From Frankiaceae bacterium (GTDB lineage Bacteria > Actinomycetota > Actinomycetes > Mycobacteriales > SCTD01): DNA of 64,000 nt. The notes under the pieces are model-generated. The model saw only the letters and a list, made by a program, of their open reading frames with translations, was not told where the DNA came from and did no database searches. The translations under genes and the position numbers were made by a program. Positions 1 to 64,000 of the stretch are shown here, piece after piece. The stretch's first letter is position 1. Each line of letters begins with the position of its first letter. Location of the stretch: positions 1 through 64,000 of the forward strand of contig JAENVS010000027.1 of the NCBI GenBank assembly GCA_016650445.1, in the 5' to 3' direction.

Positions 1-519
1 ATCCCCGGGCTGGGACCGATCCTGCCCGCCACCGCCCGTGACCTGCTCGATCAGGCCGACACGATCGGGCAGACCGCGGTCGGCCCGGACGGCCAGGTCA
101 TCGCCGTCAGCGACCCGATCCGCACCCCGCGTCCAGCACCCGACCCGTGCCCGCTGGAGCGGCCGCTACCCGTCGACCCGATCCGAGCCGCCCGGCTCGC
201 GCTCCTCGCCGCCGCGCCGTTCGTACGGGAGCTGGCCTACAGCGGCTACCGCATCCCACCCCGGCTGCGCCGGTTCCTCGAAGCCCGCGACCGCACCTGC
301 GTGTTCCCCGGCTGCAACCGACAAGCCCGGCGCACCGACAAGGACCACCGCCGGCCCTGGCCGCTCGGCCCGACGAGCGCCGACAACCTTGACTGCCTGT
401 GCAGGCACCATCATCGCGCCAAGCACACCGTCTTCACCGTGCTCCGCGACACCGACGGCACCTACATCTGGATCACCCGCGGTGGCTGGCAGTTCCTCCG
501 ACAACCCAAGGGCTTCTGA
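1..519 (+). CDS. HNH endonuclease domain protein (DUF222/HNH type), 3' part only, truncated by window start
   Basis: Frame 1 is open from base 1 to the TGA at 519; contains CVFPGCNRQARRTDKDHRRPWPLGPTSADNLDCLCRHHHRAKH, an HNH/Zn-type motif. Confidence 0.85.
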   Translation: MPGLGPILPATARDLLDQADTIGQTAVGPDGQVIAVSDPIRTPRPAPDPCPLERPLPVDPIRAARLALLAAAPFVRELAYSGYRIPPRLRRFLEARDRTCVFPGCNRQARRTDKDHRRPWPLGPTSADNLDCLCRHHHRAKHTVFTVLRDTDGTYIWITRGGWQFLRQPKGF

Positions 520-616
520 CCCCGTCCGAGCCCGCCCCGCCGACAGCCACAGACGAGCCCTCGCCCGCCTGCGGCTCCGGCATGCCACGCGGCGCCCAAG
601 CCGCGTGGCACGGCAC

Positions 617-799
617 CTACCTCCGGTGGCCGGAGGCCAGCAACGCCCACAGCAGCATGAAGACGACGGCGGCTACGGGTATGGCGTACAGGAACGACTG
701 TCCCCAGTCACCTCTTGCGAGTCCGGTCCCAACAGCGGCTGCCACTGCTCCGCCGATGGCGAACGTCGCGGCGGTCTGAATGGTCGGGGGCTGTTTCAC
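617..799 (-). CDS. small membrane protein, 60 aa
   Basis: Two hydrophobic segments in MKQPPTIQTAATFAIGGAVAAAVGTGLARGDWGQSFLYAIPVAAVVFMLLWALLASGHRR; ATG start. Confidence 0.5.
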   Translation of the reverse strand: MKQPPTIQTAATFAIGGAVAAAVGTGLARGDWGQSFLYAIPVAAVVFMLLWALLASGHRR

Positions 800-1018
800 C
801 GCCGGAACGTAGCCCGTCGCGCTGGAAACGGCACCTCTCTGCTCGCCGGGATCGCCCGCCGTACGGATGAGATCGGAGCGTGCCGCACCTGAGGGGCTCC
901 GATTTGATGCGTACGGCGGCCCAAGGGAGGCACGTAGAGAAGGCCGGTTCTCGTCGGGTCAGTGGTGCCCGCGCAGTTCGGCGATGAGCCTGGCTGTCAG
1001 GCTCGATCGCGGCCGCTG

Positions 1019-2719
1019 CTACGGGCGCATGGCGTAGGTGCCGGCGAGGTCGCGGACCTGCTGCCAGACGTGGCCGTAGCGGGCGTCGTCACGGGCCGGC
1101 GCGCGCACGTGGTCCAGTGCCCACATCTGCTGCGCCTTGGTGGCGGCGGCCTTGCCGTGCAGGTCGACGGCGTACGCCGAGAAGTCGCGCACGAACACGT
1201 CGAAGACCTGGTCGACGAGCCGGCGGTCGACGTTGGCGAGGGCCGCCTGCTCGAGGATCAGCTGGCCGTAGACGACGAGGGTGAACAGCTCGCCGAGCAC
1301 GAGCAGCAGGTCGAGGTCCTTCGCCTGCTCGGCGTCCGGGCCGGCCGTCGTGACGAGCGTGACGAGGCCTTCGGCCTGCTCGCGGAAGACGGCGACGTTG
1401 GGGACGTCGGCGTAGACGTCGTACGCCGTCCGCCAGTCGCCGAAGCCGATCGCGCCGAGTCCGCGCGCGGGTCCCTGGTGGAACAGGAACGCGTCGTCGG
1501 CCGCGTCGCGGCAACGCGTGACCGCCGGCACGTCGCTCACCTTGAGCAGGTACTGCGGCAGGAACTTCAGCACCAGTGCCATGTTGACGTGCACGGTGCC
1601 CTCGAGCTTGGGAAGCGCGCGGATGTCCATCGCGGCCTGCTCGAAGTAGGTGTCCTTCTCGAAGCCGCGCGCGGCGATGACGTCCCACAGCGCATCGATG
1701 CAGCGCTCGCCCTCGGTCGTGACCTTCATCTTCGTGACCGGGTTGAACAGCAGGTACCGCCGGTCCTCTGCGGACGCGGAGCGGAAGTAGTCGATGGCGC
1801 GCTCGCCGTACAGCTTCATCGCGATCAGCCGTGCGTACGCGTCGGTGAGGCCCTGCCGGACGTGCGGGAAGTCGGTCACCCGCTTGCCGTAGAGCACCCG
1901 GTGGTCGGCATGGGTGATCGCCTCGTAGAACGCGTGCTCGCAGATGCCGATGGAAGCGAAGCCGAGGTTGAACTTGCCGATATTGACGGTGTTGAGCGCG
2001 GCGTCGAAGGCGGCCGGTCCGGTGTGCAGGATGTCGGCGTCCGTGAGCGGGTAGTCGTGCAGCCGGAACTCGCTGACGTACATCTGCCCCATCACGACGT
2101 TCTGCACGAGCTCGTACGACGGGTGCCGGCTGTCGACTGCGAAGAAGACGTAGCCGTCCGGCCCCTCGACGTCGGCGCGCCGGCCGAAGACCGACACCAT
2201 CCCGGCGACGTTGCCGTTGCCGATGTAGTACTTGCCGCCGGTGGCGGTGAAACCTTCCGCGGCTGGGGTCAGGACCATGTCGGTGCTGTAGATGTCGGCA
2301 CCGTGCGCCTGCTCGGACAGGCCGAAGGCGAACACCCCGCCGTCGGCCAGGACCTCCGTCGCGCGCGCCTTGGCGGCTTGGTTGCCGCTCTGCCAGATCG
2401 GTCCGAGGCCGAGGATGGTGACCTGCCACGTGTACCAGTAGCCCAGGCCGTAGAAGGCGAGCACCTCACCGAACGCGCAGATGCGGGCGGTGTCCCAGCG
2501 ACCGCCCTGCTCGCCGGGGGTGAGCAGCGTCTCGAACGCCTTCTCCGACGCGATGAAGGCGAGGAAGTCGGCGTACCACTCGCGCTCGTGGTGGGCGCGC
2601 TTCAGCTCCACCTTGCCGCGCTGCTCGAACCACTCGATGGTCGCGGTGATCAGCCGGCGCGCCTCCGGGTCCAGCTCGGCGGGGTCGTACGACGTCGGGT
2701 CGAGCAGCAGGCCGGTCAT
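1019..2719 (-). CDS. acyl-CoA dehydrogenase family protein
   Basis: 566 aa; ALSEQAHGADIYSTDM / GGKYYIGNGNVAGM / RGFEKDTYFEQAAMDIRALPKLEGTVHVN resemble the acyl-CoA dehydrogenase/oxidase fold. Confidence 0.8.
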   Translation of the reverse strand: MTGLLLDPTSYDPAELDPEARRLITATIEWFEQRGKVELKRAHHEREWYADFLAFIASEKAFETLLTPGEQGGRWDTARICAFGEVLAFYGLGYWYTWQVTILGLGPIWQSGNQAAKARATEVLADGGVFAFGLSEQAHGADIYSTDMVLTPAAEGFTATGGKYYIGNGNVAGMVSVFGRRADVEGPDGYVFFAVDSRHPSYELVQNVVMGQMYVSEFRLHDYPLTDADILHTGPAAFDAALNTVNIGKFNLGFASIGICEHAFYEAITHADHRVLYGKRVTDFPHVRQGLTDAYARLIAMKLYGERAIDYFRSASAEDRRYLLFNPVTKMKVTTEGERCIDALWDVIAARGFEKDTYFEQAAMDIRALPKLEGTVHVNMALVLKFLPQYLLKVSDVPAVTRCRDAADDAFLFHQGPARGLGAIGFGDWRTAYDVYADVPNVAVFREQAEGLVTLVTTAGPDAEQAKDLDLLLVLGELFTLVVYGQLILEQAALANVDRRLVDQVFDVFVRDFSAYAVDLHGKAAATKAQQMWALDHVRAPARDDARYGHVWQQVRDLAGTYAMRP

Positions 2720-2747
2720 GCGATCACTCTCGCACTGTCACGTCACA

Positions 2748-3638
2748 TCAGGGCCGTACGCCGATCTCGGCGTGGGCGCTGCGGTCCAGGTGCCAGCTGC
2801 GCTCCGGTTTCCAGCCGCGCCGCGTGAGCCGGTCCAACCGGATGTGGGCTGTCGCGACCTCGCTGTTGTGGCAGGTCGCGGTGGCGCCGTCGGGGTCGGT
2901 GTAGCCGATCTGCACCGAGCGGTCCGGGTCCTGGTGGACGTCGACGCGAATGCGGTGCCGTGCGCCGAGAAGACCGCGGACCCGCCAGTCCGGCAGCCCG
3001 AGCCGGGCCCGCAGCAGCGGCGCCTGCCGGAGTGGGTCTCGTGGCCGGTCGATGCCGTCCACCCGTAGTTGCAAGAAGGTCAGCGGCGGGAGGGCCGACA
3101 GTCCCGGCCGCGTCGAGACCGCCGACACGATCTCCAGCACGTCACCGCCGCCGAGGTCGGCGTGCAGCCAGCCCCACCGGCGGGCGCTGCCATGGCCGTA
3201 TATCCGGGCCGATGCACCAGGCGCGTTCTGAAGCTCGAAGACCCGGTCGCCGACGGCGAAGGTGCCGTCGTACGACCCCGTGGGGGAGGGCACCACCTGC
3301 GCGGCCGGAAGCAGCTCGCGCTCCCAGGCGTAGCGGGGAAAGGTGAACAGCGTCGGCCCGCCGTCATTCGTGCACCGCAGCTCCCAGGACAGCGGGCCGG
3401 CTTGACCTCGCAGCTCGTCGGGTGGCAGCCCGTCCGGCGGGGTCGGTCCGAAGCGCTCCCACACCGGCGGTGCGTCGATCGGGAACGCAGCTGCCCACCC
3501 GTGGACGAACGCCGCGCCGGTGGTCGGCGCGACGAGCTCCGTGTGCAGCCAGAAGCCGGTGCCGGTCGCCGGGTCGGTGAGAGTCGTGTACCAGACCTCG
3601 AGCCGTCCGGTCTGGCCGCGCCACCGCGGGGTTCTCAC
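2748..3638 (-). CDS. conserved hypothetical protein (possible lipocalin/AttH-like beta-barrel)
   Basis: GTG start at 3638 overlaps the upstream gene's stop by 4 bp (GTGA); long coherent frame VRTPRWRGQTGRLEVWYTTLTDPATGTGFWLHTEL... Confidence 0.6.
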   Translation of the reverse strand: MRTPRWRGQTGRLEVWYTTLTDPATGTGFWLHTELVAPTTGAAFVHGWAAAFPIDAPPVWERFGPTPPDGLPPDELRGQAGPLSWELRCTNDGGPTLFTFPRYAWERELLPAAQVVPSPTGSYDGTFAVGDRVFELQNAPGASARIYGHGSARRWGWLHADLGGGDVLEIVSAVSTRPGLSALPPLTFLQLRVDGIDRPRDPLRQAPLLRARLGLPDWRVRGLLGARHRIRVDVHQDPDRSVQIGYTDPDGATATCHNSEVATAHIRLDRLTRRGWKPERSWHLDRSAHAEIGVRP

Positions 3639-4876
3639 CCGGATTCCTTCGCAGTCCAGGAGAAGACGCCTTTGGACATCGTGGACGCCTCTGCTTCGGC
3701 GCGTGCGCCGTAGACGTCCGCACGGGCTGCGTTGACGACATCGTCGTCCGGGGCTGCCTGCCAGGCGAGCTCGGCGAGGTGTCCCGCGAGCCGGAGGTCG
3801 CCCGCATCGGCAAGAGCCCGAGCCCTGTCTGCCAGCGCCCGCGCTCCACCGGCAAGGGCAGCCAGCTCTGTCGCGAGCGCCTTGGCGGGCGCCGGCTTGA
3901 GGTGCGCCGGGTCGCCGTCCCACCACCCGCCGTACAACCGCCAGATGTTGCGTACGACGAACTCCGGCTCGTCGTACACGGGTCGCAGGTAGGGCCGGTC
4001 GAGCAGGTGCTGCGGTGCGCGCACGGTGTGCACGATGTCGTCCAGACGCGCGCCCTCGTTCATCATCGCGACGGTCGCGTCGTGCAGGTGCTCGAGGAGC
4101 TCGGCGGTCTCGGTGAGCGCCAGCCGGATCCGGTCCGCGCCGACGACAGGAACGCCGTGCCCCGGCAGCATCAGCTCGGCGCCGAGCTCGGCCATGTCGC
4201 GCAGGCCGGCCGCCCACTCGCGCGGGTAGCGCTGCACCTTCTGCGGGTTGCCGGCGTTGGGCGAGGCCCAGATGAACAGGTCGCCGCAGCAGAGCACCTT
4301 GCGATCCGGGATCCAGGTATAGGTGTGGTCGTCGGTCTCACCGCGGCAGTGCCGCAGCTCGAAGCGCGCGCCGCCGACGTCGAGCGCGAGCGCGTCGCGA
4401 TACGTCTGGTCCGGGTAGCGGTATGCCCGTGGCCAGAGCAGGTCGGGCAGCTGGAACTGCCGCTGGTTGATGACCTCGTTGTAGCCCGCAGTGAGGATGT
4501 AGCGGTCGAAGCGGGCCGGCAGGGCCTCGTGCGCCACGACGCGCGGTGCCGGCCAGTCGTGAGCGGCGGACTCCTCTTCGAAAACAGGTACGCCGAAGAC
4601 GTGGTCGATGTGCCCGTGCGAGTACACCGCCGTGTGCAGCCGCGACGTGTCCCACCGCCGCAACGTGCCATGCACGTGCTGCGCGAGCGGTGCGCTCCCG
4701 GTGTCGACGAGTACCAGACCGTCGTCGGTCCGGAAGGCACTGACGTTGGCGAACGACGGCACGAACGCCACGCCGTCGGCGACCTCCTGCGCCTCGCCGA
4801 TCAGTGAGAACGGATGGCTCTCCTCGACCGTCGTCTCGCCGCGCCAGAGCTTGTCCGCCAGGTCGAGGACGTCCAT
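3635..4876 (-). CDS. MBL-fold metallohydrolase, alkyl/aryl-sulfatase (BDS1-like) family
   Basis: YSHGHIDHVFG metal-binding motif, HCRGETDDHTYTWIPDRKVLCCGDLFIWASPNAGNPQKVQRYPREWA, typical of alkylsulfatase-type MBL proteins. Confidence 0.85.
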   Translation of the reverse strand: MDVLDLADKLWRGETTVEESHPFSLIGEAQEVADGVAFVPSFANVSAFRTDDGLVLVDTGSAPLAQHVHGTLRRWDTSRLHTAVYSHGHIDHVFGVPVFEEESAAHDWPAPRVVAHEALPARFDRYILTAGYNEVINQRQFQLPDLLWPRAYRYPDQTYRDALALDVGGARFELRHCRGETDDHTYTWIPDRKVLCCGDLFIWASPNAGNPQKVQRYPREWAAGLRDMAELGAELMLPGHGVPVVGADRIRLALTETAELLEHLHDATVAMMNEGARLDDIVHTVRAPQHLLDRPYLRPVYDEPEFVVRNIWRLYGGWWDGDPAHLKPAPAKALATELAALAGGARALADRARALADAGDLRLAGHLAELAWQAAPDDDVVNAARADVYGARAEAEASTMSKGVFSWTAKESG

Positions 4877-4879
4877 CGG

Positions 4880-5473
4880 CTACTGCGCTGCCGGGTCGCC
4901 GGCCGGCAGGACGCCTGCGGCCAGATCGCTGCGCTTCCAGTCCGGCACCGGCGTCGGCTCGCCCTGGTGCGGCACGAACCGCGAGGGCTCGACCAGCTCC
5001 ATCCGGTGGATGTACCGAGGGCAGTTCGGGAACACCTGCGTGACCGCCACCCGGACGACCCCCTGGGCTTCGGCGTACGACGCGGTCAGCTCGTCGTCCT
5101 CGTCGAGGGTGGCCGTGCCCTCGATCCGCAGCCGCGACGGGCTCTCGAAGTCGACGAACAGAAGCCCGACCTTCGGGTTGACCTGGACGTTGCCCAGCGA
5201 GAGGTACATCCCGTTCCCGTCGTACACCGGGAAGCAGATCGTCCGCTCGTCGAGAACCCTGACGAATCCGGCATCTCCACCCTTGTAGGAGCATTGCGGT
5301 TGCCCGTCCGCGTCCGCCGTCGCGAGGAAGAACATGCTCATCCGCTCCAGGAAGGCGCGTTCTCCCGGCCCGAGGACGTCGGAGTGGACCTTCTCGACGA
5401 GCCGGTCGGCGAGTCGCCGGGTGTCGTGCCGGTCCTGCAGCTGGCGTGATCCGTCGTGGTAGCGCTCGGTCAT
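4880..5473 (-). CDS. pyridoxamine 5'-phosphate oxidase family protein
   Basis: MTERYHDGSRQLQDRHDTRRLADRL...FFLATADADGQPQCSYKGGDAGFVRVLDERTICFPVYDGNGMYLSLGNVQVNPKVGLLFVDF, PPOX split-barrel pattern. Confidence 0.85.
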   Translation of the reverse strand: MTERYHDGSRQLQDRHDTRRLADRLVEKVHSDVLGPGERAFLERMSMFFLATADADGQPQCSYKGGDAGFVRVLDERTICFPVYDGNGMYLSLGNVQVNPKVGLLFVDFESPSRLRIEGTATLDEDDELTASYAEAQGVVRVAVTQVFPNCPRYIHRMELVEPSRFVPHQGEPTPVPDWKRSDLAAGVLPAGDPAAQ

Positions 5474-5539
5474 GCCGCCAGTGTGGACTGTCACCCGGGA
5501 GTGAGCAGGAGTCCGGGTGTCGGAAGCGAACCCATCCAG

Positions 5540-6712
5540 GTGATCGAGGGGAGCACACGCCGCCGGGTGCTTCTCGCCGCCCTGGTGGCGATCGTTCCGT
5601 GCCTGTCGTACTCCGGCGCCTCGGCGGACACCGCGCCGCGGACCGCCACCCGCACGGTCGAGGCGTCGTACAGCCGAGCGGGCGGGATCGCCCCCGCAAG
5701 TGGCCAGCCGGTGCTGCTGTCCCCGGGGCCGGCGCACCCGTCGAAGTCGCCGGAGAACAAGGCGCAGATCGCGGTGAGCGACCAGTCCGGCCGGGCCGTG
5801 GCGATCCACATCCAGTACCAGCCGGCCGGGCAGACGAGCACGACGACGCGGGTCTACTGCGGCACGAGCCCGACGCTCGCCATCGCGGTCGGGTCGACCG
5901 TCCAGGTCACGACCCTTGCCGGCACCTGCCCGAGCGGCACAGCGTCGCTGCCGACGAGCGGGCGCATCGCGATCGTCTTCACCCGGCCGCTGCCACCGCC
6001 GAAGCCGCCGACCATCAGCCCCGAGAACCGCTGGGCACTCCTCATCGGCGTGCAGGACTACGCCGGCAACGTCCACTCGACGTACGGCGCCCGCGGCGAC
6101 GTCAACGCCGCGCGCACGGCTCTCTTGCGCAGCGGCTGGCGCAATGACCACATCATGGTCCTGCTCGACGGGCAGGCGACGGCGAGCGCGATCCTCGACG
6201 CCATGGCGTGGCTCGCGGCGCGCAGCGGACCGAGCACCTTCACGCTGTTCCACTACTCCGGGCACATCTGCATCGCCAGCCGCGGCCCGTGCCCGTCAGG
6301 ACACACGTGGCTGTGGGGCTACGACAACCGGTTCATCCCGGAGACGACGGTCGGGTCGGTGCTCGGTCAGGTGCAGGGCCGCGCGTGGTTCGACTTCGCC
6401 GGCTGCGAAGCTGGTGCGTTCAACGTCGGGCTGAGTTCGCCGAAGCGGCTGTTCAGCGCGTCGTCCCGGCCGGATGAGACGTCGTACGAGCAGCCGGCCT
6501 GGAAGGAGTCCGTCTGGGGTGGCCTCGTCTGGGACCACGCCTTCCTGCAGGGCAAGGCCGGCGCCAAGCCGAACAAGGCGACGATCGGGCAGATGGTCGC
6601 CTACGGCAAGGCGCAGGCGCCGCGTGTGACCGCGAAGCAGGCCGCGGGGCCGCAGCATCCGGTCGTCGTGGGCGGCGACCCGACCCAGAGCCTGTACGCG
6701 CCGCGGCCCTAA
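5540..6712 (+). CDS. secreted caspase-like (C14-type) peptidase
   Basis: Signal peptide VIEGSTRRRVLLAALVAIVPCLSYSGASA, then RWALLIGVQDYAG...FTLFHYSGH...WFDFAGCEAGAF (His/Cys dyad). Start chosen as GTG at 5540. Confidence 0.7.
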   Translation: MIEGSTRRRVLLAALVAIVPCLSYSGASADTAPRTATRTVEASYSRAGGIAPASGQPVLLSPGPAHPSKSPENKAQIAVSDQSGRAVAIHIQYQPAGQTSTTTRVYCGTSPTLAIAVGSTVQVTTLAGTCPSGTASLPTSGRIAIVFTRPLPPPKPPTISPENRWALLIGVQDYAGNVHSTYGARGDVNAARTALLRSGWRNDHIMVLLDGQATASAILDAMAWLAARSGPSTFTLFHYSGHICIASRGPCPSGHTWLWGYDNRFIPETTVGSVLGQVQGRAWFDFAGCEAGAFNVGLSSPKRLFSASSRPDETSYEQPAWKESVWGGLVWDHAFLQGKAGAKPNKATIGQMVAYGKAQAPRVTAKQAAGPQHPVVVGGDPTQSLYAPRP

Positions 6713-6717
6713 CAGGC

Positions 6718-7830
6718 ATGCTGGCCGCCATGACGACGGCCACGAACCTCCCGAGCGCCCCGTCTCGCCTCGCCGATCCCGGCGAGGGGATCTCCGCCGA
6801 TGAGCTCGCGCTCGCCGGGCGCAACCACGCGCTGCTCCTCGAAGCGATGCGACACGACGTCACACCCGCCGGGCTGCACTACGTCCTCGTGCACTACGAC
6901 GTGCCGGACGTCGACGCCACCACCTGGACGCTGTCGGTGGACGGCAAGGTGGCGACGCCGCTGTCGATGGATCTGGAGCGGCTGCGGGCCTACCCGCCGG
7001 TCAGCATCCCGGTCACGATGGAGTGCGCGGGCAACGGCCGTGCGCACCTCGAGCCGCGCCCGGTCAGCCAGCCCTGGTTGGAGGGCGCGGTCGGGACGGC
7101 GGTCTGGACCGGCGCGCGGCTCGTCGATGTCCTGGCCGATGCCCGCCCGACGGGTCGCGCTGTCGACGTGGTGTTCACCGGCGCGGACCATGGGGTGGAG
7201 CGCGGGGTCGAGCAGGACTACGCCCGTGGCCTGTCGCTCGCCGAGGCGCTGCGGCCGGATGTTCTGCTGGCCTACGAGATGAACGGCCAGCCGCTTCCAC
7301 CGCAGCACGGCTTCCCGCTCCGGTTGGTGGTGCCCGGCTGGTACGGCATGACGTCGGTCAAGTGGCTCACCTCGATCACCCTCACCGACGCGCCGTACGA
7401 CGGCTTCCAGAACGCCGTCGCCTACCGCGTCAAGCAGGACGTCGACGACGTGGGCGAGCCCGTGTCGCGGATCGCGGTGCGGGCGCTGATGATCCCGCCC
7501 GGCTTCCCGGACTTCGGCTCGCGTCGTCGCATCGTCGAGGCCGGACACGTCGCGCTGAGTGGTCGCGCCTGGTCCGGCCGCGGAGTCGTGACGCGCGTCG
7601 AGGTCTCGTACGACGGCGGTACGACGTGGGCGGACGCGGTCCTCGAGCCGGCGCCGGGACGGTTTGCCTGGGCGAGGTGGACCGCAACCTGGACCGCGAC
7701 GCCCGGGGACCACGAGCTGTCCGTCCGGGCCACCGACGACACCGGTGACACGCAGCCGACATCTCCTGCGTGGAACGCCCAGGGCATGGCCAACAACGGG
7801 GTGCAGCGCGTGCACGCGCATGTCCGCTGA
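6718..7830 (+). CDS. molybdopterin-dependent sulfite oxidase family protein
   Basis: VTMECAGNGRAHLEPR, YEMNGQPLPPQHGFPLRLVVPGWYGMTSVKWLTSI; sulfite oxidase Moco and dimerisation domains. Confidence 0.9.
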   Translation: MLAAMTTATNLPSAPSRLADPGEGISADELALAGRNHALLLEAMRHDVTPAGLHYVLVHYDVPDVDATTWTLSVDGKVATPLSMDLERLRAYPPVSIPVTMECAGNGRAHLEPRPVSQPWLEGAVGTAVWTGARLVDVLADARPTGRAVDVVFTGADHGVERGVEQDYARGLSLAEALRPDVLLAYEMNGQPLPPQHGFPLRLVVPGWYGMTSVKWLTSITLTDAPYDGFQNAVAYRVKQDVDDVGEPVSRIAVRALMIPPGFPDFGSRRRIVEAGHVALSGRAWSGRGVVTRVEVSYDGGTTWADAVLEPAPGRFAWARWTATWTATPGDHELSVRATDDTGDTQPTSPAWNAQGMANNGVQRVHAHVR

Positions 7831-8716
7831 CGTCCTCGTCCTGGGCTCGCTGAACGTCGACCTCGTCATGCGCGTGCCGCGCATCCCGCAGGTGGGGGAG
7901 ACCGTCGCCGACGGCCGCTTCGCCCGTCGACGCGGCGGCAAGGGCGCGAACCAGGCCGTGGCCGCGGCGCGGCTCGGTGCACGCGTGCGCATGGTCGGCG
8001 GCGTCGGTGCCGACGACGAGGGCCGCTACGCCCTCGCCGGGCTCGTGGCCGAGGGCGTCGACACCTCACTCGTCGAGGTGGTGCCGGATCAGCCGACCGG
8101 CACCGCGCTGATCCTCGTCGACGACGCCGGCGACAACCTCATCGCGGTCGCCTCGGGCGCCAACGCGTGCATCGCCGTGTCGGCTGGATTCGCCGACGTA
8201 CTGGCGTCAGGACCTGGCGTGCTGCTCGCCTCGCTGGAGGTCCCCGTCGACGTCGTGCTGTCGGTGGCGGCGATGGCGCTCGATGCCGGCTGGGCGGTCG
8301 TCGTCAACCCGGCTCCGGCACCGCCGCCCGGCACGTCATGGCCGGCCGGCGCGGTTCTCACGCCCAACCAGAGCGAGCTGCAGTCGATGACCGGCGAAGG
8401 TGACGTCGAGACAGCCGTGCGACAGCTCGCCACCGACAGCGGCTGCCGGATTGTGGCGACACTCGGCGCGGAGGGGGTGCTCCTCTGCACCGGCGACACG
8501 GTCGAGCGGGTCGCCGGTGTCCCGGTGCAGTGCGTCGACACGACCGGCGCCGGCGACGCCTTCAACGGGGCGCTGGCGATGGGCCTCGCCGCCGGCTTGT
8601 CGCTCACGGAGGCGGTGCGGCAGGCGAACGCGGCGGCGGCGTACTCGACCGAGACCGCCGGCGCCCAGGAGGGCCTGCTCACGCTCGCGCAGCTGCAGTC
8701 CCGGTCCCGCGGCTAG
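7820..8716 (+). CDS. rbsK: ribokinase / PfkB family carbohydrate kinase
   Basis: MSADVLVLGSLNVDLVMRVPRIPQVGETV; RRGGKGANQAVAAARLGA; DTTGAGDAFNGALA. Confidence 0.92.
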   Translation: MSADVLVLGSLNVDLVMRVPRIPQVGETVADGRFARRRGGKGANQAVAAARLGARVRMVGGVGADDEGRYALAGLVAEGVDTSLVEVVPDQPTGTALILVDDAGDNLIAVASGANACIAVSAGFADVLASGPGVLLASLEVPVDVVLSVAAMALDAGWAVVVNPAPAPPPGTSWPAGAVLTPNQSELQSMTGEGDVETAVRQLATDSGCRIVATLGAEGVLLCTGDTVERVAGVPVQCVDTTGAGDAFNGALAMGLAAGLSLTEAVRQANAAAAYSTETAGAQEGLLTLAQLQSRSRG

Positions 8717-10365
8717 GTGTGCTCGGGTCCGACCCACTCCGGGAGCGGTGCGAGGGCGGGCGGCGCGACCTCGGTGAAGTACCGGATCACCCAGTACGGC
8801 GTGAGGTAGTCGATGCCGGGTTCGCGCCATTCCGGGGGCTGCTGCCCGTCGAGCTTGGTCGGCGGCTCCTGCCAGAGGAAGTCGCCGGGCGGCCGCAGCG
8901 CGACCGGGATCGGCCGCTCCGCACGAAGGTCGGCGGGTGAGCTCAGCGGCGGGGCGTCCGGCGCGCCGGGGTACCAGGTGATCGGCGCATCCGGTGCCGC
9001 GTCGAGCGTGATGTCCGCGCGGTCCTTCCGCACGCAGGACAGCTCCCCTCCGCACCGCGCGCTGTTGCGCACCGCGACACCGGCGGCCGTGTTGCTCCGG
9101 TAGTCGAGCCACTGCAGCAGGTGCTCGACGGCCGCATCGCGACGCGCGGGCTCGCCGGTCAACCCGTAGGTCAGGGCCTCGAAGTGCGCGTTGCCGTCGT
9201 TGCGGGTCGTCTTGTCCATCACCGCGAAGCCGCGCGCGAGCACCTCACGTTCGGCGCCGGTCGTCGTACGGAGCAGGTTGAAGCCGGTGAGGTGGTCGAG
9301 GTTGAACTTGAAGTAGCCCTCGCTCGGCTGCGCGCTGTTGATCTCCTTCTCCGCGCCGAGCAGCGGAGCCTGCGTCGCCAGCTCCTCCGCCCACACGGCG
9401 TCCCACGTCGCCTTGTCGTCGGGGGTGGACGCGACGTGCCTGGCGGCGTTCGCGATGTTGAGGCGTGCGCTCGGCACGTGTGCCATCAGTGGGCTGATGA
9501 AGCCGTTCTCGTCGCTGCCGGTCGAGACGTAGCCGTTGGGCCGGGGGTAGCTCCAGCCGTACTTCACGAGGAAGCCGGCCATCGACAGCAGGTCGTCGCG
9601 GATCTGGCCGGCCATCGCGGGGTCGTCGGCGCCGACGAGGTCGAACGCCGTCAGCAGCCCGAAGGTCACGCCCGCGTACGTGTCACGGCTCGGCGAGGTC
9701 TCGCAGTTGTAGCTGTTGCCGTCGCCGGAGGTCCAGGTGATCTCGTACACGTGGTTGGCGTGGTCGTTCATCGGGTTGGCCGGATCCGTGCTCGGCGGGT
9801 TGATGCCCAGCGGCCCGAGCCCGACCGGCGTGCAGCCGCGGGTCAGCATGCCGCGCTCACCGTGCACGACACCGCCACCGAAGTCGGCGGCGTGCGGACC
9901 CGTCGGGTCCTGCGTGTTGACGCCCGGCGGCACCTTCAGCTCCTGGTCCCAGTCCTCGGCGATGTTGATGTCGCGGTGGAACGCCTCCAACACGATCTGG
10001 ATCCGTCCGAGCGCCTGCTCGCGCTGGTCCCGCCAGAACACCCGGTTGTCGTGGCGAAGGTGCTGCTGCGCAACGGCGTACCGCATGGCCTGGCCGGCGA
10101 GGTAGACCCCGGTCCAGAGCTCGGTGTCGCCCCAGTACGGCGTGCGCACGACGTGCCCAGGCAGCTGCTCCGGGCTGTCGAACACGACCGGCACCGCGTG
10201 ACCGACGTGCATCGAGTCGTCCATCAGCGTCTCGAGCTGAAGCATCGCGGCTGTCGCGACGTCGTCGGCGAGCGCAGTGTCCTCGAGCCGATCGCCCGCT
10301 CGAGCCGTCGTCGCGGCTGCCGACAGCAGCAGGGCCACGGCCAATGCAGTCCAACGTCGGTGCAT
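8713..10365 (-). CDS. secreted protein of unknown function, paralogue of 31045..32766
   Basis: Signal peptide MHRRWTALAVALLLSAAATTARAGD; shares YLAG.AMRYAVAQ, CET.PSRD.YAG, LVKYGWS.PRP.G, GNAHFE.L.YG.TGE, GIDYLTPYW.IRY.TEV with 31045..32766. Confidence 0.8.
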   Translation of the reverse strand: MHRRWTALAVALLLSAAATTARAGDRLEDTALADDVATAAMLQLETLMDDSMHVGHAVPVVFDSPEQLPGHVVRTPYWGDTELWTGVYLAGQAMRYAVAQQHLRHDNRVFWRDQREQALGRIQIVLEAFHRDINIAEDWDQELKVPPGVNTQDPTGPHAADFGGGVVHGERGMLTRGCTPVGLGPLGINPPSTDPANPMNDHANHVYEITWTSGDGNSYNCETSPSRDTYAGVTFGLLTAFDLVGADDPAMAGQIRDDLLSMAGFLVKYGWSYPRPNGYVSTGSDENGFISPLMAHVPSARLNIANAARHVASTPDDKATWDAVWAEELATQAPLLGAEKEINSAQPSEGYFKFNLDHLTGFNLLRTTTGAEREVLARGFAVMDKTTRNDGNAHFEALTYGLTGEPARRDAAVEHLLQWLDYRSNTAAGVAVRNSARCGGELSCVRKDRADITLDAAPDAPITWYPGAPDAPPLSSPADLRAERPIPVALRPPGDFLWQEPPTKLDGQQPPEWREPGIDYLTPYWVIRYFTEVAPPALAPLPEWVGPEHT

Positions 10366-11681
10366 CACGATGGCAGTCCCCCTGTGTGCAGCGCGGCCAT
10401 CCGGCGTCCCCAGCTGGCGATCGAGTCGTCGTGAGTCGTGGCAAGGGCGAGGTGGATCCGATCGCCGAACCGGCCGAGCCAGTGCTCCGCGTCGAAGCCG
10501 GCCGGCCCGTGCAGCGCACCCAGCAGCGAGCCGGCTGTCGCGCCGAAGCTGTCGGTGTCGTTGCCCTGGCAGACCTGCAGCCCGATGCCGTCCGTCGCAC
10601 CGCGTGCGAAGCGCAAGGTCGACAGCAGCGTGCCGATCTCCTGGACGATCCGGCAGTGGCTGTACATCGCGTAGCGGCCGTGGATCCGCGCGTACGCGTC
10701 GAGCCAGGTGTCGGCCGCGCGGACCTGCTCGAGCGACTGGTCGAGGACCGCGCGCAGGCGCGATCGCGTCGGCACGACCCTCGCCGCTGTCTCGGCGACG
10801 TCCTCCCAGTCGTCCGCGACCAGCGCCGTCGCGACCGCTGCCGCCACCCACATCGCGGCATAGACCCCGGTACGCCGGTGCGTCAGCGTCGCGTCCCGGT
10901 GCGCGAGCCGAGCCGCCCCGACGGGATCGCCGGGGCACGCGAAGCCGTAGGCATCGGCGCGGATCAGCGCACCGCAGTGCTCGTCGGCCGGGTTGAGCGG
11001 GCCGACATCGGGGTCGCTGCCGGTGAGCGACGCGAGTCCTGCTGCCAGCAGGGCGGTCCGCTCGGGTCCGAAGGTCGCGAGCACCGGCAGGTTCAGCAGC
11101 CACAGCCGGCGCAGGTCGTCGTGGGTGAAGTCGCGGCCGTGCCGCTCGAGGAGGACCGTCGACAGCGCCGTGTAGCCGAGGTCGTCGTCCTCCGGCACGT
11201 GCGCGATCTGCTCGCGTACGCACTCGGGCCACTGCGGCTGCGGCGAGCGCAGCCGCGCGTTGGTCGCGGTCGTCACGTAGTCATTCAGTGGCCACTCACC
11301 GGCTGGCTCCAAGGCTCCGCGCAGCTCGGCCAGGGTCGGGTCGAACTCGAACGGCTTGCCGAGCACACAGCCGGCGACGCGCGCGCCCCAGGCGGTCTCG
11401 ATCCGCTCGCCGACGTCGGCACCGACGGGGCGCTTCGACGGCAGGTCGCCGCACTCGGCCAGGAGCGCGTCCAGGTCGGTCGGCTCGACGTGCGGCCACT
11501 CCTCGACAAGCGGCGCCTGCGCGAGCCGCGTCGCGATGTCCTGCAGCGTGTCGAGAGACGCGGTGGCGGTCTCGAGCTCCGACGCGAGCGCGTCGACGTC
11601 GTGCCCCTGCTCGCGCCGGTCCGCGACGACCTGTCGGAGCAGGGTGCGCACCGCCTCCGGCGGCAGGAGCAGACCACTCAC
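10365..11681 (-). CDS. ADP-ribosylglycohydrolase family protein
   Basis: AWGARVAGCVLGKPFE, EDDDLGYTALSTVLLERHG, NDTDSFGATAGSLLGALHG motifs. Confidence 0.88.
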   Translation of the reverse strand: MSGLLLPPEAVRTLLRQVVADRREQGHDVDALASELETATASLDTLQDIATRLAQAPLVEEWPHVEPTDLDALLAECGDLPSKRPVGADVGERIETAWGARVAGCVLGKPFEFDPTLAELRGALEPAGEWPLNDYVTTATNARLRSPQPQWPECVREQIAHVPEDDDLGYTALSTVLLERHGRDFTHDDLRRLWLLNLPVLATFGPERTALLAAGLASLTGSDPDVGPLNPADEHCGALIRADAYGFACPGDPVGAARLAHRDATLTHRRTGVYAAMWVAAAVATALVADDWEDVAETAARVVPTRSRLRAVLDQSLEQVRAADTWLDAYARIHGRYAMYSHCRIVQEIGTLLSTLRFARGATDGIGLQVCQGNDTDSFGATAGSLLGALHGPAGFDAEHWLGRFGDRIHLALATTHDDSIASWGRRMAALHTGGLPS

Positions 11682-12631
11682 GCCGTGCGGGTGATCTTCG
11701 ACAGCCCCCGGGCGGCATCGGCGTCGACGCCGGTGCGGCGCGACCAGGCGAGCGCCGCGACCTGACCGGCGACGAGAGCGACGATCGCGGCCAGTGCCGG
11801 GTCGGCGAGCTCGGGTGTGACGAGCTGGTACGACGGGTCGGGACCGATGCGCACAACGTCGCCGGCGAGCTGCGTGGCGTTCGGGTCGGACGGGTGGACC
11901 AGCGCCAGGATCGTGGCGGGGACGGCCGCGGGTCCGTGCAGGTGCTCGACCACCGGCTCGGAGGTCAGCAGCCGCCCGCCGGTCTCCGCCATCTTCAGCG
12001 CCACCTCTGCGGCGACGTGCTCGGCGCCGAGCCCGCCCGCGACGACATGTGTCGGGTGCGCACCCGTGACGAGCCCCGACGCGTCGGCGGCGAGGACCTG
12101 AGCGACCGCGGCCGTCAGCGCAGCGGCGTCGACCTCGCCGGCAAGGGCGCGCAGCAGCAGGGCACTGGTCGTGACCGACTTGGTCGCTGCAACGACCTGC
12201 TCCGGTCCGGCGGCGCAGTCGAGGGCAATGTCGGCGAGCCGCGCGAGGGTGCCGCCGGTGTTGGTGACCGTGATGATCGAGCAGCCCAGCTCATGAGCGC
12301 GGCGTACTGCGGTGACCAGCGCGGGGGTCTCGCCGGACTGCGACACCGCGACGAGGACGTCACCGACGCCGACCACCGGCAGCGGGACATCGGCGCCGGG
12401 CGCGGGCGGGGCGTCCGCGCGCACACCGGCGAGCTCGAGAGCAGCGGCGCCGATGCCGGCGACGTGCCGGCTGGAGCCGATCCCGAGCAGCCGCACAGCC
12501 CGCGCGCCGGCGACCAGCGAGCGGGCGTCGCGCAGTGCGGCCGCGTTGACCCCGAGCACGCGATCGAGCGCGGCCGGCTGGGCGGCGAGGTCCCGCGCGA
12601 ACGCGGTGCCCAGGCTCACTCCTTGCGGCAC
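11678..12631 (-). CDS. SIS domain sugar isomerase/deaminase-like protein
   Basis: RLLGIGSSRHVAGIGAAALE, VLVAVSQSGETPALVTAVRRAHELGCSIITVTNT; GlmS-type isomerase SIS signatures. Confidence 0.85.
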   Translation of the reverse strand: MPQGVSLGTAFARDLAAQPAALDRVLGVNAAALRDARSLVAGARAVRLLGIGSSRHVAGIGAAALELAGVRADAPPAPGADVPLPVVGVGDVLVAVSQSGETPALVTAVRRAHELGCSIITVTNTGGTLARLADIALDCAAGPEQVVAATKSVTTSALLLRALAGEVDAAALTAAVAQVLAADASGLVTGAHPTHVVAGGLGAEHVAAEVALKMAETGGRLLTSEPVVEHLHGPAAVPATILALVHPSDPNATQLAGDVVRIGPDPSYQLVTPELADPALAAIVALVAGQVAALAWSRRTGVDADAARGLSKITRTA

Positions 12632-15117
12632 TTGTCGCCGTTCGGGTTGCCCGACGGGCGCGGCTTCGGGCTACCTGAGGGGCACGCCGACGCGGTGGGC
12701 GACGGCGTCGGCGACGTGGTCGGGGACGGCTCGACCGTGGGAGACGGCTCGACCGTGGGAGACGGCTCGACCGTCGGCGAGGGCGAGGGCTCGACAGTGT
12801 CCGCGACGTACATCGCCGACGTCATCGCGAGCACGCCGACCCGGTTGCGGCAGTACGTCGTGTCTCCGCCGACGACGGGGTCGCAGCCTTCGCGACGCTC
12901 CGCGCGACCGTCCTCGGCGTACAGCTGTGCCCAGACCCAACCGGGCTGGTCGAGGGTGAAGTCCACCGTTCCACCGGGGCTGAGGGTCGCGCCGTCGATG
13001 ATGGTCCGGCCGTTCGCGCGGACCTCGACGAGGCCGCCGCCGGGCACTCCCGTTGCCCGGACGCGCAGCGGCGTCCCCGGCGGCACGGTGTCGCCGACCA
13101 TGGCCTCGTAGGTGCCGTCCTTGTCGACGTCGCCCTCGATCTGCAGTGGCGCGAAGCCCGTCACGGGCGGCTGGAAGGAGATCGACGTACGCCCCGCCTT
13201 GATGGCCTCGAGCACACCGCGCGCACTGCGCTCCTTGGCGAAGACCCACGTCGTCGGGTTGCCGACGCCTTGCACGGCGGCGGTCGTCATCCAGTGCGAG
13301 TCACTGCCACCGGTCGCCCCCACGTGCCGACCGGTACCCAGCCAGCACTCCCAGTAGGCGATGGCGTCAGCGTTCGACGTGCCGGCCGGTGCGGGCGGCT
13401 GCAGGTGGTGCCCGATGTTCCAGATCTCGACGGTGTCGACCGGCACGCGCAAGCCGTAGGACCAGTGCAGCTTCGGCAGGTGCGCGCAGTCGGTCACCTG
13501 CCCCTCGATGTCGTCGGCGGGGTGGTTCGCCTGGAAGACACCACCGTCGGCGCGCAAGGCGTCGGCCATCGCCTCGATGGCTGCGTCGCTTCCACCACCG
13601 CTCGGGTAGATGCGCTTCGCGCCGAGCATCTGCGCGTGGCCACCGATGGAGTTCTCGTAGCCCGGTACGCCGATGACGCCGGCGCTGCCGAAGCCGGGGT
13701 CCTGCACCGAGTCGAAGCCGCTCTCCTGCGGAGCGTTGTCCGAGTGGTGGTCGGTCAGGGCGAGGTAGTCGAGCCCTCGCGCCGAGGCCTCGGCGAAGCG
13801 CTCCGTCGGCGAGCCGCCGGCTGTGTAGAACTCCTCCGGCGCGGTGTTGTCGTCGTCGGGCCCGCAGTAGGCGTCGTGCGAGTAGCAGGTGTGGACATGC
13901 AGATCGCCGGCGAGCCACTCACCCGCAGCCGGGGCCAGGCCACGCTCGACCCAGACGGGGGAGGAGTAGCCGACGACCTCGCTGCCGTCGGTCACCCGCA
14001 CGAAGTAGTAGCGCTCGGCGGCCGAGGTGGCGACCGTCGTGGTCAGTGCGTCGGTGCCCGTCGCCACGACGCGGCCACCGCTGGTGACGATGTCGAGCTT
14101 CAAGCCGGTCTGGCCCTCGCGCACGCCGGTTGCGGCGATGGTCAGCGGCGCACCGACCGGCCGGGCCAGCCGGGTGCCCATGACCGCACCGTCGACGGTG
14201 AAGCCCAGCCGCGTGTCGGGCCGGCGTACGGCGTAGAAGCGCCTGGCCTGCATTGCCTCGGCAAGTGCCGGCTCGGACCGGTCCCGGCTCAGGATCACGG
14301 TCTTGGCCCAGCTCGGACCGCCCCAGTCGTCGGTCCGCTTGTGGCCCAGGTCCTCGGCGCCGACGGCTCCGACGTGCCAGCCCTTGTCCAGCACGTGCGA
14401 GAACCAGTCGCCGTAGTGGTCGTTGTCGTTGTAGACCTCGACGCCGACCATCTGCCGGTCGGCCGCGGGGACGTAGGCGAAGTCGTCCCAGTTGACCCGC
14501 GGGTCGCTGCTGCCGACGACCTGGAGCTTCTTCGCTCCCGGGTGGTTGAACGTGGCCAGCCCGTCGAGCCCGCCGCCGCTCTCGGGCCGGGTCGTCAGCC
14601 AGTTGTAGAACGTGTCCATGCTCGCGTAGCCGCCGTCGGCCTTCGCGTTGGTCTTGTTCTTGGAGAAGTAGACGTCGATGTGACCGAAGCGGTCGCTCGT
14701 CCACTCGAAGCCGCGGACGCCCGTGAACGATGCGTCGCTGGCAGCCCTGGCGTAGGCCTCGGTGGCGTCCCACTTGGTGACCGCCTTTGCCGGGTCGGGG
14801 TCGGCGACCAGGCAGCCGGTCACGCCGGGTCCGGCACACTCGTCGTTGGCGGCGATGGGCACGTCCAGCGTGTCGGAGTGGTCGCCGCTCATGAGGAAAT
14901 CGTTCCCGCGCTGCTTCGCCGAGGCGTAGTACGTGGCCGGCGTCGAGCCGGGCCAGCCATCGGAGTAAGCGCTGTGCTCGTGCAGCGGGCCGACGAGCGC
15001 GGTGTAGCCCTCGGGCACGAGCGGCGCGCCGGTGTCGGCGTGCGAGAAGGCGACCCACGGCGTCGCCACGACGGCCAGGACGGCGCCGACGGCGATGAGA
15101 CGGCGGACAGGCAGCAC
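12616..15117 (-). CDS. secreted PHP-superfamily (CehA/McbA-like) metallohydrolase with Pro/Ser-rich C-terminal tail
   Basis: PLHEHSAYSDGWP, MSGDHSD, GDLHVHTCYSHDAYCGPDDDN, LALTDHHSDN, GSDSHW; GTG start at 15117 preceded by AAGGGGAG. Confidence 0.8.
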   Translation of the reverse strand: MLPVRRLIAVGAVLAVVATPWVAFSHADTGAPLVPEGYTALVGPLHEHSAYSDGWPGSTPATYYASAKQRGNDFLMSGDHSDTLDVPIAANDECAGPGVTGCLVADPDPAKAVTKWDATEAYARAASDASFTGVRGFEWTSDRFGHIDVYFSKNKTNAKADGGYASMDTFYNWLTTRPESGGGLDGLATFNHPGAKKLQVVGSSDPRVNWDDFAYVPAADRQMVGVEVYNDNDHYGDWFSHVLDKGWHVGAVGAEDLGHKRTDDWGGPSWAKTVILSRDRSEPALAEAMQARRFYAVRRPDTRLGFTVDGAVMGTRLARPVGAPLTIAATGVREGQTGLKLDIVTSGGRVVATGTDALTTTVATSAAERYYFVRVTDGSEVVGYSSPVWVERGLAPAAGEWLAGDLHVHTCYSHDAYCGPDDDNTAPEEFYTAGGSPTERFAEASARGLDYLALTDHHSDNAPQESGFDSVQDPGFGSAGVIGVPGYENSIGGHAQMLGAKRIYPSGGGSDAAIEAMADALRADGGVFQANHPADDIEGQVTDCAHLPKLHWSYGLRVPVDTVEIWNIGHHLQPPAPAGTSNADAIAYWECWLGTGRHVGATGGSDSHWMTTAAVQGVGNPTTWVFAKERSARGVLEAIKAGRTSISFQPPVTGFAPLQIEGDVDKDGTYEAMVGDTVPPGTPLRVRATGVPGGGLVEVRANGRTIIDGATLSPGGTVDFTLDQPGWVWAQLYAEDGRAERREGCDPVVGGDTTYCRNRVGVLAMTSAMYVADTVEPSPSPTVEPSPTVEPSPTVEPSPTTSPTPSPTASACPSGSPKPRPSGNPNGDKCRKE
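12723..12795. repeat. 18-bp tandem repeat (ggctcgaccgtgggagac) encoding the -PTVEPS- tail
   Basis: Three near-identical tandem copies plus a partial copy, inside the 3' end of the PHP-like gene (TVEPSPTVEPSPTVEPSPT). Confidence 0.85.
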
Positions 15118-15127
15118 AGTTCTCCCC

Positions 15128-15934
15128 TTAGGTGCGGGCGACGACGTCATCGGCCCAACGGTGGATATTCGACGTGGCGAGGTCCGCCACCTGCGCGGCG
15201 GACAAACCGGCAACCTGAGCGATCTGCTCGAAGGTGGCGCCCGGGATCAGCTCCGCGACCCGGCGGGCCGTCGCGATCGGGTGGATCACCGGGTCCCCGT
15301 CCCACGCGAGCACGTGCGTCGGCACCGCGAACCCCGGCAGCGCGGCCGGGTCGACCGCCTGCTGGTCGGCGATGTGCCGCATGGCCACCTTGAGTGATGA
15401 GAGGTCGTGCGTGCGCATGGCCGTGACCAGGTGCGGGTCGGCGCGGGGATCGTCCGGGTGGAAGCCGGTGCACAGCTCGATCAGGCCGTCGAGGCCGCGC
15501 CGAGAGCCCCGCCACATGGCCAGCCGGAGGAGGGAGAACTGCAGGCGCTTGGGCCGGCGAAGCGCGTTGCCGCCGGGCGCGATGAGCAGCAGCCCGCGGG
15601 CCCGGCCGGGGTGGTCTGCCTCGTGCCGCAGGATTGTGTTGGCGCCGTGACTGCCGCCGACGAGCAGCGGGCGCTGGAAGCCAACCGCGTCCAGCACCGT
15701 CGACAGGTCCTGCGCGATCCGCGCGTAGCCGTAGCGGCCCCTGTCGAGCAGTGGCGTCGAGCGCCCGTGCCCCCGGGTCGAGTAGTGCAGCACCCGGAAC
15801 CGGGAGCGAAGCCGGTCGACGACCAGCCGGCCGTCCTCGAGGCTGCCCGACAGGCCGTGCAGCCAGACGAGCTCGGGTCCGTCGCCGACAACCTCGACCT
15901 CGAGCTCGACGTCCGGCTCGACGGAGACCCTCAT
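15128..15934 (-). CDS. alpha/beta hydrolase
   Basis: ELVWLHGLSGSLEDGR, VGGSHGANTILRHE, catalytic Asp/His region near the C-terminus. Confidence 0.85.
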   Translation of the reverse strand: MRVSVEPDVELEVEVVGDGPELVWLHGLSGSLEDGRLVVDRLRSRFRVLHYSTRGHGRSTPLLDRGRYGYARIAQDLSTVLDAVGFQRPLLVGGSHGANTILRHEADHPGRARGLLLIAPGGNALRRPKRLQFSLLRLAMWRGSRRGLDGLIELCTGFHPDDPRADPHLVTAMRTHDLSSLKVAMRHIADQQAVDPAALPGFAVPTHVLAWDGDPVIHPIATARRVAELIPGATFEQIAQVAGLSAAQVADLATSNIHRWADDVVART

Positions 15935-16686
15935 GGCGCCGTCACCTGCTCGTAGGCGAGCGCCAGCCCCCACGCCGCCGCCGACTTCACCGCTGCTGGA
16001 GCGGCCGTTCCTTCGACGACGTGATCGGGCAACGCGGCACGCAAGGCGTCGACCAGGCCCGGGTGCCGTCGGGTCAGCCCGCCGGCCACCACGACGAGTG
16101 GCGCGGTCGCGAGGGGCTCGTCGCGGATGGCTGTGGCGATTGCCTGCGCGACGGCCGGGTAGAGCGGCGCGGGCAACGGGTCGGCCAGGGCCCAGCCGGC
16201 GGCCACCGTCTCCAGGCAGCCGGTGCGGCCGCAGGGGCAGCGCACGTCGCCGAAGGCGCCGCCGTGGCCCAGCAAGTTGGCCGCGACCACGCGGCCGTCA
16301 GCGACGACCGCGCCACCGACTCCGGTCCCCAGGCCGACAAAGGTGAGCGCTGCGCCGCCGCGCAGCGCCGACTCGCCCAGCGCGGCCGCCTCGGCGTCGT
16401 TGAGCACGACCTCGGCGGCGACCGGGAGGCCGAGCTCGTGCGCCGGGTCGACGTCGAGCCAGCCGAGGTTGGAGGCGGCCAGCACGCGGCCGCGCTCGAT
16501 CAGGCCGGGCACGGCCATGAGCAGCGACCATCCCGCCGGCAGGTGCGCGCCCGTGAGCACCTCGAGCTCGGAGCCGCCGAGCAGCACCGTCTCGACGCCG
16601 CCGCCGCCGACCTCGACGCAGGCCAGTCGCCGGGGGGAGGGCACGGTCCAGCTCCGGGTGCTCGGCGCGGTCGGGGGAGTTTGCAT
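15931..16686 (-). CDS. ROK-family sugar kinase-like protein (no N-terminal HTH)
   Basis: VGLGTGVGGAVVADGRVV, GHGGAFGDVRCPCGRTGCLETVAAG; ATG at 16686. Confidence 0.85.
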   Translation of the reverse strand: MQTPPTAPSTRSWTVPSPRRLACVEVGGGGVETVLLGGSELEVLTGAHLPAGWSLLMAVPGLIERGRVLAASNLGWLDVDPAHELGLPVAAEVVLNDAEAAALGESALRGGAALTFVGLGTGVGGAVVADGRVVAANLLGHGGAFGDVRCPCGRTGCLETVAAGWALADPLPAPLYPAVAQAIATAIRDEPLATAPLVVVAGGLTRRHPGLVDALRAALPDHVVEGTAAPAAVKSAAAWGLALAYEQVTAP

Positions 16687-16700
16687 GGAGAGTTTGCAAA
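16678..16700. promoter_or_regulatory. candidate operator in divergent promoter region: direct repeat AGTTTGCA...AGTTTGCA plus palindrome TTTGCAAA
   Basis: AGTTTGCA at 16678-16685 and 16691-16698; TTTGCAAA palindrome at 16693-16700; lies between the two divergent operons. Confidence 0.4.
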
Positions 16701-16746
16701 TGTCCGGGACGGGTGTCAAGGTCGGTGCCGTGTCGACGGTCCGGAG

Positions 16747-17814
16747 GTGAGCGTGCTTGCGCTGCGCGGCGGGCGCGTGCTCACCGCTGCGGGCTGGTCC
16801 ACGGGCGACCTCGTCGTGGACGGCGACGTGATCACGGCAGTCGGCGAGGCCGACGAGGTCCTGGACGTCACGGGCTGCGTCGTCTCGCCAGGGCTGGTCG
16901 ACCTCCATGTCCACGCCGCCGGTGGCTTCCCGGCGCAGGGCCCCGACGCCGACCTCACCGCGATGGCCGTTGCCCTCGCCGCGGGCGGCGTCACGTCCTT
17001 CCTCGCGACAGCGGTCAGCGCACCTCTGGTCGAGCTCACCGACCTGGTCCGGTCGACGCTGCCGTCCACCGGGGCGCGGTGCCTCGGCGTGCACCTCGAG
17101 GGCCCGTGGCTCTCGCCGGCCGCCGCGGGCGCCCAGCCGCGAGAGCACCTTCAGTCGGTGTGCGTCGAGGACGCGCTGGCTCTCGTCGGCGCCGGGTCGG
17201 TCCGGGTCGTGACCGTCGCACCAGACGTCCCCGGTGCGCTCGACCTCGTGCGCGCGCTCGTCAGCCGGGGCGTGCGTGTCTCGATGGGCCACAGCACGGC
17301 GTCGTACGCCGAGTGCCTCGCCGCGATCGCGGTCGGCGCGACCGGGGTGACGCACTGCTTCAACGCGATGAGCCAGCTCTCGGCGCGTGAGCCCGGTCTG
17401 GTCGGTGCGGCGATGACGCAACCCGGCCTGCTCGTCGAGGTGATCGCCGACGGCGTCCATGTGCACCCGGCAGCGGTACGAGCGCTGTACGACGCCAAGG
17501 GGCCGGCCGGCATCGCGCTCGTCAGCGACGGGGTCGAGGGCTGCGCCGGTTCTGACGTCCTGCGTCGTGACGGTGACGTGCTTCGGCTCCACGACGGGAC
17601 ACTCGCGGGATCAGCGCTCCCGTTGTCGGGCGCGGTGCGCAACGCCGTCTCCTGGGGCATCCCGCTCGAAGATGCGCTGGCCATGGCCTCGACGACCCCT
17701 GCGCGCTCGCTCGGCATCGACGTCTGGCTGACACCGGGCAACCGGGCCGACGTCGTCGTCCTCGACGAGGACCTCCACGTCCGGCACGTCCTCGTCGGTG
17801 GGGTCGTGCAGTGA
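16747..17814 (+). CDS. nagA: N-acetylglucosamine-6-phosphate deacetylase
   Basis: GCVVSPGLVDLHVHAAGG, CLGVHLEGPWLSPAAAGAQPREHL, SMGHSTASYAECLAAIAVGATGVTHCFNAM, ALVSDGVEG; GTG start. Confidence 0.9.
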   Translation: MSVLALRGGRVLTAAGWSTGDLVVDGDVITAVGEADEVLDVTGCVVSPGLVDLHVHAAGGFPAQGPDADLTAMAVALAAGGVTSFLATAVSAPLVELTDLVRSTLPSTGARCLGVHLEGPWLSPAAAGAQPREHLQSVCVEDALALVGAGSVRVVTVAPDVPGALDLVRALVSRGVRVSMGHSTASYAECLAAIAVGATGVTHCFNAMSQLSAREPGLVGAAMTQPGLLVEVIADGVHVHPAAVRALYDAKGPAGIALVSDGVEGCAGSDVLRRDGDVLRLHDGTLAGSALPLSGAVRNAVSWGIPLEDALAMASTTPARSLGIDVWLTPGNRADVVVLDEDLHVRHVLVGGVVQ

Positions 17815-18671
17815 CGCCGCACCTCCTCAGCACGACGCGAGGGCCGGTCGAGTACGCCGAGTCCGGCGCCGGGCCGGCTGTCCTCGTCGTGCACGGGACA
17901 CCCGGTGACTGGCAGCAGGCCCGGGCGCTGGCAGACGACCTGGCTGGCTCCCACCGCGTGCTGCTGCCGTCGCGGCCGGGCTACGGCCGCACACCGCTGT
18001 CGACCGGCCGGTCCCCACAGGAGCAGGCGCAGGCGCACGTCGCCCTGCTCGACGCGCTCGGCATCGACCGGGCCGCCGTCGTCGGGATCAGCGGCGGGGG
18101 ACCGTCGTCTCGCGCGGTTGCGGCCGACCACCGCGACCGCTGCACCGCACTCGTTCTGTGCTGCGCCGTCGCGGAGCACCTGGTGACGGTGCCGACCGCG
18201 ACCCGCCTGCTCGGCTCGGTGCCGGCACTGTGGGAGGTGGGCGCGAAGGTCGCGTCGGCTCGGATGGGCCGACGGCTCCGCGACCGGCAGGCTGCCCTGG
18301 CGCAGGCGCTCGCGGGACTCGGGCCGGCTGAGATCGCGATCGCGTCCGGCGACCCGCTCGTCGAGGCCGACCTGCTGGCCTTCGCGCACGCGCGGCGGCG
18401 CTCGATGACGTCGGTCGCCGGGCTGCGCAACGACTTCCGGTGGTTCCGTGAGATCACCAGCGCGGACCCGTGGCCACCGGGGCCGGACGTGCGCACGCTC
18501 ATCCTGCACGGCGACGCGGACGACGTGGTCCCCGTGAGCCACGCGCAGTACTACCGCGAGAGCATCCCCGGGGCGATCCTGGAGGTGCTGCCCGGTGTCG
18601 GGCACGGCTTTGTCCTGTCGCTGCGCCGCCAGACGTCGGCGCGGCTAGCCGCTTTCCTGGAGGAGTCGTGA
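17811..18671 (+). CDS. alpha/beta hydrolase
   Basis: AVLVVHGTPGDWQQA, VVGISGGGPSSRAVAADH, LHGDADDVVPVSHA. Confidence 0.88.
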   Translation: MTPHLLSTTRGPVEYAESGAGPAVLVVHGTPGDWQQARALADDLAGSHRVLLPSRPGYGRTPLSTGRSPQEQAQAHVALLDALGIDRAAVVGISGGGPSSRAVAADHRDRCTALVLCCAVAEHLVTVPTATRLLGSVPALWEVGAKVASARMGRRLRDRQAALAQALAGLGPAEIAIASGDPLVEADLLAFAHARRRSMTSVAGLRNDFRWFREITSADPWPPGPDVRTLILHGDADDVVPVSHAQYYRESIPGAILEVLPGVGHGFVLSLRRQTSARLAAFLEES

Positions 18672-19921
18672 CGCTTGCCATCGACGGCGGTACGCCGGTG
18701 CGCACCGCCCCGCTCCCGGTCGGGAAGGGCGCCGAGCTGCTGGGGGCGCAGGAGCGCGAGGCGGTCCTTCGCGTCCTCGACAGCGGCGCGCTCTTCCGCT
18801 ACTACGGGCCCGTCCCGCCGCGGGAGGTCGCCGCGTTCGAGGAGGAGGTCGCTGCCCTGCACGGCCCGGGGGTGCGAGCCGTCGCGGTGTCGTCGGGCAC
18901 GGCGGCGCTGCGGACGTCGCTGGCCGCGCTCGGGATCGGCCCGGGCGACGAAGTCGTCGTCCCGGCCTGCACGTTCGTCGCGTCGGTCAACGCGGTCGTG
19001 CTGTCCGGCGCGCTGCCGGTGTTCGCGGAGGTCGACGAGACCCTGGGGCTGTCGGCCGACGCGGTGCGCGCGGTGCTGTCGCCTCGGACGGCGGCGGTCA
19101 TGCCCGTCCACCTCGACAACGGCCAGGTCGACATGGCCGCGCTGCTCCAGGTAACCCGCCCTGCCGGCGTCGCGGTCCTCGAGGACACCGCCCAGTCGAT
19201 GGGCGCGACGCTGCACGGCTGCCGGCTGGGCACGATCGGCGACATGGGCGCGCTGTCCATGCAGCTCGACAAGAACGTCACTACCGGCGAGGGCGGCGTC
19301 GTGATCACGCGCGACCGCGACCTCGCGCTGCGCGCGGCGGCCTTCCAGGACCAAGGTGGGCACTTCCTCACCCAGCACGGTGCCGGCCGCGACCACGCCC
19401 CGGAGCCGTTCTGCGGCGACAACCTGCGACTGACCGAGCTGCAGGGAGCGATCGGGCGGGTGCAGCTCGGACGCCTCGACGGGTTGCTCGATCAGATGCG
19501 CGCGGCGAAGGCCCGGATCACGTCGGCGATCGGTCCCCTACCGGGCACGACGCCGCGGCGCTACCCGGACCCGGTCGGTGAAGGCGGGTCGGGGATCGGC
19601 ATGTTCTTCGACGACGCGGCGACAGCGCAGCGCTTCGCCGCCGCCCTGTGCGCGGAGGGCGTGCCTGCCGGTTCGCCGTACGGCGGGCTGCCGGTCTACG
19701 CGACGCCGGCAGTGCTGCAGCAGCGCACTGCGTCGCGCAAGGGACATCCGTTCGACTGCGCGGAGCACCCGGCGCCGGCGTACGCGATGGGCATGTGCCC
19801 GCAGACCGAGGACCTGCTTGCGCGCTGTGTGCGGATCGGCGTCTCACCCGCCTACACCGACGCCGACTGCGACGACGTCGTCGACGCGGTCGGCAAGGTC
19901 GCCGACGCGATGCTGCGTTGA
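18668..19921 (+). CDS. DegT/DnrJ/EryC1/StrS family aminotransferase
   Basis: AVSSGTAALRTSLAALGIGPGDEVVVPACTFVASVNAV, LEDTAQSMGATLHGCRLGTIGDMGALSMQLDKNVTTGEGGVV; GTG start. Confidence 0.9.
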   Translation: MTLAIDGGTPVRTAPLPVGKGAELLGAQEREAVLRVLDSGALFRYYGPVPPREVAAFEEEVAALHGPGVRAVAVSSGTAALRTSLAALGIGPGDEVVVPACTFVASVNAVVLSGALPVFAEVDETLGLSADAVRAVLSPRTAAVMPVHLDNGQVDMAALLQVTRPAGVAVLEDTAQSMGATLHGCRLGTIGDMGALSMQLDKNVTTGEGGVVITRDRDLALRAAAFQDQGGHFLTQHGAGRDHAPEPFCGDNLRLTELQGAIGRVQLGRLDGLLDQMRAAKARITSAIGPLPGTTPRRYPDPVGEGGSGIGMFFDDAATAQRFAAALCAEGVPAGSPYGGLPVYATPAVLQQRTASRKGHPFDCAEHPAPAYAMGMCPQTEDLLARCVRIGVSPAYTDADCDDVVDAVGKVADAMLR

Positions 19922-20853
19922 TCCGGGTCGCCGTCGTCGGCTGTGGCACCGTCGCTCGGGTGAACCACCTGCCCGGGCTGCGCGCTGGTGGCGATGCGGA
20001 CGTCGTCGTCTTCGCCGGCCGCACGATGGGCAGCGCGGAGCAGGCCCGCGACGCGTGGGGCTCCGGGGAGGTCACCACGGACTGGGCCGCCGCCGTCGCG
20101 CGGGACGACGTCGACGCGGTGCACGTCTGCGTCCCGAACGCGCTGCACGCCGAGGTCGCGGCCGCGGCGCTGTCGGCCGGCAAGCACGTGCTCGTCGAGA
20201 AGCCGATGACGACGACGCTGGCGGACGCTGACGCGTTGCTCGCGATCGACGGCGGTGTCCTCGGCGTTGCGTTCGACGCCCGGTGCAACCCGCTGCTCAT
20301 CGAGCTGCGCCGGCTGCTGCCCGAGGTCGGAGTTGTGCGCCAGGTCGATGTCCGGCTGGGCCACCCCGGCCCGCAGGCGTGGGCACCCGACGCCACGTGG
20401 TTCCGCGACCCGTCCCGCTCCGGTGGCGGCGTCCTGCTCGACCTGGGCAGCCACGTGCTCGATGCGCTCGCGTGGTGCGTCGGACCCATCACCGAGGTCG
20501 CCTCCGCGACCGCGCCAGGTCCGATCGACGAGGAGGCGGAGCTCGCCGTCGTGTGCAGCACCGGGACAACCGCACGCGTCTTCGTGTCGTGGCAGCTGCC
20601 CGAGCCGGAGTTCTCTTTTGCCCTGACGGGGGAGTGCGGCACCCTCGCCATCGAGCGCGGACAGCTGCTCCGAGACGGCGCGCCCGTCGACGTCCCAGCA
20701 GCGCCGCTGCCCAACGCAGCTGCCGCGTTCGCCCGCGCGCTGGCGACCGGCACGCCTCTGTCCGCCGACGGCGTTGACGGTCGCGCCGCACTCGCGGCGG
20801 TCCTCGCGGGCTACGCGGCTGCGGAGTCCGGCCGACGGGTCCAGGTCGCATGA
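19918..20853 (+). CDS. Gfo/Idh/MocA family oxidoreductase
   Basis: IRVAVVGCGTVARVNHLPGL, VDAVHVCVPNALHAEVAAAALSAGKHVLVEKPMTTTLADA; TTG start overlapping the previous stop. Confidence 0.88.
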   Translation: MIRVAVVGCGTVARVNHLPGLRAGGDADVVVFAGRTMGSAEQARDAWGSGEVTTDWAAAVARDDVDAVHVCVPNALHAEVAAAALSAGKHVLVEKPMTTTLADADALLAIDGGVLGVAFDARCNPLLIELRRLLPEVGVVRQVDVRLGHPGPQAWAPDATWFRDPSRSGGGVLLDLGSHVLDALAWCVGPITEVASATAPGPIDEEAELAVVCSTGTTARVFVSWQLPEPEFSFALTGECGTLAIERGQLLRDGAPVDVPAAPLPNAAAAFARALATGTPLSADGVDGRAALAAVLAGYAAAESGRRVQVA

Positions 20854-21959
20854 GCGGTCTGCGCGCAGGGGCGGCGGTCGCCGACATCACGCCGACGCAA
20901 CCGGTGCGGCTGGCCGGTTTCATGGCCCGCCAGCCCACGGTGCCTCCCCTCGTCGTCGCCGACCCGCTGCAGGTGCGGGTCCTCGCGCTGCAGGACGGCG
21001 ACACGACCGGGCTGCTGGCGGTCTTCGACCTCGTCGGGATGTCGGCGGCCTTCGCCGGTCCGGTGCGGCTCGCGATCGCGACAGCCACCGGCGTACCGGT
21101 CGAGCGGGTGATGACCTCCTGCACCCATACACACTCCGGCCCAGACACGCTGCTCGGGATGGACCTGTACGCGGGCTATGTCGAACTGCTCACTCTGCGT
21201 GCGGTGGAGGCGGCGCAGACCGCGGTGGCCGCGCTCCGGCCGGTGTCGGTCGGTGCCGCCGAGGTCGCGGTGCCACTCGACCTGGCCGTGAACCGCCGCG
21301 GCTTCCCGCACGAGCCCCGGCTGCAGGTGGTCGACCTGCTCGCCGGCACCGAGCGCGTCGCGACCGTCGTCGGCGTCGGCATCCACCCCGTCACGCACGG
21401 ACCGGACGTCCACGTCATCACGGCCGACTGGGTCGGGCACTGCCGCGTCGCAGTGGAGGCGGCGCTCGGCGGCACGGCCCTCGTGGTCGCCGGCGCCCTG
21501 GGCGACGTGAACCCACCCGGCGGCGACGGTTACGACCGCAGTGGTGGTGGCGCCGCCCTCGCGTGCTCCGTCGGGACCGCGGTGGCCGGGCTCGCGACGA
21601 CGGCGGCGAAGCAGACGAAGGACGTCGGCACCGGTCTGGCGCTGTCACATCGGACGGTCGAGCTGCCGGTGGCGCAGGCCGAGCTGTCGCGGCTGGTCTC
21701 CGGCGGCGCGGACGCGGTCGTCACCGAGCTGTTCACGTGGTCGGTCGGCGATCTGCTGCTTCGATCGCTGCCGGGCGAGGCGCTGTCGGGCTTCGCGGCG
21801 GCGTTGCCGCGGCCGGGCACGACGGTCGACGTCGGGCTGGCGCCGGTCTGGCAGGGATACCTGCCGCACCCCGACCTGATGGGCGGCGGATACGAGGACG
21901 AGCTCGGGCTCGGCGCCGACGCGATGAGCCGGCTGCTGGTCGCCCTGGGCGCGGCATGA
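20850..21959 (+). CDS. neutral/alkaline ceramidase-like N-terminal domain protein
   Basis: LRAGAAVADITPTQPVRLAGFMAR and MTSCTHTHSGPDTLLGMD metal-binding motif, GALGDVNP. Confidence 0.8.
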   Translation: MSGLRAGAAVADITPTQPVRLAGFMARQPTVPPLVVADPLQVRVLALQDGDTTGLLAVFDLVGMSAAFAGPVRLAIATATGVPVERVMTSCTHTHSGPDTLLGMDLYAGYVELLTLRAVEAAQTAVAALRPVSVGAAEVAVPLDLAVNRRGFPHEPRLQVVDLLAGTERVATVVGVGIHPVTHGPDVHVITADWVGHCRVAVEAALGGTALVVAGALGDVNPPGGDGYDRSGGGAALACSVGTAVAGLATTAAKQTKDVGTGLALSHRTVELPVAQAELSRLVSGGADAVVTELFTWSVGDLLLRSLPGEALSGFAAALPRPGTTVDVGLAPVWQGYLPHPDLMGGGYEDELGLGADAMSRLLVALGAA

Positions 21960-23275
21960 CAGCGGTCAGCATGACGGCCTGGCACGGCGTGCTCGAGGGC
22001 TTCTACGGCGAGCCGTACGCCGACGCCGCGCGCCTCGACCTGGTGCGTTGGGTGGGCACGGTCGGCGGCCGCGACTACGTGTACGCGCCGAAGGACGACC
22101 CGTACCAGCGCGCGCAGTGGCGCACGCCGTACCCGCCGGACCGGATGCAGCACTTCGCCGACCTCGTGGCGGCGGGCCAGGTCGCCGGCGTACGGATCGG
22201 CTTCGTCGTCTCACCCGGACTCGACTGGCAGCCGGGTGACGAGCCTGCCCTCGTCGCGAAGCTGCGGGCGTTCTACGACCTGGGTGCGCGCTGCCTCGGG
22301 ATCGCGTTCGACGACGTCCCACCCGGTGGGGCCGACCTCGGCACCGTTCACGGAAACGCGGTCGCGGCGGCCGTGGCTGCGCTGCCGGGCGACGTGCTGT
22401 GGGCGGCCTGCCCGGTCGACTACGGCACCGACCGGGTGACGGCCTACCTCGGGGCGTTCGTCGCGGCGCTACCGGCAGACGTGGACCTGTTCTGGACGGG
22501 GCCGTCGGTGCTGTCGCCCGACGTCCCGGTCGCGCTGACGACGGACCTGTCCCGCCGGCTCGGGCGACGGCTCGTCTTCGCGGACAACTTCCCGGTGTCG
22601 GACGGGCCGATGGCGGGTGTCCTGCACCTCGGCCCGTACCCGCAGCGCGATCCCGACCTGCCCGCCGCCGTCGGTGGGCTGCTGCTGAACCTCGGTCCGA
22701 CGCCCGTCGCAAGCCGGCTGCCGGCCGCGGCAGGGCTGCGCTGGTGGAGCGAGCCACAGCGCGACCGCACCGAGATCTGGGAAGCCGAGCTGGCCGGCGT
22801 ACCAGGCCTTGCATCACTCGCACGAGCGTGCCGGTCCTGGCTGACCGAGCCGGGTCCGGACCCCGAGCTGCTCGCCTGGACGCACGCGGCGCTCGACGGT
22901 GACACCCGGCTCGAGGACTACTTCGCGGCCGGCTGCCGGGACGGTCTCCCGGCGGAGTGGGCGGCCGAGCTGGAGCCGTGGCTGCAGGCGTGGGAGTGGC
23001 ACGCGATGGCGGTGCCGATCGCGTTGGCGGCGCTGCGCAGCTGGCAGGACGGCACCGCGGACGGTCCAGGCGGGGCGTTCACGGTCGCCGAGGTCTGGCG
23101 ACGGGGGCTGGCCATGGAGCGGCAGCTGTTCGGCATCCGCTGGGCGTTCTACCCGGTCACCGCACGGACGGGTGACGCGGAGCATGCCGACCCCGCTGGG
23201 CTGGTGCGAGGCGACACACTGCTCGACACCCTGTGCCGTGAGGCGCTGGGACGACTGACGGGGGAGCGGCCGTGA
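21956..23275 (+). CDS. GH84-like beta-N-acetylglucosaminidase (O-GlcNAcase/hyaluronidase-like)
   Basis: HGVLEGFYGEPYADAARLDLVRWVGTVGGRDYVYAPKDDPYQRAQWRTPYPP and GIAFDDVPPGG (DD catalytic pair), LFWTGPSVLSPDVP, VFADNFPVSDGP. Confidence 0.85.
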   Translation: MTAVSMTAWHGVLEGFYGEPYADAARLDLVRWVGTVGGRDYVYAPKDDPYQRAQWRTPYPPDRMQHFADLVAAGQVAGVRIGFVVSPGLDWQPGDEPALVAKLRAFYDLGARCLGIAFDDVPPGGADLGTVHGNAVAAAVAALPGDVLWAACPVDYGTDRVTAYLGAFVAALPADVDLFWTGPSVLSPDVPVALTTDLSRRLGRRLVFADNFPVSDGPMAGVLHLGPYPQRDPDLPAAVGGLLLNLGPTPVASRLPAAAGLRWWSEPQRDRTEIWEAELAGVPGLASLARACRSWLTEPGPDPELLAWTHAALDGDTRLEDYFAAGCRDGLPAEWAAELEPWLQAWEWHAMAVPIALAALRSWQDGTADGPGGAFTVAEVWRRGLAMERQLFGIRWAFYPVTARTGDAEHADPAGLVRGDTLLDTLCREALGRLTGERP

Positions 23276-24060
23276 CGGTGCTCGAGGCGACGGGCATCGC
23301 GGTCGCGTTCGGCGGGGTGAAGGCGCTGCAGGGCGTCGACATCACGGTCGACGCGGGCGAGATCGTCGGGATCATCGGCGCGAACGGCGCCGGCAAGACG
23401 ACGCTGTTCGACTGCCTGACCGGCATCACGCCGTGCAGCGGTCGTGTGGTGCTCGGCGGCGTCGACGTCACCACGGCGTCGGTGCATGCGCGGGCCCGCG
23501 CCGGACTCGGCCGGAGCTTCCAGGACGCGCGGCTGTTCCACTCGATGACGGTGCTCGACACGCTGCGTACGGCGAGCGAGCCGCACCGGCCGCAGGGGTC
23601 ATCACTGCTCGGCACACTGCTCGGCGGCAAAGCCGCCCGCGACGGCGAGGCCGAGGCGACGCGTCGTGCCAACGAGCTGGTCGAGGTGTTCTCCCTCGGC
23701 GGCTACCGCGACAAGCTCGTCGGGGAGCTGTCGACCGGCACCCGCCGGATCATCGACCTGGCCTGCCTGCTCATCCAGCGACCGAAGGTCGTCCTGCTCG
23801 ACGAGCCGTCGTCGGGCATCGCCCAGCGCGAGACCGAGGCGCTCGCGCCACTGCTGACGAGGGTCCGCGACGAGCTCGGCTGCGGGCTGGTGCTCATCGA
23901 GCACGACATGCCGCTCGTGCTGTCGCTGGCGACCCGGCTCTACGCGCTCGAGACCGGCCGGGTCATCGCGGAGGGGGCGCCGGACGACGTCGTGCGCGAC
24001 CCCGCCGTCGTCCGCTCCTACCTCGGCGACGACCCGGAAGCCATCAACCGCTCCGGCTGA
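23272..24060 (+). CDS. branched-chain-type ABC transporter ATP-binding protein (LivG-like)
   Basis: Walker A GANGAGKT, LGRSFQDARLF, GELSTGTRRIIDLACLLIQRPKVVLLDEPSSG. Confidence 0.9.
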   Translation: MTVLEATGIAVAFGGVKALQGVDITVDAGEIVGIIGANGAGKTTLFDCLTGITPCSGRVVLGGVDVTTASVHARARAGLGRSFQDARLFHSMTVLDTLRTASEPHRPQGSSLLGTLLGGKAARDGEAEATRRANELVEVFSLGGYRDKLVGELSTGTRRIIDLACLLIQRPKVVLLDEPSSGIAQRETEALAPLLTRVRDELGCGLVLIEHDMPLVLSLATRLYALETGRVIAEGAPDDVVRDPAVVRSYLGDDPEAINRSG

Positions 24061-24086
24061 CCCGCAGCCGGCGGCCCCCCTTAGAT

Positions 24087-24136
24087 GATCACCGCCGATT
24101 CGTAAGCGTGCGCCGGACGCCCAGGCGGCGGTGATC
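24087..24136. terminator. long stem-loop between convergent genes, possible bidirectional terminator
   Basis: Perfect 11-bp inverted repeat GATCACCGCCG (24087-24097) / CGGCGGTGATC (24126-24136), 28-nt loop with an internal gcgt/acgc pairing; lies between the convergent ends at 24060 and 24162. Confidence 0.5.
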
Positions 24137-24161
24137 GTTTGGGGGGACGTGGCTGGGGGGC

Positions 24162-25337
24162 TCAGGCCGCCAGGGCGAAGCGCTCGGACAGGACGAGGCC
24201 GGCGGCGCCGAGGAGACCGGCGTCCTGGTCGAGCGACGACAGCAGCACCTCGACGCCGTCGCGCAGGTGCGGCAGCGAGCGCTCCCGCAGCCGCTCCTCG
24301 ACGAGCGCGCGCAGCAGCTCACCGCCCCCGACGACGTCACCGTGCAGCAGCAGCCGCTCCGGCGCGAGCAGCTGCACGAGGGTGGCCAGCCCGACTGCGA
24401 GGTGGTCGGCGTACACAACGAGCAGGTCGTTCGCCCGCGGCGTGCCCAGGGCGACCAGTGCGGCGGCGTCGAGTCGCTCCGCGTCCGGCAGCCGTAACCG
24501 CTTGGCCTCGGCTCGCAGCCAGCGCAGGGTCGCGATCGTCTCCCAGCAGCCCGTCAGGCCGCAGTGGCAGTCGGCGCCGTCGACCGCCACGACCGTGTGC
24601 CCGAGCTCGCCGGTGGCGCCGCCCGCACCGCGGTAGAGCTCACCGTCCAGGACCAGTCCGACGCCGAGGCCGACACCGGTCTGCACGGACGCGAACGTCG
24701 CGATGCCCCGGCCGTCGCCGAACCACTTCTCGCCGAGCGCTTGGGCCCGCGCGTCGTTGTCGACCAGCACAGGCAGCCCGTAGGCGACCGCCACGGCCTC
24801 CGACAGTCCGCTGCCCGCCGCGCCGGGCACCGGCCCGGACCCCCGCACGATGCCGGTCGCGGGATCGCACACGCCGGGCACGGCGATCCCGACCCCCAGC
24901 ACCTCCGCCGGCGAGCCGCGCAGGACGCCGCCGACCGCCTCGACGACCGCCGCCTCCAGCTGGGCCGCGGACGCCGTCGACGTCGGACACGGCACGGTGA
25001 CGCGGGTGAGCACGTCGCCGCGCGCGTTGACCAGGGCCGCCCGGACCGCGTCCGCGCCGAAGTCGACCGCGGCGCACAACCCGGCGTCGTCGCGGAACCA
25101 CAGCGGACGGGAGGGCTTGCCGACCCTGCCCGCCTCGCGCGTCGGGGCGTGCTCCTCGAGCAGACCGTCCTCGACCAGTCCCTGGGCGATCGTCCCGATG
25201 GTGGCGCGGGGGACACCCGCCAGCCTCGCGAGGTCGGCACGAGACAGCGGCCCGTGGTCGCACAGCGCGCGCAGCACCCGCGACCGGTTGACGTCACCGA
25301 TCTGCCGGTTCGACAGCAGGATTGTCGGGCTGGACAC
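24162..25337 (-). CDS. ROK family transcriptional regulator (N-terminal wHTH)
   Basis: RQIGDVNRSRVLRALCDHGPLSRADLARLAGVPRATIGTIAQGLVEDGLLEE followed by a ROK domain (GELGHTVVAVDGADCHCGLTGCWET). GTG at 25337 preceded by GGAGG. Confidence 0.9.
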   Translation of the reverse strand: MSSPTILLSNRQIGDVNRSRVLRALCDHGPLSRADLARLAGVPRATIGTIAQGLVEDGLLEEHAPTREAGRVGKPSRPLWFRDDAGLCAAVDFGADAVRAALVNARGDVLTRVTVPCPTSTASAAQLEAAVVEAVGGVLRGSPAEVLGVGIAVPGVCDPATGIVRGSGPVPGAAGSGLSEAVAVAYGLPVLVDNDARAQALGEKWFGDGRGIATFASVQTGVGLGVGLVLDGELYRGAGGATGELGHTVVAVDGADCHCGLTGCWETIATLRWLRAEAKRLRLPDAERLDAAALVALGTPRANDLLVVYADHLAVGLATLVQLLAPERLLLHGDVVGGGELLRALVEERLRERSLPHLRDGVEVLLSSLDQDAGLLGAAGLVLSERFALAA

Positions 25338-25356
25338 CGAACACCTCCAGAGGCCG

Positions 25357-25393
25357 TTGACAGCACCGGCCGACAATGTAACCTTTTGCTACA
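25357..25393. promoter_or_regulatory. candidate promoter/operator: TTGACA -35 and imperfect palindrome TGTAACCTTTTGCTACA
   Basis: TTGACA at 25357-25362, ~16-17 bp spacer, palindrome at 25377-25393 overlapping the expected -10, in the 84-bp gap between the divergent ROK regulator and ABC binding-protein genes. Confidence 0.45.
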
Positions 25394-25421
25394 AATCCCG
25401 GCAGGGTAGAGGGGGACGAGC

Positions 25422-27038
25422 GTGGAAGACCGTCTTGTCCGACCGATCGGGATCGCGGCCGCCGTCGTGCTCGTCACCGGCTTGCTGTCCATCGGCCAGG
25501 TGAAGTACGAGCTGCGCGACGACGGTAAGCCCGGCGGCGACAACCTCGCGGTCGGCGCGTCCGAGCAGCCGTCCCCGCCTCCTGGCAGCGCACCGACGAC
25601 CGCCCCCAGCCTCGCGCCCGGTGCGAAGCCGACGACCGGCACGACCACGACGCCCGGCACCCCGACGACGCCCGGCGGCAGCGTTATCGCCCCCGGCTCC
25701 GGCCCCAAGGGGAGCATCCCCACGACAGTGAAGCCGGGCCAGACCGTCGGCGTCCCCGACTTCGGCTTGAAGACGCAGGGCGTGACGCCGACCTCGGTGA
25801 AGATCGGCCTGAGCTACAACAAGTCAGGCTGCGGCGACGCCGGCGCGCTCGAGGCGGCCCTCGGTCCCGCGGTCGTCGGTGACCCCGAGAAGGCGGTCAA
25901 GGCCTTCACGTCGTACGTCAACGACAACGGCGGCGTGCGCGGCCGCACGCTGTCGGTCGTCACGGTCGACGACGGTGGCCTGCAGTGCCCGGAGCGCAAC
26001 AGCGCCGCGGCGGTCGAGATGGTCGACCAGCACAAGGTCTTCCTCGTGGCGCCCGGGGTGCACGACGTCGGTGACGCGGTCATCCGCCGGCACATCCCGA
26101 TCTGGGGCGGTCGCTTCACCAAGGCCGAGCAGAAGGCCCGCGGCTTCGGCCAGTTCCAGCCCATCCAGGACGCCGACGGCGACTTCGCGAACTGGGCGTC
26201 GTTCGGCAAGAACTACCTCGGGACCAACAACACCGACATCGAGAAGAAGGCCTGCTTCGTCCACCCCGACACCGCCGACTTCAACAACCAAGAGAAGATC
26301 ATGGTCGCGAAGATGAAGGCCGAAGGCCTGGTCTTCGCCGACTTCATCCGGTACGCCGACGACGCCTCGAAGGGACAGGAACAGGCCACGGCGGCCGTCA
26401 TCCGCATGAAGGGCAAGTGCAACCAGGTCTGGTTCCTCGCCAACAACGCGATCGCGATGATCTTCTTCACCAACGCCGCGCAGCAGCAGCAGTGGCACCC
26501 GACCTACACCTTCACCGGCCGCACCTACCTCACCGACGCTGCGCTCGGCGGGTCACTGATGCAGCAGGACCAGTGGGCCAACGCCATCGGGCTCTCGCCC
26601 CGGATCAAGCCGGGCGACCACCCGAAGGACGGCAACTGCAAGAAGATCTACGAGAAGTACTACCCGAGCGACGGGCAGTCCGAGTCCGCATCCGTCGACA
26701 TCGTGTGCGGCGGGATCCTCATGACGACGGAGGCGATGAAGCGCGCGGTCGACCTGACCGGTGAGCTCACGGCGAACTCGATGCAGGTCGGCATCAACGC
26801 CATCAAGCGCGACTTCTACTGGAAGGCGCACGTCCCGATGACGTTCACGATCCCCACGAGCCTGTCGCAGCCGTTCGACTTCACGGGCTACGACCACCAG
26901 ACCGTCGTGAAGTGGAACCGCAGCAAGGGCGACTACGACTTCCCCGAGTACCCCAAGTACTGGGCGCACTTCGGTGCTGGCAAGTCCGGCGGCGAGGACC
27001 TTCGCCCGTACTTCAACAAGAGCTGGAAGCAGCCGTAG
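25422..27038 (+). CDS. ABC-type branched-chain amino acid-like substrate-binding protein, membrane-anchored with Pro/Thr/Gly linker
   Basis: N-terminal hydrophobic segment, PTTGTTTTPGTPTTPGG linker, VKIGLSYNKSGCGDAG...VNDNGGVRGRTLSVVTVDDG; GTG start. Confidence 0.85.
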   Translation: MEDRLVRPIGIAAAVVLVTGLLSIGQVKYELRDDGKPGGDNLAVGASEQPSPPPGSAPTTAPSLAPGAKPTTGTTTTPGTPTTPGGSVIAPGSGPKGSIPTTVKPGQTVGVPDFGLKTQGVTPTSVKIGLSYNKSGCGDAGALEAALGPAVVGDPEKAVKAFTSYVNDNGGVRGRTLSVVTVDDGGLQCPERNSAAAVEMVDQHKVFLVAPGVHDVGDAVIRRHIPIWGGRFTKAEQKARGFGQFQPIQDADGDFANWASFGKNYLGTNNTDIEKKACFVHPDTADFNNQEKIMVAKMKAEGLVFADFIRYADDASKGQEQATAAVIRMKGKCNQVWFLANNAIAMIFFTNAAQQQQWHPTYTFTGRTYLTDAALGGSLMQQDQWANAIGLSPRIKPGDHPKDGNCKKIYEKYYPSDGQSESASVDIVCGGILMTTEAMKRAVDLTGELTANSMQVGINAIKRDFYWKAHVPMTFTIPTSLSQPFDFTGYDHQTVVKWNRSKGDYDFPEYPKYWAHFGAGKSGGEDLRPYFNKSWKQP

Positions 27039-29012
27039 GTGGACCTCGTCCTTCTGGGACTCACCATCGGCATGGCCAACGCTCTTCTGGCGGTCGGCCT
27101 CGTCCTGATCTACATGTCCAACCGGGTCGTCAACTTCGCCCACGGTGAGATCGGCGCCTTCGCCGTAGCGCTGATGCTGACGTTCACGCAGGTCCTGCAC
27201 TGGAACTACTGGCTCGCCCTGCTTGCCAGCCTGGCCGGTACGGCGGTGCTGTCCGCCCTCATCGAGCGCACGGTCATTCAGCGGCTGTTCACCGCACCGC
27301 GGCTCATCGTGCTCATCGCCACGGTCGGCGTCGCGCAGGTCGTCACCGTCGGCCGGCTGATCCTGCCCAAGCCGAAGAAAGACGGCGAGTCGGTCTTCGC
27401 GGGGGGTAGCGACCTGTTTCCGGTGCCGTTCGACTCACCGACGTTCACCTTCGGCCGCGTCGTCCTGCATCCGCAGCACCTCATGGTCCTGGTCGTCGGC
27501 CCGCTGGTCGTCCTGGCCGTCGTGTGGTTCCTGCGGGCCACCGTCTACGGCATGGCGATGCGTGCCTCCGCGGAGAACGCGCAACGCGCGCAGCTGCTCG
27601 GCATCCCGGTCCGCCGCATCTCGACCCTGGCGTGGGTCCTTGGCGGGCTGCTCGCGGGCATCGGCGCGATCCTGCTCGCCCCCGTCGTCGGCTTCTCCAG
27701 CACCGAGGCGGTCGGTCTCCCGCTGCTCGCCCGCGGCCTCGCCGCGGCCACCGTCGCGCGCTTCGAGTCGATCGGGCTGGCGTTCGGCGTCGGGTTGGCG
27801 TTCGGTCTCATCGACCAGCTCGCGATCTTCTACACCGGCCAGAGCGGCGTCACCGACGCGATCCTGCTCGGCATCGTCCTTGCGGTGCTGCTGTTCCGGC
27901 GCTTTGAGAAGCGGCGTACGACGGCGGCGGAGGAGTCGTCGTGGGCCGTCGCCGACCCGGTACGTCGGCTGCCCGAGCAGATCACCTCGCACCTGCGCTG
28001 GCGCCAGCTCACCGTCGTCACGGTCGTCGTCGTGGTCGCTCTGCTGATCTCCGCACCGCTGCTGATGACCGCGTCGAGCACGTTACTGCTGGCCACCATC
28101 GCAGCGGTCAGCGTCGTCACCGTCGCCCTCACCATCCTGTCCGGCTGGGGCGGGCAGCTGTCGATCGGCCACTGGGCGCTCGCGGGGGTCGGAGGCGTCC
28201 TCGGCTCACGGCTGCACGAGGTCATCGGCGTGCCGTTCTGGATCGCCTTCGTGCTCGCCGGCGTCCTCGGCGGCGTCGTGTCCCTGCTGCTCGGCCTGCC
28301 CGCGCTGCGGCTGCCGGGTCCGCTGCTCGCCGTCGTCACCCTCGGCTTCGCCGTGGTCTGCTCGAGCTGGCTGTTCGACGAGCCGTGGTTCCGCGGAACC
28401 GGCGTGCTGGACCGGCCGGCCTGGATCGGCATCGACACCTACTACTACATCTGCGTGATCTTCCTGGCCACGGTGCTGCTCGCGGTCCGCTCGCTGCAGC
28501 ACGGCCGGTTCGGCCGCAACGTGCTTGCCGTGCGCGACAACCCTGTCCAGGCCGCGGCTATGGGCATCGCCGTCGTCCGCACGAAGCTGACGACGTTCGT
28601 CCTGTCGGGGACGCTCGCCGCGTTGGCCGGCTTCCTCTGGTCGGCCGGCATCCGCACCGCGTCACCGGAGGCGTTCCCGGCGTATCGCTCGCTCGGGCTG
28701 CTCGCCGCGGCGATCATCGGCGGGCTCGGCAGCATCGGCGGTGCAGTACTCGGCACGGCGTACTTCCTGGGTATCCCGTACTTCGGCTCGGACGTCTCGC
28801 CGTACCTCGGCGTCCTGTCCAGCGGCGTCGGGCTGCTTGCCCTCGTCCTCTGGTTGCCCGGCGGGCTGGCCAGGGTCGTCGTTGCCGTCCGCGACCGGGT
28901 GGCAAAGCTTGTGACCGGGCTCGACGCGCGCCCGCGGGTCGAGCACCTCGATCTCGAGGAGACCGCCGCGCTGACGGAGACGACACCCGAGCTCGTCGGA
29001 GCCGGGCGATGA
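27039..29012 (+). CDS. fused branched-chain-type ABC permease (LivH-LivM fusion)
   Basis: N half IYMSNRVVNFAHGEIGAFA (LivH-like), C half GWGGQLSIGHWALAGVGGVLGSRL and NPVQAAAMGIAVVRTKLTTFVLSG (LivM-like), one continuous 657-aa frame. Confidence 0.9.
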   Translation: MDLVLLGLTIGMANALLAVGLVLIYMSNRVVNFAHGEIGAFAVALMLTFTQVLHWNYWLALLASLAGTAVLSALIERTVIQRLFTAPRLIVLIATVGVAQVVTVGRLILPKPKKDGESVFAGGSDLFPVPFDSPTFTFGRVVLHPQHLMVLVVGPLVVLAVVWFLRATVYGMAMRASAENAQRAQLLGIPVRRISTLAWVLGGLLAGIGAILLAPVVGFSSTEAVGLPLLARGLAAATVARFESIGLAFGVGLAFGLIDQLAIFYTGQSGVTDAILLGIVLAVLLFRRFEKRRTTAAEESSWAVADPVRRLPEQITSHLRWRQLTVVTVVVVVALLISAPLLMTASSTLLLATIAAVSVVTVALTILSGWGGQLSIGHWALAGVGGVLGSRLHEVIGVPFWIAFVLAGVLGGVVSLLLGLPALRLPGPLLAVVTLGFAVVCSSWLFDEPWFRGTGVLDRPAWIGIDTYYYICVIFLATVLLAVRSLQHGRFGRNVLAVRDNPVQAAAMGIAVVRTKLTTFVLSGTLAALAGFLWSAGIRTASPEAFPAYRSLGLLAAAIIGGLGSIGGAVLGTAYFLGIPYFGSDVSPYLGVLSSGVGLLALVLWLPGGLARVVVAVRDRVAKLVTGLDARPRVEHLDLEETAALTETTPELVGAGR

Positions 29013-31030
29013 GGCCGCTCGAGCGGCTGCGCGGCTACCTCGACGGCGAGGACCCGAAGCCGGCCGCGGCGATGTTCGGGCTCAACGCCGTCGACGAGCT
29101 CGACAGCGCGACGTTCATCTGGCTCGGCCCGATCATCGCCGAGTCGTTCGGCAAGGGCGTCGGCGCGTTCGGCGTCATCGGCATCCTCGTGCTCGTCGTC
29201 GCACCACTCATCGCGATCCCGGTCTCGCTGCTCGCCGACCGGCGCGCGCGGATGCCGATCGCCCTGGCTTGCGCGGCGATGTGGGGGCTGTTCTCGCTCG
29301 CATCGGCCCTGGCGTTCACCCTCACCCTCCTCGTCATCGCGCGCGTCGGGTCATCCCTCGGTCGCACCGTTAGCTACCCGGTGCAGCTGTCACTGATGGC
29401 CGACTTCTACCCGCCGCGCGTGCGTGCCAAGGCGCTCGGCGTGCACGCACAGGCCAACACGGTCGGCGCGATCTTCGGCGCGCTCGGTGCCGGAGCGATC
29501 GCGCAGTTCTTCGGCTGGCGGGCCGCCTTCGCCATTCTCGCGATCCCGACCGTGCTGACCATCCTCGCGGTGAGGTCGGTCCGGGAGCCCGAGCGCGGTG
29601 CGTTCGAGCGGCTCGAGTCGGTGAAGCCGCTGCCGCTGGGGGAGGTCTTCCCGCGGCTCTACGCGATCCGGTCGCAGCGCTACGTGTGGTTCGCCGGCGT
29701 CTACCTCGTGGCCGTGCTCCTGGGCGCGGGGCTGATCCTGCCGTTCTACTTCAAGGACACGTACGACATCGGCGCGTTCGGCCTCGGCGTGATCGGCGCC
29801 GTCGCGGGGCTCGGTGCCATGGCGGCGACGTTCATCGGCGCGAGCCTCGCGCAGGACCGCCTCAACGAGGCGCCGCGGATCGGGGTGCGCTGGATCGCCA
29901 GCGTCTTCTTCGTCGTCTGCGGCGTGCTCGCGGTGTTCGGGTTCGCGCCGACACTGTGGATCGCCGTACCGATCCTGTTCGTGCTGTACGCGCTGTTCGG
30001 CCTCATCAGCCCGCTGCTCGCGACGCTCGGGACGCTCATCGCCCCGCCGGAGCTGCGCTCGTCGGCGTACTCCATCGGTCAGGTCATCTGGCTACTCGGT
30101 GCCATCCCGGCCCTCGCCGCCTTGGGGATCGCTGAATGGCTCGGGTTCGGCTGGGCCTTCGCCTTCCTCGCGCTTGTGCTGCTGCGCGGCACCTTCCACA
30201 TCCTCACCGTGTCGCGGTACATCGACGCCGACGTCGCCCGCCGCGACCCTGCGCACGTCGACGAGGACGCCCGTACCGACGAGGACGGCCGCGTCCTGCT
30301 GCTCGAGACCAAGGACCTGACGGTCTCGTACGACGGCGTGCAGGTGCTGTTCGGTGTCGACCTGCGGATCCACGAGGGCGAGATCGTCGCGCTGCTCGGC
30401 ACCAACGGCGCCGGCAAGTCGACGACGCTCAACGCGATCAACGGGCTGGTGCAGCCCGACGGCGGCAACGTCTGGTTCGGCGGAGTCGCGATCACCGGCG
30501 AGCCGCCGGAGCGCACCACCGCCCGCGGCATCGTGCAGGCACCCGGTGGCCGCGGCATCTTCCCCGGCCTGACCGTCGAGGAGAACCTCCGGCTCGGCGC
30601 CTTCCTGATCCGCAAGGACAAGGCCCTGCTCGCCGCCCGGCTCGACGAGGTGCTCGGCGTCTTCCCGGCGCTTCGTCCGCTTCTTCCGCTACGTGCCGGT
30701 TCGCTGTCAGGCGGGCAGCGCCAGCAGCTCGTTCTCGCACAGGCCTTCCTGCTCAAGCCGAAGCTCCTGCTCATCGACGAGCTGTCGCTGGGCCTCGCTC
30801 CGGTGATCGTCCAGGAGCTCCTCGCGACGGTCCGGCGGCTCAACCGGGAAGGGATCACGGTCGTTCTTGTCGAACAGTCCGTCAACGTCGCTCTCACGCT
30901 GGCGGACCGGGCCTACTTCATGGAGAAGGGCCAGGTCCGGTTCGAGGGACCGACGGCCGAGCTCCTGCACCGTGACGACCTGCTCCGCTCCGTCTTCCTC
31001 GGGGGCGCTCCCGCCCCCGCGTCCGTCTGA
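29009..31030 (+). CDS. MFS transporter fused to LivF-like ABC ATPase
   Basis: About 400 aa MFS-like (LADRRARMPIALACAAMWGLFSLASAL; multiple TM), then LLLETKDLTVSYDGVQVLFGVDLRIHEGEIVALLGTNGAGKSTTLNAINGL...LSGGQRQQLVLAQAFLLKPKLLLIDELSLGL in the same frame. Confidence 0.88.
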   Translation: MRPLERLRGYLDGEDPKPAAAMFGLNAVDELDSATFIWLGPIIAESFGKGVGAFGVIGILVLVVAPLIAIPVSLLADRRARMPIALACAAMWGLFSLASALAFTLTLLVIARVGSSLGRTVSYPVQLSLMADFYPPRVRAKALGVHAQANTVGAIFGALGAGAIAQFFGWRAAFAILAIPTVLTILAVRSVREPERGAFERLESVKPLPLGEVFPRLYAIRSQRYVWFAGVYLVAVLLGAGLILPFYFKDTYDIGAFGLGVIGAVAGLGAMAATFIGASLAQDRLNEAPRIGVRWIASVFFVVCGVLAVFGFAPTLWIAVPILFVLYALFGLISPLLATLGTLIAPPELRSSAYSIGQVIWLLGAIPALAALGIAEWLGFGWAFAFLALVLLRGTFHILTVSRYIDADVARRDPAHVDEDARTDEDGRVLLLETKDLTVSYDGVQVLFGVDLRIHEGEIVALLGTNGAGKSTTLNAINGLVQPDGGNVWFGGVAITGEPPERTTARGIVQAPGGRGIFPGLTVEENLRLGAFLIRKDKALLAARLDEVLGVFPALRPLLPLRAGSLSGGQRQQLVLAQAFLLKPKLLLIDELSLGLAPVIVQELLATVRRLNREGITVVLVEQSVNVALTLADRAYFMEKGQVRFEGPTAELLHRDDLLRSVFLGGAPAPASV

Positions 31031-31044
31031 CCCTGGGGATCCTC

Positions 31045-32766
31045 GTGCGCAACCGCCTCGCCCTGCTGCTCGCGGCGACCATGCTCGTCGGGACGGGCTC
31101 GCTCGCGCTCGCCGACCCGAAGCCCGCCGCGCCGCCACTGCCCTGCAACGGGCCGCTGGCCTGCGCCGACGACTCGGCGATGATCGAGCTGGAGCGCCGG
31201 ATCGCGGACAACATCCGCTTCGGCCAAGCGCTCGAGATCGACTACCGGACCCCGGAGCGGGTCCTGGGTGACGTCGCCAGCGGCGGCGCGTGGGGCGACT
31301 CCGCGCTGTGGACCGGCGTCTACCTCGCCGGTGAGTCGATGCGGTACGCCGTCGCGCAGGACAAGCTCGAGAAGCTCGGTCCGGACGACGGCAAGGAGAA
31401 GCGCAAGGACGCGGAGGAGGATGCCCTGCGCGTCTCCTGGACCGCGCAGCGCGACGAGGCGCTGACCCGTACGCGGATGATGGCCGACAAGTTCCACCTG
31501 CTCGCCCGGATCGGCCGCGAGTGGCAGACCGAGCTCTCGCCCAACACGTCCTACCAGCCGACGTCGCCGGCGGGTGGCCCGCTGTCCTTCGGTGGTGGTG
31601 TCTTCCAGGGCGAGGACGGCATCCTCATGCGCGGCTGCGCTCCCAAGCCGGCGGACACGCCCGACGGCATCGGCATCACCCCCAACTCCAACAAGCGCAT
31701 CTTCGGACCGTTCCGCTGGGAGGACGGCCTCGACTACTACTGCGAGACGGCCCCGAGCCGGGACAGCTACGCAGGAACGCTCTACGGCCTGACCCACGCC
31801 TATGACCTGGTCGGCAAGGACGACCCCGTCCTGAGCGCCCAGATTCGCGGCGACATCCTGGTCCTGGCCGGCAGGCTGGTGAAGTACGGCTGGAGCTTCC
31901 CACGGCCGCACGGCAACATCTCCGTGCCGAAGGCACCGGTCAGCGTCCCGATCACCGGCTTCGACGGTCACGACTTCGACAACTTCATCTCCCCGGCCTT
32001 CATGCAGCAGGTGCCGTCGGCTCGCCTCAACGTCACCCAGAGCGCCCGGCACGTGGCGCAGGACGGCAGCGCCGAGGAGAAGCAGTACTGGGACGCAGTG
32101 TGGGCGGATGAGCTCGCCACCCAGCTGCCCGACCTGGCGCTGTCGATGGAGGTCGACTCGTTCCAGCCCAACGAGGGCTACTACAAGTACAACCTCAACC
32201 ACCTGACGGTCGGCAACACGATCCGGCTCGAGACCGACCCGATCGTGCGCGAGGAGTTCAAGCGCGCCCTCGGCGTCATGGACGTCACCACCGGTGACGA
32301 CGGCAACGCCCACTTCGAGTCGCTCGTGTACGGCGTGACGGGCGAGCAGAGCCGGATCGACGCGGCGGTGCTGCACCTCGGCCAGTGGCTGGACTACCGC
32401 CGCAACATCGAGGCTGGTCCGGTGACGAACTCGCAGCGTTGCGGCCAGGACCTGGAGTGCGTGCCGCAGGGTGAGCTCGAGTACGTCCAGGGCGGGACTG
32501 TCGTGACGGTTCCGGACCCGGCGTCACTGCAGCCCGGCGCGAAGCCCAAGATGCGTGCCCGATACCCGCTGCCTGTCGCGCTGCGCGCGCCGACCGATTT
32601 CCAGTGGCAGCGGCCGCCGACCCAGCTCAACGGGTCGGACGCGCCCACCCACCAGGCGCCGGGCATCGACTACCTCACGCCGTACTGGACGATCCGCTAC
32701 CTCACCGAGGTCGCCAAGCCCGACCTGGCACCGTTGCCGGCGTGGGTCGGACCGTCACACCGCTGA
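31045..32766 (+). CDS. secreted protein of unknown function, paralogue of 8713..10365
   Basis: GTG start, signal peptide VRNRLALLLAATMLVGTGSLALAD; conserved blocks shared with 8713..10365, including GIDYLTPYWTIRYLTEV at the C-terminus. Confidence 0.8.
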   Translation: MRNRLALLLAATMLVGTGSLALADPKPAAPPLPCNGPLACADDSAMIELERRIADNIRFGQALEIDYRTPERVLGDVASGGAWGDSALWTGVYLAGESMRYAVAQDKLEKLGPDDGKEKRKDAEEDALRVSWTAQRDEALTRTRMMADKFHLLARIGREWQTELSPNTSYQPTSPAGGPLSFGGGVFQGEDGILMRGCAPKPADTPDGIGITPNSNKRIFGPFRWEDGLDYYCETAPSRDSYAGTLYGLTHAYDLVGKDDPVLSAQIRGDILVLAGRLVKYGWSFPRPHGNISVPKAPVSVPITGFDGHDFDNFISPAFMQQVPSARLNVTQSARHVAQDGSAEEKQYWDAVWADELATQLPDLALSMEVDSFQPNEGYYKYNLNHLTVGNTIRLETDPIVREEFKRALGVMDVTTGDDGNAHFESLVYGVTGEQSRIDAAVLHLGQWLDYRRNIEAGPVTNSQRCGQDLECVPQGELEYVQGGTVVTVPDPASLQPGAKPKMRARYPLPVALRAPTDFQWQRPPTQLNGSDAPTHQAPGIDYLTPYWTIRYLTEVAKPDLAPLPAWVGPSHR

Positions 32767-33737
32767 TCCGAGGCGTCGTCGCGGGCGCAGCGCTGCTCGC
32801 TGTCGCCGCGGCGGCTGCCGGCGTACTGCTCCTGCGTGAGGACGAAACGCCGAGCGGCTACAGGATCACGTACGACGTCGAAGATCTCGTCGCCGACGTG
32901 CGCACGACCGAGGTCGTCGAGGTCGATGGCCCACTGCGCAGCCGGCGTCTCACCGGGCGCACGGGCTCGGCCACCAGCGAGAAGGGCGTCTTCGACCTGC
33001 GCGACGGCCGGTGGCGCCAGGTCGCCGTCACGCCACCCGGCGAGGTCGGTCAGGACCTGCGGCTGTCGGCGGCACTTGCGTGGGCAGCGGACCGGCAGCT
33101 CGCCGCGAACGACGGTACGGCGACGATTGCTGGGCAGGCCTGCACGTGGTGGCTCACGAAGGAGCCGCTCGACATCGCTTCGGTCGCCCCAGCGACCACG
33201 GCCGACCGCACCCGGTCGTGCGTCGACGACAAGGGCCGGCTGCTCGCCGACGTCTGGCGCGCCGGCGACCGCGACCTGCGCCGCCGTACTGCCACGCAGG
33301 TGAGCCGGGCCGACTTCGATGTCTTCGACGGCATGACCCCGGAGCCCCTGCCGCCGTCACTCATCCTCACCGCCGTCGAGGCGCGCGAAGAACCGGTCAG
33401 CGACCACGTCCAGCTCACGACGCCCCCTGGCTGGAACCTGCTGGCCGCGACCCGGGCCGACGACCTCGAGGCCGGGACGATCGATGTCGTGCGGCGCACC
33501 TACCGCGCCGTGTTCGGCACCGCCACCGATGTCCTCGTGGTCGACCAGATCCGCGGCACGGGGGAGGCGCGGGGGCTGCCCGTCGAGCTGCCGGGGCTCG
33601 GCACCGGCCGCGTGCAGGCGACGGGCGGCGGCCTGGTGCTCACGGTCCCGCTCGGCGCCGACCAGTGGTTGCGGGTCCGGACGTCGCTGCCCTACGACGA
33701 GCTGGTCGAGTACGTGAAGGGACTGACCAGGCGCTGA
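32742..33737 (+). CDS. hypothetical membrane-anchored protein
   Basis: GTG start overlapping the previous gene; N-terminal TM (LIRGVVAGAALLAVAAAAAGVLLL) and extracytoplasmic domain. Confidence 0.6.
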   Translation: MGRTVTPLIRGVVAGAALLAVAAAAAGVLLLREDETPSGYRITYDVEDLVADVRTTEVVEVDGPLRSRRLTGRTGSATSEKGVFDLRDGRWRQVAVTPPGEVGQDLRLSAALAWAADRQLAANDGTATIAGQACTWWLTKEPLDIASVAPATTADRTRSCVDDKGRLLADVWRAGDRDLRRRTATQVSRADFDVFDGMTPEPLPPSLILTAVEAREEPVSDHVQLTTPPGWNLLAATRADDLEAGTIDVVRRTYRAVFGTATDVLVVDQIRGTGEARGLPVELPGLGTGRVQATGGGLVLTVPLGADQWLRVRTSLPYDELVEYVKGLTRR

Positions 33738-33779
33738 CCTCGGGCGAAACCCGCACCATCCGTGCGCAAGAATGCCCTG

Positions 33780-35279
33780 ATGGAGCACCTCGACGTCGTC
33801 ATCGTGGGCGCGGGCCTGTCGGGCATCGGCGCGGCCGTGCACCTGCAGAAGGCGGTGCCGCACAAGCGCTACGCGATCCTCGAGGCACGCCGCGCCTCCG
33901 GCGGCACCTGGGACCTGTTCCGCTACCCGGGCATCCGGTCCGACTCCGACATGTACACGCTGGGCTACTCGTTCCGGCCCTGGCCGGGCGCGAAGGCGAT
34001 CGCCGACGGCCCGTCGATTTTGGACTACATCCGCGACACCGCCCGTGACGAGGGCGTCGACAAGCACATCCGCTACGACTCCCGCGTCGTGCGCGCCGAG
34101 TGGTCGTCTCCGGACGCGCGGTGGACGCTGACGCTGCAGCACGCCAAGGGCACGTCGCAGCTCACCTGTGGCTTCCTGTTCATGTGCTCCGGCTACTACC
34201 GGTACGACGAGGGCTACACCCCTGCCTTCCCCGGACTGGAGCAGTACGCCGGTCACGTCGTCCACCCGCAGCACTGGCCGGAGGACCTCGACTACGCCGG
34301 CAAGCGCGTCGTCGTCATCGGCAGCGGTGCGACGGCCGTGACGCTCGTGCCGGCCATGGCGGACACCGCCGAGCACGTGACGATGCTGCAGCGGACGCCG
34401 ACGTACATCGCCAGTCGCCCTGCCGTCGACAAGGTCGCCGACTTCCTGCGCGCCAAGCTTCCCGCGAAGATCGCGTACACGATCCTGCGCTGGAAGAACG
34501 TGCTGCTCACGATGCTGAGCTACCAGGTCAGCGTGCGCCGACCGGCGCTGATGAAGGCGCTCGTCCGCAAGGGGCTGGAGAAGGAGCTGCCCGGCTTCGA
34601 CATCGCAACGCACTTCAGCCCGCCGTACAACCCGTGGGACCAGCGGTTCTGCATCGTCCCAGATGGTGACCTGTTCCAGTCGATGCGCGACGGCAAGGCA
34701 TCAGTCGTCACCGGCGCGATCGAAACCTTCACCGAGAAGGGCATTCGGCTCACCGACGGCGAGGAGCTGGCGGCCGACGTCGTCGTCACCGCGACGGGCC
34801 TGCAGATGCTGGTGTTCGGCGGTGTGCAGTTCGTCGTCGACGGTGAGGAGAAGAAGATCTCCGAGACGGTCGGCTACAAGGGGATGATGCTCAGTGGCAT
34901 CCCGAACATGGCCGTGTCGGTCGGCTACACGAACGCGTCGTGGACGCTCAAGTGCGACCTGATCTGCGCGTACGTCGGCGACCTACTCGCGCACATGGAC
35001 CGGATCGGCGTCGATCAGGTGACTCCCCGCTGGACGGCGGCGGAGCTCCCGGACACGCCGTTCCTGAACCTCACGTCCGGCTACATCCTGCGGTCGATGC
35101 ACGAGTTCCCGCGGCAGGGCGACGCGTTGCCGTGGAGGGTGCACCAGAACTACATACTCGACCGCAAGTTGTTCCGGCCTGGGCCGGCCGCCTTCGACGG
35201 CCTGGAGTTCACCTGCGCAGGTCCTCGACGATCTGCAGAAGGTCGGCGAGCAACCCCTTCAGAAGTCGGTAACGGGTGA
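33780..35279 (+). CDS. FAD-containing monooxygenase (Baeyer-Villiger/EthA-like)
   Basis: MEHLDVVIVGAGLSGIGAAVHLQ, ARRASGGTWDLFRYPGIRSDSDMYTLGYSFRPW, KRVVVIGSGATAVTLVP. Confidence 0.9.
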   Translation: MEHLDVVIVGAGLSGIGAAVHLQKAVPHKRYAILEARRASGGTWDLFRYPGIRSDSDMYTLGYSFRPWPGAKAIADGPSILDYIRDTARDEGVDKHIRYDSRVVRAEWSSPDARWTLTLQHAKGTSQLTCGFLFMCSGYYRYDEGYTPAFPGLEQYAGHVVHPQHWPEDLDYAGKRVVVIGSGATAVTLVPAMADTAEHVTMLQRTPTYIASRPAVDKVADFLRAKLPAKIAYTILRWKNVLLTMLSYQVSVRRPALMKALVRKGLEKELPGFDIATHFSPPYNPWDQRFCIVPDGDLFQSMRDGKASVVTGAIETFTEKGIRLTDGEELAADVVVTATGLQMLVFGGVQFVVDGEEKKISETVGYKGMMLSGIPNMAVSVGYTNASWTLKCDLICAYVGDLLAHMDRIGVDQVTPRWTAAELPDTPFLNLTSGYILRSMHEFPRQGDALPWRVHQNYILDRKLFRPGPAAFDGLEFTCAGPRRSAEGRRATPSEVGNG

Positions 35280-35305
35280 GGCTCACGAGGCGGTACTGAC
35301 CGATG

Positions 35306-35340
35306 CTCCAGAACTGGAGTATGCTGGGTCCAGAACTGGA
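35306..35340. promoter_or_regulatory. two tandem inverted-repeat operators upstream of the toxin-antitoxin pair
   Basis: CTCCAG-AA-CTGGAG at 35306-35319 and TCCAG-AA-CTGGA at 35329-35340, centres 22 bp apart, flanking a TATGCT-like -10; ends 6 bp before the ATG at 35347. Confidence 0.7.
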
Positions 35341-35346
35341 GAACTC

Positions 35347-35784
35347 ATGTCGAGCTTGCTGAACGCTCCCGCGTCCTACAGCGAGCGCACGCTGGTGCCC
35401 GACCTTGCTCTCTCCGCGGCCCGTCGGCGGCTCACTCCGAAGGTCCTGCCCGGCCTCCGGCGGCTCGCCTCCCGCTGGCAGCTGACCACCGACCAGGTCT
35501 GCACGCTGCTCGGAGACGTGTCGCCGAGCAGCTGGTACGCCTGGAAGAGCAAGCCGCCGGCCGACCTGGGTGTCGACAGGCTGACCCGCGCATCGCTGCT
35601 GCTCGGGATCTACACGTCGCTGCGCGCCCTCTACGCCGACGAGCTCGCTGATACCTGGCTCCGGTTGCCCAACACGAACGTCCTCTTCCACGGCCGCAGC
35701 CCGCTCGAGGTCATGCTCGGCGGCGGCATTCCGGCGATGGTCGAGGTGCGGGGCCTGCTCGACGGCCGTCGTGGCGGCATGTGA
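35347..35784 (+). CDS. Xre/MbcA/ParS-type antitoxin
   Basis: 145 aa; TDQVCTLLGDVSPSSWYAWK (HTH-like), LTRASLLLGIYTSLRALYADELADTWLRLPNTNVLFHGRSPLEVMLGGG (DUF2384-type C-terminus). Confidence 0.85.
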   Translation: MSSLLNAPASYSERTLVPDLALSAARRRLTPKVLPGLRRLASRWQLTTDQVCTLLGDVSPSSWYAWKSKPPADLGVDRLTRASLLLGIYTSLRALYADELADTWLRLPNTNVLFHGRSPLEVMLGGGIPAMVEVRGLLDGRRGGM

Positions 35785-36482
35785 GTCGCAAGCTCTGGCC
35801 GCCGCTGATCGACGGACGCTGGCTCGACACGCACCGGCTGATCCCCGACGCCTATGCCACGCAGGACCGACCCTTCCTCGCCGACCTCGGCACCGACAAC
35901 GAGCTGGACGCGCTCGCCGAGCTCACCGCCGCGACCAACGCCCGGCTGCTCACCCAGGACGGCCGGTCCACCGTGGCGATCGAGCCACAGGAGCTCGTCT
36001 TCGACCTGTCCCACACGCAGGTCATCAACGGTGCGTTCACCTACCCCGGCCTCGACGGAGCCAGATTCAGCGACCGCACCCGCGGTGCGTGGTACGCCGC
36101 GACCGACGTCACGACGTCACTGGCCGAGGTGACGTTCCACAAGAACCTCGAGTGGGCGGAGATCGACCGGTGGCACGAACGCGCGGTCTACGTCGACTAC
36201 ATCGCCGACATCGCCGGCCCCGGTTTCGCGGACCTCACCGGCACCGAGGTGCGCACGCGCAGGTGCCTGCAGCCGGGTGTCGCGACCTACGTCCATGGCC
36301 AGCAGCTCGCGCGTGAGCTGCTCCCACGTGGTGCCTCCGGCGTCGTCTACCCCTCGGTACGCCGTCCGGCGGGCACCTGCATCGCCTGCTTCCGCCCGGC
36401 TCTGCTGACACCTGTCGCTCAGGGCGCCAGCTACGTGCTGACCTGGAGCGGCGCACCCCAGCCCACGGTCACCCGGGAGTGA
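35781..36482 (+). CDS. RES-domain toxin
   Basis: 233 aa; RLIP...GARFSDRTRGAWYAATDVTTSLAEVTFH...ASGVVYPSVRRPAGTCIACFRP; 4-bp overlap with the antitoxin gene. Confidence 0.85.
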   Translation: MSRKLWPPLIDGRWLDTHRLIPDAYATQDRPFLADLGTDNELDALAELTAATNARLLTQDGRSTVAIEPQELVFDLSHTQVINGAFTYPGLDGARFSDRTRGAWYAATDVTTSLAEVTFHKNLEWAEIDRWHERAVYVDYIADIAGPGFADLTGTEVRTRRCLQPGVATYVHGQQLARELLPRGASGVVYPSVRRPAGTCIACFRPALLTPVAQGASYVLTWSGAPQPTVTRE

Positions 36483-37083
36483 CGGCGTCGGATGAGCCGA
36501 AGCCGTCAGCGATCTCGGTCAGCTTGGCGACGTACGCCGGCCAGCCGTAACCGTCCGGGATGTTGGTGTTCTTGCGCTGCCAGCCGATCGCGCCGTCATG
36601 TGCCTCGCGCATGATGTCCGCGTGGCCGGCGTGACGGGCAAGGTCGTAGATGACGTGGACGATGATCCGCTGCAGGGTGACGCCCTTCTGGTCCGGCCCC
36701 CACCACGGGACGTGTCCCGGCGCATCGAGCGGCAGCTGCTCGATGGTCTCGTCCGCGAATGAGGCGACGCGACGGTAGAGGTCGATCAGCCCCTCCTTCG
36801 TCTCGTCCGCCCGCGCATACCAGTCCGCCTGCGGGTCCTCGTCGAACTCCTCCATGGGAACGAGCTCCTGCTGCGTAGGAAACGCGCGGCCGAAGGTAGG
36901 GCCGAAGTAGCCGGCTTCGACATTGAGGCAGTGCTTGATGACCCCCAGCAGGTTGGTGCCGGTCGGCGTCCGAGGCAGTCGGGCGTCGCGCTCACTCAAG
37001 CCGTCGAGCTTCCAGATCAGGTCGTCGCGGCTCGCGCGGAGGTAGTCGTGCAGGACTGTCTTCTCGTCATCAAGGCTCGCCAT
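36469..37083 (-). CDS. DinB family / DUF664-like protein
   Basis: KTVLHDYLRASRDDLIWKLDGLSERDARLPRTPTGTNLLGVIKHCLNVEAGYFGPTFGR...RHAGHADIMREAHDG. Confidence 0.85.
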   Translation of the reverse strand: MASLDDEKTVLHDYLRASRDDLIWKLDGLSERDARLPRTPTGTNLLGVIKHCLNVEAGYFGPTFGRAFPTQQELVPMEEFDEDPQADWYARADETKEGLIDLYRRVASFADETIEQLPLDAPGHVPWWGPDQKGVTLQRIIVHVIYDLARHAGHADIMREAHDGAIGWQRKNTNIPDGYGWPAYVAKLTEIADGFGSSDAVTPG

Positions 37084-37174
37084 GCCCGCCATTCTGCGCG
37101 GTCACCGCTGTTCGCCTCACGAAATTCGGGCTGTCGCTGTGTCAACCTAACCGGCGGTCGAACGACTCTCAGGC

Positions 37175-37750
37175 ATGACGAGCTCCGTTCCGGAGGAGAT
37201 GCTCTCCATGGGCACCCGGCGCGCCACCAGCGGGCGCGATGCCGCGTTGGAGCCGACCCGCGCCGCCCTCCTTGAGGTGCTGTTCCGGCGGCACTACGCC
37301 GAGCTCCTCCGGCTGGCTGTCGTCATGCTGGGCAGCCGCGAGGCTGCAGAAGATGCCGTCCAGGAGGCGTTCGTGTCCCTCCACCGGAACTGGCGCTCGT
37401 TGCGCGACCCAGAAGCGGCCGATGCCTACCTCCGTAGTGCTGTGCTCAACCGCAGTCGGTCCTGGGTGCGGCGGCAGGTGACCCAGCGAGCTCCGCGTCC
37501 GCTGATGCTCGTCCGTGAGCACCAGGAGAGTGCGGAGGACACGACCGTCGGTCGCGACGAGGTCGGGTCGCTCGTCGCGGCGATGCGGACGTTGGCTCGA
37601 CGCCAGCGTGAGGTGCTGGCGTGCCGGTTTGTCCTCGAGCTGTCGGTCGCGGAGACAGCCCAGCTGCTTGAGATCAGCACGGGTTCGGTCAAGGCCCATA
37701 CCCATCGTGGGCTGCAGGCCCTACAACAGCGGATCGAGGTGGCCCGATGA
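37175..37750 (+). CDS. ECF RNA polymerase sigma factor
   Basis: FRRHYAELLRLAVVMLGSREAAEDAVQEAFVSLHRNW (region 2), QREVLACRFVLELSVAETAQLLEISTGSVKAHTHRGLQAL (region 4). Confidence 0.92.
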   Translation: MTSSVPEEMLSMGTRRATSGRDAALEPTRAALLEVLFRRHYAELLRLAVVMLGSREAAEDAVQEAFVSLHRNWRSLRDPEAADAYLRSAVLNRSRSWVRRQVTQRAPRPLMLVREHQESAEDTTVGRDEVGSLVAAMRTLARRQREVLACRFVLELSVAETAQLLEISTGSVKAHTHRGLQALQQRIEVAR

Positions 37751-38742
37751 GCAGCAGCATTGAAGAGCGACTCGCGCGGGACATCGCGGCCGTATCAGGA
37801 GGCGTCGTCGTGACCGATTCAGACCTGCAAGAAGTGCGCAAGGCAGTCATCGACCGGATCCACAGCAAGCGTCCGCGCGTCCGGCTCGGCAGCACCGCGG
37901 CAGTCGCTGCCGCCGCTGTTGTCCTCGCGGCGGGGATCGCAGGGTTCCTGACGTTCGGCGACGACGATCGCGCGTCGCAGCCCGCCAACCCGGGGCCGAC
38001 GCCGATCAGTGATCCGGACGCGGAGCACCTCACGGGTCAGGCCCCGACCGCTCAGCTCATCGAGGGAGTCTGGCGGGTGGACAACGGCATGGTCCTTGTG
38101 CAGTTCCGCGAAGACGGCACTGTGCGGTTCGACGAGCAGGGAACGCTGTTCTCCCGTCCCGTCACGACGGGTACCTACGTGATCGCCGGCGACGCGATCA
38201 ATGTGACCATCACCAGCGACGCCCAGCAGAGCTGCATCGGCAGCACGTTCGCAATTCGCGCCGCAATGCCCGAGGTTGGGCTCCTGCGCTTCGCTCGAAC
38301 GGCATCCGACCCGTGCGTCCCCATGCCGCCGGGGCGAGGGGCCTTGGACCAGCTGCTGCCCAGTTCCCCGACGACCGAGGAGACGCGCTTCTCCCAGGAG
38401 ACTGGCTGGGCGCCGCTGTCGGACAACACGGTTCTGTCCGGCGTCTGGCTGGCCGAGGGGGGCGGGCACCTCCTCGAGCTGGCTGTCGGCGGCGCCTACT
38501 ACCTCGCGGACAACTCTGGTGCACCGATCGACCGTGGCCAGTGGTCGTTGCGCAACTCAGCCCTCACGCTGACCAGCTCGTCCAGCTCCGTGCAGTGCAG
38601 CGCACGTGACCAGTTCGTGTTGGGCGCAGTGGAGGCGGTCCGCCCCAACACCATCGCCATCCGCGGCACGGTGACGAAGAACGCCTGCCGCGGCGCGTGG
38701 ACGCCGGCCACGTGGATCTTGATTCCGCACGCCGGCAGCTGA
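37747..38742 (+). CDS. single-TM hypothetical protein, candidate anti-sigma/partner of the ECF factor
   Basis: 4-bp overlap with the sigma gene; ~60-aa N-terminus, one TM (TAAVAAAAVVLAAGIAGFLTF), large extracytoplasmic part. Confidence 0.6.
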   Translation: MSSSIEERLARDIAAVSGGVVVTDSDLQEVRKAVIDRIHSKRPRVRLGSTAAVAAAAVVLAAGIAGFLTFGDDDRASQPANPGPTPISDPDAEHLTGQAPTAQLIEGVWRVDNGMVLVQFREDGTVRFDEQGTLFSRPVTTGTYVIAGDAINVTITSDAQQSCIGSTFAIRAAMPEVGLLRFARTASDPCVPMPPGRGALDQLLPSSPTTEETRFSQETGWAPLSDNTVLSGVWLAEGGGHLLELAVGGAYYLADNSGAPIDRGQWSLRNSALTLTSSSSSVQCSARDQFVLGAVEAVRPNTIAIRGTVTKNACRGAWTPATWILIPHAGS

Positions 38743-38802
38743 CTGCGGGCGAGCGGTTGCCACGGCTGCCGCTAGGGGAAACGCCGTGGCGTTGTGCACG
38801 TA

Positions 38803-38895
38803 TCAGAAGGGCAGCTGCCGGCCTGACGGGGTACGCAGGTCCAGGGGCACTTCGGCAGGACGACGGACGGGCTTGGCGATCTGGATGCGCTTCAC
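38803..38895 (-). CDS. 30-aa micro-ORF MKRIQIAKPVRRPAEVPLDLRTPSGRQLPF
   Basis: GTG start with AGGGAG upstream; fills an otherwise empty intergenic region. Not in the supplied ORF track. Confidence 0.3.
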   Translation of the reverse strand: MKRIQIAKPVRRPAEVPLDLRTPSGRQLPF

Positions 38896-39132
38896 GGCGT
38901 CTCCCTCGGTCCGGGTCCTCACCTCCTCATCGGATGCACGTGATCGGGCTTGAGAAAGATGATGCAGAAGAGGGGGCGAACCAGGTCAACTGGGTCATGA
39001 GGATCCGCGCGCCGCCTCGACGTGAACCTGCTACCGACCTCCGACAAGACCAACAGTGAGATCTGTGTACGGCGCAAGGCACTGTGCCCAGCCGCGTGCG
39101 GACCGGTTGACGGAGCGGCAGAGTGCCGCGCC

Positions 39133-40152
39133 ATGACCGCTGCAGACATGCCCGTCGTGCGCCTGACCAGCCCAGGTGAGATCGCTGCTGCCGTCCCGCA
39201 CTTGTGCGGGTTCGTTCCGACGGAGAGCCTGGTGGCGGTGTCGCTCCGCGGCGAGCGGCGGCGGATCGGGCTGTCCCTGCGCCTCGACCTGATGCCGGCC
39301 GAGGCCGACGAGGACGTCGCCGAGCAGGTGGCTGCGCGACTGGCCCACGACGACGCGTCGGCGGTGGTGCTCGTCGTCTACACCGAGGAACCGGGCGGCC
39401 GGCCCCGCGACCCCCTGGTCCGTGCCGTCATCGACGCCGTCGAGCTGCGCGGGATGACCATCATGGAAGGGCTGCTGGTCCGGGCCGGCGCCTGGTCGTC
39501 GTACACCTGCTCGCACCCCGAGTGCTGCCCACCCGAAGGCACCGCGGTGCCGGCGCCTGCCGATGTGATCGCTGCCGCCGCGGCGTACGACGGCCGGGTG
39601 GTCCTGCGCGACCGGGAGGAGCTGGTCGCATCCTTGGCGCCGCCGGTCCTGCTCGCGGCGAGGTTGGCCGAGCAGCGGCTGGACGCCGCACTGGTGCGAT
39701 GGCTCGCCGTCGTCGAGGGCTCCGGACCCGAGGCCGCGCGGACCCAGTCGCTCGCGGCACTGCGGAACGCGCTGACGGGATCGGTCGAGCACGACGTCGC
39801 CGACCTGGTCGTCCCGCTGCAGGACGTCGCGGTCCGCGACGAGGTCGCGACGTGGGCGCTCGACGACAGCGAGGCGCTGCTGACACTGGTGCTCGCGCTG
39901 GCGAGGGACAGCGTCGCGCCGTACGACGTCCCGGTGTGCACCTTGGTCGCGCTCGTGGCCTGGGTGCGCGGTGACGGTGCCCTCGCCAACGTCGCGCTCG
40001 ACCGTGCGTTGGCGGGTGATCCGGCGTACAACATGGCGAAGCTGTTCCGGGCCGGGCTCGACGGTCAGCTCCCGCCGTCGGCGGTGAAGCAGTGGCTGCG
40101 CGAGACTCGGCGGGCGCAACGCCCACGGCGGCGTCGCGGGCGGGCGGCCTGA
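39133..40152 (+). CDS. DUF4192 domain protein
   Basis: VRLTSPGEIAAAVPHLCGFVPTESLVAVSLRG...ADVIAAAAAYDGRVVLRDREELVASLAP. Confidence 0.88.
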   Translation: MTAADMPVVRLTSPGEIAAAVPHLCGFVPTESLVAVSLRGERRRIGLSLRLDLMPAEADEDVAEQVAARLAHDDASAVVLVVYTEEPGGRPRDPLVRAVIDAVELRGMTIMEGLLVRAGAWSSYTCSHPECCPPEGTAVPAPADVIAAAAAYDGRVVLRDREELVASLAPPVLLAARLAEQRLDAALVRWLAVVEGSGPEAARTQSLAALRNALTGSVEHDVADLVVPLQDVAVRDEVATWALDDSEALLTLVLALARDSVAPYDVPVCTLVALVAWVRGDGALANVALDRALAGDPAYNMAKLFRAGLDGQLPPSAVKQWLRETRRAQRPRRRRGRAA

Positions 40153-40153
40153 C

Positions 40154-40876
40154 TCAGACCGCACCCAGCGGCGCACCGCCGGTGACCGCATCAGGTCCAG
40201 CGAGCAGCGAACCGCGGCGGACCGCGGCGACGAACCGGCCCGGGATCGGCAGGCTGATCACGTGACTGCCGTGCACCCGCCGCGCGATCTCGGCCATGGT
40301 GAGCTGCTCGGGTCCGCCGATCTCGGCCGGCGCGCCGCCGGGATCGCCGACCGCCCCGACGAGGACCGAAGCGACGAAGTCCTCGGCGACCGGCTGCATC
40401 AGTGCACCGCGAGGCACCACTGAGCGACCGAGGACCCGCGGCTTGGTCATGAAGCCGGCCAGGCTGTGGAACTGCGTGGCCCGCACGACGTAGCCGTCGG
40501 GCGCCGCGCGGACCAGCGCCTCGGCGGCGGTCTTGGCCCGGTAGTACGGGAACGGCGTGCGGTCGCAGCCGACGATCGACAGGTAGATCAGCGACGCACC
40601 GGGTGGTCGCGCGGCGAGCACGTTGCGGGTGCCGTCGACCTCGGTGCGCCGGGTGTCCTTGCGCGGGTTCGAGGCGAGGTGGACCACGCAGTCCGCCCCT
40701 TCGAGGGCCGGGCCGAGCGTGCTCGGGTCGAGCACGTCGGCCACCACCTCGTAGGAGCTTCGGACCCGTCCGGCGGTCCGCGTCATGGCGCGCACGTGGT
40801 GGCCGGCCGCGTGCAGCGCCGGCACGAGCACGCGCCCCAGCGTCCCGGTTGCTCCTGTCACGACGACGACCGACAT
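40154..40876 (-). CDS. NAD(P)-binding SDR/epimerase-like protein
   Basis: MSVVVVTGATGTLGRVLVPALHAAGHHVRAMTR; DCVVHLASNPRKD. Confidence 0.88.
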   Translation of the reverse strand: MSVVVVTGATGTLGRVLVPALHAAGHHVRAMTRTAGRVRSSYEVVADVLDPSTLGPALEGADCVVHLASNPRKDTRRTEVDGTRNVLAARPPGASLIYLSIVGCDRTPFPYYRAKTAAEALVRAAPDGYVVRATQFHSLAGFMTKPRVLGRSVVPRGALMQPVAEDFVASVLVGAVGDPGGAPAEIGGPEQLTMAEIARRVHGSHVISLPIPGRFVAAVRRGSLLAGPDAVTGGAPLGAV

Positions 40877-40903
40877 GGCCCGACCCTATGACTGGGTGAC
40901 CGA

Positions 40904-41515
40904 TCAGACCGCGACGGCGATCTCGTCGCCCAGGCGGTAACCACCGTCGAGCGCGAGGTCGTCGCCACTCCAGAAGCTGCCCGGGTCGAACGCGTTGGGC
41001 CGGATCTGCTTCGGGAGCAGGTCCATGGCTTGGTACGTCGTCGCCAGAACCTCCGCGCAGTACGCCGTCTCGGCGGCCGCCTCGGACCGCTGCTTGAGCG
41101 GCACCCGTCCGCTGATCCATCGACCGGCGAGCCGCGCGGTGGACGGGAACGGCGTGCCGTCGAGACGCGCGACTGTCCGCAGGATCGCGTCCTCCATCCC
41201 GCGGGTCACCGCCGGTTCGAGCTGGCGCAGCCAGCAGCGTTGTCCGTACTTCTGCGCCCACACCGTGACGGCGTCGCGCAGCACGTGCAGCTGGACACCT
41301 CGCTGGTGGTTGCCCGTCCACATGTCGGGGAGGGAGCGGCCGAGCTCCGCGTGCCACATCAGCGGAGGCAGGTCGTCGACCACCACGGTCATGCCGACGT
41401 GGTTGACGGGTGCGTTGCTGAGCACCTGGATCGCGCGGTCGGCGGCGCTGCGACCGCGGAACACCCAGACGTCGCCGGTGCGGGTGAGGTCCACGGCGTC
41501 GTCCAGGGTGAGCAC
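40904..41515 (-). CDS. hypothetical protein, possible permuted NlpC/P60 (YiiX-like) fold
   Basis: NHVGMTVVVDD near the N-terminus and AETAYCAEVLATTYQ later: His-before-Cys order as in circularly permuted papain-like enzymes. Confidence 0.5.
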   Translation of the reverse strand: MLTLDDAVDLTRTGDVWVFRGRSAADRAIQVLSNAPVNHVGMTVVVDDLPPLMWHAELGRSLPDMWTGNHQRGVQLHVLRDAVTVWAQKYGQRCWLRQLEPAVTRGMEDAILRTVARLDGTPFPSTARLAGRWISGRVPLKQRSEAAAETAYCAEVLATTYQAMDLLPKQIRPNAFDPGSFWSGDDLALDGGYRLGDEIAVAV

Positions 41516-41533
41516 CGTCGTAGCCTAGGCACG

Positions 41534-41695
41534 ATGAAGTGGGCACGGGTCCTGGGAATCGCCGGGGTGGTCGGGGTCGCCGCCACCGGGGTCGCGGTCG
41601 CCCGTGCCGAGCGCCGGCGCCGGGCCTACACGCCCGAGGACATCCGGGCGCGACTGCACGAGCGGCACGACGAGGCGGTGCGCGGCAGCCGCTGA
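41534..41695 (+). CDS. small membrane-anchored protein, 53 aa
   Basis: MKWARVLGIAGVVGVAATGVAVARAERRRRAYTPEDIRARLHERHDEAVRGSR. Confidence 0.5.
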   Translation: MKWARVLGIAGVVGVAATGVAVARAERRRRAYTPEDIRARLHERHDEAVRGSR

Positions 41696-41698
41696 GAA

Positions 41699-42133
41699 TC
41701 AGTCGCTGCTCATCGCGTCGCCGACGGTGATGCCCACCAGGGCCACGACGGCGAGCAAGCCGATGATGAGCGCCGCCGTCGTCTTGCCGTCACGTTCGCC
41801 GCGGTCGCGCGCCCGCGTGGCGGTCATCATCCCCGCAACTGCGAGTGGTAGCGACAACATCGCCCAGAACGCCAGCGTCGCCAGCAGTCCGAGGGCCGAC
41901 AGGACGAGCGCCGACGTACCGCCGCCCTTCGGTACGACGAACTGGAACAGCACGATGGCCAGCACAATCGAGATGGCCGTCATGATCAGCCAGTCAGAGG
42001 TCTGGAACTTCTCGTCCTCGTTGTAGCCGGGGATCATCATGGCCGCATGGACGAGCGCTGCGGCGATGCCGATCGGGAGCAGCGGGAGCGACGAGGCGCG
42101 GGACGCCTTGCCGGCGTGTCCAGCTTCGGACAT
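41699..42133 (-). CDS. hypothetical membrane protein
   Basis: MSEAGHAGKASRASSLPLLPIGIAAALVHAAMMIPGY... with about four TM segments. Confidence 0.7.
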   Translation of the reverse strand: MSEAGHAGKASRASSLPLLPIGIAAALVHAAMMIPGYNEDEKFQTSDWLIMTAISIVLAIVLFQFVVPKGGGTSALVLSALGLLATLAFWAMLSLPLAVAGMMTATRARDRGERDGKTTAALIIGLLAVVALVGITVGDAMSSD

Positions 42134-42303
42134 CTGTTCCTCCTTGGTGAGATGCGACACCAAGGTGGACAGTGCACAGACGGCCGTCAAGCACCGGGAG
42201 GGGCTATGTCGCTGCCGTCGTCGAGGTGCTCGACGGGCAGCGGGCCTGCCCGACGACTCCTGGCAGGGTGCGACCCCAGCGCCGCGTGCGACAGACTCTG
42301 CTC

Positions 42304-43494
42304 ATGCTGCTGACGGAGCTGGACCTGCCGTCGTACGACCACATCGACCCCACCGTGACCGGCGCCGCCTTCCACGCAGCCCTCGACGACCTCGCCAGCG
42401 AGACCTGGATCGCGAAGGGCTTCATGGGCTACGCCGTGCTCGAGCGGGAGGCCGCCAATGCCGTGCTGCGCGACCGGCGGATGGCGTTCCCCGCGCTCGA
42501 GCTGCTCGAGCTTCAGGGCGTCACCTCCGGCCCGATCTGGGACCGCACCGCTGACGGCCTGATGGTGCAGAGCGGCGAGCCGCACAGCCGGCTGCGGCGC
42601 CAGCTCGCCCCCGCGTTCACCCCACGCGCGACGGAGCGGCTGCGCCCGCGGCTGCGCGAGCTCATCGCCGAGCTGTGGGAGCCCGTCGCCGACACCGGTC
42701 ACGTCGAGTTCGTGAAGACGGTGGCCGAGCCGCTGCCGTCGATGGCGATCGCCGAGCTGCTCGGCGTGCAGGGCGACGCGCCCCTGCTGGCGCGCTGGTC
42801 GGTCCAGCTGCAAGAGGTGTTCAAGATGCGGCTGCAGGAGACAGCAGCCGAGGTGGAGACGGCGTACGAGGAAGCCCGTGCGTACGTCTTCGAGAAGCTC
42901 GCGGAGAGGCGCAAGGAGCCGGGCGACGACCTCATCTCCGTGCTCGCCGCCGGCACCGAGCTCGACGACGACGACTACGTGACGCTGATCTGCTCGGTCA
43001 TCTCCGGCGGTACTGACACGACCGAGGCGCAGCTCGCGCACGGGTTGCGGTTGTTCGCCCAGCATCCAGAGCAGTGGGCGCTGCTGGCCGAGCAGCCCGA
43101 GCTCGCGGAGAAGGCCGTCGAGGAGGTCGTGCGCTACGAGCCCATCACTCCGTTCACGGCGCGCATCGCGACGGAAGACGTGGTGCTGCGCGACGTCGTC
43201 ATCCCCAAGGACACGGTGCTGTTCGTCTGCGCCGCAACGGCCAACCGCGACCCGGCCACGTTCAAGGACCCACAGCGCTTCGACATCACCCGCGAGCCCG
43301 AGCCGGTGCTGACGTTCGGCTTCGGCGCGCACTACTGCATCGGCGCCTACCTCGCCCGCGCCGAGCTGCAGGAGGCGTTCACCTACCTCGCGCCCCGCAC
43401 GCCGGACCTGCACCTGGACGGGGAGCCGGTGTTCGGCCAGACGACCGGCATCTACGCCATGCAGTCCCTGCCGCTCGCCTGGTCGGTCAGATAG
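42304..43494 (+). CDS. cytochrome P450
   Basis: SGGTDTTEAQLAHGL (I-helix), FGFGAHYCIGAYLARAEL (heme-binding Cys), EEVVRYEPITPFTARIA (K-helix/ExxR). Confidence 0.93.
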   Translation: MLLTELDLPSYDHIDPTVTGAAFHAALDDLASETWIAKGFMGYAVLEREAANAVLRDRRMAFPALELLELQGVTSGPIWDRTADGLMVQSGEPHSRLRRQLAPAFTPRATERLRPRLRELIAELWEPVADTGHVEFVKTVAEPLPSMAIAELLGVQGDAPLLARWSVQLQEVFKMRLQETAAEVETAYEEARAYVFEKLAERRKEPGDDLISVLAAGTELDDDDYVTLICSVISGGTDTTEAQLAHGLRLFAQHPEQWALLAEQPELAEKAVEEVVRYEPITPFTARIATEDVVLRDVVIPKDTVLFVCAATANRDPATFKDPQRFDITREPEPVLTFGFGAHYCIGAYLARAELQEAFTYLAPRTPDLHLDGEPVFGQTTGIYAMQSLPLAWSVR

Positions 43495-43537
43495 CCCTAC
43501 CTGCGGGTAGCCAGCGAGACGACGTACGGTCGCTGAC

Positions 43538-44974
43538 ATGCCCACCGGTGTGCAGCTCCCAGAAGTCGACGGTCAGCGCAGCAGCAGCGCCTTCGGTCGC
43601 GCGGTCGTTGCCGACGCCTTGCGCGTGGCTGATCCGCAGGCCGCCGATCGCGCGCTTGCGACGAAGGACTGGCGCTCGGGCTACCTCCCGCACTTTCATC
43701 GGCTCATCGAGATCGGGCTCCCGTCGTACGACGCCGCGCTGACCAGCGCGCGCAACGGCTTGACCGGTCTGCACGAGCGCATGCGGTACGACGGCGACGA
43801 CGGCGAAAAGGAGCTCCTGGGTGGGCTGGGCGGCGGCACAGCCCCGCACACGGTCGACGTCAAGGGTGAGGGCGACCGGGAGACCGAGCTGTCGATCCCG
43901 TACCGCGGCGAGCGGCTGCGCGGCGACGCGCTGCGCCGGCAGCTCGATGCCTGGATCGAGGGTGGCGCGATCGAGCCGTCGTGCGCCGAAGCCGTGCTGC
44001 GCGTCGTCGACAACCCGGACTGGCTCGACCTGTCCGACCGGCAGGTCGTCGTGCTGGGCGCCGGTGCGGAGATGGGGCCGCTGCAGGCGATGCTGCGCTG
44101 GGGCGGCAACCTCGTCGGTGTCGACCTGCCGCGGGCCGACCTGTGGTCGCGTGTGCTCACCGTCGCCCGCGCGGGCGCGGGACGGCTCACCGTGCCGGTG
44201 CGCCCGGGCGACGGCGACCTCGAGCAGCAGGCCGGCGTCGACCTGCTCACCGACCTGCCCGACGTCGCTGCCTGGCTCGGCAGCCTGTCCGGACCACTGG
44301 TCCTCGGCAACTACGTGTACGCCGACGGCGTGACCAACCTCAGGGTGTCCGCCGCCGTCGACGCCCTGACCGTGCACCTGCTCGAGCAGCGCGGCGACGT
44401 CGCGCTGTCGTTCCTGGCCACACCGACCGATGTTTTCGCCGTGCCGTCCGAGGTCGTCGAGCACGCCCGCAGCGGCGCCGCACCAGGTCGGGTCCTGAAG
44501 ACACTGCGGGGACCGCTTCGGGCGGTCAGCGGTGGTCGGCTGCTGGTCCCGAACTACCCCGGCGACACGCGGGTCTGCGACAGCCTGGTGCCGCAGCAGG
44601 GACCGAACTACGCCCTCGCGAAGCGGCTGCAGCGCTGGCGGGCCGCTGTCGCTCGCGACGAGGGCGTCGACGTGTCGCTCAACGTCGCGCCGCCGACGCG
44701 GACCCGGTCTGTCGTGAAGAACCGGCTGCTCGCGACTGCCTACGCCGGGGCGCGCCGGTTCGGCGTCGAGGTGTTCGAGCCGGCTACGAGCAACGTGCTC
44801 ATGGCCGCGCTGCTCGTGCATGACGTCCGTACGGCAGCTGTCCCGCCGCGCACGCACCCCTTCGACGCGGAGGCCTCGGCCGCCGCGCACGGTGGTCTCT
44901 GGCGCCAGCCCTACTCGCCCCGGTCGGTGCTCGGCCTCGCGGTGCTCGTCGGCGTCGGCGGCTCGAAGACGTAG
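43538..44974 (+). CDS. uncharacterised protein, 478 aa, with a Rossmann-like motif
   Basis: QVVVLGAGAEMGPLQAMLRWGGNLVGVDLPR in the middle; long frame with strong high-GC codon bias. Confidence 0.65.
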   Translation: MPTGVQLPEVDGQRSSSAFGRAVVADALRVADPQAADRALATKDWRSGYLPHFHRLIEIGLPSYDAALTSARNGLTGLHERMRYDGDDGEKELLGGLGGGTAPHTVDVKGEGDRETELSIPYRGERLRGDALRRQLDAWIEGGAIEPSCAEAVLRVVDNPDWLDLSDRQVVVLGAGAEMGPLQAMLRWGGNLVGVDLPRADLWSRVLTVARAGAGRLTVPVRPGDGDLEQQAGVDLLTDLPDVAAWLGSLSGPLVLGNYVYADGVTNLRVSAAVDALTVHLLEQRGDVALSFLATPTDVFAVPSEVVEHARSGAAPGRVLKTLRGPLRAVSGGRLLVPNYPGDTRVCDSLVPQQGPNYALAKRLQRWRAAVARDEGVDVSLNVAPPTRTRSVVKNRLLATAYAGARRFGVEVFEPATSNVLMAALLVHDVRTAAVPPRTHPFDAEASAAAHGGLWRQPYSPRSVLGLAVLVGVGGSKT

Positions 44975-45063
44975 CCGGCAACTCCTCCATGCTGGGCGAC
45001 CGATGTCTGCTTGGGCTGCATCCCCCGCGGCTATCCGGCTGACATGTTCCCTCGGTAGCCGCA

Positions 45064-45456
45064 CTACTCGCGGTTCGCGAGCACCTTCACTGCCAAGCCG
45101 ATGCCAACGAGCGAGACCGGCAGGCCGAAAAAGACCAGGAGATAGTCACCCCAGAAGTCCTCGATCCCGCCGACGAGCTGCTGCACCATCAACCAGGCGA
45201 ACAACCCCCCGAAGAGCAGGAACACGATCGCGCTCGTCTTCCGCGCCCGGGACACCAGCCATGCCGCCAGGAGGAAGGGGAGTACGAGGAAAATCAGGAA
45301 GAAGTGCGGGGCATTGGCAAAGTCCTTGAACGCGAGGCCCAGGTACTTGGTCAACGAGACGGCTCCCAGCGCCAAAGACACCTGGCGGAAACGGTGCAGA
45401 GTCTGGTTCTGCGCCGCGCCGCGCACGTCAGCCGATTCGGGACTGATCGCTGACAT
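45064..45456 (-). CDS. hypothetical membrane protein
   Basis: MSAISPESADVRGAAQNQTLHRFRQVSLALGAVSLTKYLGLAF... with several hydrophobic stretches. Confidence 0.6.
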   Translation of the reverse strand: MSAISPESADVRGAAQNQTLHRFRQVSLALGAVSLTKYLGLAFKDFANAPHFFLIFLVLPFLLAAWLVSRARKTSAIVFLLFGGLFAWLMVQQLVGGIEDFWGDYLLVFFGLPVSLVGIGLAVKVLANRE

Positions 45457-45517
45457 GAGTCCCCCTCCCTGACGCCACAGGTACTCGCGGCAGCGCCAAC
45501 GCCATTGTTGCCAGCCG

Positions 45518-46036
45518 CTACCTCCCGTCAATCGGAAGGATCATTTCGTCGTAGCCCCCGTCTTCGATCCGCCCGCACTCGGACGCTGCGGAGAGCGTGA
45601 GGTTTCCATCGGTAGCGTCCGCCGGCACCGTGCCAATCGCGTAGAACCGGTAGACCGAGCCGATGGATGCAGGTCGGGCTTCTACGAGTTCAACCGCGTT
45701 CGGTTGCTGACCTGCCACCACTAGTCCCGCGCCGAGAACGCCGCACTCCGATGTCACGAGCAGCCGGAAGTCGTCTCCGGGGCGGAGCGGTCTCAGAGAT
45801 GGCTGGATGTCGACGGCGAACGTGATCGGTGGTGCGGCATGCACGGTGCAGTAGTCGTAGTCGGCGTCAGACGGGTCTGTCGGGCACCCGTCAGGACCCA
45901 CTTCGGTCGGTGACGCCGACGCTGACGCTGACGAGCGTGGCGCTTCCTCGGTCGATCGGGCAGGCATGTCTGACGGACTGGAGCAGCCGACTGCGACAAC
46001 CCCGACAGCAGCGAGCAGAGCAGTGCGAAGCTTCAC
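45518..46036 (-). CDS. putative lipoprotein
   Basis: GTG start VKLRTALLAAVGVVAVGCSSPSD; lipobox VAVGC. Confidence 0.65.
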   Translation of the reverse strand: MKLRTALLAAVGVVAVGCSSPSDMPARSTEEAPRSSASASASPTEVGPDGCPTDPSDADYDYCTVHAAPPITFAVDIQPSLRPLRPGDDFRLLVTSECGVLGAGLVVAGQQPNAVELVEARPASIGSVYRFYAIGTVPADATDGNLTLSAASECGRIEDGGYDEMILPIDGR

Positions 46037-46115
46037 TCGGAGATTGTCCCGGCGCCGCACTCGGCGCGATAGGCAGGTAGGTGCCGCTCCGGGTGACCCG
46101 CCCTACGCTCCGTTC

Positions 46116-46586
46116 GTGCAGCCGGACTGGGACACCCTCGAGTGGCGGCTGGTCCCCTTCGACACAGGCACGGTCCGGTCTGTGGCCGGTGCGCTGACAC
46201 CCTTCATCGGCGGCGAGTCCCTTCAGTCGCTCGCCGGCAAACATGAACGCGGACGCGGGTACGAGCCCGCCGGCGGCTACGCGGGCCTGATGCTCCAGCT
46301 AGACCCGGACGAATGGCGAGCCCATCTGTTCGGGGATGCCATTGACGAGCTATCGGAGTGGGCGGGCGACCGCGTCCCGCTCCTCGGCTGCACTTGCGGC
46401 GACTTGCAGTGCTGGCCGCTGCTGGCTCGGGTCGTTCAGGACGGCGCGGGTGTGCGCTGGGACCAGTTCAGGCAGCTCCATCGCCGCCACTGGGAGTACG
46501 GCGACTTCGGCCCGTTCGTGTTCGAGACCGAGGCCTACGAGCGGGCCGTCCAGCACGCGATCACCTTGAAGTGCAGCAAGGAGTAG
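46116..46586 (+). CDS. hypothetical protein
   Basis: VQPDWDTLEWRLVPFDTGTVRSVAGALTPFIGG...LLGCTCGDLQCWPLLARV; GTG start chosen over the upstream ATG in the track. Confidence 0.5.
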   Translation: MQPDWDTLEWRLVPFDTGTVRSVAGALTPFIGGESLQSLAGKHERGRGYEPAGGYAGLMLQLDPDEWRAHLFGDAIDELSEWAGDRVPLLGCTCGDLQCWPLLARVVQDGAGVRWDQFRQLHRRHWEYGDFGPFVFETEAYERAVQHAITLKCSKE

Positions 46587-46666
46587 GAGCCGCTTGTCGA
46601 ACGCGGACGATTGTCGTTGCGACTCGTCACGTGTTGAGCGGGGCATCGATGGCGGGCGGGCCCGCG

Positions 46667-47847
46667 TCAGGTGCGCGAGGGGGCGCGCGGCTGCGGGAGG
46701 AGCCAGGCAACGCGTAGGTCACTGATGGTCAGCTGCTCTCGATGCCACATCACGTGATGTCTGCGGCAGAGCAGCACGAGGTTGCCGACGTCTGTCGAGC
46801 CACCGTCCGCGCGGGCTCGCAGGTGATGCACGTCGCAGAACGCGGGTGGTCGGCTGCATCCCCTTGGCGACGCAGCAGCGGTCGCGTGCGGCGACGGCTC
46901 GGCGCTGCCCGGCGGTGATCTGTTCGCTCACGCTGATCAGGCTGACGACCTGGCCGGCTTCGTCGAGGACGACCCGATCAACCTGGGCATCGCAACGCAA
47001 GGTCTCGATGAGGGTGCGCGTCGCCGGGCCGGTCCACGGCGCGCTCGCGCAGCCTTGTCCCGGATGCTGCTCCAGGTCGACGAAGAAGCCGGCCGACGGC
47101 AGCGCATCCGTTCCCAAAGCACGCTGGGCGGGTGTCGGCAGACGCACTGCCCAGGATGCGGGGACGACGTAGGTCAACCGTGGGCGAGCCCCGCCGGCCT
47201 CCGGTAGGTCGGCGTAGCGCAAAACGAGCCCGAACACGTCCGCCAGGGCATCCAGCCGACGCTGCCCGGCAGGCCGCCTGTCGGCGTCCCCGTCTTGCCG
47301 CGCGAGCGGCTCGATCACGGTCTGGATCATCTCGGCGATCGCGTCAGGCACGTCGAACGTGCCGCGCCAGCGACCGTTGTGCTTGTTGCGCATGGAGAAG
47401 AACCGCGCCTGCTCGGCTGACTCCTCGTCGGCATCGAGCGCCGGCTCGCACCACGTCGCGATCTGGTGCCGGACGAAGTGCGCCAGTTGATCAGGGTCGC
47501 GTCGGCGCCTCCTCGGTGAGGTCTCCGGTGACGATCGCGTCACTGACCAGCGGGAGCTCGCGCAACGCCACCGACGTACGGATCTGCCGCCCTGCCGTCG
47601 TACCCGTCGTCTTCGTGACCGAACGCAGCCAGGCCGGCGTCGGTGCCGTCATCCCGCCGGTGTCCGGCACCGAGCCGCCACCGCGAACCTGAATCTCGCC
47701 GACGGCCCGGGACATCACGCCGCCCAGGCGTGTCATCCCGCCAACCACATCGGTGACGAGCCTCTGCAGTCCCTCCATCGACAAGCCGGTGACGTCGACC
47801 GCGGCAAGCGCGTCGACCTCCGACTGCAACGAGGGGTTCGAGCACAT
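46667..47847 (-). pseudogene. DUF222/HNH endonuclease pseudogene (two disruptions)
   Basis: N-terminus MCSNPSLQSEVDALAAVDV...SDAIVTGDLTEE in one frame, middle RRDPDQLAHFVRHQIATW... in a second, HNH part GCSRPPAFCDVHHLRARADGGSTDVGNLVLLCRRHHVMWH in a third (1-nt shift near 46858-46862). Confidence 0.8.
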
Positions 47848-47983
47848 GGGCGAAGAATATCCGGGACTACCGACGGAATCCCTTATGCCGCAGGCATTTC
47901 GGCGACTGTGGATTCAGCTGCACTTTGTCCACAGGTTGGCTCGCGGCCGTTGACGACGGCCCGCTGGCGGCTCCCGGCAATAC

Positions 47984-48340
47984 CTAGCGCCGCTTGCCGC
48001 TCGTGAAGCGGTTGAGGACCATCGACACGAGCGAGATCACCAGGGCGGCCAGGAACGCCTCGAAGAACCCGCCGACCTCGAACTTGTCGCTGAGTCCGGC
48101 CGTGATCGCGACCAGCACGCCGTTCACCACCAGCGCGAACAGCCCCAGGGTCACCAGAGTGAACGGCAGCGCCAGCAGCCGCAGGAACGGGCCGAGGATC
48201 GCGTTGACGAGCCCGAACAGGAGGGCGACCCAGACGAGGGTCAGGAAGCCCCCGTGGACGTCCACGCCAGGGACGACGTAGGCGGCCAGCCAGACGGCGA
48301 GCGTGAGGACGGCCCAGCGCAGCAGCAGCTTCTGAAGCAT
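47984..48340 (-). CDS. phage holin family (4-TM, PF04020-like) protein
   Basis: MLQKLLLRWAVLTLAVWLAAYVVPGVDVHGGFLTLVWVALLFGLVNAILGPFLRLLALPFTLVTLGLFALVVNGVLV. Confidence 0.85.
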   Translation of the reverse strand: MLQKLLLRWAVLTLAVWLAAYVVPGVDVHGGFLTLVWVALLFGLVNAILGPFLRLLALPFTLVTLGLFALVVNGVLVAITAGLSDKFEVGGFFEAFLAALVISLVSMVLNRFTSGKRR

Positions 48341-48388
48341 GCCGACAGCATGGCAGGAGTTTGCCGCGGACTGTCGAAGATCATCCCG

Positions 48389-48738
48389 GTGAGCCGATCC
48401 CGCCCCGTCCTCGCCCTTCTCGCCGTCGGCGCCTTCGCCGCGACCTCGGTGGGCGCCGCCACTCAGGCCGCCGACCCGAGCGCCAAGCGCACCCCCGCCG
48501 CGCACGCGGCCGACAAGACGGCCGTCTACGAGCCGTACGGCCCGATGCCTGCCGCACCGACGTCCGCGACCGCACCGAGCAGGAGGTCGCGCGGGTGAAG
48601 GCCGGCATGACGCCCGAGCAGGTGCTGGTCGCGCTCGGTCAGCCGCGCACCCGCGGCGCCGACGGGTTCGAGTACTGCACGGCATCCGGTGCCCAGACTG
48701 TGACGTTCGTGAACGGCAAGGTCGCCCGCACGTCGTGA
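48389..48738 (+). pseudogene. small secreted protein with a -1 frame disruption
   Basis: Signal peptide frame VSRSRPVLALLAVGAFAATSVGAATQAADPSAKRTPAAHAADKTAVYEPYG continues as DACRTDVRDRTEQEVARVKAGMTPEQVLVALGQPRTRGADGFEYC...VARTS only after a -1 shift near 48541. Confidence 0.55.
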
Positions 48739-49367
48739 CCCCGCAGGACCGCCACGCGCTCCTGCTCGCGCACACCAGCCTTCGCCGGCCGGACATCGTC
48801 CCGGAGGTCGAGCTCCACCTCGTCGACGACATCGTCGCGCTGTGGAAGGTGACCGGCGAGGACGACCCACCGCCGTTCTGGGCGGTGGCCTGGCTGGGCG
48901 GGCAGGCGTTGGCGCGCTACGTGCTGGACCACCCCGAGCAGGTGCGCGGACGACGCGTGCTCGACCTCGGCAGCGGTTCCGGGCTTGTCGCGATCGCCGC
49001 AACGCTTGCGGGTGCGGCGCACGTCCTCGCGGCGGACATCGACCCGTTCTGCAGCACCGCGATCGAGGTCAACGCACGTGCGAACGGCGTCGATGTCGAG
49101 GTCACGCTCGAGGACCTGCTCGAGCGGGAGCCGCCGGCCGTCGACGTGGTGCTGGCGGGCGACGTCTGGTACGAGCAGTCGATGGCCGAGCGGGCGACCG
49201 CGTGGCTGGTGCGCAGCCCGGCGTCGGTGCTCCTCGGTGATCCCGGCCGGACCTACCTGCCGCGGGACGGGTGGGTCGAGCTGGCGGCGTACGACGTACC
49301 CACGACCCGTGACCTCGAGGGTGTCGAGAGCAAGCGGGTGCGGGTCTTCAGCCCAGCACCTCGGTGA
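48735..49367 (+). CDS. class I SAM-dependent (lysine) methyltransferase
   Basis: VRGRRVLDLGSGSGLVAIAATLAGAAHVLAADIDPFCSTAIEVNARANGV; AGDVWYEQ. Confidence 0.85.
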   Translation: MTPQDRHALLLAHTSLRRPDIVPEVELHLVDDIVALWKVTGEDDPPPFWAVAWLGGQALARYVLDHPEQVRGRRVLDLGSGSGLVAIAATLAGAAHVLAADIDPFCSTAIEVNARANGVDVEVTLEDLLEREPPAVDVVLAGDVWYEQSMAERATAWLVRSPASVLLGDPGRTYLPRDGWVELAAYDVPTTRDLEGVESKRVRVFSPAPR

Positions 49368-49533
49368 TCGTCACGTTGCCGTACTGGTTGAGCATGTGCT
49401 CGGTCGCGTCGAGCCGGTGCGCGCCGCAGGCGACCATCGACGTCGTACCCGACGGCTCGGCGACGCTGTCCAGCGCGCTGCTGATCTCCCAGACGGCGAG
49501 CTCGCCGCAGTCGCCGCAGACGTGGTGACTCAC
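49348..49533 (-). CDS. small Cys-containing hypothetical protein
   Basis: VSHHVCGDCGELAVWEISSALDSVAEPSGTTSMVACGAHRLDATEHMLNQYGNVTITEVLG; 4-bp overlap with the NUDIX gene. Confidence 0.6.
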   Translation of the reverse strand: MSHHVCGDCGELAVWEISSALDSVAEPSGTTSMVACGAHRLDATEHMLNQYGNVTITEVLG

Positions 49534-49976
49534 GACAGCTCCTCCACCCGGTCCAGGAACGGCTGCTGCGCGGGCAGCATCTTCGTCCGCGCGACGTCCA
49601 CAGCGAACCACTCGGCGCGGTCGATCTCCGGGAAACGCTGGATCCGACCCGACTTCGGCGGCCACTGCATCTCGAAGAGCCCCGGCACGATCGCCGAGAC
49701 GTCGACGTCGCCCTCGATCGCCCATGCAGTGACGACCTTGCCGCCCTTCTGCACGATCTCCCCGAGGGGGACCGGGGCACCCGGTGGCGCGGGCAGGCCG
49801 AGCTCCTCCTCGAACTCGCGGTAGGCGGTCGTCAGCAGGTCCTCGCCGGGTTCGACCAGACCCTTCGGGATGCCCCAGACGTCGCGTCGCGCGTGCAGCG
49901 GACCGCCCGGGTGCGCAAGCAGCACTTCGAGATCAGTACGCCGGCGCCAGACCAGCAGTCCGGCGCTTCGTCTCAC
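49530..49976 (-). CDS. NUDIX hydrolase
   Basis: GIPKGLVEPGEDLLTTAYREFEEELGL, the Nudix box. Confidence 0.93.
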   Translation of the reverse strand: MRRSAGLLVWRRRTDLEVLLAHPGGPLHARRDVWGIPKGLVEPGEDLLTTAYREFEEELGLPAPPGAPVPLGEIVQKGGKVVTAWAIEGDVDVSAIVPGLFEMQWPPKSGRIQRFPEIDRAEWFAVDVARTKMLPAQQPFLDRVEELS

Positions 49977-51067
49977 CTGGCCACCTGTCGGCGTACCGCC
50001 TCGACGAGGTCGCCCAGCGCGAGGGTGACGTCGGCGACGTGCAGCCCCCAGGCCGGCCCGAGGGCAGCCTCGAACGGCGGCACGCCGCTGCCGGGGACGG
50101 TGGAAACGTGCAGCCAGGTGGCGCCGGCTGCTGTGCGGCAGGCGACCCGGATGCCCCCGGGGTAGCTGACGAAGCCGGTGCCGGGCAGTGCCCGCGGACC
50201 GGCGGTGACCCGGCCCGCAGGAACGAACGGATGAGCCGCCCCGGCCGCACCGGCAAGGACGGTGGGGTCGGTGCACAGCACGTCGATGCCCGTGCTCGAC
50301 GAGCGACCGAACAGCGAGTACGACGGGGGCGTGACGGCGTACGAGCTGTAGGCGATCACGCAACCTCTCTGCCCCGCGGTCCGGCAGGCCGGGATCTTCG
50401 TGAACGTCCCGCCGATGTCGCTGCCCCGGGCCGCGGTGACGTTGCTGCCGATGAGGATCGCCGACAGGAGCCGGCCGCGCGTCGACGCGTCGGGTTCGAT
50501 CTCGTCCGTGATGAGACGGGAGAGCACGAGCGACCCCTGCGAGTGGCCGATCAGGACGTACGGTCGGCCGTTGTTGTCGTGCGCCAGGTAGTCCAGCCAG
50601 GCCGCGCGCACATCCTGGTAGGCGACCTTCTGCGCGGCGGGGTCGAAGTACCGGCCGCTGAGCAGGGCGCGCGTAGTGACCTGCTGGTAGACGGGTGCGA
50701 AGACCCGGCAGACCGACGAGAACAGCGCGGCCTGGGCGTGCACCACGTCCACCACCTCGGGGGTGACCGTTCGGGGTGCGTTGTCCGACGGTGCCTGGGA
50801 CACGGTCGGGTACACGTAGAAGCAGTCCGCCTTCAGCCCCGCCGCGGGCACGAACGCGACGCGACTCCGCGCGCCGCCGGCCTGCACCACGGTGGCGTCG
50901 AGGTCCTTGTCGCACGGGTTGCCGGCGAGTCCCGGCCGGCAGGCCCACACCGTGTCGCTGGGGGCGGGCGGGGTGGGCGACGGCGGCGGGCCGGCCGCCG
51001 GTCCCGAGGAGGAGCACGATGCTGAGCCGAGCAGAAGCACGACGGCGACCAGGCTCCGGGGACGCAT
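49973..51067 (-). CDS. secreted/lipoprotein DUF3089-type alpha/beta hydrolase (lipase-like)
   Basis: Lipobox LLLGSASCSSSG; ADCFYVYPTVS; RPYVLIGHSQGSLVLSRLI nucleophile elbow. Confidence 0.85.
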   Translation of the reverse strand: MRPRSLVAVVLLLGSASCSSSGPAAGPPPSPTPPAPSDTVWACRPGLAGNPCDKDLDATVVQAGGARSRVAFVPAAGLKADCFYVYPTVSQAPSDNAPRTVTPEVVDVVHAQAALFSSVCRVFAPVYQQVTTRALLSGRYFDPAAQKVAYQDVRAAWLDYLAHDNNGRPYVLIGHSQGSLVLSRLITDEIEPDASTRGRLLSAILIGSNVTAARGSDIGGTFTKIPACRTAGQRGCVIAYSSYAVTPPSYSLFGRSSSTGIDVLCTDPTVLAGAAGAAHPFVPAGRVTAGPRALPGTGFVSYPGGIRVACRTAAGATWLHVSTVPGSGVPPFEAALGPAWGLHVADVTLALGDLVEAVRRQVAR

Positions 51068-51109
51068 GAGACCAGCCAACCACCGCGCGCCACCTAGGCT
51101 GGCCGCACG

Positions 51110-54100
51110 ATGAGCAGTGCCGACCTCCGGGAGCGCCTGGACGGCCTGATGCTGCGCGACCGCCGTCGGATCGAGCGGCGACTGGCCGGCCGTCCTGATC
51201 TGGCGCGCCTGGCCCGCGACGTCGAGACGGCCGAGGCGAAGGTGGCCGCGCGACGGGCCGCCGTGCCGACCATCACCTACCCCGACCTCCCGGTCAGCCA
51301 GGCGCGCGACGAGCTGATGACGGCGCTGCGAGGGCACCAGGTCGTGGTCGTCGCGGGGGAGACGGGGTCGGGGAAGACGACGCAGCTCCCCAAGATGCTG
51401 CTCGAGCTCGGCCGCGGGATCACCGGCCTCATCGGCCATACCCAGCCGCGCCGGATCGCCGCGCGCACCGTGGCGGAACGGATCGCCGAGGAGCTCGACA
51501 CACCGCTCGGGGAGACCGTCGGTTACAAGGTGCGCTTCCACGACCAGGTGGGCGACACGACGTTGGTCAAGCTGATGACCGACGGCATCCTGCTGGCGGA
51601 GCTGCAGAACGACACGTCGCTGTGGCAGTACGACACGCTGATCCTCGACGAGGCGCACGAGCGCAGCCTGAACGTCGACTTCCTGCTGGGATATCTCAAG
51701 CAGCTGCTGCCGCGCCGGCCGGACCTGAAGTTGGTCATCACGAGCGCGACGATCGACCCCGGCCGGTTCGCGGCGCACTTCGACGACGCACCGGTGGTGG
51801 AGGTCAGCGGCCGGACTTATCCCGTGGAGGTCCGCTACCGGCCGCCGCGCGATGACTCCGACCCGGTGCAGGCCATCGCCGACGCCGTCGACGAGCTCGA
51901 GCGCGAGTCGCCTGGCGACGTGCTGGTCTTCCTGTCGGGGGAGCGGGAGATCCGCGACACCGCCGAGGTGCTGCGCGGCCGGGTCGGTGAACGCACCGAG
52001 GTGCTGCCGCTCTACGGCCGGCTCTCCATCGCGGAGCAGCACAAGGTCTTCACGGCGCACACCGGCCGCCGCGTCGTGCTCGCCACCAACGTCGCCGAGA
52101 CGTCGCTGACCGTGCCCGGCATCCGGTACGTCGTCGACCCGGGTACGGCGCGCATCTCGCGCTACAGCGCACGGACGAAGGTGCAGCGGCTGCCCATCGA
52201 GCCGATCAGCCAGGCCTCCGCCCGGCAGCGGGCCGGTCGGTGCGGTCGGGTGGCCGACGGCATCTGCATCCGGCTGTACGCCGAGGACGACTTCGAGAAG
52301 CGGCCGGAGTACACCGACCCCGAGATCCTGCGGACCAACCTCGCGTCGGTGATCCTGCAGATGACCGCGATCGGGCTCGGCGACGTCGCGGCGTTCCCGT
52401 TCGTCGACCCGCCCGACCGTCGCAACATCAAGGACGGCCTCGACCTCCTGCACGAGCTCGGCGCCCTCGACAACCGGCGCCGGCTGACGCCGATCGGGCG
52501 GCAGCTCGCTGCGCTGCCGATAGATCCGCGGCTGGCCAGGATGGTCGTGGAGGCGGACCGGCAGGGCGCGCTGCGCGAGGTGCTGGTGATCGCGGCGGCG
52601 CTGTCGATCCAGGACCCACGGGAGCGACCGCTCGACAAGCAGCAGCAGGCCGACGAGCTGCACAAGCGCTTTGCCGATCCGACGTCGGACTTCCTGACCT
52701 ACCTCAACCTCTGGAACCACATCTCGGAGCAGCAGAAGGCACTGTCGAGCAGCGCGTTCCGGCGGCTGTGCCGGACCGAGTTCCTCAACTGGCTGCGCAT
52801 CCGCGAGTGGCAGGACCTGCACAGCCAGCTGCGCCGCGTGGCGCGCTCGTTAGAGCTGTCTCTCAACAGCGGCTACCCCGGACCGGACGCTGTGCACCAG
52901 TCCGTGCTCGCCGGCCTGCTCAGCCACGTCGGCCTGCGTGACTCCGAGAAGAGGGAGTACGCCGGCGCGCGCGGCGCGCGGTTCGCCGTCGTACCCAGCA
53001 GTGCCCTCTACAAGAAGCAGCCGACGTGGGTCGTCGCGGCCGAGCTGGTCGAGACCAACCGGATGTGGGGGAGGGTCTGCGCGCGCATCGCCCCCGAGTG
53101 GGCCGAGGAGCTCGGCGCGCACCTCGTCACCCGCGTCTACAGCGAGCCGCACTGGGAGAACAAGCAGGGCGCGGTCATCGGCTACGAGCGGGTGACGCTC
53201 TACGGCGTACCGCTCGTCGCGCGGCGCAAGGTCAGCTACGCCCGCATCGACCCGGAGCTGAGCCGGGAGCTGTTCCTCCGGCACGCGCTGGTCGAGGGCG
53301 ACTGGGAGACCCACCACGCGTTCTTCGCCGACAACCTCCGGCTGCTCGAGGACGTCGAGGAGCTCGAGCACCGCGCGCGGCGACGGGGGATCGTCGTCGA
53401 CGACCAGACGCTGTTCGACTTCTACGACGTGCGCATCCCGGCCGACGTCGTGTCGGGCGCGCACTTCGACGCCTGGTGGAAGACGGCCCGGGCGGAGAAG
53501 CCGGACCTGCTGACCTTCTCCATGGCGATGCTGGTGCAGGAATCGGCCGCCGTCGACCCGGGCGACTACCCGGACGCCTGGCAGCAGGGGGACGTGCGGC
53601 TCGCGCTGACGTACCAGTTCGAGCCGGGCACCGAGGCCGACGGCGTGACGGTGCACATCCCCGTACGCGTGCTGGGAGCCGTGATGTCGTACGGCTTCGA
53701 CTGGCAGGTGCCTGGGCTGCGTCATGACCTCATCGTCGCGTTGCTCAAGTCGTTGCCGAAGCCGCTACGGGTGCGGCTGGTCCCGGCGCCGGACACCGCC
53801 GCGGCGTTGCTCGCCGTGCTGGAGCCGAGGCAGGAGCCGCTGCTCGACGCGCTCGAGCAGGAGCTGCTGCGGCTGCGTGGCGTCGACGTCCGCCGGGACG
53901 ACTGGCAGCTCGACCGGGTGCCGGAGCACCTGCGGATGACGTTTCGCATCGAGGACGAGCGCGGCCGCACCCTTGCCGAGGGCAGCGACCTCACAGATCT
54001 GCGCGAGCAGCTGGCGCCGAAGGTGCAGGGCGCACTGTCGTCCGCCGCCGGTGGTCTCGAGCGGACGGGGTTGACGGCGTGGGCGGACGTGCCGCGCAGC

Positions 54101-54880
54101 GTCGCTGCCGGGCCGGGCGTCACCGGATATCCCGCGCTCGTGGACGAAGGCGAGTCGGTCGCCTTCCGGGTGCTCGGCTCGGGGCAGGAGCAGGCTGCCG
54201 CGATGTGGGCCGGCGTACGCCGCTTGCTTCTTCTGTCGATTCCTTCGCCGGTCAAGGCGATCGCCGGGCGCCTCAGCAACGCCTCGAAGCTGGCGCTGAC
54301 GACCAACCCGCACGGCAATGTTGTGGCGCTGCTCGACGACAGTGTCGTCGCGGCGGTGGACGCTTTGATGCGGTCCGGTGGTGGGCTGCCGTGGGACGCG
54401 GCGGCGTACGAGCGGTTGCGCGACCACGTGCGCGGCGGGCTGAACGAGACCACGGAGCAGGTGCTGCGCCACGTCGAGGAGGCCCTGACCCTGTGGGCGT
54501 CCTTGACGCCGCAGGTCGCCGGCATCTCCGCGGCACAGGTCGACATGCGGGAGCAGCTGACGCGGCTGGTCCGGCCGGGCTTCGTCACCGCGACGGGGCT
54601 TGATCGCCTCCCCGATCTGGTGCGCTACCTCACGGCGATCGAGGCGCGGTTGTCCAAGCTGCCCCGCGACGCCGACCGGGACCGCCGGGAGATGGCGACG
54701 GTGCACGCCGTGCAGGAGGAGGTCGACGCGTTGCTGCGCACGCGACCCGACGACCCGCGGGCACGGGAGATCTGCTGGCTGGTCGAGGAGCTGCGGGTCA
54801 GCCTGTTCGCACAGGGGATGCGCACCCGTCAGCCGGTGTCGGAGAAGCGGATCTACAAGGCGATCGACGCACTGCTCTGA
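51110..54880 (+). CDS. hrpA: ATP-dependent RNA helicase HrpA
   Basis: VAGETGSGKTTQLPKMLLE, LILDEAHERSLNVDFLLGYLK, QASARQRAGRCGR, C-terminal DUF3418-like region; 1256 aa. Confidence 0.95.
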   Translation: MSSADLRERLDGLMLRDRRRIERRLAGRPDLARLARDVETAEAKVAARRAAVPTITYPDLPVSQARDELMTALRGHQVVVVAGETGSGKTTQLPKMLLELGRGITGLIGHTQPRRIAARTVAERIAEELDTPLGETVGYKVRFHDQVGDTTLVKLMTDGILLAELQNDTSLWQYDTLILDEAHERSLNVDFLLGYLKQLLPRRPDLKLVITSATIDPGRFAAHFDDAPVVEVSGRTYPVEVRYRPPRDDSDPVQAIADAVDELERESPGDVLVFLSGEREIRDTAEVLRGRVGERTEVLPLYGRLSIAEQHKVFTAHTGRRVVLATNVAETSLTVPGIRYVVDPGTARISRYSARTKVQRLPIEPISQASARQRAGRCGRVADGICIRLYAEDDFEKRPEYTDPEILRTNLASVILQMTAIGLGDVAAFPFVDPPDRRNIKDGLDLLHELGALDNRRRLTPIGRQLAALPIDPRLARMVVEADRQGALREVLVIAAALSIQDPRERPLDKQQQADELHKRFADPTSDFLTYLNLWNHISEQQKALSSSAFRRLCRTEFLNWLRIREWQDLHSQLRRVARSLELSLNSGYPGPDAVHQSVLAGLLSHVGLRDSEKREYAGARGARFAVVPSSALYKKQPTWVVAAELVETNRMWGRVCARIAPEWAEELGAHLVTRVYSEPHWENKQGAVIGYERVTLYGVPLVARRKVSYARIDPELSRELFLRHALVEGDWETHHAFFADNLRLLEDVEELEHRARRRGIVVDDQTLFDFYDVRIPADVVSGAHFDAWWKTARAEKPDLLTFSMAMLVQESAAVDPGDYPDAWQQGDVRLALTYQFEPGTEADGVTVHIPVRVLGAVMSYGFDWQVPGLRHDLIVALLKSLPKPLRVRLVPAPDTAAALLAVLEPRQEPLLDALEQELLRLRGVDVRRDDWQLDRVPEHLRMTFRIEDERGRTLAEGSDLTDLREQLAPKVQGALSSAAGGLERTGLTAWADVPRSVAAGPGVTGYPALVDEGESVAFRVLGSGQEQAAAMWAGVRRLLLLSIPSPVKAIAGRLSNASKLALTTNPHGNVVALLDDSVVAAVDALMRSGGGLPWDAAAYERLRDHVRGGLNETTEQVLRHVEEALTLWASLTPQVAGISAAQVDMREQLTRLVRPGFVTATGLDRLPDLVRYLTAIEARLSKLPRDADRDRREMATVHAVQEEVDALLRTRPDDPRAREICWLVEELRVSLFAQGMRTRQPVSEKRIYKAIDALL

Positions 54881-54904
54881 GTCAGCGGTCGCCCGACCCT
54901 CTCG

Positions 54905-55528
54905 CTACGGAAGCTGACGGCCCCGGGCGCTGTACAGCGCTCGATCGGCGGCCGTCACCAAGGCGTCCAGGCCCTCGCCGGTCTCGCGCTCGGCGATCCC
55001 GACGCTGATGGACAGCCGCGGGTCGCCGGCGGCGAGGAAGCCGCGGACCTGCTCCATCCGTCGTACCGCCTCGTCCTGGGTCAGCCCCGGCAGCACGCAC
55101 AGGAACTCGTCACCGCCCCACCGGATGACGTGGTCGTAGCCACGCAGACCGACCAGGAGCGCGCGAGCCACGGTGATCAGCGCCTGGTCGCCCGCTGCGT
55201 GGCCGAACTGGTCGTTGCGCGCCTTCAGTCCGTCGACGTCGGTGAAGGCGATGCTCAGCGGCGTCCCGTGCCGGTCCGCGCGACGCAGCTCCTCCTCGAG
55301 GAGCTGGCGACCGCCGTGCCGGAGCCACGCGCCGGTCAGCCCGTCGTGGTGGGCCGCTTCGAGCTGTGCGTCGTACTCCTCGGAACGGCTGCGGTACTCC
55401 GCGAGCATGACCTCGTACGCGTCGAGCTTCTGCTCGTACTCCTCCCGCTCGGGCTCGGTGAGCACGACGACCGGGTTGTGGGCAGGCCGCTGCCGCTGCT
55501 CTGCCACCTGGTCCCGACGAACGGACAT
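54905..55528 (-). CDS. GGDEF domain protein (putative diguanylate cyclase)
   Basis: N-terminal coiled region, DGLTGAWLRHGG, IRWGGDEFLCVLPG. Confidence 0.92.
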   Translation of the reverse strand: MSVRRDQVAEQRQRPAHNPVVVLTEPEREEYEQKLDAYEVMLAEYRSRSEEYDAQLEAAHHDGLTGAWLRHGGRQLLEEELRRADRHGTPLSIAFTDVDGLKARNDQFGHAAGDQALITVARALLVGLRGYDHVIRWGGDEFLCVLPGLTQDEAVRRMEQVRGFLAAGDPRLSISVGIAERETGEGLDALVTAADRALYSARGRQLP

Positions 55529-55622
55529 TGCGAGCCCCCCCGATCACATGCTGACAATTGGCACGTAACCCGCGACGCAGAGGCTGACAGTGGATGAGCC
55601 GTTTGTGCATGCCCCGAAATGA

Positions 55623-56282
55623 CTAATTTCGGTGCGTGAGCCGCCACGCGTAGAGCACCGCCGCCGTCGCGGTTGCGAGGTTGAGGCTGCTGACGCCCGG
55701 CCGCATCGGCAGACGGACGACCGCGTCGGCCCGCGCGCGCAGCTCGGAGCCGACACCACTGCGCTCGCTGCCGATCACGAGCACCGCATCGTCCGGGACC
55801 GTGTCGAACTGCCCGCCCTCCGCGTCCAGCACGATGAGTGGGCCGGCGACCTCGGCCGCGGCCACCCGGAGCACCGGCAGCGCGAAGTGCAGACCGGCGC
55901 TCCCGCGTACGACGGCAGGGTGCCACGGGTCCAGGGTGCCGGTCATCGCCACGCCGCTCGCTCCGGCCGCCGCGGCGACGCGGACGACAGCGCCGGCATT
56001 GCCGGGGTGACGTGGCTCGTCGAGCAGCACCAGCGGCGTCCGGCGGGTCGTCAGGATGTTCCGGTCTTCCGCCGGTCGGCGGGCGAGGCCCTCGACGCCG
56101 GTCGGGTGTTCCACCTCGCCGACGGTGGCACGCTCCAGCAGCAGCTCGATGACATCCGGTGCGAGCTGCGCCGCCAGCCGGCGTACCGCTTCGATGTCGT
56201 TGACCGTGACGCAGTCGACCAGCTCGGGCGCGAACCGCAGCGCGTGCTTGACCGCGTGGAACCCCTCCAGCCGCACCGTCAT
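55623..56282 (-). CDS. TrmH/SpoU family RNA methyltransferase
   Basis: LVLLDEPRHPGNAGAVVRVAAAAG, VLVIGSERSGVGSELRARAD, VRLPMRPGVSSLNLATATAAVLY. Confidence 0.92.
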   Translation of the reverse strand: MTVRLEGFHAVKHALRFAPELVDCVTVNDIEAVRRLAAQLAPDVIELLLERATVGEVEHPTGVEGLARRPAEDRNILTTRRTPLVLLDEPRHPGNAGAVVRVAAAAGASGVAMTGTLDPWHPAVVRGSAGLHFALPVLRVAAAEVAGPLIVLDAEGGQFDTVPDDAVLVIGSERSGVGSELRARADAVVRLPMRPGVSSLNLATATAAVLYAWRLTHRN

Positions 56283-56479
56283 GCCGACAGCCTGCCTTGC
56301 GGCCCAAGGTGCTGGCGCGATCAACCGATCTCGGAACAACCGGGCCGACGCGCCGGCGTGCCCCCCCGGCAGCTCCGAGATCAGAAGATCATCCCCCGTC
56401 GTGGGTAGCTGGCTCGGGCACCGGCGGCCAGTCCCCCCCGCCACAACCGTTGATGTCGATGTCGTGGCTCGGCAGGAAC

Positions 56480-56851
56480 TCACTCGGTGTCGTCCACGTC
56501 CCGACGACCGTGTTCGTGGGGCTCGCCGTCGGGTTCCTGATCGGCGAAGGAGTACAGGTCCTGACCTACCAGCCGGTGCCCCTGGAGCTCGACGACCGTG
56601 CCTCCGGAGCCTCGGCACAGGTACGGACGGATCTCCGCGACGGTGCCGTCGTCCTCCACGCAGCCATCGGAGATCTGTCGTCGTGTGATCGGCTTGCCGG
56701 GTTGCGCGACCGTTGCGCACGGCTCGATCTCGCGCCCGGACGACGCGGTGGGACCGGGAGCGTGGCGCGCTTGGTCGGCTGCCTTGACGTCGCCGCAGCC
56801 GGCCAGAGCGAGGACGACGAGTACGACTGAGGGGCGACCCGCCGTGTTCAG
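56480..56851 (-). CDS. putative lipoprotein (start uncertain; CTG at 56851 or reading through an upstream TAG)
   Basis: Frame LNTAGRPSVVLVVLALAGCGDVKAADQARHAPGPTASSGREIEPCATVAQPGKPITRRQISDGCVEDDGTVAEIRPYLCRGSGGTVVELQGHRLVGQDLYSFADQEPDGEPHEHGRRDVDDTE*; lipobox LALAGC. Absent from the ORF track because no ATG/GTG/TTG. Confidence 0.5.
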   Translation of the reverse strand: MNTAGRPSVVLVVLALAGCGDVKAADQARHAPGPTASSGREIEPCATVAQPGKPITRRQISDGCVEDDGTVAEIRPYLCRGSGGTVVELQGHRLVGQDLYSFADQEPDGEPHEHGRRDVDDTE

Positions 56852-57100
56852 CGCTTGGGGGGACTAGTCGTCCCAGGGACCGTAGTCGTTCATGACGTTC
56901 CTCTCTGGGCCACCCACCGTCGTGCTTCACCTTGGTGGGGGCGGGTTCTGAAGGCCTGCTGCGCATCGCGATGCGATCTGCGCTGGGGTCTTTCCTGATC
57001 CGGGAGGTGTTCACCGGGCAGCCGCTGTGCGGGCTGCTGGTTACAGCGTATCAGTCGACGCGATTGTTCCCCGGCTTGAGCGACCCGGCAGGATGCGTTC

Positions 57101-57847
57101 ATGACCAAGGACTTCGAAGGAAGAGTCGCGCTCATCACCGGTGGCACGCGCGGGATCGGGCTGGGCATCGCGCAGGAGCTCGTCGACCGCGGCGCACGCG
57201 TCGTCGTCACGGCGCGCAAGGCCGAAGAGCTCGAGAAGGTCGTCGCCGACCTCGGTCCCGACGTCGCGGCCGCGGCCCAGGGGAGCGCCGACGACGAGGC
57301 GCATCAGGCGGCAGCTGTGCAGCTCGCTATCGACCGCTTCGGTCGCCTCGACCACCTCGTCAACAACGCCGCCGTCAATCCGCAGTACGGGCCGCTCATG
57401 GACGCGGAGCTGTCCGCCGTGCGCAAGGTGTTCGACGTGAACGTGACGGCTTGTCTGGCCTGGACGCAGCAGGCCTGGCGGGCCTGGTTGAGGGACAACG
57501 GCGGCAGCGTCCTGAACATCGCGAGTGTCGGCGGCATCCGCGCGGGCTCGCCGCTGGGCGCCTACAACGCGAGCAAGGCGGCGCTGATCCATCTCACCAG
57601 GCAGCTCGGCGTCGAGCTCGGGCCGACGGTGCGGGTCAACGCGATCGCACCCGCGGTCGTGAAGACGAAGTTCGCGAGGGCGCTGTACGAAGGCCGCGAG
57701 GACGAGGTCGCGCAGGCGTACCCGCTCAAGCGACTCGGCGTACCCGCGGACACGTCCAAGGCGGGGGTGTTCCTGCTCAGCGACGATGCGGGCTGGATCA
57801 CGGGCGAGACGCTCGTCGTCGACGGCGGCGTGACGCTGGGCCACTGA
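57101..57847 (+). CDS. short-chain dehydrogenase/reductase
   Basis: VALITGGTRGIGLGIAQELVDRGARVV, LVNNAAVNP, YNASKAALIHL. Confidence 0.94.
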   Translation: MTKDFEGRVALITGGTRGIGLGIAQELVDRGARVVVTARKAEELEKVVADLGPDVAAAAQGSADDEAHQAAAVQLAIDRFGRLDHLVNNAAVNPQYGPLMDAELSAVRKVFDVNVTACLAWTQQAWRAWLRDNGGSVLNIASVGGIRAGSPLGAYNASKAALIHLTRQLGVELGPTVRVNAIAPAVVKTKFARALYEGREDEVAQAYPLKRLGVPADTSKAGVFLLSDDAGWITGETLVVDGGVTLGH

Positions 57848-57904
57848 CGGCGTGCCACCGACGGCTGGCAGGATGGCCCGCAGGAACCCATGGGAGGGAC
57901 GCAG

Positions 57905-58354
57905 ATGTCAGACCTCAGCGAGAAGCTCAAGGACCAGATCGGCGAGAAGCGCGGACCGAGCGAGTGGCTGCTCGTCGACCAGGCGCGCGTCAACGCCTTC
58001 GCGGACGCCACCGACGACCACCAGTGGATCCACATCGACGAGGAGGCCGCGAAGAACGGCCCCTTCGGACAGACGATCGCGCACGGCTACCTGAGCCTCT
58101 CGCTGCTGCCGAAGCTGGCCGGCCCGCTGATGCCTGTTGTCGAAGGCGTCGCCGGCGGCATCAACTACGGCACCAACAAGGTGCGCTTCCCGACGCCGCT
58201 GCCGGTCGGCACCCGTGTCCGCGCGACGAGCACCCTGATCGACGTGACCGACCACCCGATGGGCGTGATGATCGCCCAGAAGGTCGAGGTCGAGGCCGAG
58301 GGTCTCGACAAGCCCGTCTGCGTCGCAGAGACCTTGTCGCTCATGTTCGTGTGA
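57905..58354 (+). CDS. MaoC family dehydratase
   Basis: FADATDDHQWIHIDEEAAKNGPFGQTIAHGYLSLSLLP, hot-dog hydratase motif. Confidence 0.94.
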   Translation: MSDLSEKLKDQIGEKRGPSEWLLVDQARVNAFADATDDHQWIHIDEEAAKNGPFGQTIAHGYLSLSLLPKLAGPLMPVVEGVAGGINYGTNKVRFPTPLPVGTRVRATSTLIDVTDHPMGVMIAQKVEVEAEGLDKPVCVAETLSLMFV

Positions 58355-58355
58355 C

Positions 58356-58796
58356 GTGCAGACCGCCACGGTCAAGCAGTTCCAGGTCACCTTCGACTGC
58401 GCAGAGCCTGAGCGCGTCGCTCGCTTCTGGTGTGAGGTGTTGGGCTACGTCGTGCCGCCTCCGCCGGAGGGGTTCGCTACGTGGGACGACGTGGATCGCA
58501 CGCTGCCCCCAGAGCGTCAGGGCTCAGTGTTCGCTTGCATTGATCCCGAAGGTGTGAGCCCGCGGCTGCTCTTCCTGCGCGTCCCCGAAGGCAAGGTCGT
58601 CAAGAACCGGGTGCATCTCGACGTGCGGGTCGGCAGTGGACTCGTTGGTGAAGAGCGCCTGGCTGCTCTCGAGGCCGAGTGCGCACGACTGGTCGCGCTC
58701 GGCGCGGTGCGCTTTCGGCTACTGCGTGCCGATGGCGTCAACGAGTCGTGCCTGGTGATGCAGGACGTCGAGGGCAACGAGTTCTGCCTCGACTGA
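58356..58796 (+). CDS. VOC family (glyoxalase-like) protein
   Basis: FQVTFDCAEPERVARFWCEVLGYVVPPPPEGFATWDD; KNRVHLDVRV. Confidence 0.88.
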   Translation: MQTATVKQFQVTFDCAEPERVARFWCEVLGYVVPPPPEGFATWDDVDRTLPPERQGSVFACIDPEGVSPRLLFLRVPEGKVVKNRVHLDVRVGSGLVGEERLAALEAECARLVALGAVRFRLLRADGVNESCLVMQDVEGNEFCLD

Positions 58797-58811
58797 CGGC
58801 CGGCTGGAGCG

Positions 58812-60296
58812 CTAGGGGGTCTGCTGCACCAGCACGCGGCCGGTGGCGACCTCGTGGGTGATGGTGCCGTGCTGGAACATGACGGTGCGCACCTCCGGGT
58901 TGAAGCCTGACTTCCAGGGCCACGCACGTACGTCGCGCTCGTCGGCGATCGGGAAGCCGAGGCTGGACGTCTCCGCGCCGAGCTCGACGTACTTCTCCGC
59001 GATCGCCCGGGACAGCCAGTGCGCGTTGGTCACCAGGCTGCCGCTGATGCGGCCGTGCTGGAACTGCTGGAACCGTCCGCTGCCCACGACCTGCTCGCTG
59101 CCGACCGGGAAGCCCAGCGGCCCCGCCTCGGCGTCGGACCGCTCGTAGGCCTCCGTGATGACGTCGTGGGTCAGGAACACCTCGCCGGACCCGAGCTGGG
59201 ACGCGCGACCGTGCTGGAAGCGGGCGAACGCGCCCGCCCCGTTCGCCGTCGCAGTGCTGTCGCTGAGGGGGAAACCGAGGACACCGTCCTCACCCGACGC
59301 CGCGGCGTAGCGGGTGGCGATCGCACCGGTCAGCACGAATGTCCCCAGGTCGGGGTGGTAGCTGATGCGTCCGCGCTGGAACCGGTTCGCCAGGCCACGG
59401 CCGTCCCGGGACACGACCGTGCCGGTGGCCGGGAAGCCGAGCCGCCCGCCCTCAGCACCGGCCGCGACGAACGCGGTGGCGACCGGGTCCAGCGTTTCGT
59501 GCGCACCGGTGGCCGTGCTCGCCGAGATGCGCCCCCGCTCGTAGCGCTGCGCCCGCCCACCGGGCACCGCGATCTCGCCGTACACCGTGTTGCCCAGCTG
59601 CGAGCCGTTCTCACCGAGCCGGATGTAGAGCGCCGTGATGGATGTGTACGCCGTGGGCAGCTGGGCCGAGTTGTGGTTGCGGGTGTTGTTGTCGGTCGCG
59701 GGCGCGGTCGAACACGACTCCCACTTCCACGGGGGTGTGCAGGACACGACCCGGCACGTGACGCCGCCGACTTGCGCGACCTCCTGGTGGCACTGCCCGT
59801 AGCGGAAGGCGTTGCAGCAGATCTTGCGCTGGTCGCACGAGGTGCTCGGCCCGCACGCGCAGGTGCACGACCAGCAGGAGCGGGCGCAGATGCCCGAACC
59901 GCCGCCACCGCAGCGCGAGCACGTCGCGTTGCAGTCGACGATGTAGCGCGCCTTGCCGCCGCACAGCGAGGCGCCGTCGGCCTTCCACCAGCCGGCCGCG
60001 ATCGAGCCCGGCGGACAGGCGTTGATCCCGTTGTTGATGGTGGCGCAGAACACCGTCCAGCCGGAGCCGCAGGTGCTGCCGGGACCGCACACGGCGGCGT
60101 ACGCCGACTGCGGCTTCAGCACGAACCCGACCGTGTCGACGGCGAGTGCGCTCCCGACGACACCGGCGCGGACGAGGAAGCCGCGCCGAGAGGTACGCCG
60201 GCTCAACCAGCCGGTGACCGCGTCGGCCGCCCGCTGTGTCGCCGACGCGCCCGAGGTGCCCCCCAGCGCATGCAGTGCGTCGGCGGTGGCCGTCAT
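58812..60296 (-). CDS. Tat-exported Cys-rich protein (methylamine dehydrogenase light-chain-like) fused to LGFP repeats
   Basis: SRRTSRRGFLVRAGVVGSALAV (Tat), ~20-Cys domain CGSGWTVFCATINNGINACPPGSIAAGWWKADGASLCGGKARYIVDCNATCSRCGGG..., then repeated LGFP motifs (RLGFPATGT, VLGFPLSDS, PLGFPVGSE, SLGFPIADE) alternating with RFQHGRI-type segments. Confidence 0.8.
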   Translation of the reverse strand: MTATADALHALGGTSGASATQRAADAVTGWLSRRTSRRGFLVRAGVVGSALAVDTVGFVLKPQSAYAAVCGPGSTCGSGWTVFCATINNGINACPPGSIAAGWWKADGASLCGGKARYIVDCNATCSRCGGGGSGICARSCWSCTCACGPSTSCDQRKICCNAFRYGQCHQEVAQVGGVTCRVVSCTPPWKWESCSTAPATDNNTRNHNSAQLPTAYTSITALYIRLGENGSQLGNTVYGEIAVPGGRAQRYERGRISASTATGAHETLDPVATAFVAAGAEGGRLGFPATGTVVSRDGRGLANRFQRGRISYHPDLGTFVLTGAIATRYAAASGEDGVLGFPLSDSTATANGAGAFARFQHGRASQLGSGEVFLTHDVITEAYERSDAEAGPLGFPVGSEQVVGSGRFQQFQHGRISGSLVTNAHWLSRAIAEKYVELGAETSSLGFPIADERDVRAWPWKSGFNPEVRTVMFQHGTITHEVATGRVLVQQTP

Positions 60297-60303
60297 GCGG
60301 TGC

Positions 60304-60759
60304 TCATCGCGTCGTTCCGATCGTGAGCCCCTGCAGCAGCCGAGCCACCTTGGTCGCGCCGGGTGCGCGTCGCGCGTGGCTGCCGAGCACGGCGTGCAGG
60401 GAGAACGCGCGTCCCGACACGGAGAAGAACCACTGCGCGCCGGTGTTGCCGGCTCTGGTCCGCTGCAGCACGTCGGGGGAGAAGTCCGACGGCTTGGGGA
60501 CCGGGATCCGGCTCGCCTTGAACAGCACCTTGCCGGCGTCCTTGGCGTCGTACTCGAGCATCGCGATGAAGGCGTCGTCGGGACCCAGAGTCTCGACGAC
60601 GCCGCTGCCGAAGTCGCCGCGCTGCTCAGGCAGGGCCACGGTGGCGGCGTGCAGCAGCACGTTGCCCGGTTGACCGGGTTGCGACGGCGCCTGCCGACGC
60701 ACCCGCGCCTCCCAGCCGGGCGCGAGCTCGAGCCGCAGCCCACCCGCCACCAGGGTCAC
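60304..60759 (-). CDS. hypothetical protein in mau-like operon
   Basis: VTLVAGGLRLELAPGWEARVRRQAPSQPGQPGNVLLHAATVALP...; GTGA overlap with the upstream gene. Confidence 0.65.
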   Translation of the reverse strand: MTLVAGGLRLELAPGWEARVRRQAPSQPGQPGNVLLHAATVALPEQRGDFGSGVVETLGPDDAFIAMLEYDAKDAGKVLFKASRIPVPKPSDFSPDVLQRTRAGNTGAQWFFSVSGRAFSLHAVLGSHARRAPGATKVARLLQGLTIGTTR

Positions 60760-61316
60760 GCTGTGACCGCCAGCGCGACGGCGGCCGCGCCGAGCACCAC
60801 GACGGTGGCCCGGCCGGCGGCCGCGGACATCCGCTCGAGCCCCGCAGCGACGGACCGAAGCCGGTCCGGTGTCGTCGCTGTGCGGAGCAGCAGGATGGGC
60901 AACGCACGCACCAGACCGAAGCAGCTGCCGATGGCCGCGCCGACGACCAGGCTGCCGCCCAGCGCGCACAACGCGAGGGCGGCATAGGTCGCCGCACTCG
61001 TGACGATGGTGACGAACCCGAGTCCGAGCTGGTAGCCGTAGCCCACGCCGTAGACCCACCCGCGGTAGCGCGACAGCCAGTCCTCGTCGACCTGGCGGCG
61101 CACCGTCGGCAGCCGGCGCACGAGGTCGGCGACAGCGGCCACTGCGCAGACCGCCGCCGCGACGATCGGCTGCGGGCTGAACAGGGACCCGAGCGCGCCG
61201 AGTGCTGCGCCGATCGTCAGCCCGCCGAGGACCGACGCGACGACATAGGCCGTCACGGTGGTGCCCCAGCGGTGTCCTCGGGCCCGCTCACCGAGCGGGC
61301 TGATGCTCGTCAGCAT
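60756..61316 (-). CDS. polytopic membrane protein in mau-like operon
   Basis: MLTSISPLGERARGHRWGTTVTAYVVASVLGGLTIGAALGAL...; about six hydrophobic segments. Confidence 0.7.
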   Translation of the reverse strand: MLTSISPLGERARGHRWGTTVTAYVVASVLGGLTIGAALGALGSLFSPQPIVAAAVCAVAAVADLVRRLPTVRRQVDEDWLSRYRGWVYGVGYGYQLGLGFVTIVTSAATYAALALCALGGSLVVGAAIGSCFGLVRALPILLLRTATTPDRLRSVAAGLERMSAAAGRATVVVLGAAAVALAVTA

Positions 61317-61325
61317 CGACTCACC

Positions 61326-61391
61326 TCAAGGGGACCAGGTCGCGCGCAGTGCCGCGATCGTGGCCACGAGGAGACCGGCGAGCAACATCAT
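61326..61391 (-). CDS. micro-ORF MMLLAGLLVATIAALRATWSP (single TM)
   Basis: ATGATG start overlaps the stop of the preceding 28-aa ORF; ends just upstream of the next gene. Confidence 0.35.
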   Translation of the reverse strand: MMLLAGLLVATIAALRATWSP

Positions 61392-61474
61392 GATGTTCGC
61401 TCCAGCAGCGCGCGGCACGCCCGCTCCTTCGTCGCGGGGCACCGCGCACAGATTCCGCTCACGAGCAACATCAT
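61388..61474 (-). CDS. micro-ORF MMLLVSGICARCPATKERACRALLERTS
   Basis: ATG overlaps the TGA of the MauD-like gene; stop overlaps the next micro-ORF start; CxxC motif. Confidence 0.35.
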   Translation of the reverse strand: MMLLVSGICARCPATKERACRALLERTS

Positions 61475-62160
61475 GACGCTTCGTAGAGGCTCGGGTGGCC
61501 CGGCTCGATACCCGCGGCCCGCAGGACGTCGTTGTCGCGCGACTCGCGCACCGCCCCGTTGCCGTGAAGGGCAGTGTCGGCAGCGGCATGGCCCAGCAGG
61601 TTGGCCACCTGCGGCCAGCTCGCACCTGCTCCCTCACCGACGACGCGGCCGTCCTGGACGAGGACGAAGTACGGCGAGCCGGGGACGTCGAAGCCGTCCC
61701 ACCCGGTCGTCGAGCAGACCACCGGCACCACGGCCGGCCGCCGGCTGCGCAGCTCGCTCTCGCTCTCCTCGTCGAGGTCGCGCACCACGACGAGCAGACG
61801 CGCCGCGGCCGGGACAGCCGGAGTGCCCGATGCGAAGGCCGACCAGAACGCCTGGCACGTCGTGCAGCCGGAGGAGAGGAAGGCGAGCAGCGTGCTGCCG
61901 CCCTGCAGCGAGTAGGCCACCGACTCGCCGTCGAGCGTGGTGCCGACGAGGCTGTCGGGCACAGGGCTGTCGCTGCGCCTCGGCGGAACGACGCCGTCGA
62001 TGGTGACCGGCGCCGGACCGTCGCCGGCCCGGTCGAGCTCGAGGCCGGCACCGAGCTCGTGCAGTGCCTTGAGGATCTCGGCGTGGCTGCGCAGGAGACC
62101 TGCGACGAGCACACCGAGCACGAGCACCACCAGGGCGAGGCCGACGATCAGCCCCGTCAC
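61471..62160 (-). CDS. MauD/TlpA-like membrane-anchored thioredoxin-fold protein
   Basis: VTGLIVGLALVVLVLGVLVAGLLRSHAEILKALHELG, LLAFLSSGCTTCQAFWSAF (CxxC), SPYFVLVQDGRVVGEGAGASWPQVANLL. Confidence 0.85.
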   Translation of the reverse strand: MTGLIVGLALVVLVLGVLVAGLLRSHAEILKALHELGAGLELDRAGDGPAPVTIDGVVPPRRSDSPVPDSLVGTTLDGESVAYSLQGGSTLLAFLSSGCTTCQAFWSAFASGTPAVPAAARLLVVVRDLDEESESELRSRRPAVVPVVCSTTGWDGFDVPGSPYFVLVQDGRVVGEGAGASWPQVANLLGHAAADTALHGNGAVRESRDNDVLRAAGIEPGHPSLYEAS

Positions 62161-62666
62161 CGCAGCGCCCGTCGCGAGATCAGCGGAAGCACGGCCAGGG
62201 CGACGTAGGTGACGTAGGCCAGGACGGCGCTGACGACGGCGAGGGGCAGGTCGACTGCCGGCGCTGAGCCCCTCGCGACGACAAGGGCAGCGACGGCGAG
62301 GGCAGCCGTCACGGCGACGTGTCCCGGTGTCGGGGGAGTGTCGGTCTTCCCGAAGCAACCGCACGAGGCCAGCGGGCTCCCGCTGCGCAGCGCCCGCAGC
62401 ACGAAGACCGAGAAGCCGGCGTACGACAGGGCGACCCCCAGCGCGACGATCCGCCCGGGGTGGACGAGAGCGGCGAGTCCGAGCAGGGCCTCGAGCGCCG
62501 CGCCGATGCGCACCCAGCGGGCCAGCAGCGGGGCCCGGACGCGCAGGCCGGCAGCCCGGAGCGCGCGGACCAGCGAGAGCGGCTCGTGCACCTTGGCGAC
62601 ACCTGCCACGATGAGCAGGAGCGCTCCCGCGAGGTAGGGCGCGCTCGCGGCTTCCACCCCATGCAC
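62157..62666 (-). CDS. MauE-like redox-associated membrane protein
   Basis: LAGALLLIVAGVAKVHEPLSLVRALRAAGL...LASCGCFGKTDTPPTPGHV, characteristic CGCFG motif of MauE-like proteins. Confidence 0.85.
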   Translation of the reverse strand: MHGVEAASAPYLAGALLLIVAGVAKVHEPLSLVRALRAAGLRVRAPLLARWVRIGAALEALLGLAALVHPGRIVALGVALSYAGFSVFVLRALRSGSPLASCGCFGKTDTPPTPGHVAVTAALAVAALVVARGSAPAVDLPLAVVSAVLAYVTYVALAVLPLISRRALR

Positions 62667-62696
62667 GCTAACGCAGGTCCCGGGGAACCGCGGGCT

Positions 62697-63293
62697 TCAG
62701 GACTCCACGGCGAGCCGTACGCCGAACGCGATGAGAACGCAGCCGGACAGTCGCTCGATGCGACGCCGCACGACGTCGTTCCGGAGCCACGAGGTCAGCC
62801 TCTCGACGGCGAGGATCATGGTCGCGAAGTAGAGGACGGTCTCGACCAGGAAGATCCCGCCGAACATCAGCGAGGTCGTGCCGACATCGGCGCCCGCGGG
62901 GACGAGCCCGGGCAGGAACGTCACGAAGAAGACCCCGACTTTCGGGTTGAACAGGTTGCAGGCGAGGCCCGCGTTGTATCCCGTGCCGAGCAGCCCGCTT
63001 CGCTGCAGGCTGCCCCGTGCCCGCAGTGCCTGGACGCCGATGACCAGCAGATAGCCGGCACCGACGACCCGCAGCGCGGTGTAGCCGACCTCGCTGGCCT
63101 TGAGCAGCGCAGCCAGGCCGATGGAGGCCGACACGATCCACACGGTGAGGCCGGTCATGATCCCGGCCGCGGTGCGGATCGCTCCGGCCCGTCCGGAGAC
63201 CGCGACGGCGCGCAGCATCAGCATCGAGTCGGGACCGGGCAGGATCACGAGCACGCCGGCGGCGAGGGCGAACGCGAGCAGCGCCCCCGTCAC
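62697..63293 (-). CDS. LysE family translocator
   Basis: VTGALLAFALAAGVLVILPGPDSMLMLRAVAVSGRAGAIRTAAGIMTGLTVW...YNAGLACNLFNPKVGVFFVTFLPGLV. Confidence 0.92.
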   Translation of the reverse strand: MTGALLAFALAAGVLVILPGPDSMLMLRAVAVSGRAGAIRTAAGIMTGLTVWIVSASIGLAALLKASEVGYTALRVVGAGYLLVIGVQALRARGSLQRSGLLGTGYNAGLACNLFNPKVGVFFVTFLPGLVPAGADVGTTSLMFGGIFLVETVLYFATMILAVERLTSWLRNDVVRRRIERLSGCVLIAFGVRLAVES

Positions 63294-63871
63294 ATCGCGG
63301 CCGCGACCATCGCCAGATCAGCGGCGTAGACGTCCTCCGGCAGGGCGGGCAGCAGGTCGTCCCAGAGCGCGAGGTTCGAGCCGCGCAGCTGCAGCAGCCC
63401 GGCCGGGCGGGCCAGCGCACACACGTGCAGGTGGGCACCGCCGTCGCCCCACTTGTTGATGTGCACCCGGCCGATCCCCGGGAGGGCGCTGATGGCGCGG
63501 TCGAGACGGACGATGAGCCGTCCCATCTCCGCGCTCATGTCGTCGTCGAGATCGCCGAGGTCGAGGTGCAACCGCGGCATGAGCATCGCCATGAACGGCA
63601 CCCCCGGCGGCGTCTGGAAGCGCACCAGCACCCAGCGCTCATTGCCCCACACGACGTTCTTGTCAGGATCGGCGCAGCGGCCGCACGGCTTGTCACCCTC
63701 GCCGTTGCGCAGTGGCTCCGGCAGGATGGGCTGGTCGAGCGGCTTCACGCGCAGCGACTCCGCTTCGAACGGGAAGATCTCCCAGCCGGCCTGGGCCGGC
63801 ACGGGCAGCCGCCCCTCGGCGTCGGCCGCGCTCAGTGCGTGCGCGTAGTACTCCTCGGGTGTCATCGCCAT
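63290..63871 (-). CDS. HIT-like superfamily hypothetical protein
   Basis: MLMPRLHLDLGDLDDDMSAEMGRLIVRLDRAISALPGIGRVHINKWGDGGAHLHVCALARP. Confidence 0.65.
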   Translation of the reverse strand: MAMTPEEYYAHALSAADAEGRLPVPAQAGWEIFPFEAESLRVKPLDQPILPEPLRNGEGDKPCGRCADPDKNVVWGNERWVLVRFQTPPGVPFMAMLMPRLHLDLGDLDDDMSAEMGRLIVRLDRAISALPGIGRVHINKWGDGGAHLHVCALARPAGLLQLRGSNLALWDDLLPALPEDVYAADLAMVAAAM

Positions 63872-63881
63872 GTCAGGACCG

Positions 63882-64000
63882 TCACTGCGGAGGGTCCTGC
63901 GACTGCTCGGCGAGGAAGCGCTCGAGCTCGGCGCCGAGCTCGTCCGCGGTGGGCAGGTCCGCGTTTTCCAGCAGCAGGGTGGAGTCACGCCCGGCGATGA
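63882..64000 (-). CDS. 3' end of a CDS truncated by the window end
   Basis: Open minus-strand frame ...AGRDSTLLLENADLPTADELGAELERFLAEQSQDPPQ* running off the window. Confidence 0.55.
   Translation of the reverse strand, partial: IAGRDSTLLLENADLPTADELGAELERFLAEQSQDPPQ

Follow-up and report, generated by a model that had tools for sequence, protein, structure and literature searches.

Among the known systems close to this locus are the mau genes of Paracoccus denitrificans, in which mauF, mauE and mauD cluster with mauA, encoding an exported twin-arginine, Cys-rich protein. Paracoccus requires MauE and MauD for methylamine metabolism (van der Palen 1997, as cited in a passage of PMC7794033). 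Homologues of these two proteins also occur outside the mau cluster, in Streptomyces gene clusters that are RiPP candidates (PMC7794033); the parts of that article that we drew on mention no MauF or LGFP client and report no selenocysteine. C-terminal LGFP repeats are known from Corynebacteriales proteins such as PS1 (PDB 6swz/6sx4). Finally, prokaryotic selenoproteins, of which 119 families and subfamilies were inventoried in 2026 (PMC13188914), share with this locus an in-frame UGA, Cys homologues, a downstream hairpin and a thiol-redox context.

We analyzed a window of 64,000 nucleotides from a Frankiaceae bacterium (contig JAENVS010000027.1) that contains features of each of these systems. 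We consider it quite likely that its operon is dedicated to the oxidative folding of a single exported, disulfide-rich envelope protein (hereafter, the client), with a UGA-encoded selenocysteine (Sec) in MauF. It resembles the Paracoccus genes in its MauF, MauE and MauD homologues and their exported twin-arginine, Cys-rich neighbor, but differs in having no MauB or MauG and in carrying UGA in place of the MauF cysteine.

The gene set and its conservation

All genes of the set lie on the minus strand between 58812 and 62666 (Table 1), in the tightly packed leftward run that the original prediction described. The five module genes occur as a group in three or more distinct gene orders, so the set is well beyond chance. 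The operon is real and conserved across Actinomycetota, comprising a MauE-like, a MauD-like, a membrane and a small protein together with a Tat-exported 20-Cys LGFP protein. A plasmid search using the operon DNA gave no match.

Table 1. Coordinates of the features of the operon within the window
Feature	Position	Strand	Details
MauE-like membrane protein	62157..62666	(-)	169 aa; GTG start; SCGCFG motif
MauD-like thioredoxin-fold protein	61471..62160	(-)	229 aa; N-terminal membrane helix; CTTC motif
Micro-ORF 1	61388..61474	(-)	28 aa; probably not a gene; within an insertion found only in the window, between mauD and mauF
MauF-family membrane protein with in-frame UGA	60756..61391	(-)	211 aa; residue 22 = predicted Sec
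UGA codon, predicted selenocysteine (WSP-U-GES)	61326..61328	(-)	TGA/Cys interchange in relatives
SECIS-like double hairpin	61282..61317	(-)	hairpin 1 GATGCTGACGAGCATC (61317-61302); hairpin 2 GCCCGCTCGGTGAGCGGGC (61300-61282, GGU loop)
Small conserved protein	60304..60759	(-)	151 aa; module member; consensus lHaA..pLP..RGDfGsG
Client, Tat-type Cys-rich + LGFP protein	58812..60296	(-)	494 aa; 20 Cys

The predicted MauE belongs to its family by Pfam (PF07291, E = 5.5e-13; score 49.8 bits, cut-off 27), and homologues were found in most complete module loci. The predicted MauD agrees in its CxxC motif and its position by mauE, but its Pfam match is a weak, sub-threshold one to Thioredoxin_7. Its homologues adjoin MauF in nearly every module locus and conserve the C-x-x-C. 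Searches of Pfam and NCBIfam with the small protein returned no family match.

Two micro-ORFs and a separate membrane protein had also been listed. Micro-ORF 1 is probably not a gene, because the ~80-base stretch that holds it is unique to the window; in all compared relatives, mauF begins at the mauD stop. Micro-ORF 2 and the membrane protein share one frame, that of a MauF homologue which the original prediction had missed. What had been described as MauE, MauD and a client is thus a mau F-E-D set plus client, with a predicted selenoprotein.

The client and the lack of methylamine dehydrogenase

The absence of a MauB-like gene, first noted for the window, extends to its own genome and to 22 other module-bearing genomes (PF06433, 0/23), and the suggested search for MauG (PF03150) was equally negative, with matches in 0/13 such genomes; the Paracoccus record was positive in both searches. 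Mau-type maturation genes that lack MauB and MauG and stand beside a Cys-rich exported protein point to a function that is probably not amine oxidation, in line with the original prediction.

The client has a twin-arginine N-terminus (SRRGFL motif), 20 cysteines and LGFP repeats (PF08310, E = 1.1e-41), which bears out its original description. It shares its C-terminal repeats with PS1, whose other domains are different. Its Cys-rich core had been said to recall MauA; the resemblance is weak, although the CPPG/Cys-rich layout does recall that protein. The client is much longer than MauA and has no match to PF02975, whereas Paracoccus MauA scored 180 bits with the same library, and aligning the mature domain with MauA by hhalign gave a probability of 2.4%. 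A full-length hhalign value of 94.6% arises only when the twin-arginine signal region is included, and we discounted it as evidence of homology. Foldseek returned weak matches, mostly to light chains of MADH and AADH (E 3-9), and the PDB yielded no comparable Cys-rich domain. With no significant support from Pfam, hhalign or Foldseek, we rejected the identification of the client as MauA.

The client occurs in 36/38 genomes with a strong MauF-like match and in 0/14 genomes without MauF. Divergent MauE/D/F-Sec sets neighbor different Cys-rich proteins, as would be expected if MauD, MauE and MauF performed general thiol-disulfide exchange in the envelope and the client were merely one substrate. 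We regard this as unlikely, given that every such set is accompanied by a Tat-type Cys-rich gene of its own and that the client and MauF pair up almost one to one across genomes.

There is a smaller chance that the client is a quinoprotein-like subunit with a Trp-derived cofactor and that the operon matures a dehydrogenase not yet described. The co-occurrence of MauD, MauE and MauF, the Tat signal, the MauA-like layout and the light-chain matches would all suit this reading, as would the tryptophans within the invariant pattern CPPG...GWWKAD...RYY.DCN...FRYGQC...CRvvsC. Against it, MauB, MauG and PF02975 are missing, and the LGFP tail points to a role at the cell wall. Moreover, the TTQ cofactor of MADH joins two separated tryptophans. 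The check for such a pair, called for by the original prediction, came out negative: only W36 and W37 are invariant, and their adjacency does not fit the cofactor. A dedicated folding unit for a disulfide-rich wall protein remains our preferred reading of the operon.

An in-frame UGA in mauF

A single frame, interrupted by one TGA, joins micro-ORF 2 (61391-61326) to the membrane protein (61316-60756); this TGA falls on the codon of the invariant WSPC cysteine of MauF. The UGA at this key cysteine is the reason why the initial list split the gene. The read-through product aligns with MauF of Paracoccus and Methylobacterium (hhalign, 99.3%, E = 4.9e-20, 181 columns), including the WSPC(G)xS and RxQVPxx...G.G.G...TY motifs. 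Its membership of the family is one of sequence: here MauF has no MADH to mature, because the module genomes searched lack MauB. It matches no model in NCBIfam or Pfam, and Foldseek and a PDB profile search found no significant relative. These structural and profile searches also failed to support a link to CcdA/DsbD suggested by the SPC motif. No biochemical study of MauF was found in the literature searched.

Several lines of evidence make it nearly certain that the UGA is read as selenocysteine, and MauF would then be a selenoprotein. Every one of the 60 UGA-type sequences in the main group has the TGA, TGC stands at the site in every Cys homologue examined, and homologues without TGA that cover the site always have Cys. 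This interchange is limited to exactly one codon across the phylum. Coding conservation is present on both sides of the TGA: upstream, synonymous and non-synonymous codon differences number 1899/2637 in frame vs 545/3871 and 427/3866 in the two alternative frames; downstream, the third base is free in the first codon past the TGA.

Just 3' of the UGA lies a double hairpin with G/U in the apical loop, as in selenoprotein genes. Its two stems are paired at 100% and 92% in 43 UGA sequences vs 58% and 53% in 23 Cys sequences; thus it is conserved in the UGA type and lost from Cys homologues. None of 1000 shuffles matched the observed pairing, and the covariation is SECIS-like. The apical loop is GGN in the main group (25 GGU, 14 GGG and 4 GGC) and GGUC in a shifted subgroup. 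A search of Rfam SECIS families returned no match to the hairpin pair.

The genome itself encodes tRNA-Sec (71.8 bits), SelB above cut-off and SelA adjoining SelB. Across genomes, tRNA-Sec was present in 70/83 of the UGA type and 8/24 of the Cys type (Fisher P = 3.5e-6). Because neighboring genomes are related, this and the linkage P values overstate independence, and the tree needs only two U/C changes. In 9/83 UGA-type genomes neither tRNA-Sec nor SelB was above cut-off, SelB having been searched in a subset of genomes; most of the nine are draft assemblies, but two (G061 and G592) are each 98% complete. The module lies near sel genes in several families, with mauF-Sec beside selA/selB/selC.

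If the TGA were a true stop, it would end a membrane micropeptide of 21 residues, which might be a leader or an arrest peptide with W-S-P before the stop, and a shorter MauF would start at the next ATG. Most loci do have a plausible Shine-Dalgarno-like GAGGTGA and ATG past the TGA, and some arrest peptides typically have Pro before the stop. However, the Cys homologues run continuously across the site, full-length proteobacterial MauF carries the WSPC segment mid-protein, and AF2 folds both parts as one protein (pLDDT 94.6). From the TGA to the ATG, all three codons still encode G-E-S despite synonymous changes, one locus (L049) has GTG instead of the ATG, and tRNA-Sec is usual in UGA-type genomes. 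We consider a true stop very improbable, and dropped the micropeptide reading of micro-ORF 2 given the in-frame TGA and the Cys homologues. UGA readthrough occurs generally among bacteria, yet near-cognate insertion of Trp or Cys or a changed code is hardly credible here, as in-frame stops are concentrated in MauF (63/89 alignments vs 2/297 for the other four module genes), the partner residue is always Cys and never Trp, the SECIS-like structure is limited to the UGA type, and the genome has Sec machinery.

A putative selenol relay and its significance

We infer that disulfide folding is carried out by MauD and MauE, and the most likely role of MauD/E/F-Sec would be to oxidize and isomerize a dedicated disulfide-rich cell-wall protein. 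By analogy with the mau system, Tat would export the client, the CxxC of MauD would reduce or isomerize its disulfides at the external face of the membrane, electrons would cross the membrane via MauE and MauF, and the central exchange would fall to the MauF selenol. The LGFP repeats may then hold the folded client at the cell wall. The small protein might act in the cytoplasm, as a partner of either the client or MauF.

Known selenoprotein families include others with the UxxS spacing of MauF-Sec, but Table 1 of PMC13188914 contains no MauF-like or WSPU family, and literature searches for a MauF selenoprotein returned no relevant paper. The data point to a widespread selenoprotein family of Actinomycetota that is missing from the 2026 inventory. 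We put forward tentatively, at slightly below an even chance, that a phylum-wide MauF-Sec family drives a membrane redox relay dedicated to single cell-wall clients, and that this module is among the chief reasons for many Actinomycetota to retain Sec machinery.

Standard annotation splits the mauF-Sec gene in two and loses the active residue. With the predicted selenol in the position of MauF's single invariant cysteine, that residue becomes a direct experimental target. More broadly, the mau maturation genes also occur independently of methylamine dehydrogenase, where they are likely to form a folding unit for other exported proteins rich in Cys.

Composition and conservation of the module

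The operon on the minus strand of the window, from 62666 to 58812, is compact and contains five genes. This agrees with the original prediction of tightly packed leftward genes for MauE, MauD and a Cys-rich LGFP protein, two of which have Pfam matches.

Genes of the operon, with results of family searches
Feature	Position	Strand	Family
MauE-like	62666-62157	-	Pfam PF07291, E 5.5e-13
MauD-like	62160-61471	-	no significant family
Membrane protein (MauF-like)	61391-60756, between MauD-like and small protein	-	no significant family (Pfam, NCBIfam)
Small protein	60759-60304	-	no significant family
Client (Tat-type, 20 Cys, LGFP repeats)	60296-58812	-	Pfam LGFP, E 1.1e-41

Between mauD and mauF, a window-specific insertion of about 80 bases (61388-61474), with ATGATGTTGCTCG repeated on its flanks, creates a 28-aa ORF with CxxC that is not present in relatives.

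Relatives of the Cys-rich domain of the client were found in 31 of 200 same-order genomes and also in 35 public genome records; CPPG, GWWKAD, RY, DC, FRYG(Q)C and CR...C are invariant in the client. The same five genes recur around these relatives in at least three orders (E-D-F-small-client, E-client-D-F-small and D-small-E-client-F), and therefore form a functional unit. Of 38 genomes whose MauF-like match is strong, 36 have the client, versus 0 of 14 without MauF; in one of the two exceptions, G875, the client is present but truncated where the contig ends. In two genomes with Cys-type mauF (G701 and G918), the client is not adjacent to mauF.

One mauF gene across an in-frame TGA

One of the two micro-ORFs and the separate membrane protein originally proposed are a single misread gene. 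An ORF of 21-27 codons ending in ALR(A/S)(T/S)WSP-TGA directly precedes the membrane gene in every relative with the mauD-membrane gene order, and the two share one frame (...RATWSP-TGA-GES-MLTSISPLGER...). Other lineages encode the same protein in one unbroken ORF with TGC at this codon (...RSLWSPCGLSMLTSITPFGER...), and each site-covering MauF homologue in wider class and phylum samples has TGA or Cys there. In-frame stops occurred in 63 of 89 mauF alignments versus 2 of 297 for the other four genes, one at the MauD C-terminus and one in the G875 client. The latter, a single case, is a TGA in place of the codon for the invariant Cys in FCCTIN; it may be an error in the sequence or, alternatively, another selenocysteine (Sec) site.

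Among relatives, codon differences upstream of the TGA were synonymous in 1899 of 4536 cases in the mauF frame, versus only 545/4416 and 427/4293 in the other two frames. The preceding Ser and Pro codons vary synonymously, including AGC versus TCN, and the codon immediately following the TGA is GGN, with every base occurring at its third position. AF2 predicted that the read-through product folds as one protein (pLDDT 94.6).

Paracoccus MauF has Cys in STWSPCGYSS, whereas the window protein has UGA, very probably Sec, at that position. Given the shared WSP site and the hhalign match (99.3%, E 4.9e-20, 181 columns), the protein is therefore a MauF homologue, in which Sec would replace an invariant Cys. 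At least two changes between U and C are required on the tree. A 2026 inventory of prokaryotic selenoproteins (PMC13188914) has no MauF-type entry among its 119 families and subfamilies, the protein is covered by no NCBIfam or Pfam model, and our literature search found no paper connecting MauF with selenium.

One genome with a Cys-type mauF, G669, has a second, divergent copy (L175, C81) reading TGUGTSM, which the motif search missed. In the class sample, related proteins of ~190 aa (L123-L135) match the MauF profile in their C-terminal part only and lack the WSP(U/C) segment.

Selenocysteine machinery and SECIS-like hairpins

The genome of the window has a tRNA-Sec (71.8 bits) and a SelB above cut-off, adjoined by SelA. 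Across 107 genomes, tRNA-Sec (at least 56 bits) was found in 70 of 83 UGA-type versus 8 of 24 Cys-type genomes, and four more UGA-type genomes had SelB above cut-off. In six genomes, versus 0.4 expected, mauF-Sec lay <10 kb from tRNA-Sec; p-values for this association and linkage are upper claims because the genomes are related. A single stretch of ~10 kb holds the module together with selA, selB and tRNA-Sec in both G005 and G009.

Two hairpins directly follow the TGA, GATGCT...AGCATC and then CCCGCTC-GGU-GAGCGGG; a GGU apical loop is a known bacterial SECIS feature (E. coli fdhF). Pairing in the two stems is 100% and 92% across 43 UGA sequences versus 58% and 53% across 23 Cys sequences, and pairing as high as that observed arose in 0 of 1000 shuffles. 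In one UGA subgroup the second stem is shifted, with a GGUC loop, and in a divergent group the bases differ while pairing is retained. No Rfam model matched the region.

The client and a proposed mechanism

The original prediction held that the client core recalls MauA, the methylamine dehydrogenase (MADH) light chain. PF02975 did not match the client. Neither MauB, already noted as missing from the window, nor MauG was found in the module-bearing genomes searched. The two separated conserved tryptophans expected for TTQ were not borne out, as only W36-W37 is invariant. On these tests we rejected the client as a MADH light chain; given a weak likeness of layout (Tat region, CPPG) and non-significant Foldseek matches to MADH/AADH light chains, the two may still be remote homologues.

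Six loci in other families (L176, L177, L179, L180, L188 and L189) have divergent MauF-Sec (FGPUGLSM or WSPUGLS) adjoining MauD and mostly MauE, next to different Tat-type proteins with at least 10 Cys, which are further client families; one gave a borderline match to cell-wall-binding CWB2. In G035 (L086:5864-8566), the client ORF does not end with its LGFP repeats and reads on to include a GDP-mannose 4,6-dehydratase domain, which may be a genuine fusion or an artefact of the frame.

The sequences establish the gene set, the exchange of UGA and Cys, the Sec machinery, the SECIS-like structure, the homology to MauF and the co-occurrence of the client; insertion of Sec, the direction of electron flow, folding of the client and its place at the wall, and any role of the small protein are inferred. 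The mau system cannot do without MauE and MauD (van der Palen 1997, as cited in PMC7794033). By analogy, MauE and MauF-Sec would carry thiol/selenol exchange across the membrane; MauD would act on the exported client, and the LGFP repeats would place the folded client at the cell wall.
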